64,000 nucleotides of DNA from Allacma fusca (taxonomy: Eukaryota > Arthropoda > Collembola > Symphypleona > Sminthuridae), in NCBI GenBank assembly GCA_947179485.1, contig OX359247.1, forward strand, positions 44,179,131-44,243,130, given 5' to 3'. Made by a program: the position numbers and the translations under genes. The notes beneath the pieces were generated by a model that was not told the DNA's origin, made no database searches, and saw only the letters and a list, made by a program, of their open reading frames with translations. Shown piece by piece: positions 1 through 64,000 of this stretch (position 1 is the first letter of the stretch; every line of letters begins with the position of its first letter).

Positions 1-3000
1 CGAGATCAGAATACAACACACAATCAGATTAGATGTTGGACGGGGCCAGATGTTTGGCTTTCTTCAACAGCAGGATTTACTCAAGGGAAAGTCCCTGGTG
101 AATTCCTGGATTTAAATGCGTGGGAAGAATCCCAAATTTCCCTTCTCCCTAATGCTCCCAGACCTCAAACATTCGTTTTATTTTCATTCAAAGTATTAAA
201 ATCAGTGGGTCTCATCATTTATGGAGCCCCTTCTTCCTTTTCTTCTTCTTCTTCTTCTCCGTTCAAATCCTCCCATTCAAAATTTTCCTCGAGGAAACCC
301 AATATGTAGTGAGCATGGGTCTGTAATGATCCCAAAAATATATTAAGGGAAAGAATTCCTTTTATTGTATTTTCCATTTTATTGGAGAAAATATTAAAGC
401 AAGATTAGGATAATTTACTCGGCGTTATGTATATCCGTATATTATTTTCCTGAAAAAAACCTATTATTTTGAAGACGTTTCTCGAGAAAAAATATTCGTG
501 ATGTCCTTGGAGCTTCTAGTTCGATTTTAGAAGGGGAATTTTCGAAGGAGGTATTATTTGGTGAAAGTCGAAGTACAGGAGAAATCAATTTATTTTGGAG
601 TCAGGAAATGTTCTGGAGAAAATTGATATTTTTGAGGTCGATTTTTTGGAGAAAGTCAATTTTTAGGAGAAAGTTTATTTTTAGGAGAAAGTTTATTTTT
701 TCGAGAAAGTTAAATTCAAATGAAAGTTGATTTTTTGGAGAACCTTAAATTTTAGGAGAAAGTTGATTTTTTATAGTAAAATAATTTTTTGAAGGAATTT
801 GTTGTTTGGAGAAATTGCCCAAATTTGAAATTGTAACGATCTTTAAAAATCAAAATTTCAGGATATAGTACCAACTTTTGAAGAAATTCGATTTTGACAG
901 TAAACACTTTGAGGAAAATTAAATCCACTCTTACAGTACGAGTTACTAGAAATGAATAAAATTGTCTAAAGAAAACTGTTAAGCAAGATGATTTTATACA
1001 TCGGAAGCCAAATTTTTCAAGAGAATACAATTTTTAGAGTCAATATTTTTGTGTATAAAGTGCCATTTGTACAAAATATTTTATCTGAATGCAGTAAATT
1101 TTTTTGTAAGGTTTACTTTAAAATAAAGCACTATTGGTTTTCGTAAGAGCCCTGGACGAAGAAAGCGCCACTTTTGAAGAATACTAATATTTATAGAATG
1201 AATATTTGGTTAAACTATCAAATTCAAGGAAAATTACCATATTTAAAAAAAATTGGCATTTCTGCTGAGCAGAAATTTTTATTCAAAATGCAAATTCTAT
1301 GCGTAGAGACTATCTCGTTTCCTTTCTTCTTATTTATGTAGCACTGGGGAGAATTTAAAGGTAAAAGTGGGCTTTTGTATGGAAAAAGGGTTTCAGGAGA
1401 AAAATCAATGTCAGTCCGAGAAGATCATTCGGGTGAAGTGTTCACGTTATAGTAAATGGGAGAGTCAGGGGTTTAAAGGGAAGTTATTCTTATGGGTCTT
1501 GTATTTTTGTCAAGTCAAATAAAGAAATATCTCGTGGCTTGGGATCATATGGAAATGTACTTTGACATTGTCAGGAATGACGGGTATGTATGTATGTACA
1601 TGCTGGGGAAGGAAACCAGAGGAGAAAACACTCTGGCACAGGTCCTATCACACATGTAATTTTTGGCCTTGTGAGCAAAGTGAAAGTCATTGCGGATCAA
1701 AGCATACCTCACCCTTGCAGAATACCAACTCCCTACCTCATCTTCCCAGAATTCAAACTCCAAAGGCTTTCTCTCTCACGCCTGGCTAAAAATCTTATCT
1801 TATCTAATGCCCATATGTTCACACAATACGTACATCATTTTCCGCACATTTACATCCATTGATACCAAATCTGCAGAAAAAATGCCACCTGGAAAAAACT
1901 TTCTCCAAGGAAAATTTATCTGATTTTTGCAAGTTTGTTTTACAAAATACAAGTTTTCTATCCCCCATTTTCTTTCAAATTTTTTATCAAATTATTTCAA
2001 AATTTACTTTACATTCTTAATTCAAAATATGAAGCTGTAACAGCTCGGAATAAGGAGCATTTGTTTTATTTTTTTGTGCCCATAAATAAAATTTCCTTCG
2101 TATTTGCCATAAAATCTCGGTAATTTTGTAAAAAAAATAGGAAATCGAAACACTAAAAAAATAAACGTACTAAAAGCAAACTTGGCAAAACCTGCTAATG
2201 TAAAAGCAAGGGCAATGGTGACAGGAAAAAGGATGGGAGTCACATTGGAAATTCTCGATCCTCATCCCGTACCCCTGCGTCATTCAGAAACAGTGCAGCC
2301 TTTTTATAAAAATACCCCAAAATAAAAATGACAATTTGACTCCTAAATGGATCTTATCCGAACAAAATTTAAGACTTAAAAATTTAAATAAATAAGAAAT
2401 TTAGAGAAATATCGGGAAATTTCTCAATTTGATTAGCATCTTCAAAGTAACAACTTCATTCAAACAAGTTCGCTATAGTCAGAATGAACTGTAGCCCCAG
2501 GAAAGTTCGATGTGATTGTAAACCGAGCTTTTTGTCATAGGACGAGACTTTCACTGTAATTTTCTCCTCCTTTGATCTCTCTTGAGAGACCCCTCTCCAG
2601 TAATGACAAGAGGAGGTGGAGACACATGTCGAGAGCATTAAAAGTTATCCTTGAAATTACTCCAGGGAAAGTGCTAAAAAGTGACATTTTTCCCTTCTTA
2701 ACTCATCTGTGAAAAGAAGTTCCTGGGAGATCTCCTGACAGGAACCCAAGTGTGACTCCTGTGAATTTTTTCTAATGGAATTAAAGTCTTGGAAAATTCC
2801 CAAGTGTGACAATAATCACTTGTCATTAATTAAATTGGAATTTAATTTAAGTGGCGTTAAAATCTAACAAAATTTATCTTAACGAATTATCCAATGAGAA
2901 AAGACCGGAAATAGTTTGAGTGACGTTAAAAAGTTAAAAAAATAAAAGTGAACTTTCACTGGACCCTGGTGCATTGAAATGACAGGGAGAAAGTGGAGAA

Positions 3001-3021
3001 AGTAGTGGGGGACAAAAAAGT
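1..3021. other. Upstream DNA without recognised gene
   Basis: AT-rich sequence with a TTC-rich stretch at 230-260, a degenerate array at 641-780 and many short open frames of no quality. No splice pair that would add an in-frame dunce exon was convincing. A longer upstream part of the gene, or its promoter, could still be here. Confidence 0.5.
641..780. repeat. Degenerate minisatellite (about 18-21 bp)
   Basis: Repeats of tttttaggagaaagttgat and close variants, about seven copies. Imperfect enough that it is old. Confidence 0.6.
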
Positions 3022-3381
3022 ATGTTAAGCGTCCTCATACTACTTTCCTATTGGTTGAGCTCAATCCGGCGTGGGAATATTTCGGGTGACCCTGAGAGAC
3101 CTTGTGCCTCTCCAACCCTCCGACTCCAACCACCTCTCAATACGATCCCAAGACGGAAATACAGTCTGAGCATTATGTCCTCCGCCAATTTGTCCCCCAA
3201 GAGTGCCATCCCTTCCAGTAATTTCGGCTCAGGGGGGAACACTTCGTCAGGGGGGTGTGCTCTGAAGCCCTCAAATTCCTTAAAAATTTTCTCCACTTCG
3301 TCCAGTCGACGGTCCAGCCAGAGTCGGAAGAAGCGGACAAGAATCAAGGCTCATAGGTCCTATAGCCCATTTCCTCCATAA
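3022..3381 (+). CDS. GC-richer block open on both strands: possible upstream dunce exon
   Basis: The + frame reads 119 codons from ATG 3022 to TAA 3379-3381. The peptide is Ser/Arg-rich: LSSIRRGNISGDPERPC, TIPRRKYSLSIMSSANLSPK and STSSSRRSSQSRKKRTRIK, with several basic-directed kinase-like sites. The frame could leave at CATAG|gtcctat (3354) in phase 2, giving ...IKAH-S-FDVENG with exon 1; the final Ser before FDV also occurs in mammalian PDE4D8 as I remember it. That donor is poor. The minus strand is equally open (3347 down to 3048, about 99 codons, with segments such as RLWLDRRLDEVEKIFKEF) and has coding-like codon use, but I see no convincing ATG or acceptor for it. The strand is therefore unresolved; no family recognised. 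Confidence 0.3.
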   Translation: MLSVLILLSYWLSSIRRGNISGDPERPCASPTLRLQPPLNTIPRRKYSLSIMSSANLSPKSAIPSSNFGSGGNTSSGGCALKPSNSLKIFSTSSSRRSSQSRKKRTRIKAHRSYSPFPP

Positions 3382-3605
3382 AATACATTTTTCTCTAGTG
3401 TCATTTTTATTCCATCATTTCCCCTCCAAATGCATTTCCCTCAAGGGTGACATCCACCAAGTAAATATTCCTTCCCTACATATTTTGCATCTGGTAGTAT
3501 TTGCATATGGCGCCACATTGAATCGTAAAATTTAAATAATTATTCCCAGTTTTTTGTAAAAACCAGTCCGAGAAATTTTACCCAGGTACTGCATTATTGA
3601 AGCAG

Positions 3606-3806
3606 GTGAATTTTTGCGCAATTTGTTTTAAAAATGTGAATTTTTGCGCAATTTGTTTAAAAAATGTGAATTTTTGCGCAATTTGTTTTAAAAATATGAA
3701 TTTTGAGTAAACCTTTTTTTTTAAATGTAAATTTTGAGTAACATTTGTTTAAAAATGTAATTTTGAGTAACATTTGTTTAAAAATGTAATTTTGAGTAAC
3801 ATTTGC
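3606..3806. repeat. Minisatellite, 30 bp unit, two subfamilies
   Basis: Three near-perfect 30-bp units start at 3606, 3636 and 3666 (gtgaatttttgcgcaatttg then ttttaaaaat). They pass into a related 29-31 bp unit (gtaattttgagtaacatttg then tttaaaaat) for four more copies. The sharp switch between subfamilies shows two separate expansions from one ancestor. Confidence 0.85.
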
Positions 3807-6360
3807 AAACACTTTGTGGAAAAATTTTCTATACAATTGGGCAAAATTTTGGAAGATCTTCCCATAAAACCCATGTGAAATAAATAAATTTTCTGTTAAA
3901 ATAGGACCCATATTTTATGGCTACCATGTACAAAAATCCATTCGAGGGCGTTGAATGCCCGCAAAAATTAATTCCCACGGATCAAGTTCCTCCGAGGGAT
4001 TCCTCCAGCTCCCATAATGTAAATAAACGCCGACTCCTTCCACGAGAAGTTCTCCGGGGAAATGTAAATAATTGCGCAAATCTTGACCGAAAAAGCTCCG
4101 ACTCCAGGCCCTATTAGGCCACAGGCTCCTATAAGTACCACAAACTAACTATATCCCATTCCCCTTCAGCCCTCCCTACATGCATGTATTTAATTTATAA
4201 AGCCTCCCATCATTACTCTTTTCCAGGCGGGAATTTCTGGAATGAGGTGGTTTCTCAGAAAGGACGTGGTTTCATTTGGGAAATGGTAAAACATTCACAT
4301 CCGGAAATTTCCAGAGCTGTGGTCATTCCGCATCCCTGAAATTCCACGGATCCTATTTACCAAAACTTCTCAGCCCTTTAAAATATCCTCTTTCACAATT
4401 ATTCCACATATGCAAAACAAAAAGCACAGTCAGCACTCTCTTTATGAAAAACAAACTGACAAAAAGTTCAAATGTTACCTTAAATTCACTTATTTATTCA
4501 TAAATTTGTTTAAATTTTTTGGAGCCCAGGAATGGGTTTGAATAAAAATTTTTTACGAGAGAAACGTTTTTGCATTTTTTGAGGGTTTGTTATTACTGTA
4601 GTCCTAGGGACGACGCTATACCAGTAACTGTTTATGGAACCTCTGTGCAGGGGAGGAATGTCTGAAATGTTTCTCTCAACATTTGAATCCCATGGTATGA
4701 AACCACGGGCTATAAAATATATAAGGGGGATTTATGTCTACACGTGTGTACATATACATACATATGCATAGTTGCGTGCTGAGGGAAATTTCCCGTGTAA
4801 ATCAATTAAAGCATGTGATTAGGAAATAATTAGTCATGTTGGGTCGATATGTTTGCACAGGGCAGAGAGGAATTTAATTTCCCAAACCCTATCCCTCCAA
4901 TTTTTCCCTGAGCTAAAAAAAAACACTCGTCCCCAATTAGTACAAGAGACAAAGGGGATTTCCCCATTCATTTTGATTCCTGCCCGAAACCTGTCAAACA
5001 CTTTTAAAGGATTTCCTACATTTTTAATTTGAGGCATGTCCATGGGAAATTTTTGTAAATCCTTCATAAAATTTTACCCTTAATTTTAAAAAACAAAAAT
5101 GCGGGTGGCAGAAAATAGAGACGTCCTTGGTTTAAGGAAGCAAAATTTGGATGACAAAATATTTATTTGCGAAAAATAATCTTAAAATTTAGAATCAAAT
5201 TTTTTGTTTAAAATTTTTTTGAAGGCATATTTCTCTTGAATTTTTGGTAGTAGCAAATAATTCCAGGGGGTTAAAAGCTTTGAAAAAAAATTTCTCAAGT
5301 GGGCACAAATGATAAAAATCAAGACAGCATGGACGTAAAAGCTTGTTTGCAATAGAGGAAGCCTGAGCATTAAAGTGGGCTCTGGTGATAATGGTTTTAT
5401 AGAAAACCCGGAAATGGGGGTGTCAGCCCATTCGTAGGATTCGGTTTTAATGGAAGATGGAAAATCATTGGAGAATTTTGTATTATAGCTCAATTGTGTC
5501 TCACGTGAGGATTATAAGGGAAAGCGAAGTATATTTTTAGAGCCGGAGGTCCCTGGTAGTAAGAGTCAACTGTATGTATGTACATTGAAGGGTGGAGAGC
5601 ATAAGACACGGAAGTGGCGGAAATTGAATTGAAAGCACACGCTCCTGTTGCTCATTCGCTCTCTCACTCTCTTTCCTTGGAAAATCTTCCACACGTTTCA
5701 TAGCACTCTGCCCTCTTCACAAGACTCCTTTCACTCGCTTTCCCTTTTCCAAGCTTTTAAGGGGAAAGTGGATTTGTAACCTTAAACCTTGTGTGATGGA
5801 AGCCTTTTATAAAGGTTTAGAAAAAAATAGCCTGCAAACATGGCAAAATTGAAGACAAAAAACAACAAAGGGATTACAATTTTCTGAACATGTGTTACTG
5901 CGAATCAAATTTATTGCGAAGAAAATAATTTGAAATTTGACCAAAAATGGTTAAAATTTTGTTGAAGAAATTTGTAATAATGAAATAGTTTATGAGAGAT
6001 CTCATTCGATTTTATAAAATTACGGGATCAAATATTTCCACGGAAAAAATTAATAGAAAATTAAGGGAAAGTTTGGAAAATTTAGGAAATTGAATTCCAA
6101 GGAAAATAAAAATTATTTGACCTTTTTTGAATTAAAAAAAAACAAACAAAAATGAGTGGTAAAATATTTACGTGGAAAAAAGGTAATAGAAGTGGAATTT
6201 AAATGTAAATAAAGTTTTGCAATTCTGCGGAGTATGAAAAATTGGGCATTTTGTGCAAGAAAGTGCAAGATATTTTGGGCAAATATTTTCAACGGGAAAA
6301 AAGTGAAAATTTTAAAGTTTTTGGATAGATTTTGACTGGTGATTTTGTTAATGTTTACAG
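3807..6360. other. Non-coding DNA before exon 1
   Basis: AT-rich with no supported exon. An ATG frame at 3917 (MATMYKNPFEGVECPQKL...) has GT sites only in phase 0, which does not fit exon 1. Degenerate TIR-like pieces occur near 4595 and 5560. The last 300 bp are A-rich, with the exon 1 acceptor at the end. Confidence 0.5.
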
Positions 6361-6540
6361 TTTTGATGTGGAAAATGGAGCAGCCGGTCGGAGTCCGTTG
6401 GAGGGAGGTGGAGCGCCATCTCCCGGCCTGGTCCTGCAAGCACAGCCGCCCAGACGAGAGTCGTTTCTCTATCGATCTGACTCTGACTTTGACATGTCAC
6501 CCAAATCCATGTCCAGGAATTCATCCATTGCTTCGGAAGG
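6361..6540 (+). CDS. dnc: PDE4/dunce exon 1 of window: first half of UCR1
   Basis: Acceptor tttacag, donor GG|gtgagc. The exon enters in phase 2 (its first T completes a codon) and leaves in phase 2 (GG plus the A of exon 2 gives Gly). It encodes [31 protein letters not shown] and [14 protein letters not shown], the signature of UCR1. In the family, RRES carries the Ser phosphorylated by protein kinase A, which activates long PDE4 forms; here that Ser codon is 6461-6463. Between GRSPL and SPGL the vertebrate segment is replaced by a short Gly-rich stretch. An in-frame ATG at 6332, ten codons upstream of Phe-Asp-Val, could only be used by a transcript that starts in the intron and does not use this acceptor. 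The preceding exon is not certain; a candidate lies at 3022-3354. Confidence 0.97.
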
Positions 6541-6964
6541 GTGAGCCATCTTTTCCCATTTGATTCAACTCTGTCATAGGTTATACGCTTTGTAGTTCCC
6601 CTCAACGCCGTTAGGTACCTCTGGCTGTTCTTTTCCACGCACTTTCCCTTTTATATCTCCACTGCTCCTCTTCCCTGGTTCTTCGGCATCTACCTCAACA
6701 AGCCGCATCCGGGATTTCTCAACTCGTTACGGGGATCACAATGGAATTGCATATGAGATACATACATACGGAAACATTGCCTGCTGTGCGAACCAAAAAT
6801 CATTATCTGGAAAACCAGTGAGGAGCAGAAATGATCCTTCCCATTTGTCATGATGATTTTGGTTAAGGTGCATAAATGAGCATATAGGATTTACGGTTGG
6901 AAAATTTGGAGGGAGGAGAAATTAATATTAGAAATTTTGTGCAGACAAGAATTTAAGGCAAAAA

Positions 6965-7390
6965 TTTTAAGTGAGAAAATGTACGGTTCATTATTTTAAG
7001 GGAGAAAATGTACGGTTCATTATTTTAAGGGAGAAAATTTGTAGTTCAATATTTTAAGGGAGAAAATTTGTAGTTCAATATTTTAAGGGAGAAAATTTGT
7101 AGTTCAATATTTTAAGGGAGAAAATTTGTAGTTCAATATTTTAAGGGAGAAAATTTGTAGTTCAATATTTTAAGGGAGAAAATTTGTAGTTCAATATTTT
7201 AAGGGAGAAAATTTGTAGTTCAATATTTTAAGGGAGAAAATTTGTAGTTCAATATTCGAAGGAAGAAAACTTGTAGTTCAATATTTGAAGGGAGAAAATT
7301 TGCGGTTTAATATTTTAAGGGAGAAAATTTGCAGTTCAATTTTTTAAGGGAGAAAATTTGCGGTTCAATATTTTAAGGGAGAAAATTTAA
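6965..7390. repeat. Minisatellite, 29 bp unit, about 14 copies
   Basis: Unit gttcaatattttaagggaga plus aaatttgta. The central copies are identical to one another while both ends are diverged, the usual signature of recent expansion from the middle. A degenerate tail runs on to about 7660. Confidence 0.95.
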
Positions 7391-9584
7391 GAAAGAATGT
7401 TTTGAGACAAAATTTAAGGCAAACATTTTAATGGTGAAAATTAAAGGCAAAAATTGTGGCGGCAAAAATTCGTGTTGAAAGTCTTAAGGGAGAAAATTAA
7501 AAGGGAAAATTTGAAGGAATAAAATTTAATGGAGAATTTTTTAGGTTTTAATTTTAAGGAAATTTTTAATGGCAAATTTGTATGTGGAAGATTGAAGAAT
7601 TTGAAGATCACAAATTTAAAAGGGAAGACGGCCAAGATAAAACAAAATTGAATGGAAAAAGTTTAGGAAAATTGTAAATGTTCAATTTTGATTCTTAGCA
7701 GATGAGATCTATGCATGTATGTAAATATATAAGGGAGCCATGACGTACTCGCTGCACGTAACGGCTCCATGTGCATTGTATACTTGCATATATATGGCTG
7801 AACTACATATATGACAAAATACATATTTACCTCCCGTACTATATCATAGGTCTGGGAGAAACTAGGTCAGCTGCATTTACGGAATGCCGATGACGCAGAA
7901 CGATGCTTGAGAGTGAGAGAGAGAGAGAGCTGAAGTCGTAATTTAGGTTCCACGACCCTTTCTGGATACAACCAGTTCTCACAAAAGACTATCGATTTGC
8001 GAGATTTTCCTCCTCACGAGAAAATTCCAATTATCTTCCCATCCCCTTTATTACATCCAATGTATACACATTGGAGAAATTCTCTTCAAAATTCAAGACT
8101 CACTTGTAAAGTTACAGGAGCCCAATTTCTCCGAAAAAATATTTCCCCACAAATATCCCATCTTATAAACTTCCGCAGAAATGGGGTTTCAAAATATAAT
8201 TTGTGCGCATTTTGCCCCCTTAAATATATTTGTAGGAAAATATTATTTTTATTATACTTTGCGTCGCCCCAGAAAATTTTCCCTAAATACTATACCGCTA
8301 AAACTTGAGCTCCCTTCGAATATTTTATTCCCCCATTTTGTCGGAAATTGTCGGTAAATTTTTTTTAAAACCCATTTAAAATTTTAAAGCCTTTGGCAAT
8401 TAAATGCTGCACAAAAACGTTTTTCTAGTAAATTTATAGGAATTTTGAGGGAAGATTTCTTCTATTTTTTTGTAAAACATTTTTATTACATAAGCATAAA
8501 TTTTCCCAAAGCATTGTGGTAGTATTATGTGAAAACGTTCCCCGGAAACGACGCAGAATGGAGTTGGAGCGGAATTCTGTGTAAAATAAATTCTGGAGGA
8601 TTGTTTGCTTTCCAGTAGTGGTCTGATTCCCTTAAATGGTTTCTGAAAGATAAACGTGCCTCGGCTGCCATTTCCCTGACAAAGTGACAACCATTATGAA
8701 TTATGTTTAAACAGACCTTCCCGCCCCTATAATAATGTCACATTTCAATCCATATACACGCATGTACATACGGCCTTATAAGAGTCTATGGGGCTCTGAA
8801 CGTGAGGGAACAAAAATTTTGGAAAGGTCAGGGGGTTATTTATTGCCCTAAAAATTGCTGAGCTTCTCCATCCCTTATCCGGAAACCCAAACTGATAGAA
8901 TAATTATTATTGAACGGATTTTATTCATTTTACAGTCGGCTCACACAATTTATAGAAATAAAATAAATTTGTAAAAAAACACTTTAGAATGGTATCATTT
9001 AAAAAAATATTTTGTGCAAGTTTGTCACAATAAACAATTCTGGGACGAGTTTAAAGAAGCTATTTAAGCAATTGGAGAAGTTTAAAAGAAAAAAGTTGTT
9101 GGTAAAGAATTCATTTGAAATTAGAAATGTTTACAACTATTACGCTTCAAAGCGTCCAAAAGTTTCTTACCATTTTTAGGAGAAAGCTGACTTTGACTTT
9201 TTCAATGGGGATGAGATTTTTTATCAAATGGATATACTTTCAATTAGCTCAATGAAATGTACTTTCACTTTTTTCAAAGGAAATGTACTTTTATTATTTT
9301 CAAATCAGAGGACTTTCATTTTTGGAGGGAATTCATTGTTTATTACTTTAAGACCGTTTTGACGGTTATATAGAAAAGGAAGATTTACTTTAATTTTTCT
9401 AATTACACGTAATCTTTGGTTTTATATAAAATTTTATTTTCTCTGAAGTTTGAATTCTAAATTTTCGTTTTTATAATTTGTTTTTCGTTCGGTAAGTTAA
9501 AATTTTATCTTGATTTTTGAAATTGTAACCTTTATGTTTTTTAAAGGTGACTATCCCTATTTCCGTTGAAATTCGAATTTATTT

Positions 9585-9700
9585 TTCAAGTGAAAATTGA
9601 ATCCCTTTTTCAAGTGAAAATTGACTTTCACTTTCTCAAATGAAAATTGACTTTCACTTTCTCAAGTGAAAATTGACTTTCACTTTTCAAGTGAAGTTTA
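9585..9700. repeat. Minisatellite, about 26 bp, each unit self-complementary
   Basis: Units of tcaagtgaaaattgacttt plus cacttt, about four copies. Inside each, AAGTGAAA and TTTCACTT form an exact 8-bp inverted repeat with a 6-nt spacer, so each unit could fold as a small hairpin. Confidence 0.8.
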
Positions 9701-10727
9701 AGCTTCTCATTTCAAAATAAACCTCAACTTTCTCCTTTTATAATGAAAGTCAGCTTTCACTTTCCGAAATAACCTCAACTTTCTTGTTTTGAAGCAAAAT
9801 TTAATCTTGTACGTCACTAGTGAGATTTTAACAGCTCCAAAAATAACGACTTTCTAAAAAAAAGCTAAAATCACCTGTTCAATATTACCATAGGAAAAAC
9901 CGTCTCCCAGAATAAAATTACAAAATTCGAAGAGAAAGCCACAGGTGAAAGCCGAAACGTGACTATTAATAAAATTCAATCCTTTCAAATTATAATTGTT
10001 AAAAAGTCTTTTCACTTTCCCCTTCAATGGAAAATAATGCATAGAAAATTAGGAATTTGTGGAGTTCCATGAAAGAGGGTTAAGTCCCATCTATAGACTA
10101 CTCGCACTTGCCAAAGAGCTGGGAGAAAGCATATGAGATATGAAGCTTGTTAAAAGTCCTCTTCTTGGAAAAGAGGGAATAAAGGGAAACGTTACATATT
10201 ATCTGATGGAGCGATACACAAGTTGACAAGGGAAAGCCGGGATCATTTATCACTCTCCATTCCCAATATCTATTTCCAAAGTCCTGGTTCTCTCCTCAAC
10301 TTTCTCTTCCTCCAGCTGCTCCCATTTTTTCCTTCATCAGTTCTCCTCCCGTTATTTTCCACACCCTGATTGTGTGTAGTTACGAGCCCAACAGGCCCTG
10401 AACGTATGTTCCAGTCACACAGTATATTTCGTTAACCCGGGCAAACTAAGTGACGGGAGAAAGTGGAGAAAGCAGGGGAAATTCCAGGGATTTTATGCGT
10501 CTTGGCCGTGAGAAAACTCAAGTAATCTTGTATTGATCCAGATGTTGCCCTCTTCTGGGATACTAACTTTCCGGAGGAGCTCCTTTTTATTCCCGACTTT
10601 CACCGCCACTCAGGAGCAATCCCAGTTTTTGATTTCGATTATATTAAGGGATGGTTATTTTTGTAAAATAGTTCTAAATGTAGATGATTCCTTTTTAATT
10701 ACAATGATGCGTCAACACCTTAAAATT

Positions 10728-11037
10728 TGGTCCTTCGAACCGGATACATTTTTGAAAACTCAGAATGTGGTTCGTTTACCAGATAAAATTCTAAAATTGC
10801 CAGGATGTGATCTTTTGAACAGGATAAAATTCCAAAATAATCACAATGTGGTCCTTTGAACCGGACAAATTTCTAAAATAATCAGAATGTGGTCCTTCGA
10901 ACCGGATAAATTTCTAAAATAACCAGAATGTGGTCCTTCGAACCGGATAAATTTCTAAAATAACCAGAATGTGGTCCTTCGAACCGGATAAAATTCTAAA
11001 AAAATCAGAATGTGGTCCTTTTAACCGGATAAAATTG
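10728..11037. repeat. Minisatellite, 41 bp unit, eight copies
   Basis: Units begin tggtccttcgaaccggataa; successive copies start at 10890, 10931, 10972 and 11013, exactly 41 bp apart. The first three copies are diverged, the later ones nearly identical. The minus-strand open frame across it is a by-product of the repeat. Confidence 0.93.
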
Positions 11038-11949
11038 AAAAAATTGTTAACTCCCGCAAACATGAATTGTCTTTTGTTCCTTATGTATGAATAGTATGTT
11101 AAAAAAACAAAATAGAGAAGCATACAAAGACGAAGTGAGATGTGACAGGGCATGATTTGAAAACATAATTACATATTTGAGTAGGATGAGAGGGAAGATT
11201 GCTCCTACTCTACAATTTTGAATGCTGGGACGTCAATATTTAATAAATGGTTGTTTTGCCCTCATGCTCTTCTCCTCTCAAGGAAAAGGACTCGTGGGAA
11301 AATAATAAGAGGATCGGAACTAATGTGAGAGAAGGCTTTGGCACGACGATCCTTTCCGCTCCTGGATCTTTGTAGGACTTGCTTTATGGACGTGACCTTG
11401 GACCAATACATGGACTTGTACTAAGACATTTGTATATTTGGGTAGACATGATTCTGTAGAATTGTATTTTTGGAATTTTTCTGTCTCGTTTGAGTGAATA
11501 TTGAGTAACGGCACGCGGGGAGGAGAAAAAAACGTCTGCAAGGGAAATAAGATAATCTCGTGAGTTGGAGTCATAAGATTTTTTTCTGTTTAACCACAAA
11601 CAAGCAGACGATTGTGCAGTGAGTCTTGGGACGCTTGTGACTTACAGGTCTTTGCCAAAACAAAAATATTTCCGTAGGTTACTTATCACTAGGAAATGTG
11701 TCTACAGTGGACTCTGTATTGCTGTAGTCAAGGGATAGGGCTGTAACGAAATAACGTGCTAATGGCATAGGTGGAATTGTACAGGAACATGCACACTGCA
11801 CCATTTTCATGTTTGTCTCTAAATATCTGTATGGAAATGCATTGGGAATGACGGGGAGCGTGTTTGGAAACATGATTCAGGACTTGTGTTATTCAAGTTT
11901 ACCTTCTGGTCCGTCGCTTGGGGAGGCTGAGTTTGGAATAGGGATTTGT

Positions 11950-12500
11950 TCAAGTTGAGGTTTGGTTGGATTTCCATCAAGTTCTATTTTGATTTAGGAA
12001 AGTTCAGGATTTGAGTCAAGGTCAAGTTGGAGTTAACTAAGGTGAAGTTTGGTTTGATGAAGTTCAGGATTTAGGCTAAGTTCAAGTTTGGTTTGAAGTT
12101 AAGAGTTTAGGCTAAGTTCAAGTTTGGTTTGAAGTTAAGAGTTTAGGCTAAGTTCAAGTTTGGTTTGAAGTTAAGAGTTTAGGCTAAGTTCAAGTTTGGT
12201 TTGAAGTTAAGAGTTTAGGCTAAGTTCAAGTTTGGTTTGAAGTTAAGAGTTTAGGCTAAGTTCAAGTTTGGTTTCCTAAATGTCAAGTTTTAGGTCAAGT
12301 TCAATTTTGGCTTACCAATGAACAAGTTTTAGGTCAAGTTCAAGTTTGGTTTAACAATGGTAAAGTTTCAGGTCAAATTCAAGTTTGGATTTCTGAAGTT
12401 CAAGTTCTAGTTTAATTTAGGAGAATTCATGATTTGAGCCAAGTGGGTTCAACTAGGGTCAAGTTTGTTTTGATGAAGGTCAAGTTCTAGGTTATTTTTC
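11950..12500. repeat. Minisatellite, 36 bp unit with diverged flanks
   Basis: Five near-identical 36-bp units at 12095-12274 (gaagttaagagtttaggcta then agttcaagtttggttt), flanked by older copies recognisable by aagttcaagtttggtt. Confidence 0.9.
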
Positions 12501-12534
12501 TAAAGATCGAGTTTTAGATCAAGTTCAAGTTTGA

Positions 12535-12900
12535 GTTTCTGAAGGTAAAGTTCTAGTTTGATTTTCTGAAGTTCAAGTTCTGGTTTGATTTTCTGAAGTT
12601 CAAGTTCTAGTTTGATTTTCTGAAGTTCAAGTTCTAGTTTGATTTTCTGAAGTTCTAGTTTGATTTTCTGAAGTTCAAGTTCTAGTTTGATTTTCTGAAG
12701 TTCAAGTTCTAGTTTGATTTTCTGAAGTTCTAGTTTGATTTTCTGAAGTTCAAGTTCTAGTTTGATTTTCTGAAGTTCAAGTTCTAGTTTGATTTTCTGA
12801 AGTTCAAGTTCTAGTTTGATTTTCTGAAGTTCAAGTTCTAGTTTGATTTTCTTTAGGTCAAGTTCCAGTTTGATTTTCTGAAGGTCAAGTTCTTGTTTGG
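12535..12900. repeat. Minisatellite, 27 bp unit with 21 bp variants
   Basis: Units of tctagtttgattttctgaag then ttcaagt; some copies lack the six bases of ttcaag and are 21 bp. Both lengths are multiples of three, so the minus strand stays open for 156 codons as a LELQKIK repeat (12970 to 12500). I treat that frame as a repeat by-product because its start and both flanks have no gene-like features. Confidence 0.93.
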
Positions 12901-14472
12901 ATTTCATTCTAGTTTGATTACCACCCTGGGTCCCACAAAAGATGAAGTCAAGTTCAAACTTTCTAATCAAACTTAAAAATCATTCCAGTTTAAGGTCAAT
13001 ATTTGACCTGAAAATTCCCAAGTCAAGACCAGATATCCTTTGAAGTACAAGTTTTTTTTTCGTGGAGTACCATTTGTGCATCCAGACTCGATTATAGCTC
13101 TGGTCATTGTATTGGAAAGAAGAGGAATAACTCTTGACGGAATCTCATTACACACCTACTTGTATAGATTGTTTTGCCCCAATAAGTCCACCCATACGCA
13201 CATATACTCCCCTGCATACATATTAAATTCTGGGGAAGACTATTGGAACTGTAGGATAGGAATTTGTAGGAGCGGAAAAAGAGCTTTTGAGCTTTCCTCA
13301 AAGTATGGATTTGGGTGCGAGCTTTATGCATTATGCATTTCTGGAATTACTATCATCAAGTACATGTTTTGTATGCTGCGTCACACAATATTTTCCTATT
13401 TCCTTCCTTTCAGTCCCTTCTTCTTCCCTTCCTCGCCGCTCCCACAAAAACCAATTGAGAATCTGGGAAAATCCCTGGAAAACACTAAAAATTCCCAGTA
13501 CTCTTTATATTTAGGGAACCCAACACTCGCAAAAAATTTAATGCATAAATTCAATGGAACTAAATACCTCATCGTTTATTCCCTCTACAAGATTTCAGTT
13601 TAAAAACTTTTATATGTAAACAACATTTTACAATCTACCCGCCTCAACTTGTTTTTTCTCCTCCTAATTTCCCTCCGAACCAAAATACTTTAAATTGTCG
13701 TAATAAAAATTTACTTGACAATTTTTCTATAAACCAGAAAATGTTTTTAAATTTTGGCGCCTTTTCTCGAATTTTATTTTCCCCTATTTGACAGTCAAAT
13801 TCCATAATCCACCTAAAATTTCCCAGAATTTCACATTCAATAATTCCCCATTTAAATTTTATATTCATAAAAAAGCATCAACTTCAAAAACAAAATTTAA
13901 ATTTCCCGCTTCTCTAAAAAAAATGTCATTTTATTTTTAAAAATCTATTATTTTATTCCCCCAGTCTCAACGCCACTCAGAATAATTTCCAGCAAGCCGC
14001 ACTTCCTACTATAGTAAAATTCTCCTAAACATAATTATGCATACGCAAAGAGCGAGGACAAAATATCTCAACGCTATTAAATGCTTTTAATAAAACTCCC
14101 ATACGGTAATGACTAAATCCAGTATTTTCCAGTTTTAAAACGAGTCTCTAAAAATACTTGATTTTTTTAAAGAGGGGAAAATTAATGAAGCCTTTGATAA
14201 AGTATAGTAGTGAATTTACCGCAAAGGAATTTCCCGATTACAGATGACAATCATTGGATTCATGCTGAACTGTCCACTTAGCATTTTAATTGACTCTTGT
14301 GGAGCAACCCTAATCCTTTTAGCACATCTGTCAAAAGACTCCCTCCTTATCATCATCTCATCATCGGCCCTCATCTCCACACTTTATCCCTTCACACGCT
14401 CTTCTGGCCCAAAATGCAAAAAATTAATAAATACAAAAAAAATATGTAACTCTTCTACATATCATCTGTCTA

Positions 14473-14543
14473 CAGTAAAGTCCCGATATAACAGACCCCC
14501 TAAAAAAATTTTTCAGGGGGTCCGTTATATCCCCAGCCCACTG
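14473..14543. mobile_element. 71-bp palindromic element, pogo/mariner-like micro-MITE
   Basis: It begins CAGT and ends ACTG, flanked by TA on both sides (14471-14472 and 14544-14545), the target-site duplication of Tc1/mariner elements. A near-perfect inner stem, gatataacagaccccct against agggggtccgttatatc (16 of 17), flanks an A/T loop. There is no room for a transposase. Assignment to the pogo/Tigger branch rests on CAGT ends and the TATAACGGA motif; the superfamily is fairly likely, the branch is inference. Confidence 0.7.
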
Positions 14544-15164
14544 TATATAATTATATTACTTATTACAATTCCAACGGAAAAAATCCCAAAAATATTTGAC
14601 TCCTCTCAGAAGGGGGTCCAGGCTAGGGAGCCTCCACTGTAGTAATATTTACAAGGACAGTATTCAAAAACGAAGCTCACCACACAATGAGTGACTGCTC
14701 CAAAAAGCTCATCCTCTCCGATAACATTGAAGATATCAAAAGTCTAAGAATATTTTTACAAGACTTGAGATTTAAATGTGAGGACGTCAGGAGTTGACCT
14801 TTTAAAGCTCTGCTTGGACATTCTGGGTCAATTCCCCATTAATTAAATTTTTATTGGGGTTTAAAAGATTGAGGAAATGACTCTTGGGATTTGTGATTAT
14901 TTTTATCTTGTTTTTTTTTGTGTGTATATCATTAAGTTTGGGGAAGAAGAACAAAACACGCGTCAATTACCCTCATGATCATGTGAGTCGTCATGTGATG
15001 TCCGTTATAGGGAGACTCTCCTGTATGACCATTGTAGGGAGTGGAGGTTGTGTATGAATTTTATGGAGTTGAAGATAAGGCTTGGCTCTCTGTTGTGAGA
15101 AGGTCGGAGAGTGATGAGGCTACTCTCAAGAGCTACTGGAGTCAGTGCTGAGTGTGCCTCTGTA

Positions 15165-15361
15165 CAGTGGACTGTCTTTTATGGAAGCGATATTTGAAAG
15201 CATAGAGCGTAAATTCTTGGATGCTAAATGCTAAATGAGAAATGTCAAATAAGAAATTTTGGTATTCGGGGCAAAAATTACCATTGGGTTAAATGGGGAA
15301 AGGGGGAGTTATTTTTGAGACGGTTTTTTATTAGGGAGATTGTAATAGGGAGGGGACACTG
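15165..15361. mobile_element. Possible older element of the same type
   Basis: CAGTGGACTGTC begins here after TA, and GGGGACACTG ends here before TA, 197 bp in all. The ends agree for CAGTG only and then weakly, so this may be a decayed copy or chance. The stretch 15001-15025 (tccgttatagggagactctc then ctgta) resembles a lone right end of the family. Confidence 0.3.
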
Positions 15362-15395
15362 TATGAGGGGTACACTGGTAAAAACTGCTTCTGCT

Positions 15396-15396
<1 letters not shown>

Positions 15397-15443
<47 letters not shown>
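15397..15443. repeat. (CA)n microsatellite
   Basis: About 23 uninterrupted CA units followed by a short CTA run. Confidence 0.98.
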
Positions 15444-15445
<2 letters not shown>

Positions 15446-15904
15446 CTACTATTATGCACGCTGTCTGCCTATAGGAGCTGAGGAGAGGGACTCGCGCTTA
15501 GTCTCTGAATGTGTCTCCTCCAAGTGATCGATAGAGCCTAGCTTTCCCCTATGATGCACATAGTCTCGCTCCTTATATGTGGACGTACATATGGGATAAT
15601 ACTTCATAGACAGTATTTACATCCACATTGAGAGTAAAGAGCACTTCCGAATTTACGTACAGAGTGAGGCTCGGGAAGGGCGAGTATACTCCGACCTTCT
15701 CAATGTTTAATTCTCGAGTGTTGGGGTGAAGAGGCAAAAGGAGGTAGGTGTAGCCTGGACAAGAGCAAAAGGGGCCATTTACAATTACGATAAAAGCAAA
15801 CTCGTGTACAAGTAAACTATAAGCATTCCGTACAGCACACAAGGAAAAATATTCTAGGTACTTGACCCAAATGACAATTAGCACTTGGCTCATTTTCCCT
15901 TTTA

Positions 15905-16701
15905 GTGACAATGCATTTAGACCCTTTTGACTTTAGGCAAAAAATCTACCTGGGATGTTTTTCCAATTGAGCCATTTGTTTTGGAAGTCTTTGACATTTG
16001 GGCTTTCAATTCTACTGAATTTAGAACATTTTGCTTTCAATTTTTAAATATTTACAACATTTTGCGATAAGTTGGAGAAACACTTTTTGCTTTCAATTTG
16101 TAAATATTTACAACATTTTGCGATTAGTTGGAGAAACACTTTTTGCTTTCAATTTTGGTAGCACTTTTGATTTCAACTGTTAAAGTATTTAGACCATTTT
16201 GCATTTAATTGTTGAACTTTGTAGAACTTTTTTTTTAATTTTTGAATCATTTGGACCAATTTGTATTTAATTGTTGTAGCATTTAGACCAATTTGCTTTC
16301 TCCAAGAATCATTTTTGTTAGACCATTTTGCTTTCAAGTGCTAAAGCATTTGGAACATTTCAATTTTAATTGTGAAAGCATTTAAAACATTTTGCAGTTA
16401 ATTTTGAAAGCATTTAGAACATTTTGCATTTAATTTTTAAAGCATTTAGAACATTTTGCATTTAATTTTTAAAGCATTTAAAACATTTTGCATTTAGAAC
16501 ATTTTGTATTTAGAACATTTTGCATTTAGAACATTTTGCATTTAGAACATTTTGCATTTAGAACATGTTGCATTTAGAACATTTTGCATTTAGAACATTT
16601 TGCATTTAGAACATTTTGCATTTAGAACATTTTGCATTTAGAACATTTTGCATTTAGAACATGTTGCATTTAGAACATTTTGCATTTAGAACATTTTGCA
16701 A
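15905..16701. repeat. Minisatellite family X, forward orientation; dense 16 bp array at its 3' end
   Basis: From about 16487 to 16701 the 16-bp unit catttagaacattttg repeats about 13 times with few changes. Before it are older variants with longer spacing and accattttgcttt cores. The reverse complement of the same core appears at 25.98-26.41 kb. Confidence 0.93.
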
Positions 16702-16739
16702 TTAATTTTCAAATAATTTAGCCCGTTTTGATTTGCTAT

Positions 16740-17335
16740 TCGGGAGGAGTACATCCAGTGGGTTTTGCCCCTCCACGGACGATAGCCAGCGTACGTGTGG
16801 ATATATGTAAATGGATGGATGTATGAGGAGAGTGCATACTACGTGCAAAAGGGTCTATATATGTGAGGAAGTGTGAGAGGAGGGAACGTGAGCCGTAGAA
16901 GAGCGGAGTGGAGCACTGCCGGGAGTGAGCCAGGGTTAGGGAGGAATTTTCGGGAGGTTCTCATGAAAATTTCGGGAGGAAATGACTGTTCTCTCTCTCT
17001 CTCTTCTGCTGCTCCTCCAGCTCCTTCAAACCGTCTCGCGTCCTCCACACACGTAAAAAACACAATCTCCCTAACATTGTCGCAGGTGGTCTTACTAGTA
17101 CAACAGGGCTCACTCACGAGTCTAAACCCACAAGCAAAAGTCATCTGCTCTAGTTCAACACTCACACACGGACTCACACGCCTTTAATCTTTTACTACAC
17201 ACACAGTCTCCCAGTGCATATATTACGAGCCAAAGGATTCTCTCACAAGAAAAATTTTTCTCTCACACACACACACACACAAACACACACAGTCACGTAA
17301 GCCAAAGGCGTATGTATGGCCGGAGTTGAGTGAGT
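16740..17335 (+). promoter_or_regulatory. GC-richer block with TATA-like start and short ATG-donor: possible internal promoter
   Basis: After the AT-rich array ending at 16701 the composition changes sharply. A TATATAT-like sequence at 16856-16862 is followed by about 450 bp of GC- and CT-rich leader-like sequence. At 17316 a short frame ATG GCC GGA GTT GA meets gtgagt (17330) in phase 2, matching exon 2, which would add a five-residue N-terminus MAGVE to HGDD. The composition shift is seen; promoter function is inference. Two other frames through the block (16873 + and 17177 -) have no supporting features. Confidence 0.2.
17263..17290. repeat. (CA)n microsatellite, interrupted
   Basis: Short CA run with one AA interruption inside the GC-richer block. 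Confidence 0.9.
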
Positions 17336-18550
17336 GTGCGGGAAAAAATTCTCCGTTCAATTTCAATCAAAAGCCGTACACAGTCCTACGACGCAATTCA
17401 GTACACATCAAGCCCTGTGAGTTCTCAGTGAACGAGTGTCTTCTTAACGGAATTCCCTCTAATTTGGTCAAAATCATCAAATTCTCTCCTCTATTTTCAA
17501 AAACTTGGCGCTCTTTAATATTTTACTCAAATTGGAATCCCAAGGATTCAGAAGGAATCGCCAGATATCAGGGATTTCAAATATTACCGCGGTTTCGAAA
17601 ATTTTGGTCGATGCAAATTTTTGCATCGGACACAATTCCCAGTTTAAATTGTTATCTTTCCATGTTTTTGTTTTGCGAAGGAAATCAGATTTTACGAAAA
17701 GCTCCTCCTGCCAATTCGGACACTCACATCGATGCAAAATCGAAATTTGTTACTATTTCAAAATTTTGGTGATAGACAACAATTTTCTTGGAAGTGACAG
17801 GATTGAAGTTGTTTTTTTTTTGGAAAATTTTGAGATTTTTGATACAACGAAATGGGGCGGGAAGGTGTTTTTACTAAATTCAGGAATTAGGGGCAATTTT
17901 TTTGAGGAAAATTTAAATTGCGGGAAATTTTATCCGGGTGATAAAATTTTTTTCTGGGGGGATTTACGGGGGATGTGCTAAAAATAATGGTGAATATTTT
18001 TGTTGATCCTTGGGTGTGAGAGCCAATGAGCGGGATGGGAGTGCTCCGTATAGGAAATAATTAAAGCAACCTATAATATCAATTAACATTATGACTGTGG
18101 AAATGTATTCACGTGAGGAGTCATAATAATATGTCTGGTAAAGCGTCGCGTGATCCCCGGCCCATTTGCACATGTAATTGTAATTGGGCTCCGACTCCAT
18201 AACAAAATACGTGCCAGTCCTTATCCTCAGCTCACATCTACCACGTTTGTTTGTTTCCCCTGGTCTCTCGATTTTTCCAACGGAAGTCTCCTCTGACGAT
18301 GGTGCAGTGACCGTGAATATTCCCCAATACATTGGGAAAACAATAGAAAATTAAACATGTTCAAAATCACCAGAGCAATTTTACAACGGCATGGTTTTTG
18401 ACACACTGACGCGTGACGACGACGCCCGTAAAATTTTAAGCGTTCCTCTCACAGGACAAATATGCGGCGTCGTAGCTACTCCAGACTAATTCAAAAAATG
18501 TGGATTATTATTAAATGAGAATATTAGTGCTTGTCAAAATGATTTGAAAA

Positions 18551-18925
18551 TTTTACCTGAGTTACAGAAGGTTATACAATTTCACATGCGTTACAAAAGT
18601 TTATAAAATTTTACCTGAGTTAAAAAGGGTTTGCAAATTTTCCTTGGGGATAAAACAAAGTAAAAATTTTGTATCTGTCAAAAGTTGACTAAATTGTGAA
18701 CCCGCGTCAAAAACAGAAGAAAAGTTTTAACCTGCGTCACAAACAGTAAAAATTTGAACCTGCGTCAAAAACAGTAAAAATGTTAACCTGCGTCACAAAC
18801 AGTAAAAATTTTAACCTGCGCCACAAACAGTAAAAATTTTAATCTGCGTTAAAAACAGTAAAAATTTTAACCTGCGTCAAAAACAGTAAAAATTTTAACC
18901 TGCTTCAAAAAGAGGTTGAAAACAT
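18551..18925. repeat. Minisatellite, 28 bp unit, with diverged 5' half
   Basis: Unit gcgtcaaaaacagtaaaaat then tttaacct, about seven good copies from 18710. The preceding 150 bp carry older versions with cctgagtt in place of cctgcgtc, and stray units continue to about 19150. Confidence 0.9.
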
Positions 18926-19348
18926 TTACACCTGTGAAAATGCGCCGTAAAATTTACAACGGGGTGAAAACTGCCATAGAATTTTTGAAAGTGTTAAAAA
19001 TCCGTTAATATTTTGTACCTGCGTCAAAAATGGGAAAACAATCTCTTTTCTTGTAAATGAAAATGACTTAAAATTACACCATTGAAAAAATGGGGTGGAT
19101 AAATTTGTGTCCGCAAATTCTACATTGCTGTAAAAATTGTTACCAGCGTTTGAAAATGGTGTAGAAATAATACCGGACCCAAAGTAAAAAAACATTATCT
19201 TCCCTCTGGAAAAATTTGTCCCCAATTTTTCCGGAACATTTGGATTTTTTGGGGTAAAGTTGCAAGGATAAAAATTGTCATCCTGGATCTGATATCAGCA
19301 GAGAGTGGTGGTGTGAATACCTTGCCCTTGTATAAGCGGTGCCGGAAG

Positions 19349-19551
19349 ATGTCTGTGACGGATGTGAGGATTTGTGGGGGTGGGGGTGAGGGCGGAGGGG
19401 GAGGGCATGGAGGGGAAAAGGGCTCAGGGGGGAATGTAGGACCTGGAAGCAAACTCCCTCGCACTCTTAGCACCTCCGTCCTCAGAATCAAACATCGAAG
19501 CTCCTTTTGGGAAAAATTTGGGGCTGATGAGAGCTTGATCAAAAGGGAACC
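19349..19551 (+). CDS. Candidate alternative 5' exon: Gly-rich N-terminus joining exon 2
   Basis: From ATG 19349 the frame runs 67 codons plus two bases to AACC|gtaagt, a consensus donor in phase 2, which is the phase exon 2 needs (CC+A gives Pro before HGDDLIV). The peptide begins MSVTDVRICGG, continues through a Gly/Glu/His-rich run, then KLPRTLSTSVLRIKHRSSFW and EKFGADESLIKREP. PRTLS and HRSS resemble basic-directed Ser/Thr kinase sites. A product would carry only the second half of UCR1 and lack the RRES kinase site of exon 1. The frame is also open upstream to at least 19268, so an internal exon with an acceptor near 19300 (atcagcag) is an alternative. GC content is clearly higher than in the flanking minisatellites. 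Confidence 0.5.
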
Positions 19552-20483
19552 GTAAGTTTGACAATTATCACCCTATTTTGAGAACTTCGGGAAAAAACAT
19601 TTTTGCTTAATATGTTTAAGGGTTTCGGGAAAACATTTGCACTTTGATGTTGCAAACACTGGAAAATATTTTCCCGGAGTGTTTGCAAGGTTATGGGGAA
19701 AATTCACTATTTTTTAAGGGTTTCGGGGGAAATTTTGCAGTGCGCATTCTATTTTAGGGTGTTGAGGGTAGAAAAGTTGAGCAAATCTTGGACGCAGAAT
19801 TTAAAGTGGGAAATAAAGGGCAAAGTGTGGTCATTATATTTGACACCGATTGGATATGCCTAAATTTTATACACCTCTGGGTTGCAATTAAGGAGGGAGT
19901 GTTTTTATAGGAAAATGTCTATATTGGACGTATATATGTATTTATATGTGCAATTTGGAGTAGAGACTGATTTGAGAAAAGTTTAACGAGGAAAAGTTTC
20001 TGAGATCTTCTGGAGTAGTTAAAAGGCCAAGGAAGCGGGATTTGGGGGAACAGGAGTTGAGAGAGAAAAGAGAGAATGAAGAAGTCGTTTTTGGGGAAAG
20101 TTCAGTGAAAAATCACACTCGTTAAAATTAGGAGTAAATTCAATAAGAAATTCATTCCCTTACTTACTCTGAGTCTTTTGTTCCTTTATTTCTTTGGAAC
20201 AATTTCTTTTGTACACAGTGGGATTCAATGGGGGGATTTAAAAGTGGACTGGGGCTGTGATCAAGTTCAAATGAGTTTGGATGATTGGGAAATTTAGGGT
20301 CTAAGATGATTGCTGGAGGGATTTCCAATTTTCACAAATTTAGTAGTTGTCAAAACTGAGGTTGGGGTATGTTTGAATCATGTCAATATTACTTAAGTAT
20401 CGGTCGTAGATGGACTTGGGTAATTTAAGTTTTAGATAAAATTCAAGTTTTAGATTAATTTGGAGTTTCAAGCAGGTAGAATT

Positions 20484-20715
20484 CAAGTATCAGGTCATTT
20501 TCAAGTACCAGGTCATTTTCAAATACCAGGTCATTTTCAAGTATCAGGTCATTTTCAAGTATCAGGTCATTTTCAAGTATCAGGTCATTTTCAAGTATCA
20601 GGTCATTTTCAAGTATCAGGTCAAATTCAAGTATCAGGTCATTTTCAAGTATCAGGTCATTTTCAAGTATCAGGTCATTTTAGAGTATCAGGTCAAATTC
20701 AAGTATTAGGTCGTG
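20484..20715. repeat. Minisatellite, 18 bp unit, about 12 copies
   Basis: Unit tcaagtatcaggtcattt. As 18 is divisible by three, the + strand reads as a six-residue repeat (SGHFQV) through 20460-20720; this frame begins without an ATG and has no gene-like flanks. Confidence 0.95.
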
Positions 20716-22964
20716 TTTAAATATCATTTCAAATTCAAAAACCAGGTCAAATTTGACCTTATTTTTGTAAAATTCTAGAACACTTTTAAGTCTTAAGGAA
20801 TTTTCGAGTGTCCAGTCTCAAGATTCATTTCAAGTTTAACGTTAAAAGCTGAAGTTCAAGATCTTAGGTTGTAATACGTTCATACTTGGCTATTCCCCTC
20901 AGAGTTTCCCAACCCTGCGCACCCCCAAAAGTCAAACTCCAAGTTTGACCTACGACTATTAAATTACTCAAATCCAAGTGAAGTTTGTCCATAAGATAAA
21001 ATTAGTTTAACCCGAACGAATCTCTGCCCCTACTCCTTTGAAGAAAAATAATCCGTGAAAATGAACTTGTGTATGGATGGGATTGAGGATGGGAGTTTTG
21101 CATTAGATTATTTATTGTGTGTGTTAAATGGGCGAAAGAAAGAAGAACTTTTTGTAAATTCGTTCGTATTAAGTTGCTGGGCGGAAGACCCATATGTACA
21201 CCCTCGTATTTGATACAAATGATCATCCCAATACTTATACACTCTACACTCCCTTTATACACGAAATGATGATGACGCCCCGGCATGAGCCATCCCCACT
21301 TGTTCTCCCTTGTCTTTTGAGCACTGCACGAGTCAAGTATTTTTTTCCCTTATATTTCCCTCACATACACAAAAGTTCAGCCCTTTTCCAAGTCTATACT
21401 CAACATCAAGCGTTTTTAGGGTCCTAGCTCGCGCCAACTTTCTACGTCATTGAGTTATCTCAAGGGTGGATAAAAACAGTTTTGAGTATGGGAAAAAATA
21501 GCAAAGGGCGAGTTGACTCTGATTTTAATGAGCAACTCAAGAATTATCAACCAGGAATGTCCATTAAAATTTACGGCCCATAAAAAATCCCCTATACAAT
21601 GTCATAATACACAAAAAAGTCTACGAGGATAAAATACCTCGAAAATTCTAAAACTAACGATTTATTCCTTTAAATTTCCCGCTTAGTTTCAAAATTCCCG
21701 CGGATTTTAACTTTAAATTTCTTTTTTCAATGTCGGCCCCGTTAAATAAATTTACCTCAAAAATTAATTTAAAATTCCCGACCGAAAACCTCCACATTCT
21801 ATTTTATGAGCAACCTTGGATTTTGTCTGTGTTGAGGACGCCATCAAATCCCATGTAAATAAATGATTTCTGGAAAATGTGAGATGAGCTGAAATTCAAT
21901 TTATTTTTACATTTTTCAACTCCGAAAATAAATTTTGATGACTGGGGCAGAAATCCGAGTCATTTGAGACAGATCTGGCGGCCATTGCCAAGAGAAAAGC
22001 TTTTTTTGTGTTGTCACGAGGAAAAACGACACATGCTAATAATTTTGTTTACGAGCGTCTCAATGGATGTACTTTTTGTGAATTGGAAGGAAAAGGAAGG
22101 AGAACGATATCCATCAAGTAGGGAAAAAAATCCAAACAGACTTCGTGGGATGAAAAGGAGCCATTGAGTAAATTACAGAGTCATTGAAAGCCTCAAAAAC
22201 ATTGTTCATTGCTTTTCTCCAGCCAGAAATTCTACATAGGACCAACACATGTATGTACATATGGATGCAAATGATAAACAACATTCGCGTATATGTATCA
22301 AGGACGGGCCTATATATAGCTCTTGCAAAATAAAATTAGTATCTCACAGTCAGGGGCTAAGAAGCAAATTCAACAATTTTACAAGGTTGTTGGAAACAAC
22401 TGTAGACAAAAAATTCTGAAAAATTCTTATGCTAGGAATCATTTTATAAATAAAAAAAAATTTTAACACTTTTTTAAGAATAAAATTTTTAAGTAAAAAT
22501 TTACAGTTTAGTTTTCAAATTTACTCTGAAGCAAATTTACATTGTGGTTTATGAGAAGGATTTTTATTTAAAAAATTAAGGGTATTTCTGGTTCTGTGAA
22601 TAGGGGCTGAAAAAGGGGCTGAGGGGAAAAAAGGGGATATGAATGTCTCAAATATTTCAATATAATTCCACCTTTCAGTGGGCTAACAAATGGATTGAAA
22701 TTTTCCATTGTGCTATTTTCCCCGGCCCTGTTTCCTCTTCCCTTTTCAAAGCGAGCGGGAATTTTCAATGGGAATTCGGAAGGAAACAATGAGGAGATCT
22801 TTCAATGGAAATTCCTCGATTCAATGGAGACTCAGGGGAGAATTCTAATCTAAAGATGTTTTCACATGCAAAACTTGGGCCAATTATTTCACAATGTGAT
22901 TCTAAATGGGTATCTCATGGAATGGGGTTGTCAAGTTTCTAGTGGGACTTGAATTACTGGGATT

Positions 22965-23765
22965 TAGAAAAATTGAAACAAGTAAATATTTTTTTGACTT
23001 GAACTTGAACCTGGAAAATTTACTTGAAATTGAAGTAAAACTGTAAATTAATTTGAACTTGAACTTTGAAATGGGAACTAGAACAATTATTTGAACTGAA
23101 TACGGAAGATTTACCTAAACTTGAACTTGAACCTGTAAAATTTACCTGAACTTCAACTTTAACCTCCGAAATTTACCTTGAACTTGCTCCCGAAAAACAT
23201 CCCTGACCTGGAACTTAAAACTGTAAAAGGTTTTGGAACTTGAACTCGAAATGGTAGCTGGAAAATTTACCTGAACTTGAATTTGAAAATGCAAACGTTA
23301 GCAGCTTAATTTGAACTTTAAACTACAAAATTTGCATGTTGTGAGATTGAAAAGTTCACTTGAGTTAGAACTTAGTTGCAAAATTTACTTGAACTTGAAC
23401 TTGAAATAGGAACTGAAAAATTTACCTGAACTTGAACTTGAAATAGGAACTGAAAAATTTACCTGAACTTGAACTTGAAATAGGAACTGAAAAATTTACC
23501 TGAACTTGAACTTGAAATAGGAACTGAAAAATTTACCTGAACTTGAACTTGAAATAGGAACTGAAAAATTTACCTGAACTTGAACTTGAAATAGGAACTG
23601 AAAAATTTACCTGAACTTGAACTTGAAATAGGAACTGAAAAAGTTACCTGAACTTGAACTTGAAATAGGAACTGAAAAAGTTACCTGAACTTGAACTTGA
23701 AATAGTAACTAAAAAATTTACTTGAACCTGAACTCGAAATAGTAACTGGAAAATTTAAGCCAAAT
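22965..23765. repeat. Minisatellite, 37 bp unit, about nine good copies plus diverged 5' part
   Basis: Good copies run from about 23385 to 23760; aaatagg recurs at 23404, 23441 and every 37 bp after. The core gaacttgaactt is the reverse complement of aagttcaagttc in the 12.5-12.9 kb array. Older copies start near 22965. Confidence 0.93.
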
Positions 23766-24980
23766 TGAAATTGAAAATGTAAAGGTTAGCTGAACTTGAA
23801 CTTCAACCTACAAAATTTGGATGTACTTGAAATAAAAAAAATCCCCTAGAGTTAAAATTTAATCTACAAAATGCACTTGAGCTGAAACCCCAACATTTGC
23901 CTGAAAACAAACTCCAGCAGCACTAAATTGAAACAAAATTACTCAAATTACCTGAAACTACAAGTTCAACTACAAACTCGTACCAGTCAAGTTCCTCACT
24001 ACTATAATCCCCTAATTAGGTAATTCCCCAAATTATTTATACATTAGAACCAAACATGTAGCATGATTTTCAAGAACCGTTTCGGCTCCAATTAATTAAG
24101 CATGAGAACTTGTATGTAAGCAAATGGAGCGGAGGTACAGGCTCAATCAATGCATCATCCAATGACAGGTCCCAAGGCTCCATTGGGACCTTGTCATCTG
24201 GATGAGATAGTCCCTGCATATAAAAGCACATGGACCCATATGTATGTACGTCCATATCTATATATTTTTGATTAGGTGAATAGTAATGAAACAGGAGCCA
24301 AATACGTCAGACTGCGTCACTGAATTCCCCAAACCACTTACGACTTACACATTATCCCGAAAACATTCCTCTTCTGCGGTTCCTTATTCCATCAACTTCC
24401 TTTTCCATTAATCTAACCCACACGATACACCAGGTCCTTTACACAGAGTCCCACAAATATTTTCACTACCCATAACTCATACTACTTTAACAATAATAAA
24501 ATATTAAATTTTTGCATTAATCTTCTCTTAAAATTTTACCACCGAATTTGACCCACCCCTAAATTTTCCCCCTAGCCATTTTTCTAATTCATGCCGTAGA
24601 TGCGATACCAGGTTAAATTGCTAAATTGCCCTCATAAGAACCAGCCCTCACAAACGGATTCTCATATTTGCACAAAAGTGTACTCCATATTTGATCGAAA
24701 TATTTAAATTTCCCGCATTTATATCCTCAAACGCATCCTTAATAACCACTCTGTTTCAAATTTTTTTAAAATAATGCCATTCTTCAGAATTATTTTCCAA
24801 AAAAGATCTTTGGATAAATTTTCTATTACATACGCATATCATAGACATACAACGTTAAAATTCATGCCAATGGTTTGGATCCCTGCTTTAAAATTTTCCC
24901 GCGTAAAAATGTTGCACTTTCCCAGGACATTTTTTTTTATCGGAGTAAAAAATAATAAATTTTCTGAATTTTGTTCCCAG

Positions 24981-25082
24981 ACATGGAGATGACCTTATTG
25001 TGACCCCTTTCGCGCAAATTCTCGCCAGTCTCAGAAGCGTCCGGAATAATTACATCACCCTCACCCAAGTCTCGACGCATCG
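24981..25082 (+). CDS. dnc: PDE4/dunce exon 2: second half of UCR1
   Basis: Acceptor ttcccag, donor CG|gtaagt. Phase 2 in, phase 2 out. It encodes [20 protein letters not shown] followed by RNN and a variable tail ending STH. This is the part of UCR1 that, in mammalian PDE4, contacts UCR2 in the autoinhibited dimer. The 102-bp exon follows an 18.4 kb intron and is succeeded by a 3 kb intron. It sits between two arrays of the same minisatellite family in opposite orientation (15.9-16.7 kb and 26.0-26.4 kb). A candidate alternative first exon (25170-25293) starts 87 bp after its donor, and another (19349-19551) would splice into it in phase. Confidence 0.97.
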
Positions 25083-25169
25083 GTAAGTATTTTCAAATTT
25101 TCAAATTTCCCGCCCTTTTTATTCCTACAATTTTTCCTAATAGAATAATTTTATTATGTAAACTTGGAC

Positions 25170-25293
25170 ATGGCGACAGTGATCAAGGGCGTTTTCCGAT
25201 ACTTAAAACTTGCTTTGTCAAAAATAGACAAAAACATGGGCTCTCTGGACTCGCTCCCCCTTAAAATAATAAATACGCAGACAAAAGAGCAAC
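25170..25293 (+). CDS. Candidate alternative first exon: UCR1-less short PDE4
   Basis: A frame of 57 codons starts at ATG 25170 in a good context (ggacATGG). After 41 codons and one base it meets CAAC|gtgagg, leaving in phase 1. Exon 4 accepts phase 1 and exon 3 does not, so the natural product skips exon 3 and reads ...[16 protein letters not shown], entering UCR2 where vertebrate short PDE4 forms do. The peptide starts MATVIKGVFRYLKLALSKID, which can form a basic amphipathic helix, then KNMGSLDSLPLKIINTQ. Codon choice and composition look like coding sequence rather than the flanking repeats. It begins 87 bp after the exon 2 donor. I do not recognise this N-terminus in another species. If not spliced, the frame stops at 25341-25343. 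Confidence 0.5.
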
Positions 25294-25974
25294 GTGAGGA
25301 ATTGGAGTTAAAGACGCCGCATTTGCATGAGGGATTTCAATAGAAATGCAAATGCGCATTCCTTAGGTCATTTACATGGAAATTACAAAAGGAAGAGAAA
25401 CGTTTCGGAGCAAGTCCATTTACAAGAACGTTTAGAACCTCACGTGCTTTTTTCTCTCTCGTTGAATATGTCCATAAGTCGCATATAAGTATGTCAGTCA
25501 GTCTGTGTGTATATATCCCTGTACAGTTCAATACATGGGCGTACATATAAGTCAACTACGTACTATTCCTCCACATTTCGTCATCCTGTCTTGAACATTA
25601 CTTTTATTTTTATTCCTTGCAAAAACCTCGTGACTCATTATTTACATGCCCGTAAATCCTCGTTCCTCAACACATGACTTTGACTGTGGAGCCCAATCCA
25701 TATGTACGGACCCACGGTGTCATAATTGCCTAAGGACGTAAAATTAGACACAAAAGCGTCCGTAAAGGATCTAAACACGACACTCAATTTTAATAGGGAG
25801 GTAAAATATGCTAAAAATACTCCGGAATCCCTTTGTTAGTCAAATAGTAGGCAATTTTCGAGCTGTTTACGAGCAGAAGGTGGCAAGTCAGTTTTGTTGT
25901 TTAGGGCGACAAAAATATCATACTCAGGGAGGCATCCCGTCCGTGGAGAGGCAAAATGGTCCATAACCGTCTAT

Positions 25975-26475
25975 TTACAATTTTGCTAAACACAAATTGG
26001 TCTGTGTGCATTTTTGCTAAAAGCAAAAGGGTCTAAATGCATTTTTACTAAAAGAAATTTTTGTCAAAAGCAAAAGGGTCTAAATACATTTTTACTAAAA
26101 GAAATTTTTGCCAAAAGCAAAATGGTCTAAATGCATTTTTACTAAAAGCATTTTTACCAAAAGCAAAAGGGTCTAAATACATTTTTACTAAAAGAAATTT
26201 TTGCCAAAAGCAAAATGGTCTAAATGCATTTTTGCTGAAAGCAAAATGTTCTAAATGCATTTTTGCTGAAAGCAAAATGTTCTAAATGCATTTTTACTAA
26301 AATCAAAAGGGTCTAAATGCATTTTTACTAAAAGCAAAAGGGTCTAAAAGCATTTTTACCAAAAGCCAAAGGTTCTAAATGCATTTTTGCAAAAAGCAAA
26401 ATGCTTTACTTGCAAGCCAAAAAAAATGGGACTGGCCTGTTTCCCCTTATGTAATAAAATTGCATATAGACCATT
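25975..26475. repeat. Minisatellite family X, reverse orientation
   Basis: Units such as gcaaaatgttctaaatgca and gcaaaatggtctaaatgc, with spacings of 31 to 50 bp and higher-order alternation. A 19-nt core, tgcatttagaacattttgc, from the 16 kb array is its exact reverse complement. One stray forward unit sits at 26452-26480. Both strands show short pseudo-frames across it. Confidence 0.92.
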
Positions 26476-27490
26476 TTGCATTTAAAAACTGCAGACTATT
26501 TTTCCCCGTCACAGACGCTACGCACCTGCAAGAGAAAAATTAACACTGTCATAAATAGAGATCAAATGCTTTACCAGCCCTGCAGATAACATGCGGTGCA
26601 TTATTTAGGGAGCCCCCATTACTAAAACAAGGTTAATAATTTCAAGTCATACACTATGGGAAAAATACTGTGGGAAGTCATAAATGTAAATTCGTATGAT
26701 TTCAGCCCTACAGAATAATACTGAAAGGTTTCCTTCTTGTAAATTAAATTCAAGTAAAAAAATATTTTAATTACGAACGTGGCGTTTGTAAGCAGATTTT
26801 TCCTGAATGGCGTTGAAGTGAGACAATTTAAATTGCAGTCAATAAAGTATCCTGATGGGCTCAAACCATCTCTCTGTCAATATTGATGCTAGAAAAATAA
26901 AAATATTTATTTAGAAAAGAGAAGCATTTGAAAAGGAGTAGATAAAAAAAAATCAATATGTTATTGAGCCGTAATTCATTGAATGGTTGATTTTGACAAG
27001 AGTGAGTCATAAAATGAGGAAATAAATGACGTCAAATGATTTACAAGGTTTTTTTTACAGACTACTTGTGTAAGTGAATGGGAAGAAACGGGATAATAAT
27101 TCAAGTGTGAATTGATCTGACTCATCCCACTTGAAATATTCGCACGCTCCCTCCGACCACACCAACTATCAGTATATACATATGAAAAAAAAACTAGTCT
27201 GCGGTTTTTGGAACTCATCCATTAATTAGGGCAATGTCACATCCCCTCAAAACCTGGAAAGAGTCATAGGTGCATCCATACGTGATTACGTAATAAATGT
27301 CATCTCTTAAAAAAATTTCCCACCATATTTTTTCCCAATATATTTTCCCCCGCAGAGATTTTTTTAATAAACGGTAATTTCTGCGAAAAATGTATCAAAT
27401 TTCAAAAAAATTATCAAAATTTTATGTGGACATTTCTACTGTAAGATTAATCGTTTCGTGTGAAATTTACCTACTGCAAATGCATAATAA

Positions 27491-27513
27491 AATTATTATT
27501 ATTATTATTATTA
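27491..27513. repeat. (TTA)n microsatellite
   Basis: Seven ATT units in a row inside intron 2. Confidence 0.95.
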
Positions 27514-28087
27514 GCTATGAATAATATAGGATTTGAGATTTGGGTCAAGGGAAAAATTGAGGCAGGATATGAAAAAACAAGGGTGAATAAATCCATTGGG
27601 CACTTCCAGACACTAGCCTTGGGAAGCTTACGAGGAAATTAGGAGGAAACCCATGAGAAATTTCAAGTCTAGAGAAGGAAGTATTAGGAAGAATTAATTT
27701 TATTTATTTTATAAGTCATTATACCCTCGTAGCTTTTAAATCCTCAGTTTTAGTTCCTCAATGCTTTGTAAAGGCTCATCTCAGAGAATAAGGTTTGTGC
27801 GCATAAATTTAAATTCTTAAGAGTTAATGGGTAAGAAAATTCTAGTGAAATCTCCTTGTGAATATCGTCCTTGCCGGAGCATTGACTCTATTCAAGGATC
27901 AAAGAAAATGTTGTAAATAAAATTAAAATTTACAACCCTAAATAAATCTACAAAAATTTTTTTCGGAAGGATACAGTATTTTAGTAAGGGAATTTTTCTC
28001 AACCCTTTTAAAGATTGGGGCTGCTGAGGAAAAATTATTTTAAAATTCTATGTTTTCTATGTCTAAATTTTTTCTCTAATAACGCAG

Positions 28088-28146
28088 GTCCAGAAGATCT
28101 TCTCAATCAGCGAGTGGACCGAGTCCGCAGACGAAACCAGCCGGAG
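28088..28146 (+). CDS. dnc: PDE4/dunce exon 3: linker between UCR1 and UCR2
   Basis: Acceptor aacgcag, donor GGAG|gtaaaa. It enters in phase 2 (CG+G gives Arg) and leaves in phase 1. It encodes SRRSSQSASGPSPQTKPAG, a Ser/Pro/Lys-rich linker. The same low-complexity style, with an SRR start, stands in this place in Drosophila dunce as I remember it. The exon is only 59 bp, so it rests on position, phase and splice sites more than on strong conservation. It can be skipped only by a transcript entering exon 4 in phase 1, which the candidate first exon at 25170-25293 would do. Confidence 0.9.
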
Positions 28147-28398
28147 GTAAAATTTTTATATATTTTTTTACTTTATTGCCCCATTTTGAAAAAATGGCAT
28201 TTTTTTGAAAATTGATGAAAAATTGGAGTATAAAAATATTTTATGGTCCGAAGCGCTCTGTAAATTTTTGAGTGAGATATTTCTGTGTGTGTTTGTGGAA
28301 GAGCGAGGGATTAAATGGGGAAAGTCACAGGAGAAAGAGGATTTTTTTTCTGAGGGAAAGTGCATATGATTAATGTATGTCCGTGTGTGGATTTCCAG
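28147..28398. other. Intron 3 (252 bp)
   Basis: A short intron between exons 3 and 4 with no feature other than its splice sites. Confidence 0.95.
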
Positions 28399-28511
28399 AT
28401 GAGCAATTCACAAAATTGGCCCTGGAGACTCTGGATGAGTTGGATTGGTGCTTGGATCAGTTGGAAACCATTCAAACGCATAGGAGTGTGTCAGACATGG
28501 CAACATCCAAG
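28399..28511 (+). CDS. dnc: PDE4/dunce exon 4: start of UCR2
   Basis: Acceptor atttccag, donor AAG|gtgcgt. Phase 1 in (G+AT gives Asp), phase 0 out. It encodes [20 protein letters not shown] followed by [17 protein letters not shown], the near-invariant first part of UCR2. In the family this helix carries the residues that dock on UCR1 and help cover the active site. Vertebrate short PDE4 isoforms (4B2, 4D1) begin just before this block, so it is a natural entry point for UCR1-less transcripts. The intron before it is just 252 bp and the one after it is 21.4 kb. Confidence 0.97.
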
Positions 28512-29384
28512 GTGCGTCCATTTAAATTGGATTTATTTTTTTAAAATAAACTCCGGCCACCCATACACAAATGCATATGCATACAATGGCTTCAAATCCG
28601 CTCAAATACACTATCCCCGCAGATGATAAAAAAATGGGGGAAATTGCCAGTAGCCATGGGAAGGGATAGGAAAAAAGAGGGGAAAAATGAAGAGAGAAAA
28701 TATTGAAAAAGAGAAAGAATTTCTTCATGTGGAATACATTTCCTTTGGGTAATTCACTCACGACGGGAAAAAAGAAGTGAAAAAAATAACCATTGTAGGG
28801 ATTATTGGAGAAAAGTTTTTTCAAGTCTTTCAAAGGGCTTCACGTACATAAATACGGACGACGTATCTATAATATGGGTGTATTTTCTTTGTGGGATTGT
28901 ATATACAGGGATTGGGGAAATTTGGTAAGAGCTAGAGTATAGGCCGGTGTAAGTGACTGGGATAGGGACTGAAGCTTTTAATACAGACTGACGTCAGATG
29001 TATTGATTGTAAATGGGAGAAAGTCCCGGGTTCGTTGAGTAACATGGACGGAAGGCTATGGGGGAAGAAAATTCAAAGAGAACAACACACCAGTCTCCTA
29101 TCCTTACAACAAATAATGCTGATTCCGTGTGAAAACATGTTTTTTAACTTGTGGGATGAGATGAGACACTTAGGTACATAAGTATAGGTATGTGCAATTG
29201 GGTGGGGTACAGGGTTTGGGAAAATATCTCGGGGCTTCTGGAATTTTAAGAAGAAAGTTTGAGAAGATATTGTTTGTGTAAGATGTTTTCCTTTTGAATA
29301 TTTCTATAATCACAATATTTTTATGGGAATTTACTTTTTTTGGGATAAACTTTTCTTGCAGTTCTTTCGCAAAAATTGTGACAC

Positions 29385-30270
29385 ATTTTGTGGTCAATTT
29401 TATGCAACATGTGTCTAATTTTTAGCCAAATTTCGTAACACATTTTGGAGCAAATTTAGTGTCATTTTTTGACAAATTCTGTGACATGGTTTATGGGAAG
29501 CTTGAAGCTATTATTTTAAAAATATTTTGTAACAAAATTCGTAGCTAAATTTACGAAAGATGTCGAGGAAGATTTTTTGGCGCAATTTGAAAAAATATAG
29601 AAAAATGTGTAGCAAATTTTGAATCATATTTTGTAGCTCATTGTTGACAAAATTTGACGCAAGTTTCTTGACGCAATCCTGTAGCAATTTTTGTAATACA
29701 TTTTGCAGCAATTTTTGCAGTACAATCTTGGAACAATATTTTGTGTACATTTTATAAAACATTTTGCAATAATTCCGCAGCGAGTTTGGCAGCAATTTTG
29801 AAGCAAATTTGACAGCAATCTTTAAGCAAATTTGACAGCAATCTTTAAGAAAATTTGACAGCAATCTTTAAGCAAATTTGACAGCAGTCTTGAAACATAT
29901 TTGACAGCAATTTTTAGACATATTTGACAGTATTTTTTAGACATATTTGACAGCAATTTTTAGACATATTTGACAGCAAATTTTAAACATTTTTGACAGC
30001 AATTTTGATGCAAACTTGACCGCAAATTTGATAGAAATTTTGAATCACATTTGGAAAAATGGTCTGTACCAAGTTTGACAATAACTGTTTAAAATTGGCA
30101 ACAATTTTGTAGCAAATTCTGCAACAGTTTGGGATCAAATTTTGCAATCATTTGGCCGGAAGTTTTGCAACAAGATTGCAGCAAATCTTGCAACAATTTG
30201 ACATCAAATTTGACAAGAACTTTGCAACAATTTTGTAGCCAAACCTGCCACAGTTGTTTTGCAATTTTAT
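29385..30270. repeat. Degenerate minisatellite field, about 21 bp unit
   Basis: Variants of aaatttgacagcaatcttta repeat for nearly 900 bp, with the tightest copies at 29815-29990. The minus-strand frames here (Cys/Leu/Lys-rich) are repeat by-products. It is the last minisatellite in the window. Confidence 0.85.
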
Positions 30271-33200
30271 AAAAAAATTTGTAACAAACTTGTATTTGTG
30301 AGTGATTGAACCCAATCTCCGAAATTTTATCCTAAAATTTCCCACAAAATAGACCCGACAAATTTAACGTTCAAAGAAATTATTTCATTTCAAGAGCAAT
30401 AGATGAATGAAATATTCCTGGACCCCGCTACATTACACTTTAATTTCTCAACGACAAAAAGGAAACAATTGGGAAGAATGCCTGGAACTACTAGGTAGAA
30501 CTTTCAGTGTAATTTCACTTTGAAGTATCCAGAAATTCCCTAAATATGAGGGCTCTACGGAACTGTTAATAATTCTTGGAAATGAAATATATGAAATCAG
30601 ACTTGATGTTTCCCAGGGAAAAGAATTTGATCTGCACGCCACGACTCTTTCCCTAAATTGCCAATCAAATTCGTCTCCAATTCCAGCTCCCCGCTCATTC
30701 CCCTTTATTTTAAATGGGAACTTTCTCCCGGGTTTCTGAGAACCATAGTGAGAGCAGAATTCCAGTATATCTGTAATTGAGCTGAATCAAGTACTTTTTC
30801 TATATTTCCCCTCAAATTTTGTATACATTCGCCCCATTCAGAACATAATATTTCAGTTCCTTCCAATTTAATTCCCTTTTTCCTCCCGGACTTGATGAGC
30901 CCCATTTGAAGTTTATTTATTACAAGTACAAATCTCAAATATTTCAGCAAAAAGGGGAAAAAACCTAAAAAATTATCCAAGTGAAAGAACCATTTAGAAA
31001 GTCTGGATTTCACTCAAAATACGCCCAACATCAAGTGCTCTTGTGAGTTTAATTGGGAATAAAAAAAATCCGACGGATTGAAATATTTATTTTTAGTTGA
31101 AAGATTTTTCTCCACAAAAACAAAAATAATTCTATTTTCCGTCCATCATATTCATATCTATTCATAAATAATACACAGAATTTCATACATATTCCTACAA
31201 ATTGTCATATTTCTAAAGTGAAAGTTACTTTCTCCCATTTATCTCCAGCTTATTTTTAGACCCAATTGACAGAGCTGCAATTTCTGCAAAAATTTGACAG
31301 AAAATTAAAACCTCGTTTAAAGAGCCAAATATGAGTTTATATTTCTGAATGCCCTTATAGGGAAAGTTGACTGTACTTTTGCAAGGGAAAGTTTCCTGGG
31401 AAAGTAAGTGCGTCAGGGAAAGGTAAAGAGGGAATTGAGTGTCATGGGAGTTTCCTTCATTTACAAATTAAGTCTTCCAAGGAAGTTTACTCTGTCGGAG
31501 TTGGCAATTCACAGAGATGAAACTCTACTTCCTAAAGGGAATTTCCCTTTATAACGGATCCCCTATTAATAAAAAATATATTCAATCCTCGTCAAAAATA
31601 TTAACACGATTTCCCACAAGGCTCAAAATTTTGTCGTTGGTCTCAAAACAGAAGCCCATTTGAAGATTAAAATTTCCAGGGATTTTTCTCCAGGTGGATC
31701 TTATATATTGAGCACGGACCGTATTTGTACAAATGGGTCCGGGAGGAGGACCTGGTGTGCTCAAATATTCTGAAGCACTCGGATCCAGAGAGTGAGTTTC
31801 ACAAAGACAGCTCTTGAAATTAGGCAGACGGGGAAAACTAGAGCAAATTTTAACTTTCAATGAACCTGGACGACTGGGATTGTGGAGAGGAAGCAGAAAT
31901 TTCAGGGTTTGCAATTATTTTAGTATGCTCATTGTCAGCATCATTAAAGGATCCCCATTCAAGTACACGTGGAGTTTGCTCTTGCTCTAACAGATGTAAT
32001 GGGGGATTGTGTCATTTGAGCTTTTAGTGAAAGGCGCAGAACATTTTCCTCATGCGCTGCCCTTAATAGGGGAACTTTGCAAAATTTAATTTTGCACTTT
32101 TGCCCGAAATTTTGCACACGAATTTTGAAATGTATTCGGTTTTTTTTCTCTGCGTTTTTTTTCTCCACATTTCGTTTCTACAATTTTAATTCCTACGTTT
32201 TCCTGAGTACCTGGCCAAAAAAAAACCTTAAAATTTACGGGAATAAGACGCAGGACCCGTAAAACATTTTCTTGCGGGAAAAATCCCGGGAATTTTAATA
32301 TTTTGTCAAAACACACTAAATTTGCTTCTGTATTTGGTTCCTGTGATGGGAAAAATTGACCCAGGTCATTGCAAAAATTTGCAGGATCTGGGAGAGAAGT
32401 TTTGTAGGAAAGACAAATTTTTTTTCAAATTTTGCTGGTTTTCTGGCCCAGAGCGGGAAAAAAATATTCTGAGGGAGAGATGTGCATTTAAATCTGTGCA
32501 AGATCCTCAGATACATACAAAATATAATGAGGAAATAATACCTGGAACAGAGTAATTAAAACACATCAAGGACTCAAAGAGAAGAAGAGGCCCGGCTCTT
32601 TCCTAACGTGACAGAGGGATGACAAAAGATTTCCCCCATCTGGTTTAAATCCTATTAAGATGTTATCCTGCAGTTGCATCCGCCTTGACACACATGTATC
32701 CACTCCATTCGTTGTGTGAAGTCACATTTCCCACAACTGCCACACAGCTCTGATATGCTAACAGCATAATTAATGCACAAAGTACTATTAAGAATTTTGC
32801 AAGGGAAATGAGCCACTTCACTTGACGTATAGTACATTTCCTTGGAAAAAATTGCAACCCTCTTTACGTCAAACCCCCTCTCTCTTGACGTAGGGCTATT
32901 TAACTTTAATTATTTCTAAGAACAAAATAACTGGACCGTTTCCACGGATTTTGCCCAATTGGCTTTAAATTCTCAAAAATAGCACGGAGCCAATTGTCAT
33001 TAATTTTTTCAAAATTACTGCACAGTGATATTAACATGATTCAATATTTTTCCCTACCATGCACCCCCAATTAAAATATGTTCCCAAACTTAGGACACTT
33101 GACTGTAGTCACAATTTTTGGGAAGAGGCATTTAATGAGATTATGGAATTTTGACTGTGACAATAATAATAATGCTAGATCTCCGCGTAAAAGATTTCCA

Positions 33201-34119
33201 GGATTGGGTGAGATAATTAGTGATAATATTGTAAATGTGATTCAAATATGTGATGTGGGTTTTTTCTCGAGAGCCCATTACATGAAAAATGTATGACGTG
33301 GGGTAAGTAATGGGAACTGGAGGGAGTAAATCTCTAGGACTTTTTGCACAGACAGTGGAATTCCTCTGCCGAGTCTCAGCCTCTCATCAGCCCTCATGCA
33401 TAATCATATGGAAGTAATTAAAAATAGAGATAGGTAGGGAAGTATGACGGGGGTGAGATAATATCGTAAGCCATTTGAGCTCTAAGCCCTCCCCAGACTT
33501 GACATTTCCTACTTGTACTCATTGCCCCGAAAGTATAGTTATATGTAAATAATTATGTCAAGTCTAATTGGTTTCCCGAGCGGGACTGTCCCAGGACTGG
33601 GATAATAGACAAGTCTCAGAGTGCCCCGTTCCCATTAGACACTCAGTCCACACAGCCTCCCTGTCTCACAAGCTCTGAGTCCTTGTCACAAAATAAAGAG
33701 AGTTTAGTCCCTCAGCCCTGGAATATGTACATTCTTCCCTTAAAAAAAGATTCCCAAAATTATTGTTAATTTCGAAAATGTAAATTCACTGAAATTATCA
33801 ATATTGCTAGAAATTCAGGGAAATCCTAATATTAAGAATGCGTTTTAGCATTCTCAGCTCTAAAGCCTCCTCTTGCTCTTAAAAGTTTTTTAAAAATTCA
33901 GGAAATAAAAATTTTGGAATTTGAAGGGTCTTACGAATGCTGGGTGAGGAGGGGAAAATCGTTCATTTGGAATTTAAGGGCAAAAATTTGCTTTAGAAAA
34001 GTCAAAGAATAAAATCTGTCCTGGGACATATTTATTTATTTATATTCTTTATGGGCTAATCTCCTGCCCTGGAGTTCATAGACGAAGGTTTGAGCCAGAG
34101 AGCCCATAAATATTTGTTT

Positions 34120-34124
<5 letters not shown>

Positions 34125-34158
<34 letters not shown>
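34125..34158. repeat. (CT)n microsatellite
   Basis: About 17 CT units after a T run. Confidence 0.97.
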
Positions 34159-34160
<2 letters not shown>

Positions 34161-34647
34161 CAAATCCAGCCCCAGAAATTATGTCCCGTCGGTCCGTCCA
34201 AGTACAGTAAATAAACTGGGAGCTTTATTACGATAGACGGATCTGTGTCATTTTCTCTATTGATAATGTACAGTGGCTTTGGGAGACCAGATATTTTCAC
34301 TATTTGACTATCCCCTCGAAAATAGTAGTAATATCTATTTTTGTAAATAGACATGGTCTGGAGGAGATAAGAGGAATTGCAAAATTTGTCTGGAGCCCCA
34401 ATCCGTACAGGAATAATTATTATTGGGAGAGATGTAACTTTTCTTATGGATTAGGACTTAGGAGGTCCCAGCTATGTAGATATTTATTTTGTAGATAGTG
34501 TCCCTTGGAATTAAATTTCTGTCCTAACATCCCTCTTGCTCTGTCTATGTTGACAAATAGTAGGATATTTAATTTGCATGGAAATCATATTCAGACAGGC
34601 TGGACTCATTCCCAGTATTATTATTGTTTTTTTTTTTTTGCATACAG

Positions 34648-34667
34648 CTCTCTCTCTCTCTCTCTCA
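34648..34667. repeat. (CT)n microsatellite
   Basis: About ten CT units. Confidence 0.95.
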
Positions 34668-36791
34668 CTCCAGCCTCCTCATTGTGTTTGAAGTGACTCA
34701 GGCAAACTGATAGGGTTTCGTATACGAGTGCAAATATTAGGGAATGGACGTATGTATGTACATATGTATGCACTCTCACTGGACTTGGGATTTTGCGTCG
34801 CAGTAGATATTGCAACCACTTTATCTCCTCAGCTGCTGCGTACTATTTCACAAATGCAGGACTTTCTCATACAAGAATATTTTTCTCGTGTAGTAATTGG
34901 ACGCGCATATTAATTACCATGAGTTTACTCCCTATATAAAAAAACTCTGTCCTTACGTAATTTATTTGAGTCGAAAGGTTTAAGCCAATATTTTTATTTC
35001 ATAGAAATAACCATGACTTCATGGAATTTCTACATCGATGCAGGCTGAGGCCCCAGAGCGATGCAACCTCACTGGGCCTTGCAGTGTCAAGTGCAATAAA
35101 TTATTATCAATTGATAGCAATGTTTACAATTAAAATCTCTACTTTTCCTCCCTATAGATAATTTCTCATTGGTAATATTTTGAGCGATTATTACAGATAT
35201 ATTCTAGGAATTTTAGGAACAATTATTTCACTTCCCGATTAGAGGTAAATTTTTCCTCGTAGGGGAAAGTTCTGGAGGGTTTTGTTTTCTAGTGGAGCAT
35301 TTTTTCAGGGGATTTTTTCTGACGTCAATACAACAACAATACCATTGGATTTTCCTTTCTCTTCCGGGAACACTCAGGCCAAATCCCATGTGTGTCATCA
35401 GGGCTGATTGGAAAAATCTCTGTTTATTTACTCCAGTTGAGGGGAAGGGAGGGCTCTTATGGGAGGGAAAGGAATAGCTAACGTTGTAATAAAAAAGAGT
35501 GTGGGAAAATTTTGACTCGGTGCTATTCTGATGGGATCCGTCATAGGGAGGTCATACTGTGTGTCTCCGTATCTTTACTATGTAAATCTTCCGGAATATT
35601 TTCCCAGGCCCGTATCCCTTAGCCATGGAGATACATATGCATGGATGTATAGTTGAGTTAGAAAATAATATCGAGGACGCATAAATCGTCGGGACGGGGT
35701 TTCCAAGGCGCCGGAATTAATTTTCTGGAGACAAATTTGATTTAAAATTAGATTCCCTCTCAAGCAATTCTTCTTTTATGGGGAGTGAGGGGGAGGGGGA
35801 GGGAAAAATATGCAAAATATTTTAAGGATCATCTTCCCTCCTAGGAATTGTTCCGGGCTGGGACGACGCCGGTGTTCCCAAATTCCAAATAGATTTTTGC
35901 GTAGGCTTCTACACAACAACGTATGTAGTGTAAAGAGATTTTCCCCCTAAATATGTAGATACATATGTAATTACATAAATGTATGTAGAGAAGAAACAAA
36001 TCTAATTTTTTACTTGAAGTCAAAAATTTTCAGATATTTTAAGCCCATTGGAATTTTTTACCTAAAATAACCAACCCTCCTGTAGATGTGATGAATCACT
36101 TTGGAAAAAAATTTTCTTGGGTGACATTCCCATTTTGCTATTTAAGAAAGACATTTCCTCTTGAGGATTTTTCCCTTCTATATTTTTTGCTTCGGTTTGC
36201 CTAGCATGATAAATGCTAGGCGTCTTATGTAATATTTATTGTGTATATTTACAATTTTTGTGTATCAAAATTCAGGGTAGGACTCTCAACAACATAAATA
36301 TAAATAATGGCATGGGAAAGATTCCCTCCAGAAATATCTCAGACCGGATCCCTTGCCAATTTTCCCGATTAAGTTAATGACGTTTCCCGAATTTCTCTCC
36401 TCCACGCCCCGAACTTCCTGTGAAAAGAATTCTTACAAGGAGTATAGAGTCGTAGTCGGAGGAAAATGTTCCTTGAACAAAATCACAAGTCAAATGAACA
36501 TTTCCTCTCGTCAGCTTTTTAGCTTGACAAATCACAGGAGGGGTTATAGGGCACATATTCTCACTCTCTCATTTTCCAAGTGAGAGCGAAAGAAAAGGGA
36601 AATGTGTCAACCTCCATTAAGGCTTTTCGAATTTTATTACAAAACTTGTGACAACAACCTTTGAGATGAGTTGATTCAATACGGATGTATCTATAAATCC
36701 CATCAAAAAAAATTTGATTATTCCACTTGAAAGGTTGGGGTATTAAAGGGAATGGTGTATAGTTGAGCCTGGAACAAAAAGGCGCTTTCAC

Positions 36792-36795
<4 letters not shown>

Positions 36796-36863
<68 letters not shown>
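36796..36863. repeat. (GA)n microsatellite, longest in the window
   Basis: About 34 uninterrupted GA units. GAGA repeats bind GAGA factor in Drosophila; nothing else here supports a regulatory role. Confidence 0.98.
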
Positions 36864-36866
<3 letters not shown>

Positions 36867-39800
36867 GAAACAGACCACAAAAGAATTACTGTCGATAAAC
36901 ATCTTTTTGCCGTTTCTTTTATCTTGGGAAAAGCGGGTCTTGACGTCATAGGGGAGGTAATTGAAACAAAATTAAAATTAATGAGGAAACACTCAGAGCC
37001 AGTGACTCCCATATAGAGTCTGTCAAATATTCTCAGGTATATTTACATGAGGGTTGAGGGCCTCTGTAAAATTTTTATCTCAATTCGCCCCTATGTAGTA
37101 AATTCACATTGAGGAGACCAGCGTTAAAAAATAATTTCTACTCATTTTTATTCCATAACAAAGCCCTTAAAATTTTAATGACCTGGGTTAAATATTCCTG
37201 GTCAATGGGAAATATTTTATGTTCCAAGAAGGGATTTAATGGCATATGATTTTGTAAGGATTTTAAAAATAGGCAATTTGTCTGAGCCCTGTTAATAATA
37301 AAGTGTTTCAAAATTTTTGATGTTATTTTCTGGAACAAAATAGAAATTTGAGAGAGTTTTTTAAAAAGTGGTGCCAGACGCCGGAAATATTTTTCGGGAC
37401 CGTGAGTCTGAGACCATTTGACATAAAGAGTTACACTAAGCTATGAATGTGGGGCATTCAATGTGTAATGCGTTCCTATGGCTTTTGATACGGTGGATTT
37501 TTGTATGTATAAGTAAATAGATACATATGTATGTATCTATGTTTGGGGATTTGTGTAATCCATTGCTTACGTACTCACGTATGTATGTATCTAGGTATGT
37601 ATGTATCTCCACATGCATAAATAGCCTACTTACTCCGGAGAGTTGACGTAACGTTCAAAGACCTCTAGCTCTGTGTGTACACTTGTGATTCCCACGCTTA
37701 CTCTATGTTCCAAAACTCCAAGATTGATTACCTGATTGATGGATAGCGGCTGGGCTCTACGTGGTTGTGGGATCTCTGGTCGTGTCAAAGAATGGAAAAA
37801 GTAGAGCAAGAACGTTTATGGGAAGGTAAAACTCAATAGAAGACATTATTGAGGGAAATGTATTGTGGAAAAATCCTATGGACTCTGCGGAAGCCCACAA
37901 TAATATACAAATATACACTTAACATCTTATCCCCACACAATCCCTGGAAGATTTGGGTACAAGCGGAGATGCTAATTACAAGGAATGAATTAAATCCGAA
38001 TTTTTTTCTCTCACGACTGTTTTCGTACATACACACATTGAGATACAAAAAATTTCCTCTAGGGACAGCCCTTTGGCAAAATCCAGTTCCAAAAAAATAC
38101 AATTCTCAAACCTGAGTAAAAATGCTCAAAATTCCTGGATTTCAAAATTTTTAAAATTTCCTGTAAAAATTTCCTTGAAAACATTCCTCAGATTTTTCCT
38201 GCAAAAAATTCGTTTATACATTTTCTGAGCAGTATAAAATTTTAAAATTTGTTCCCAAACAATTTTTGTAGCTTGCAATGATTTATGGAGAAAAATCACA
38301 AAATTTTTGATGACGAAATTATGGGAATGTTTTGAGAGCAAAGTAAATTTTTGTTTGTAAAAACGCTTGAAATTTACGAGGAAATAAAAGTCAGGATTAA
38401 AATTTCGAGGGGATCAAAAATGTTTTGCAAATTTATGGGCAGAACCTTTTAAGATAGATCCGATAAAATTCGTAAGATTTGATTTACAATTTTTGTATAC
38501 AATGTAGGGGAAATTTATCTGTTACGTAATTGCTATAGATACTTGTATATAATTATAGCTACATAAAATTCACCCAATCCAAGGAAGGAGTTTGTTCACC
38601 TTATCTTCTTAGGGGATTATTGATATGTGCCAATGAGAAATTCATACACATTTGGCCCAATGAGCTCAATTCATTTTTTTTCCGGGAAATGTACCCCTGT
38701 TTGCGTAACCCGAATATTTCCCATTGAGTGTCAAGCAATAGGTTGGAAATTAAATACTTCCCACGACAGGGATACCCCATGAAGGAAATACATAAGCGTC
38801 GGTCCTATGATCCCAATGACGTCCACAAATCCAAGCTTCACATCCATTGTCACCTATCATCTCTCAATCAGTCTCCTATAACTTCCCTAAACATTAGAAA
38901 TCCTGGCAATGGGTCTCACATGTACGTGTACATATAATTATGCTGCTTCAAACTACAAAACAAAATCTACTTACAGCTCTCAAGAGAAATTCTGACTTGG
39001 AATCTGATCCGAGGGAGAAAGGTGTGAAAGAGAAGGGATATAAACAGGAATTGTCAATGGAGCAAATGGGCTCAGAGGATATTTTATTAAATACCCCACA
39101 CTGTCCACAATATGCGTACAAATTCCCCTCAGCCCTTATATGTACATATGTACCTACAGTAAGAATTATTTGGAAAGAAAATATTATGAGATTAGCGAAT
39201 CTTACAAGATCCTTGGAGATGTTGTTGTGACTCCTAGTACAATTTGTGAGGTATAAAGTCTCTATTTATTTTGTGTACAGGAGCACAAAATAATTGCCTT
39301 TAACGCTCATTGACTATCTACCTATGGCGATCCTGGCGCTCGAGAGTGTAAACATTGTCAACACCAGAGTATACTAAATTGAGGTCAATGGATTTTTCTT
39401 TGGGCAGACGTAATTTAGGAAGGCTTGAGAAGGTAATCGGAAATTCCTGGGAAGACTGACAGCCTAGGTCATGCTCACTTTTTGTCTCCAACCCCACCCC
39501 CCCCCCAACAAACAAACACCTTTAAAAGCCTGTAAATATGAATCTTACATATGGTCCCCCTGTTTTGCAAAATAATATTTCCCGCTGAGAGTATCATATT
39601 TTCCCTACAGGTGTACATATGGGGATGTAAAATATATGCACAGTCTTCAAAGTCCATTTAGTCACTCCTTCTGACATAAGGGCTAGAGAGTATGATGAGG
39701 AGGGAAATTTTTACCACCTTTCACATTCTCCAAGCATTCAATTACTCACTCAAGTTTCCTCACTCCCAAGCTCCACGTCTCCAGTTACGTCTTACATCTC

Positions 39801-41879
39801 CTCAACAAGTTTTTCATAAAAGGGTTCAAGTGAAGGGAAAAAATTGACATGTAAAAAAGGCCAGGTTAAATTTTTTTTTGCATAAAAAAAATGCTAAAGT
39901 ATCTTCCAAACATCCAAATGAAGTTTATTTTTTTCTTATTATAATAATATTGCCTAATATTTAAATGAGACAAAATAATATCCTTTCCAGAAAATTAAAC
40001 AAGTTGATAAAAGTTTCTATTATTATTTTTGGGTTCAAATTTTGAAACTAAAAGCTGGAAACATTATTTAAACATTCTTGTAAATTTATTCAAAAAGTTG
40101 GGAAATTGGATGGATTTTTTTGCTATTGAAATTCGATATGCACTTTTTTAATGTGATCCAGATTCCTTGGAAATTGATACTCCTTGAATGAACAAGTTTG
40201 CAGATTAGGGTAAATATGTATAATTATGTACTAGTAGAGTCTGCGGTATAAATATAACGGGATGAGTTAGGATTGTGGGAGATAAATTAAGTGACATTTT
40301 TGATCAAGAGTTTTTTTTATCTGAATCCTATACTCATTCATTCATTGATTCCTCAGCCTACGAGCGCTCATTCATTCATTTTATCCATTCATTCACTTTT
40401 CGACAGCTCGGAGAAATCCTCCTACAATTTCCTACGAATGATATCCACACTTTAGACTATATAATTTTATATGTGTGCTAATTTTCGTATGTGCATAAAA
40501 TTTATGTATGGAAATACCGCTGGAGTTGCACTTTTGCATCCTGACATTGTTACAGTTACCTTCAAGTGCCTCAGCAAAGGATGGGACTTTTATTACTATC
40601 TATTATGAACGCTCTTAAATACAATTTTTTTAACATTAAAATTTTTTTCGTACATCCCTTTCCAGTAATTATTATGAACATAATTGTTTCCCCTGTACAA
40701 TGTCTGTACAAAATTTGACTCCGGAATAAACAGCTCTTCTAGAAAAAATTCGAGTATAAAATCCAAACTTATACCCAAAACTATAACAGAGCAGGTCCTG
40801 CATTCTGTTCTGTATTGACTCACCTTCCCGCTATCTCTCCAAGTATCATCCTGTATCATGTAATTACTGTACAGGTGTGCACTTTAAAAAAGGAACTTCA
40901 ATCCATGGGGGCACTCTGAGACAAATTTCCCGTTCATCCCAATGCTAATTATTGCCCCCTTATAAGAGCATGCTTTATTTCAAGTGTGGAAGTTGCAGCC
41001 TATGAAAGGCTGCCCTTGGAAAGAGTCCGCTGGGAATTGTCCATGTAGATACTTACGGACCTTAAATAAATATTTTGACCATTAGTAGAATTATTAGTAT
41101 AGTCCACTCACTTAATAGATTCCAATGCTCAAATAATTACTTGAAACTTGCATAAATACAAGTGGAGTGTCTGCAAGATGAGATTTTCAAGCGAAATCAA
41201 TTATCACGAGAAAATATCACGAGATCCCTTTTATACAGTACTGGAGAGTAACACTCCCTCAAAACTGTTCCCATGCAATATTGGACGTTAGAATTATCTC
41301 AGCGGCTGCATCAAAACAATGGGCAGGTCATATACATATCTATACATAGATAATTATGATATAGTACAGAGCTTTGTATGCTCTTATAATTCTTTACCAT
41401 ATGTGAAGATTAATTATGGTAAAATCCTCTAATAATACAGCCACTTGAAGATAACTCACTCATTACAGCTCAGAGGAGCTTTTATGTACATGGCACTAAA
41501 TAGCACTCATATACATATCCCACACACACACACACTCACACAGGACGTATTAAAAATGACGTCTGTCATTCCTACACCCACCCAGGCCAGAGTCAGAAAA
41601 CGTCGTCACTATAAGAAGAAAAAAAAACATGAGAAAAATTCAAGATGACAAATATCCTAGTTAGAATCCCTCAACAGCACTATACTGCAGACAGATATGG
41701 TACGCAGGAATAAATTTGAAATAAATTTTGAATTTCTAATTGTTATCTAATCAACGAGGCAAACTTTCTACGGAGCGGTCAGTGTGCAAAAAATAATTTG
41801 CAATTTTAATTCCTCAGTCCTAAGTCGTCAGCCAAGGTTCAGTCCTCATTTTCTCAGCGTATTTTTATTTATTTTTTTT

Positions 41880-41899
41880 TCTCTCTCTCTCTCTCTCTT
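41880..41899. repeat. (CT)n microsatellite
   Basis: About nine CT units after a T run. Confidence 0.93.
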
Positions 41900-41949
41900 C
41901 TCTATCTCTTTGCACAGGAGCTATAATTTATTATAGCGAACTCTCTTTA

Positions 41950-42003
41950 CAGGAGACTCTCATCCCTTGACAGAGAATTTTGTTGGGTGTAGGGACTATA
42001 CTG
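41950..42003. mobile_element. Possible tiny TIR pair, pogo-like
   Basis: CAGGAGACTCTC after TA and GGGACTATACTG before TA, 54 bp apart. The ends are only partly complementary. It shares the gactctc and gggact motifs with other TIR-like pieces in the window. Confidence 0.25.
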
Positions 42004-42462
42004 TACTGTATGTAAATTTTTCTCTCTCATTTACCACAAGTTAATTTGTCCTGTTGACAAGAGCGTGTCAAATGTTTGAAGTGTCAAAGTTTTTTTAAAT
42101 TTATGGGTGCCCTGGTAAAAATAATAAATGTACTACTCGTGTATGGGCTCGGATTTTTTGATGCTGAGTGTGTACGTTTATTATGAAATTTTGCTGGGAT
42201 GCAAATTAGGGGAATTACTCGGAAGGTCTGAATTTTTTGATCCATGACACATTGCAAAAAAGGAAACTCCTCTGGGAATATATTTCATTGAGGGATTTTA
42301 GCCTGCAAGGGAAAATTTGTATTCATACACACATACTTGTAGCCTTACCTTGAGTAATTACCTCCGTGGGTCTGAGCATTTCTTCCCAAGCTTTTTTCCT
42401 AGTAAGATTTATTTTTGAGGATCTATTCATACAGTAGGCTCTTAGCTGTGGAGTCCTGGTCA

Positions 42463-42564
42463 ATGGAAATTTTATTTGCTCAAGTGTTCTCACAATTACT
42501 CAATTATTACTCTTCCAAGAGGACAGGAGTGATTCATCTCCCAGAGATGATACAATTCCTCTCT
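42463..42564 (+). CDS. Candidate alternative first exon (weak) joining exon 5
   Basis: ATG 42463 opens 34 codons that end at TCTCT|gtgagt in phase 0, so it could join exon 5. The peptide starts MEILFAQVFSQLLNYYSSKR and ends EMIQFLS. It is hydrophobic like the 47039 candidate. The intron GT is in a full gtgagt donor but the preceding base is T rather than G. A short open frame with a phase-matched donor is expected by chance a few times in 21 kb, so this is a lead only. Confidence 0.25.
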
Positions 42565-45296
42565 GTGAGTAACGCTCTCCCACTTCCTGAGAAAGAGATC
42601 ATTTCCATAAATTCAGAGACGTTTTAATATATTTTTTTTTTTTGAGTGACAGTAAATTTTTAAAGGGAAAATCCTCTTCCCAGTATCTTCTTCGGGAGTT
42701 TGAACTCACTCCGTCTAACTCCAATGTCGAGGATGGAATTTCCCTCTAGTTTTAAATTTAGACCCGTAACTCATACACACAGTTATGGGATACTCTGTTG
42801 TGGTTGAGTAGAATTTGTCTGGGAATTGGGACGGGAGAGGGGGGGGGGGTGAGATAGAAAACAAAAATAATCCATTAAAAAAAATTGATGCTCATGTCTT
42901 TTAAAAGTTTGCTTTTGTTTCCGCTTCAGGGCTTTTAAGTGCTGGTAATTATCCCTGTCTGCGTATTAAATAATCATAAATTCTATTCCCTATCCCAACA
43001 CAGTCCTCACACATTGAACACTTCTGGGGGCTAAGCTACTTTTACTCTCTCAGGATTTTTCCACATATGTGTCTATCTATCCCAGGGTGTTAAGGAGTAA
43101 ATTTCCGGGAGGGGAAAAATTGAAACAATTTGAACTCAGAGGGGAAAAAGTGTGATGTTTCCCTCTCTTTACAAGTTGTGTCTTGACACGTTCTGAAGCG
43201 AGCTGGAGTTGGCTCCTTAGCAGGGGATTCCCTTAAGAATAATTACTACTTGGAATTGCCAAAGGGGGAAAGGCTCAGATGAAAATCAACAGGGCTGTCA
43301 GTCACATATGTATGTTCGCAAGGACCATTTTACACAAATGCAGTCGAGTCATTTGACGCTTGAGCAACTTGCCAAAAAAAAAAGTACATGCAATTACGGT
43401 AATAACAATTTCCGGAATCCAGTACCAGAAAATAATATGAAACGGAAAAAAATAGTTTTTAAATTGTTAGTGCATTTAGTGCATATCTGGAGAGGCGCGC
43501 AGTTGTTCCTGTATCCCCCTCATAATTATTTCTGTACCAAAATAAATAGATACTTATATCCCAAAGGATGAGCACACAGGACATTTGAGCACGGATGAGA
43601 AAACAAATAACGCTCTGATCATTATTCCTCTTTCAAAACAATCCATTTTTTTTACCAGGACAGATGTGAGAGTCCTTATGTACATACACACTGTGTGCCT
43701 GTGTATATGGCTGAGCGTGCTCATAATATAACTCATAATATGACTGGGGAAATTACAAAATGTACACACAAAAGCCCAGACGCTTTTAAGGAGACTTTTA
43801 CTACATGAGTAAAAAGCCCTGTTTTTAATTTCATACGGGGAAAAAAAAGAAATAGGAGGAAAAAAGCTGGAGTGAAAATGCTGTATTTTAAAGGCAATTA
43901 TTGCCCATTAAATTAAAATGTATTTAAGAGATGGCTCATATTTACTACGAGTAATGGGAATACCAATGGGGATCATTCCCTCTTCCTCCATAATGTATAG
44001 ATAGTATATGTTTATGCACCTGGCAAGTATGTACATGCTGCAGCCTCTCATTACATATACATACCTATTTACATATCTACAGATATCAACACATAATTTC
44101 AGCTCAGGGCTGGGAGTCCCAGAGAGCTGACTCTGTGAAAGGGCTGCTTGGGAATGTGAATGTGACATAGATTGTAAAAATATGTGTGTGTGTGTTTGGA
44201 AGTGTGAGCTATGCTTTTCATATGTGGTTTTAGTAACACACAAGTGTCATATACACAGAAGCTCTTATATGTATATACACACTCCTATATGAACGCTGCT
44301 GGTGCATAAATACGTCAAAACTCAGTTGGAGGGGCGGTCGTGCCAAAGCGTGGAAATGCGCATTTTGTATTGCAAAGTGCAAGTATGTATGTATGTATAT
44401 GTATCTACATAAATATCTATACGTATCTATACATACTACTACAGGAGCAGCTCCCTGAGTATATACACAAGCTCCGTGTAAACAAACCACAATATTCGCA
44501 ATGAGCCTTTTAACCAGTTAGCAGAGCCAGTTGATGGGGCTGGGAAGTCAAATTGAGTCTCCCCTAATTTCTAAGAATCCACTCCTTGAGGATCTTCTGG
44601 GCCTCCCAGAAGTTCTACTACAAGATTCTTATCCTACGTTAAATCCCGAGAATTTTGCTCCTTAACTTCTGATATGCTCCGAGAAGTGGAGCATGCAAGA
44701 GGTAGGAATTGCAGGGAGCATCCCAATATCCAAGAGAGCAATAGCCCAGTGGGAGTTAAGTAAGAGCTGGATTTAAAAACGTGAGCAAATGCTATGTGTA
44801 TGTATGTACAGATATAGGAAGGAAGAGCCCATAGCCCCAAAATTGTTCCCATACATAAAATATAGGAATAAAATCCCATGTAATTTCGTATCTATACTCT
44901 ATGTATAATTATGTGTAGCTATTCCCTCCGGTTAAAGAGGGACTGTATTTGGGAATCATATGTATCTATACACTACCTATATATCTACTGAGGCTATGTC
45001 TATCCCTAGCACTGGGGGAAATTCATACCAGGTCCAAAAAGACATATCCCGACGTTTGAGGAGGAAAAAGGGATTAGACTTTTTCCAAGTTTTAGTTTTA
45101 CTTTGGCAAGCCAAGTCAATTGTACTTCTACGGATCTCTGTACTGTGCACTTTCCCATCCGTAATATTCCTCCCGCTGTAAATCCACATGCACTGAGGAG
45201 GAACTCACGGGTAGTCCCCAATATAATAACTTCTGGTACATACTCTCTGAGTATTGAGTCATCAAGAGTGTGAGTGGGACAGAATCACGGAGTTTG

Positions 45297-45297
<1 letters not shown>

Positions 45298-45327
<30 letters not shown>
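45298..45327. repeat. (CT)n microsatellite
   Basis: About 15 CT units. Confidence 0.97.
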
Positions 45328-45328
<1 letters not shown>

Positions 45329-46937
45329 GGAAAAGAACACACGTTCAGAAACACACCTATATACAATACGGCTTTCATTGAAATATAACCAGTTCAGATT
45401 TCGCTTGAAACCATATATCTACTACAATCTACAGAAGAGCTCAAGACTTATTATCTTCGTTTTAGCACTACAGACAGTCTCATGTCCATGTGCAAGCATT
45501 GACTCCCTCTCGTCATAAAAACATTGTGCTCCTCAGTATATAGTCAGAGGACTTCAAGCTGATACTCTCCTCACACAGACATGGTGTGTCCTGGTTGTAG
45601 TAATATCCATTGTAATTATGTGTGCACATAATAGAGACAGTCATCTGTTGAGCACTGCACCCCAGAGCCGTTTGTTATCATCCATACTCACCTATAAAAT
45701 CCCCTCAACTTGAACAATCTCTGGTCATAAGTACCACTGACACCTTAAAGAGTGGAGTTTCCTCCCGAGAGAATTTTTTTCTCATTTGTTACCAAAAATC
45801 AAACCAAAGAGTAATAATAATAATACTTCTCATCCCAAACATTTAACCCAATTGTAAAAAAAAAAAAGTTACGGAAGGAAAAAATAAGGACGTGATTACA
45901 GACAGTAATTATTATTACTGGGCAATTTAAATTAAATTTGTGCCGGACTTATCTTCAAAATTTTATCCTCCCAGCAGTGTCCATTTAACAACAGTGAAAT
46001 CTCCTCAGATTTTTATTCTGAGGAACTCTCCCTGAGGGATTTAATTTAATTTTGTGAGAATTTTGAAGAACAATTTCAAGGGACGATAAATCCTTGAGCG
46101 AACACATTTCCTGAGAATTTTGTAATTTTCAGAGGAAGAATAACTTTGAAATAATTTGTTGGAAAAAGGAAATTTTTGCAAAGTGGACAATTTCGTTCGA
46201 ACAAATTCATGAGAAGGAAATTACAGGGAATTTTGAGCCAATTGTAAATAAATCCAGTGAACGTGCCATTAGATAAAGAGCTGGGACTGATTTGAGGCTC
46301 TCCAGAGAGATTCCAAGTGAAGTGCTGGATTGGGAAGGGAGAGCTCTGAAGCAGAACTGAATTTTACAGGGAGACCTGGAAGGACGTAGCGTATATATAT
46401 AATTATATAATTATAATTATATAGTCCTATTGTAATCAGTATACTCTCCTGTATTAAATTACAATGCTAAATCAGCCCGTCTCAAAGGACATTAGCATTA
46501 GCACAGAGTTGAGGCCTAACTAATTACAGAGATTTTACATGACCCTAAATATTTACCCCTCTCCAGCCTGAGGTACATATCCCTCTCGGAATCCATACAC
46601 ACAGTGGAATTTTCCTGAATTTTTAATCACTTGGAAATCTCCCGTCCGCTCCGCATTGATTAGGGGATATTGGGATTACTAAAAAGGAATCCGTAATTAG
46701 ATCCCTCAAAAGACTCACATCTCATCTCTCTCTCTGTTTTGAATATATCAATACACAAGTTCTACATTCCACTCGGAGATACTCAAAATCCCTTGTTTGT
46801 ATACCTATACAAATAGTACGGGGACATTTACTCCCGTTACTGTAACACTACCTCTCAAAGTGAAAAGAATCTCAAAAGTGTTCCTCACTCCACGTTTTTT
46901 TTCTAACTTTGTTACAATTATAATTATTTTTCTAAAG

Positions 46938-46944
46938 TATAAAT
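46938..46944 (+). promoter_or_regulatory. Possible TATA box for the 47039 first exon
   Basis: TATAAAT lies 101 bp upstream of the candidate start codon, in an otherwise gene-free intron, followed by a short GC-richer stretch (ccggggagctg). TATA boxes are frequent by chance in AT-rich DNA, so this is only supporting context. Confidence 0.25.
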
Positions 46945-47038
46945 CCGGGGAGCTGTACTACATTCCCCCAGATCTTACGAATTTACATATGCATCTCTAT
47001 TTTTACTCCCCTGAGAGCCAAACCTTATAATAATTATC

Positions 47039-47203
47039 ATGGATCCAAATAACCGGCACAAGTCCACAAATAACAACAACAACGGGAAGAGAGTTGTGCA
47101 ACAAAGTAATATTTTCATTCAAGATAATAGCATTAGTGAGCTGGAGGCTTTGATAACCACTTTCCAACTTATTTTTTACTGGTTCCTCCTCATGGGACGA
47201 GAG
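47039..47203 (+). CDS. Candidate alternative first exon: super-short PDE4 with hydrophobic N-terminus
   Basis: An ATG at 47039 opens exactly 55 codons that end at GAG|gtgagt in phase 0, the phase needed to join exon 5 (FKRML). The peptide begins MDPNNRHKS, has a polyasparagine run and QQSNIF, then an acidic turn SELEAL and a hydrophobic stretch ITTFQLIFYWFLLMGRE. Mammalian PDE4A1 has this layout: a private exon coding for a membrane-inserting helix joined directly to FKRML. A TATAAAT box at 46938-46944 could serve it, with a 5' UTR of roughly 70 nt. Seen: ATG, frame, phase, donor, hydrophobicity. Inferred: use as a first exon. Polyasparagine and intronic location leave room for coincidence; there is no transcript evidence here. 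Confidence 0.6.
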
Positions 47204-48628
47204 GTGAGTTTTTTTTTTCTCTTCAATTTTATTCCTAAAAATAAAACTGTCTTCCAGAGTTGAGGCCCCACTCTATGTAGCTCTGCTTACTTTCTCCCAA
47301 TTATTTCCATGGAGGGGTTTTGGAAGGGAAAAGGAAGCCCGGCAGATTTAATTTCATTAGATTCCGCACTCAAGTCCATCATCCCTCATCATTCCCTCCA
47401 CTGATCTCACACAGTAGGGATCCAATTCCTTTTTAACAATGTGGGTTGGTTTCCCTATAATAATAATTATTATTATATATGTACATACATATACGTACAT
47501 ATGCACTCAACAGTCTCCCTTATCTTTCTGTCACTTCCTCCCATTTGGAACTCAAACAGTCTAATGGAGGAAGCTCAGTTCCTCTTCCTCTATGGTTTTA
47601 GCATCAAAGGACTTTTTTTTCCCTTTAGTAGAATAATTATTACTGTTTTAAAATTAGATGCCCAGTTTGTGGAAAATTATTTTTGGTTTTTATTCCCATC
47701 ACTCCATCCTTCCCCATTGTAGTTGAGGGATAATGGAATTTGACTGAGTCCAATTAATTCTTAAATGTCAACAGGACTTTGATTATTTTGTGAGCGTCAG
47801 TCAAGTACCATATAAAAATTATCCGTTAGTGTTGATTGAGGAGAGGAGGATGATGAGGCAGGGAAATCCGTTTGTGTGAGGTAATGTTTTTTTTTGCGAG
47901 GGTAGATACACAATACAATAGTTGTATGCAGCTCCAAAGGGATTGACTGGGACAGATGATCATGCTAATAAAATTTATTACCAAAACATTATCTTTTATT
48001 GCACATCCAGGAGCTGGGGAAGGGTTACATAATTCCGGCTTATGTACCCAAGCCCCTGCTGGGACTTATAGGAGCTCATAGGGGAATTAAATAGGGGAAT
48101 TAAAGTGTGCATTAAATAGTATTAAATATAGCTACTGACAGTTATTTGACCTCAGAATAACTTGACTCAGCGCTATACGGTCTCTGCCTCATCCCAAGCC
48201 TTCCCAAGTTTACAACTGGAAACTGCTGTGGGATCAAATTATTAATTACGAGAATCAAAAATATGCTGTTAGCACTAACTCCAAGACTAATACAACCAAT
48301 AAAGATACAAGGATTTGAAAGAAATGTGCCGTCAGCTTGTTTTACTAGAATCAAAAGATTTACGTCAAAATTGAGCACCTGGTTAAACTTTAGAATTTAA
48401 ATGTAGAAAAAAAAAACGTTACGTAATTATCATATGATTCTCAAGTAGATTTTTTTCAAGTTTATATTTTGTGTACTGAGAATTCCCTGACGGTGATAGG
48501 TACATACATAATTATGTATCTATATTATACATACATTGGGAAAATGTACTTGGGAGGAATTGACTGACGCGTTTTTTTTCCAAGGAAAAATTTTCTACAA
48601 GCCAGATATAAAATGAGGGTGTGTGGAA

Positions 48629-48787
48629 ATGAAAGGAGTCCAAAGGGACCGGATGCTTTCACAGGAGTTCCAAAACATTTGCCGCCAAAGACTCAATAGA
48701 AACCAGACATTTACGGCACCCGTCCAGATTTCCCGAGGAATCCAAGGAGCTATTTATACGCCCTTAGTAGATACTAAATTCTCGGAT
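48629..48787 (+). CDS. Candidate alternative first exon (weak) joining exon 5
   Basis: ATG 48629 opens 53 codons to GGAT|gtaaat, phase 0, compatible with exon 5 only 1.1 kb downstream. The peptide begins MKGVQRDRMLSQEFQNICRQ, continues RLNRNQTFTAPVQISRGIQ and ends LVDTKFSD; it is basic and not low-complexity. The donor is weaker than gtaagt but comparable to the gtaaaa of exons 3 and 8. A TATAAAA at 48607 is too close to the ATG to place a normal start site. A CT microsatellite lies 25 bp past the donor. No family recognised. Confidence 0.25.
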
Positions 48788-48811
48788 GTAAATTTCCCTC
48801 CAAGGCTTTTC

Positions 48812-48834
48812 CTCTCTCTCTCTCTCTCTCTCTC
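48812..48834. repeat. (CT)n microsatellite
   Basis: About 11 CT units, 25 bp past the donor of the 48629 candidate exon. Confidence 0.95.
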
Positions 48835-49888
48835 TTGAATTTAAACGTAATCTGTGTATAGTGGGAACTCCCGGCCTGGTCCTCACATAGTGAGTGGGAT
48901 TGGATTTTTTTAAAGGAATTTTCCCTTCTTAAGTTAAACTTATTCATTGTACTCGACTCGGGCTAGATAATAATAATCCTGTGTAGGGAGATTTATAAGA
49001 GTAATCTGTCAAACAACTCGGAGGGATTTGACATCAGACTTTGAAATCATTTTGGGGATTTGAACTTCAATCACAGCCCTCCTGGGCTTTGAGTCCATTA
49101 GGGATGAGGGAACACAAGAGGAAGAGTGGAGTAGCTGATTTAAGTGAAAGCAATTTTTTTTTATTCCTGAGGAATTAAATTCTGATTGCTATAGTAAGTT
49201 TGGAATTGAATCTTCAATGGACTTGTTGACTGGGTCTTTGGAGTTGGATTTATAGGAGTGGGGCTGAAAAAAATAAAATCCAGAAATTTAAGTTTGAATT
49301 TCCCTCCTCCTAATAATAATCCCTATTTAATACATTGAGGTACATATACATACATAAGTGTGACATTGTATTTGACTCGTGAGACCTCGCACGTAGTCTC
49401 CAATGTGATTTAACACGAGGGACAATCTTCAGATAGAATGTCCCAATTGGGAATCCAACGAAAGATTTATTTTCTGTTATTTATTTAAATTTCTTATGAG
49501 ACTCCGCCAGATTTTTTTTTTCTCCTCCGGTTCAATTGGTCAGTGTCACTATATGTAGATATATAAGACTGTTGTGGGTATTCTGAGCGGGTTTGAGGCT
49601 TCTCAATTCCCTCCAATTGCACAAAACAAAATTCTAATATATTACCCCATAGACGTTAGAAAATTTCAAAATAATTCTTATCCTTTATTTGAGTGTATTT
49701 CCGAACATACGGAGATACGAAACCTTGAAATAATTATACATATGGAAGATAACAAGTGTATCTATGTATCTATTTTTATCAATAAAAATGTGGTCCTTGA
49801 GAGTCATTTGTTTGGGTGTCTCAAGGTTACACGTCCCCACAAAAATGAATTTGTACTAATTTTGTCTTGTATTGTTTTTTTTTTCCAG

Positions 49889-49982
49889 TTCAAAAGGATG
49901 TTAAACAAGGAACTAAGCCATTTCTCTGAGTCGTCCAAATCGGGCAATCAAATCTCCGAGTATATCTTCACTACATTTTTAG
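49889..49982 (+). CDS. dnc: PDE4/dunce exon 5: core of UCR2
   Basis: Acceptor ttttttttccag, donor TTAG|gtaagg. Phase 0 in, phase 1 out. It encodes [20 protein letters not shown] and [11 protein letters not shown]. This is the most conserved piece of UCR2; the family uses it to gate the catalytic pocket. In mammals, super-short PDE4A1 joins its private membrane-binding first exon directly to this FKRML block, and three candidate first exons in the preceding intron (42463, 47039, 48629) end in the phase that allows the same here. Upstream of the acceptor the reading frame stays open back to an ATG at 49742. Confidence 0.97.
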
Positions 49983-52798
49983 GTAAGGATCCTGTTTTTT
50001 TTTCTCCCTTTATGGTAACTTTTTACAATGCAAGAGCAGCACTTGAGAGAGAGAGTCAAGTGTTCTTTCTATTGGGGCAATTCATATCATTAAGCATAAG
50101 GTCAGAGGTCAATTTGCTAACAAGGACTTGGGAGCCGACTCTCCTGTTTTGGACGTATCTACATACATGTGCATATGTATACATTATGTAGAAACAAGTA
50201 TAATGGAACTACCCAATCAAAAGAAAGTATCAATATCATTAGATGCTGAGGCCGTAAGGATACATACAATCTAGTGGCTGATATTCTCCTCTTGTTTTCT
50301 TTCTCCCTCATAAAATTTGAGGGTGAATGGGGCAAGTGCACGTCTCTACTCCTAACAATAAGTACATACATACATGTACATATAGGGAGATAGTACTTGT
50401 GGAGGAAAACAAAGCTATCGAATTTCCACATTCTCAATGATGATGAGGAGGAGGAAGAGGCCCGAGGATGCGGAGACCAAGGCAAGGTATAGATAATTAC
50501 ATCTACACTCAAGGGTTGAGACGCACAAGGACAAAAAAATGAGCCGTTAGAATTCAAGATCACGTCTATGGAATTTTTTCCCATCGGAAACAAAATTACC
50601 TTTTTTTTACGTCCTATACCCCCCGATCCCTTATACATTCTGTCCACAAATTAACTCCAACTTCCTCTCTGAGCATATCTAAAAATCTAGAATTTCCTTG
50701 GAATAGAACCTTTTCTTATTTCCATACGAAAGGAGCAAATTTATAGAGCCTTGAGAAAATGTACGAAAAAAAACTAGGATTGCATTTTCTCATAATGAAT
50801 GTAATTTTCGGAGGGACTTTTAATAAGAAGAAATGTGGGAAATATATGAGTTTTTCTCATCCCAGAAAATTGCCATCTCCAGTTCCTTGAAAAATTCAAA
50901 CGTTTTCCGTGCTAAAAAAAATAATAATAATACTCTCTGTAATATTTGTCATTATTTTTGAAATCCTTGGGACCTCCCACACTTTTCCCCCAACAACTTT
51001 TGGGGCTTAAATACGGGAGGGTATTTGTTGCAATGCCGGAATGCATTTATGGGTTTATTTACTAGGAGATTTCTTGTTGGAGCAATTCCCACATAAGTGC
51101 AGTGGGGTTCAGGACAGGACATGATGCACATAAGAGGCTGCGAATGATGCATTTTTTTCTCATGGGGCTATTAATATTCCCTCAAGTTTGTTATACAATA
51201 GGGACTAGTAGACAATACTTACGTAAAAAATTCCTGGGATTGCAACAGCTATAGTTGTCTGGCCTGGATTTGTCTAATGCAAAAATACAATACGGGAAGT
51301 GTGAGGGATAATACTGTACTAGAAGGGGACATTTTGGGGATAATCTTGTCCCTATAGGGATCTATGTATGTATACATATATACTGGATATGGGTGTATGT
51401 ATGTATGTAGTAAAGTTACATAAGAATTTTGACTGTGACTGGTCAAAGCCCAGCCTGGAGTATGAGCTATGGGAATGGTTAATGTCTCGCCAGTTTATAC
51501 TCCAAGTCTAATCCTACAAGATACATTCGTCAACAAGGAGAATAAACGACTGTGCTACTTTCCCCGTCAGCCCACAATAATCCTGATGACGCCTCCACTT
51601 ACTCTAACCACACTGGTGATTGTGTACTTAAAGATTTTACCTCCACGGCCCTTTTTTTTCTCTCTCTCTCTCCCCAATTCCCAGAGTTTGTCAACATCCT
51701 CATCTCCTCTCTCTCTCTCTCTCTGCCTCGTTCCGAGAGGAAGCCGAGCTGAGAGAGAATTTAAGGTGAGAGAGGGAGGAAAGTGAGGATGTATGTACCT
51801 GCCATAGATTCAACGTATACAGTAGGAGTAAAAAATATATTTTAGGTTTGTTCCTTATAAAAAAAACCTCCCTGGAGGGATATGCTTGTAGGGGTAGATA
51901 CTTATATACATAAAGTATGTACATATAGGTCTGACTCTAACTATAGAGCAAATGAGATTTTGTGAGGGAGTCTGGACTCAAGAACTCCCTCAAAATTTGG
52001 ATATAAATACTGATTTTTCAAGTGGGTCTTTCTTTTTCCTTCTCCTCCTCCATTTTCCCTTCTTCTTTTTCTTCTTCCTCTCCTTCACTCCTCTGCTGCT
52101 TTTGGATTTTTTCCCACACAAGTCCTCTATAATTTGGGGCTTTTGTATATCTACCTATTCACTTTCACTGGGTGGGTAGTATTTTTTCTCTTCCTTTACA
52201 GGATATTTACTTTCACTGGGTATGTCTATACTTGTGGGAAATTTGCTTTCACTTTTTGTATCTATCTACATATCTACTTGTATAAAAGATATTCATAGGG
52301 ATAGATTTTTTTTCTCGCTTGAAGTGTTTGTGCATACGTATTACGTACATATGTATGTGTAATAAGAAAATTTTACTTTCACATAAGGATCAATATAAGA
52401 TCCTTGATGGGGGATATATTCTAGTCCCATGATTTTTTTTTCCTGGGAGGAGTTACAAATAAATGGTTTGGTCCTATACTAGTGCTGTATAGTGTGACTA
52501 CGTGAATTTTCTCTGCAGATCGTATATTTTTTCCAGTGAATTCTCCTCTGCGTGAGGGTAGGCTTGGGATAGCTGGAGGTCTCCCTGAGAATAGTAGTTT
52601 ATGCATGAGGAACGTGATATTTATTTTTCTCTTCTTTCTCTGGAAATCAGAGTGGTAATAGTACGAGAGAAAAATCTTTTTTTCCAACAATTAATGAAAT
52701 TGGAAGGAATTGATCTCGCCCCATGGAGATACTACAGGCACAAAACCTAACCACTCTCATTCTATTTTCCCTCCTTTCTTTTCCAGCTGTAGAGAAAG

Positions 52799-52863
52799 TA
52801 GGGAGAGAGACAGAGAGAGAGAAAAAGAGAGAGAGTGAGAGAGAGAGTGAGAGAGAGTGAGAG
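52799..52863. repeat. GA-rich imperfect microsatellite
   Basis: Mixed gaga and gtgaga units over 65 bp. Confidence 0.9.
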
Positions 52864-53216
52864 GAAAAACCTGGGAAATTCTATTTCACTCCCTCAACCT
52901 CCTCTTCCCAGACGTACGCTGTGACAAGGAATAAGGAACCTGTGGTAAACATACAGGGAAATTCTGAGTACTGAAGGAAACTAAAGGCACACATGGGATA
53001 TGGACGTTCATATGTAGATATACATACGTATTGTGTCATAGCCTCAGGGCTGGAGTAATACTCTGCTAACAGTCCTGGAGCGGAGTCACTCAAGGGAAAG
53101 AAATAGATGTTGAGATTAGGATGCAAGGCTGGGACTCTCACAGGGAAAGATGAAGTGAGTTCCAATTTGAATTTTAGATTCACCCAGGACTGGGTAAGGT
53201 AACCCTTATGGCTATG

Positions 53217-53242
53217 TACATACATACATACATACATACATA
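53217..53242. repeat. (CATA)n microsatellite
   Basis: About six CATA units, a pure version of the tetranucleotide motif scattered across the window. Confidence 0.95.
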
Positions 53243-55021
53243 GGTCTATAGGACTACGTCAAGCTGGAGTGAGAAACTGTCACGTCTTTCCTCACATTAA
53301 CTTTCATGTGGGAGCCAAAGGAGAGAGGAAAGACAAAACTTGCTACTGAAGGCCCCTCTCGTTATAACGGCCCTCCCTTCAAATAGGACTTTCTCTAAAG
53401 AAGGGAAAATACCCAGAATTTATTCAAATTTCCCGCGTAATACAATTAGTGTCCGCTCGTATTGTCCACGAGAGCCCACAATTATCACCGTCAAATTCCC
53501 AATCTCTTTTGCTCCGATAGGACAAGAGTAGACTGTAGACCCATCAAGGCATCCTTACATCCCTCAAGTATAGTTGCGTGACAAGTCATTCTCCAGTTTC
53601 CCACGGTTTCCTCCACTACTATGCACTACTTCCATAGGTACACACAAAATCTAGGTACATAGGAAAATATCCTTGGGTGATATATCTGTACCTACGTATG
53701 TCCAGTAATTTAAAGGACTTTGAGGGAAGACTTGGAAGGAGGATTCTGCAGGAAAATTCTTCTGAAAAATAGCGCAAGAATAGAGGCGTAACATTAGCTC
53801 GGGGAGGGAAAGCATGTTCCTCATAACATGTTTTTTTTTGCATTCATGACTGACATCCATTGAGATGACAGAGGTAGAATTTTTTTCGTATTTATTACGT
53901 CCCTACGTATGTACGTAGGTATACATATGTACGTATGTATGTATGTACAATGGAACCTAGAGCTTCACATCTGTAAATAGGCCCTCATCTCCCTGGTAAC
54001 ATCCTCCAGCTTATTTTCTCATCTTCCCTGACATACAGACAGACAGACACACACACACACACAAATACATAAAAGATGTTGGGTTTATTACACGGGAAGA
54101 GCCGAATTTGATACATTGGATCCGGAGAGGTTCCTCTTGGAAAACCTACCTTATAAAAAGCCCTGTGGTAAAAGGTAATGGAGAATGTGAGCCAAGGTAA
54201 CGTAAATAGACACAAATGAGACAAATGACGACAGAAAGAAATTCCAAGGAAAGCCAATAATTTACTAACCTTGCCAAATACTACGAATCCACTACAGTCC
54301 AGATATGTACGAGCGTTCAACTGGACACGTAGTTTTTTTTTTCCCCCAAGTTTTTTCTCCCAGCTCAAACACACTACTCTGCCTAGCTGCTATATGTATG
54401 TACGTCCATGTATTTACAAGGGGATTTCTTTCCAAGCCCCGGTATCATTTCCAGAGCCAGAATATATGTCTTCATGTAGGTAGAAACACCGGCTTACAAA
54501 ACTCCCTTACATTGTAGTATCTATGTACATATATACAGAAGATATCATAAACTATGCAAACCAATCGAATTTCTCTGGCTTTTGTAGCCCTAACCTCATT
54601 TCCAGGCTGAACAGCCCCATAGTGTATTTTAATGCTCATGTATTTGTCTACCTGTATTTTCCCCGACTGTTATATTACACCGGGCCGGCAGCAATTATCC
54701 TGTATTTGTTTCTATGGGATTCTCATCCTAGATGGGATCCACCTGCGTATAGACACATATGGGGGGAGGGATCTCTTGTGAGCAATTTCGGGATTTATAT
54801 TTAATGTGAACTTTCTTCCCATCAGTGTCTTTTCCCGTTGAAGGGGGAGGTAAATTCTTGTCCTTGGGAATAACTCCAAAGAAATTACTCGGGATGGGTT
54901 TTTTTTTCTTCTTGTGTATGTTTGTTTTCTTCCTATGGGGTTACCCAAAGAGAGTGAGATTGAGGAAAGGAAAACAAATAAGTGGGTTCTGTTCCTGATG
55001 GTGGAGATGTTAGCAGGAGTA

Positions 55022-55043
55022 AGAGAGAGAGAGAGAGAGAGAG
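55022..55043. repeat. (GA)n microsatellite
   Basis: About ten GA units. Confidence 0.95.
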
Positions 55044-56894
55044 GGAGAGTCATTGTGAGGGCATTTTCCTCCAAGTGAGGTCACCTATTCAATTCAACCT
55101 GACGATCTCAAGTTCCACAAATGAAATCATGCTTCTGGACAATATCCATTAAATTGGAGTGAGTTGAGGGAAGTTTCCCTTATTTCCATGGAGGTTCTTC
55201 ATAGTACTTGTAATATCATGGATGGAGTATGTATCTATAGATTTGGTCCCTCAAATGGTAGGCCCAAAGTATATATGTACATACTTTCACTGTATAAATA
55301 TAAGAGATCAGGTCTGGGAGTGTGTTTGGACAAGGGAAAAATCTTGAGTCAACAGAGAGGAGAGACTATATTAGAAGATAACTTGAAAGTTTGAGGCTTA
55401 GGGGTATTTTCTCTGGGCTAGGGGTATCTATAATTATATATATATAGGTATATACTTGTGACGTACATACATAGATATATGAATGTACTGAGGATAAATT
55501 GAAGGGTCTGGACTCGATCAAGAGACAAGTTCCAAGCTGGGACGCACTCTTGTGGAATTCCCTCCTCCAAATGACAATATTGACCCAGACCTTGGGAGAG
55601 ATTTGTTTTATTTTGAAAGGTCTCAAGTTAACTGGTTCACTTCTACTGTATTATCAATACAAACAAGAGCCAGGGCTTCCTCCAAGGCCTACATCCCTGT
55701 ACATTATACTTGCAAAAACCCCTTGCAATTAGTTACATATAAATAAATAACGTGTAGGTATATCTACACAGTACACATATTTGCAAATCTTTCTGATTTA
55801 AATTCAGCAAAAAAAAATGGAAAAAAATTAGACGCAGACATTTTTTATCCCTGCCTTCTGTCACATTTCCCATCAATTCATTTATCTACCTCAGCCTGAG
55901 GAATAGGACCTTGGAAAGCTGCGCTCTTGAAATTGGTCAAAAAATTCTTAATAATAAAATCCTCCTGGAAATTAACATTACTAGTAATTACATTAGGATC
56001 GTTGACAAGAAAATGTTTGACATTATTAGGATTTAAATTGACAAGATTTTCCCGGGGAAATTTTCAGGGTCTGACGTAAAATACTTGTAAAATAACACTT
56101 GCTCTAAATTTTTCCCAAAGACTTTACAAAGACTCAGCATTTTTGACAAAAGGGCGCACTACAGAGAGCCAAAGCCAGGCTCTTCAAGAGTGATTAGCAT
56201 TGACGGGTCTGAGCACTCGCCCTAATTTCAAAAGACCCCCCAAAAGAAAGTGGAGTGCTCTTCTTGAGATTTGTCGCCGGCTCCATTTTGGAAACTCCTG
56301 TATTATTAATAGGAGTTACTGTACTGTATACGCCTATCATATGGATAGATATTAGTGGATACGTGCGTGTGGAGTCTTGTCTGTACTTTCATAGAAATTG
56401 TAGATGTATGAAGGCTGATTGTAAAATACTCACTCAGACGCACATGCCGGTGTACAGGAGTCTTTTTTTTTTGATTATGGATAAGATACCGATGAGTGAG
56501 GAGAGTCTCTCACATCCGACCTTACTCTCATTCTCTTTTTTCTGTCTCGTTTGCAAAAAAAAAAAAAAAAATGCGTCCGACAGCTCTCACACGCGCTCTT
56601 CCTTCAACTCCAAGTATCTACTCTCCTATGCATGGAGAGATAGTAAATTTGAGTCTACTCAACTCCATGGTCCTTACCCTGAGATGCAGGATCTTATAAT
56701 TATAGATATTGTCCACGGAGGAAAAATTCACTTGTGACAAAATGAGGTGCAGAGGAGATGATGCTGCTCTGTGAATGTGGGTTAAAAAATATGAGGAACG
56801 CATTCTCTCATTAGGAATTCACGCACATTTTTAAATTGTAGCTCAAGGGTTTCCTCTGTCGCGTGCAACCTCACATGTGTAATTACATATGGAA

Positions 56895-56929
56895 TCTCTC
56901 TCTCTCTCTCTCTCTCTCGCTCTCTCTCA
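56895..56929. repeat. (CT)n microsatellite, one interruption
   Basis: CT run with a single GC interruption. Confidence 0.95.
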
Positions 56930-57250
56930 AATTGTGTAACATAACATCGTACCTGAATTTCCATACCTACAATAAATTACAGATGGTTTTGAAATTCAAT
57001 ACTTTTATCCCTGCACACGTGGAGGCCTACACGTATTTATAAAGTTATATTGGTCATGTCAAGCGTAGCTGTCATAAGTTCCCTTTGGGCTTTCCAAACT
57101 TACTTTATAAATATATGTAGATAGCTATGTATGCATGTACATACTATGAGATTGTACACAGATAGGATTGAAACCTCTATGAAGGAGCCGAGATGAGTCC
57201 TCTCATTCATCTTGCAAATGATCTAACCTGGGACAGGAGGAGGGCCGACT

Positions 57251-57282
57251 GATGATGATGATGATGATGATGACGATGATGA
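57251..57282. repeat. (GAT)n microsatellite
   Basis: About ten GAT units with one GAC variant; the minus strand reads a His run here that is not part of a supported exon. Confidence 0.95.
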
Positions 57283-60200
57283 GGCTCAGAGGGAAGGATG
57301 AGGATGAGTCTTGCTCTGTAGATAGATACATTTACCGAGAGGAAATGTGGCCTGGACTTTTGTTCATACAGAGGCTGTGTCTGTGTGTGTGAGGAGGTTG
57401 AAAGGGATGTTGGAGGATGAGGATTGGTTTGGATAGGAGTGGATTGGAAAGTTGTCTCCTTTGATCCAGCTGCTTGTATTATTAAGCCCAGGTCGTTTCG
57501 TATTTGCATAGCACCGTAAAAGCCACAACCCTTGGAGTAGATAATGCAAGGCTGAATAAACTAATTATTACTGTTGACAATCCCTCTTTGGTTGTGGAAC
57601 CGTGGGATGCGGTCCAGCTGCTTATTCATTAATTCCAAAATCTCCTCCGTAATTTCCAAGTAAACTCAGCCCAATTCATTTACTCTCCAGGAGCATCCTC
57701 CCCTCCCCCCCCCGCTTCGAAAGTACTGTCCGATTTGTAGGAATGTATTTTTGTCTTGATAAAATATTTTCCTATCGGTTTTTGTTACGTGTTTGTTTCT
57801 CTCCAACCCTGTCAACAGGACCTCAAGATCCGTCCAAGCCTGGAGCGTGCCAACGTAATGGGGCATTAATTCCAGGGATTTGTAACATTACAGTAGATAC
57901 AGGATTTGAGATCTCTCCAAATAAATTTCAATTTCGCTCCTACTATTAGGTCCGATCTTCTAAAGTAATTATGTATGTACGTCCATAGGAAAGACAAGGA
58001 GGAATGATGTCCTCTATAAACTGACTGAAAAAGCCTTCCTTTTGGAATGTAACCTCGATCGACCTTGCACTCTCTCGGAATGCTCTATTATAATAATACA
58101 AGGAAGATAAAAATCCACATGATCTCTCTTCGGCTACGTCTAGTAGTACACGGGCGCTCCAGATCATTAGATACATATATGATATTGGGATGAATATGCA
58201 AATACTCAATGGGATTTATGTATTATGGCTCATGGCACATACTGCCAGCCAGGAGTGTTTGCGTCATATTTGCATAATTCAACTATAGAGAAATCCACAC
58301 TCCCATTTAAGTTCCCCTTTCTCAATTGTGGCGGCTGGGGATTTTGTGACCCTAGAATAGAAAATCCAGGGGAAAAAATCCTATCAAGAGACTACAATAA
58401 TAATTGAATTCCTGAAGAGATAGCCCATATTTAATAAATATATGGGGACAAAAATGATACATATTCTAATTTTTTGGACAAGGAAAGATTTTGAGGTTTA
58501 GGAATTATATTGAAATATTATTACATATATGCCCTGGAAAAGAAAAAAATTTCACACATGCGTTCCTCCCATAAATTTTCATATTTATTGCCAAGTCTAG
58601 ACATCCCATTTGAGAAGCTGGAGATGAATGATGGAACAATCAGTAGTGCTCTAGTAATTTTTGCAGTGTATGGGGAAAAGCTCCCAGGGATAGATACATA
58701 CATATGGGGATGATGGGCTGTTGTACTTGAAAACTTTTGAGTCAACGGATTCACCGGCTATTATATTCTAAAAGACTGTTTTTGAGGCGTACACTTCCCT
58801 CCAGTGTGCGCATAATTACTTGAGATTGTGTTTCCCAAACAAATGCTCTACTCTCTGTGTACAGTGTGTCTGTTCAGGGGACTTTGCAGTTGGAGGAAAA
58901 ACTCCGGACTTGGGGACCATGGGATGTACATAATTATATGGATGTATCTACTGTGTCTATTTGTAATAGAGTGTATAAGAAGATTCAGACTTATGTATCT
59001 ATAGATATAATTACATATGTACGCTCATTAGAGGACCATTTTAAGATTCAGCACATGTGGAGCACGGACCCAGCTTCTAATTCATTGGGTTATCTTCCTA
59101 TATGAGTTGAGATGTAGCCAAGTATTTGAGAGATATGAGCTATACAGCTATAGTTTCATATTCTATTTATACGCAGGGCATTTATAACTGGGTTTCAGAG
59201 TTTCCGAGTGGATTGGATCCTTGCATAGTAATTTTCTTATGGGAATTGTTTTCTTATAATTATTCCTCGTCTTTATATTTACATAATAGGATCTGTATAG
59301 AAGGGAACTGGGCTCTTATAGTTTGAAAGGTGATGAGGCTTGTGAGCATCTTCGGATACATCTCCGCACACAAAAACACACACACACACATATAAGTACA
59401 CACGTACGCGTACATACATACATAGACACACACAAATTTATTAGTAAATGTAACAAGTTTGAGAGGCTCTGAGGGCTACGATTACATGTGAAAAAGTCTG
59501 CGGCACGTGTAACGGCCCCAGAGATAATAATATCTCATCGTTGGAGCATAGATCCTCATAGTGGATGTGAACCCTCTTAATATGCACGGGAGGAGCATAG
59601 GACACAAAAACTCTTCAAGCTCCTTCTGTCGTCTTATATACTTTGTATATTTATTGTTAGTTGTAATTCCATAGCTGGAACTACTAATGGCTTGGAAGCC
59701 AACGGCAATTTCATCAGTTTTAGTAGTGCAAGTTTACACTGTTACAGTAACAGTTTCTGGATCTACTACAAGCGAGATGTAACAACTGCTCTTCCCGCAG
59801 ATACTTATTCTTACCCTCCTGACTTTTCTGACTCGAACAACTTTTACTTTTAACCTTGGCTCCTTCCTTTTTCTGTTCTATTGGATGCTGCTCCACTTGT
59901 ACTCCTAAAGCTATAGGGCTCAAAATGCAAAATACAATCTGCACAGATTGAGCCATTTCCTTTTTATGACACATGTTCTACTACAATAGGGCTTGCTCAA
60001 ATGTTATGAGAATCTCCTTTGTATCTGGATATGATCTGTACAGTTTGTACAGAATATTTATTTTTTTCAGCTAAGAAGCAAAATATGACATTTTTCTATT
60101 TGCAAAAGCTCCGTAGGAAAATAATACCTGGAATTTTAATTCAGTAGGAAAATATTACTATTTTGAAATCACGTGTAATTATTACAGTTATTTTGCCGCA

Positions 60201-60496
60201 AATCACAGTTAGTTCAAGTTTTTATTAATTTCTTGGTACATATGTGCCTGAAATAAAATTTCAGGATTTATCAATTGTGACAGTCTAATTTGAGTCTAAT
60301 TTGAAATGTGTGCATACTTGGGGAATACAATAGTTTTGACTTTACATTCTCCCCACAGATTTTTGCATCCTAGCCAATATATTATCACATGCAATATGTG
60401 ATCTACGGTATAGCTCTATACAGATATTCTGTGTTTTGTAATACCTAACCTCTACCCAGAAAACTAAAGTTTGTGGGATTTCTGGCAGGCTGTTGT

Positions 60497-60501
<5 letters not shown>

Positions 60502-60545
<44 letters not shown>
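60502..60545. repeat. (GA)n microsatellite
   Basis: About 22 uninterrupted GA units in the 3' part of intron 5. Confidence 0.97.
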
Positions 60546-60548
<3 letters not shown>

Positions 60549-61198
60549 CAGTTGTCAGTACGTGTCTAATAGTAATTATTAGGGGCCTTGGACAAAATAT
60601 GAGACTGCATCTGCTCCGCGGATCGGAGGTTCGGGGAAAATTCGTCTGTTTTTTGTCCAACTGTTAATTCCGTATGTACGCCGATGCGGGGGCATGAGAG
60701 GGCCTTTGACAGAAAACTCGTGTAAATAGGAATGGATGCTTAATTTCCAGGGACATGGGAATAGTATTGGAGCTAATGAATATTCATGTGTAATTTCCGA
60801 TGGAATTCCCTCGACGGGATGTGCCAAGTGTGGCAATAGGTCAAGTCTTGATGGAATTAAATATTCGACACAATAATTATTCCAATTCCTGCTCACTCCT
60901 GTTTTTTCCTCTCTCACTCTCTCTCTCTCTGCCCTGCCTTCCCTGATACTCCTCAGTATTTTCTATTTCACTCTCTCTCTCATTCTCCCAAGACTATAAG
61001 GTTGAGGAGCACGTGTATGAGAGCTCTGAATAACTTAATCGATGATTGAACCTCTGACCTAGAAATTAATGTGGGGATCATTGATTCCCCATCCAGTTGG
61101 GATTTACTCCCAAGGTGTATCTAATAATTAATTTATTTGATTTCTATGCGATGACAATGTACCATAAATGTAAGAGATTTTTTATTTGATCCCTACAG

Positions 61199-61446
61199 AT
61201 AAACAACAAGAATTAGATCTTCCATCATTGCGTATAGATGAGGTGGAACCGTTGGCGAAGCCCATCTCGGCGGCTGCCGCCAGTTGCCGGAAGCGAGCTT
61301 TGCTGGGCTCTCAGATTGTCAATGCCGCCAAGCCCATGTCACATATAAGTGGGGTCAAGAAGCCCCTTACGCATGTCAATAGTATCCCCGCTGACAAGAT
61401 CCCAAAGTATGCCGTCGAGTCGCCTTGTGAGGAAGAGCTTGGAGAG
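61199..61446 (+). CDS. dnc: PDE4/dunce exon 6: end of UCR2 and linker to the catalytic domain
   Basis: Acceptor ccctacag, donor GAG|gtatcc. Phase 1 in (G+AT gives Asp), phase 0 out. It encodes DKQQELDLPSLRIDEVEP, then an Ala/Lys/Arg-rich variable stretch (about residues 19-48), then MSHISGVKKPLTHVNSIP and a tail ending EEELGE. The first block matches the arthropod form (DLPSLR) rather than the vertebrate VEIPSP. MSxISGVKK is the conserved start of the linker before the catalytic domain. At 248 bp this is the longest exon in the window, and its base composition is visibly more GC-rich than the surrounding intron. Confidence 0.96.
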
Positions 61447-61612
61447 GTATCCATTCGTCCCCAGAATTTATTCCACATTTGCATTACTGCTTATACAATT
61501 GGATTTGTGCTAAAATTTGTCTTCACAAAAATTTATTCTCACTTGAGAAAGACTCACGAGACAGGTTGGAGTTAAGAATGTATCGTAAATGAAAGTGTAT
61601 TTTAATTTCCAG
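61447..61612. other. Intron 6 (166 bp)
   Basis: Shortest intron in the window, between exons 6 and 7. Its first part stays open in the exon 6 frame (129 codons in total to 61575), including a hydrophobic stretch FHICITAYTIGFVLKFVF, so retention would give a truncated UCR-only product. Confidence 0.95.
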
Positions 61613-61711
61613 CTTCTCGAGAGTGTGGACAGGTGGGGATTAGACATTTTCCGGCTGGCAGAACTAACCAATCGCCGGCCATTGACTGCAGTTGTTTACG
61701 CTATTTTTCAG
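61613..61711 (+). CDS. dnc: PDE4/dunce exon 7: N-terminal helices of the catalytic domain
   Basis: Acceptor aatttccag, donor CAG|gtaaac. Phase 0 in and out, 33 codons. It encodes LLESVDRWGLDIFRLAEL then TNRRPLTAVVYAIFQ, matching the family pattern WGLxIF...NRPLTxxxYxIFQ at the beginning of the catalytic domain. The intron before it is only 166 bp and the next is 2.1 kb, so this pair of exons forms a compact cluster after the 11.2 kb intron. A transcript entering here would lack all UCR sequence. Confidence 0.96.
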
Positions 61712-62480
61712 GTAAACTTTCCCTACATTCTGTTTACAAATGAGAATTTACAAATATATTAACTCCATTGACACCCTAGCCAAATAACACACTTTCGGAG
61801 ACAGTTATGGTCCAGTGGATTGATTTTCTATGAAGTAAATGCACTCTCTTGTAAATACATAAACAGGGCCTAAACAACTCCCAGACCGACAAAACTCCTC
61901 TAATATTGTAAATAGTGAGAGGAAAAATACATAAGGCTCAGCATATATTTGCTATAGTAATTCAAAAGTATGGATTCTCTGTCATAATAAATATCTGCAT
62001 GGGAATATTTGCAGGAGTGTGGGCTAGGCTCGTGACATCATAGCATTGGATAATGACAGATTTTTATATTTATTTTATTATAACCAGGGCTTTGGGGGTA
62101 CGGACGGTAAAGAGCATTTGTCAAGACTCAATATGTCCATTGTACTAATGTTACTCAAAATATCAACAAACGCCCATAATAGAAGATACATATCCACACT
62201 TCCGTGTTCCTAGGTTTTTTTTTTCTCGAATCAGAAAATCCATACATTTTTACAGTGTGTTTGAAGACCAGAGCATTTCCCTGGATTTCACACTTTGCAA
62301 GAGCCCAATCATTTACTAGTATACCTATAGACACTATAGTGTATGTAGACAGTCTGTATATTCTCCTGTATTTGACGATAAATCTGTTGAAATATGAGGT
62401 TGATTTTGCCAACTCTTCCCACGTACATGATTTTATACTCATAGGATTAAATATCTATGTAAGGGCTGTAGATACAAATG

Positions 62481-62502
62481 TACATACATACATACATACA
62501 TA
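62481..62502. repeat. (CATA)n microsatellite
   Basis: About five CATA units in intron 7. Confidence 0.95.
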
Positions 62503-62831
62503 GATACATATAAAAAATGAACCCCCCACACACTGCTTGTAAATATTTGACTCAAGTGGCTATTAGTAATAGCAAACATTTGCTCATACACACATTTCAC
62601 ACATATTTTGAGTGGCTCTTTTCTCCTTTGGAAATATTTGGAGCAACGCAAGAGCCAACATTTATTAAGTAATAAAACAAAACCGTAAATGAGCAGGGCT
62701 CAGTCCTGAGGATGGGAAAAGTCATTTCCTCAAACTTCCTTGTTTGTTATTTTTCAATATTGGAGAGATAGAGCACCTCCATGCATTTCCTTTGAATACA
62801 TATGGATCTCCTTATATACATACGCACACTG

Positions 62832-62837
<6 letters not shown>

Positions 62838-62870
<33 letters not shown>
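62838..62870. repeat. (CA)n microsatellite
   Basis: About 16 CA units, followed by interrupted CA to about 62905. Confidence 0.97.
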
Positions 62871-62875
<5 letters not shown>

Positions 62876-63821
62876 ACACATACAAACGTACACATACACA
62901 CAGACACGTACACTCTATACATTTGTTTTCGTACATTAGCACGAGGGATGAGGCTGATAACGTAAAGTCTAGCATTCGAACCTGTATGTACATATGTATG
63001 TACACAGATGAGATTAGCATAGTAACAATATGGTATTACTCCTAGCATGTAATTACAATAGAGTCACAATTTATGAGCTCTATTCTGGCCCATGACGACT
63101 CACTCAATAAATTGTGTGTATATTTGTAACGAGACACTGTATAATCTCACATCATCATGCCTATCATTCCAAGCCTAATAAAATGCACTAAAGAAATTTT
63201 GCCGACCACTCGTATTCCGTAGCTTACGTAAGGGATGAATCTGTCCGGCAGGCCTTTGAGCAGATTACTATTATATAGGAGGCAGGCAAAATTTACAGAT
63301 AAAAAAAATTCACTGAAAACAGTTACAGTCCCTGATTGCAATAATTATTAGTACACAGGAAAAAAAAAACAAGCATTTCAAATAAGGCTGATTATGAGCC
63401 TCAGCCAATGAGAGAAGGAACAAATAGTACTAGGAATTTAAAATTGTTGAGCAATCCCTATAGTCAATTGAATAGTAAAGTTCAATTGGGAAGGTCCCCC
63501 AAAGGACAGTGTATGATTAAATGATATAAAAAAATGTTTGGATTCCCCATATGTAATTATGTATTAGGGTATTCATATTGAACGGGCTCAGTGGAATGTT
63601 CGGGTGAAGAACATGATTTTATATAATAGGGACAACGGACAACACTTGAGAATGTTGTTTTCGTGGGATGATGTGGATAGGAAAGTAGATTTTACATTTT
63701 TATCAACTCAACCAGGGACATTACACCTGTCCTTACAAAAGTTGCACTTATCCTGTGACGTGCATAACTTACAGATGAGATTTTTGGGGAGCATTTTCAA
63801 CCATGATTTTTGTTTTTGTAG

Positions 63822-63986
63822 GAAAGAGATTTGATGAAGACATTCAAAATCCCGCCAAAGACTCTGGTGACATTTTTAATGACGCTGGAGGACCACTATG
63901 TTGCGGACGTGCCGTATCATAATAGTATCCATGCAGCGGATGTTGCTCAGTCCACTCATGTCCTCTTGAACTCGCCGGCTCTAGAG
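63822..63986 (+). CDS. dnc: PDE4/dunce exon 8: catalytic domain with general-acid His and first metal ligand
   Basis: Acceptor tttttgtag, donor GAG|gtaaaa at the window's end. Phase 0 in and out, 55 codons. It encodes [30 protein letters not shown] and [19 protein letters not shown]. In PDE4 structures the His of Y-H-N protonates the leaving group and the His of I-H-A-A-D binds the catalytic zinc; here these codons are 63918-63920 and 63930-63932. Both are present, so the enzyme should be active if the missing downstream exons keep the remaining His/Asp metal ligands. Confidence 0.97.
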
Positions 63987-64000
63987 GTAAAAATTTCGGT

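Follow-up and report, generated by a model that had tools for sequence, protein, structure and literature searches.

Part of a PDE4/dunce gene is present on the forward strand of the 64-kb stretch of Allacma fusca DNA that was analysed (the window), as recognised in a tblastn search with a human PDE4D sequence as the query and by the reading of splice sites. In this way seven dunce exons were mapped; the window ends before the catalytic domain is complete (Table 1). The UCR2b exon begins directly after ttttttttttccag, with FKRML read in phase 0, and its peptide is identical at 27 of 31 positions to the Drosophila piece and at 22 of 31 to the human piece, in agreement with an arthropod origin. 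The intron that separates UCR2a from UCR2b (between 28511 and 49889) measures 21.4 kb, and it is within this intron that the candidate exon described below was found.

Some observations can be made on the gene itself. UCR1 was mapped here in two exons whose peptides, ILASLRSV.. being that of the second, are contiguous, whereas three UCR1 exons are given for vertebrate PDE4 in a survey of this gene family (PMC2929239). Phase 2 at the end of the second UCR1 exon is followed by phase 1 at the start of UCR2a, so that direct joining leads to a stop, and given this mismatch there is probably an unlocated linker (LR1) exon within the intron at 25083-28398. The first UCR1 exon carries RRES, the motif of the PKA site, and the long forms should therefore be PKA-regulated, while a super-short form would not be. 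The donor at 61446, after ..CEEELGE (GAG/gtatcc), is very weak and with 0.5 bits the lowest among the seven that were mapped. In the intron downstream of UCR2b an ATG-open frame of 99 codons (51469-51765) runs to a donor of 6.5 bits in phase 0, but it cannot join in frame because the following exon requires phase 1; its S/L-rich translation suggests that it represents CT-rich low-complexity DNA.

Table 1. Dunce exons and the features around the candidate exon, in coordinates of the window.
Feature	Position	Strand	Remarks
UCR1 exon	6361..6540	+	peptide FDVENG...; would be absent from the super-short form
UCR1, second part	24981..25082	+	Pfam PF18100, 3.2e-09; would be absent from the super-short form
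UCR2a exon	28399..28511	+	ends in phase 0; Pfam PF18100, 1.1e-13; its place would be taken by the candidate exon
TATA box, TATAAA	46938..46943	+	32 nt 5' of the initiator-like A
Initiator-like CCCAGA (BBCABW)	46967..46972	+	putative transcription start at A 46970; alternatively a 3' splice site with the exon starting at 46972
Upstream ORF, 13 codons	46989..47030	+	weak context (catATGc); terminates 8 nt short of the main ATG
Candidate super-short first coding exon, 55 codons, MDPNNRHKSTNNNNNGKRVVQQSNIFIQDNSISELEALITTFQLIFYWFLLMGRE	47039..47203	+	ends GAG/gtgagt, phase 0
Predicted hydrophobic helix segment ALITTFQLIFYWFLLMG, residues 37-53	47147..47197	+	mean Kyte-Doolittle hydropathy 1.69
UCR2b exon (FKRML)	49889..49982	+	putative acceptor partner of the candidate
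Exon after UCR2b, DKQQELDLPSLRIDE..	61199..61446	+	remainder of UCR2 and linker
Exon LLESVDRWGLDIFRLAELTNRRPLTAVVYAIFQ	61613..61711	+	dunce exon
Start of the catalytic domain	63822..63986	+	matches PF00233 weakly (0.00022) and under the cut-off of that family

The candidate exon and its surroundings

The candidate frame, bracketed by the UCR2a and UCR2b exons, opens with an ATG at 47039 (atcATGg) that has a strong Kozak context, with A at -3 and G at +4, and it remains open up to the in-phase donor that follows its last base at 47203. An in-frame stop at 47012-47014 implies that it cannot extend further upstream. The frame ends in phase 0, the phase in which UCR2b starts, and the coordinates, frame and phase are as claimed in an earlier reading of this DNA (hereafter the sequence-only reading), which had described a frame of 55 codons that ends at GAG/gtgagt in the phase of UCR2b. 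Scored with a generic donor matrix that is not trained on the species, the candidate donor reached 7.9 bits versus 0.5-5.7 bits for the donors of the seven mapped exons. The 21.4 kb intron contains seven donors of at least 4 bits. The donor of the candidate is the strongest among these and the only one that is preceded by an ATG-open phase-0 frame of more than 3 codons; no other first exon above that length was found at the remaining donors of at least 4 bits.

Upstream of the ATG a TATA box and an initiator-like element were recognised, and the putative initiator A at 46970 lies 69 nt before the ATG. Combinations of TATAWA and BBCABW with a spacing of 29-33 nt occur 5 times on the forward and 10 times on the reverse strand of the 64 kb, so that 0.023 of such pairs would be expected in a stretch of 200 nt like the one that precedes the ATG. 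Four out of five definitions of the TATA and initiator pair detected it (0.022-0.052 expected in 200 nt), and with the strict TCAKTY definition of the initiator no pair was detected upstream of the candidate. The AG that precedes 46972 is acceptor-like (cccccag), and its score of 3.3 is not outside that of the seven real acceptors, which lie between -0.4 and 6.0. It competes with the reading of a transcription start, as it could reflect an upstream noncoding exon or use as a cassette.

The base composition of the candidate resembles that of the mapped exons, in the sense that a GC3 of 0.51 is obtained for its open frame, versus 0.42 and 0.27 for the alternative two frames, and one of 0.54 for the dunce exons. 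Within a set of overlapping open noncoding frames of 55 codons (n=1408), 6.7% reach the GC3 of the candidate and 1.9% its GC3 minus GC12, and its synonymous codon score is likewise equalled by 6.7% of the open noncoding frames. The codon bias of dunce is weak, with a leave-one-out codon score below zero in two of the seven real exons, and the coding potential of the candidate is for that reason only suggestive.

The predicted peptide and its comparison with known PDE4 forms

The first 30 residues of the peptide are polar and N-rich. The hydrophobic stretch that the sequence-only reading had noticed just before FKRML was confirmed in its hydropathy and overlaps the single helix, covering residues 14-52, that AlphaFold2 predicted from the single sequence. 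The overall mean pLDDT was 74.5 and the pTM 0.40, with pLDDT means of 90 for residues 31-40 and 96 for residues 41-50. The hydrophobic core of 15-17 residues is marginal for the spanning of a bilayer. The sum for bilayer insertion was -0.08 for the core of 15 residues, +0.77 for 17 and +2.9 for 19, and the interfacial partition sum was -8.4 kcal/mol for 15 residues, -8.2 for 17 (residues 37-53) and -6.8 for 19. Given these sums and the short core, a helix that lies at the interface or is partly inserted is more likely than one that spans the membrane completely. The earlier designation 'membrane helix' is plausible, but marginal where it implies that the bilayer is spanned. After joining, the basic FKRMLNK would directly follow the helix.

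No match to Pfam was obtained for the 55-residue peptide at E<=1, and the joined peptide of 86 residues matched PDE4_UCR over residues 43-86, with three further families below their cut-offs. The N-terminal peptide of PDE4A1, 1LOI, was not among the 5 hits that the joined 86-residue query gave at E<=10; a PDE4A1 query, used as a positive control, retrieved 1LOI at 6.2e-15. Relatives of the candidate were absent from the viral collection, and the prokaryotic collections gave a single tblastn match, in the sequence L001 of a Flavivirga genome (5001-5129; query residues 48-84, 47%). It was rejected as a relative and considered a chance match, because its 43 stop-free codons oppose a bacterial ORF of 408 amino acids (4316-5542) and the flanks in that frame hold stops. 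A repeat origin of the exon was rejected as well at the level of the window, as self-BLAST of 46500-47300 against the window produced only weak matches of 14-36 bases. TRF detected no tandem array inside the candidate exon, and the window contained no Rfam match at the gathering threshold and no tRNA.

PDE4A1 binds phosphatidic acid in response to Ca2+, a super-short apPDE4 exists in Aplysia and the dunce gene of Drosophila possesses several promoters. A broader comparison is offered by the survey mentioned above, which covers vertebrates and Ciona as the sole invertebrate and in which short and super-short forms were encountered primarily in tetrapods and mammals (PMC2929239). The super-short first exons of the vertebrate species examined there lie between UCR2a and UCR2b. 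According to the same survey, detection of the super-short N-termini of PDE4A was confined to species from pig to human, whereas PDE4B has super-short transcripts from teleosts onwards and the PDE4D6 exon is present in Takifugu and in tetrapods, up to primates; the super-short forms of the individual genes are argued to be independent in origin and to use the same junctions. The position and junction of the candidate exon are identical to those of PDE4B5 and PDE4D6 (PMC2929239).

The likeness to PDE4A1 (RD1) comprises a first exon between UCR2a and UCR2b for joining to FKRML, the lack of UCR1 and a membrane-seeking N-terminus, the joining and the last two features being predicted in the case of the candidate. 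The N-terminus of PDE4A1, whose TAPAS-1 segment is described as binding phosphatidic acid (PMC6022864), shows no detectable sequence similarity to the candidate and lacks a polar N-rich head. It has 22 unique residues versus 55, and is much less hydrophobic, with a best Kyte-Doolittle mean over 11 residues of 1.02 versus 1.86; PDE4B5 and PDE4D6 have 16 unique residues and are only mildly hydrophobic. The PDE4A1-like architecture proposed in the sequence-only reading is supported for the super-short layout at the canonical intron, but not for the sequence. The deep conservation of the PDE4A1 N-terminus that was offered there as one explanation finds no support, given the absence of 1LOI from the hits and the restriction of the PDE4A form in the survey.

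The short form of Aplysia apPDE4 combines a moderately hydrophobic N-terminus with a basic neighbouring region that is needed for stable binding to the plasma membrane (PMC6567041, PMC11810923). The single PDE-4 gene of C. elegans, likewise an invertebrate, gives rise to a number of isoforms with different N-termini (PMC12346295). No dunce isoform of an arthropod that is super-short or membrane-bound appeared among the matches listed in literature searches, and the excerpts of three papers (PMC5919781, PMC13095499, PMC6376954) contained nothing that bears on arthropod super-short forms.

Chance expectation and alternative readings

Considering the fact that 192 stop-to-stop frames of at least 50 amino acids occur over 40000-64000 on both strands, the open length of the candidate is in itself unremarkable. 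The combination of a donor of at least 4 bits with at least 15 codons is found for 8 frames in the whole window, four per strand, one of the forward frames being the true UCR2a exon; within this group only the candidate has a TATA and initiator pair within 200 nt upstream. When the intron was simulated with an order-4 Markov model, a donor of at least 7.8 bits with at least 55 codons was obtained in 13 of 2000, and a donor of at least 7.8 bits with at least 15 codons and a promoter (the pair within 200 nt) in 2 of 2000, but such tight limits overstate the case because they were chosen after the candidate was known. Under loose limits (donor of at least 4 bits and at least 15 codons) 1350 of the 2000 copies yielded a frame, and 28 did so when the promoter was added. 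In smaller runs the donor of at least 7.8 bits with at least 55 codons turned up in 10 of 600 copies of order 2 and in 3 of 600 of order 4; none of the 1200 remained when a hydropathy of at least 1.6 in the last 25 residues was added.

The most serious alternative is that the open frame is not expressed and arose by chance in a long intron rich in AT, followed by a cryptic consensus donor and with a hydrophobic end that is simply translated pyrimidine-rich intron. The ease with which simulated introns pass the loose limits is in line with this. A T-rich stretch indeed underlies the hydrophobic part, an equally hydrophobic end is found in 4.7% of a set of overlapping open noncoding frames (n=1003), and the 55-residue peptide has no Pfam match at E<=1. 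We nevertheless consider chance a possible but unlikely explanation, since the signals are individually uncommon (the donor with the length, the donor with the promoter and the GC3 minus GC12 value) and the exon falls in the one intron that is known for super-short first exons (PMC2929239).

Far less probable is a role as cassette or poison exon, in which 46972-47203 would be spliced after UCR2a (28511) and a premature stop would lower dunce output, or in which an in-frame insert of 62 codons would be included from an acceptor at 47018. The acceptors before 46972 and before 47016 (the latter scoring 1.4 and out of phase) are both within the real range, and the exon 46972-47203, when read from UCR2a, reaches a stop after 26 codons. 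However, AGs that score at least 2 amount to 195 of 3765 in the window, which makes such an acceptor not rare, and with -2.4 the score of the in-frame acceptor at 47018 is lower than that of any of the seven real acceptors. In addition, the ATG with its strong Kozak context, the length and phase of the frame, the TATA box and the GC3 signal would all have to be coincidences.

We give the least credence to a real super-short exon that starts at the internal, in-frame ATG of residue 52 (47192, MGRE), with a head of 4 residues without helix and the T-rich stretch as 5' UTR, for although truncated super-short PDE4 forms that begin at an internal methionine are mentioned in the survey (PMC2929239), the ATG at 47039 has the stronger context (there is a c at -3 of 47192) and the coding-like GC3 extends over the whole frame.

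A putative super-short dunce isoform and its meaning

Weighing these alternatives, we regard it as fairly probable that 47039-47203 is a real alternative first exon, giving rise to a super-short, UCR1-less dunce that is expressed and associates with membranes. The sequence with its frame and phase, the donor, the position, the promoter-like elements and the helix as predicted can be read directly; from these we infer that the exon is transcribed, spliced and translated, and that the product binds to a membrane and lacks regulation. In the proposed scheme 46970-47203 would be an alternative first exon at the position of exon '1b', under the control of its own internal promoter. Transcription would start near 46970, translation would begin at 47039 after a 5' UTR of around 69 nt with a short and weak upstream ORF, and 47203 would be spliced to 49889 in phase 0. 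The product would possess a unique N-terminus of 55 residues, consisting of the N-rich polar head and the hydrophobic helix, followed by the part of UCR2 that begins with FKRML and then by the linker and the catalytic domain. That such a form, if spliced so, would be without UCR1 and the first part of UCR2 and would keep everything from FKRML to the catalytic domain, follows from the exon order.

The predicted composition has consequences for regulation. RRES is the PKA site and dimerisation proceeds via both UCRs, according to an earlier report (PMC5526615). Lacking UCR1 and UCR2a, the product should not dimerise through UCR1/UCR2, and lacking UCR1 it could not be PKA-activated at RRES. The helix would hold the enzyme at a membrane, most likely in an interfacial or partly inserted state and aided by the basic FKRMLNK, and the enzyme held there would keep cAMP low beside that membrane. 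Such a two-part mechanism of helix and basic FKRMLNK would be Aplysia-like, the analogy with apPDE4 being its basis. On this evidence the candidate, if expressed, would work like a super-short PDE4, and its N-terminus would not be orthologous to that of PDE4A1. A more specific version, in which an arthropod has independently acquired an integral-membrane, UCR1-less dunce with a bilayer-inserting helix and an internal promoter at the UCR2a/UCR2b junction that vertebrates use, and which would represent convergence in the anchoring of a PDE4 that is not activated by PKA, appears distinctly doubtful.

We make no claim to the first super-short dunce of an arthropod, as the matches listed do not settle whether products of the Drosophila gene are super-short. 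If the proposed isoform is real, it would suggest that new PDE4 N-termini have repeatedly landed in the intron between UCR2a and UCR2b, and it would bear on whether the local, PKA-insensitive removal of cAMP at membranes evolved more than once. For dunce biology it would provide a candidate isoform that escapes mutations and knock-downs directed at the UCR1 exons.
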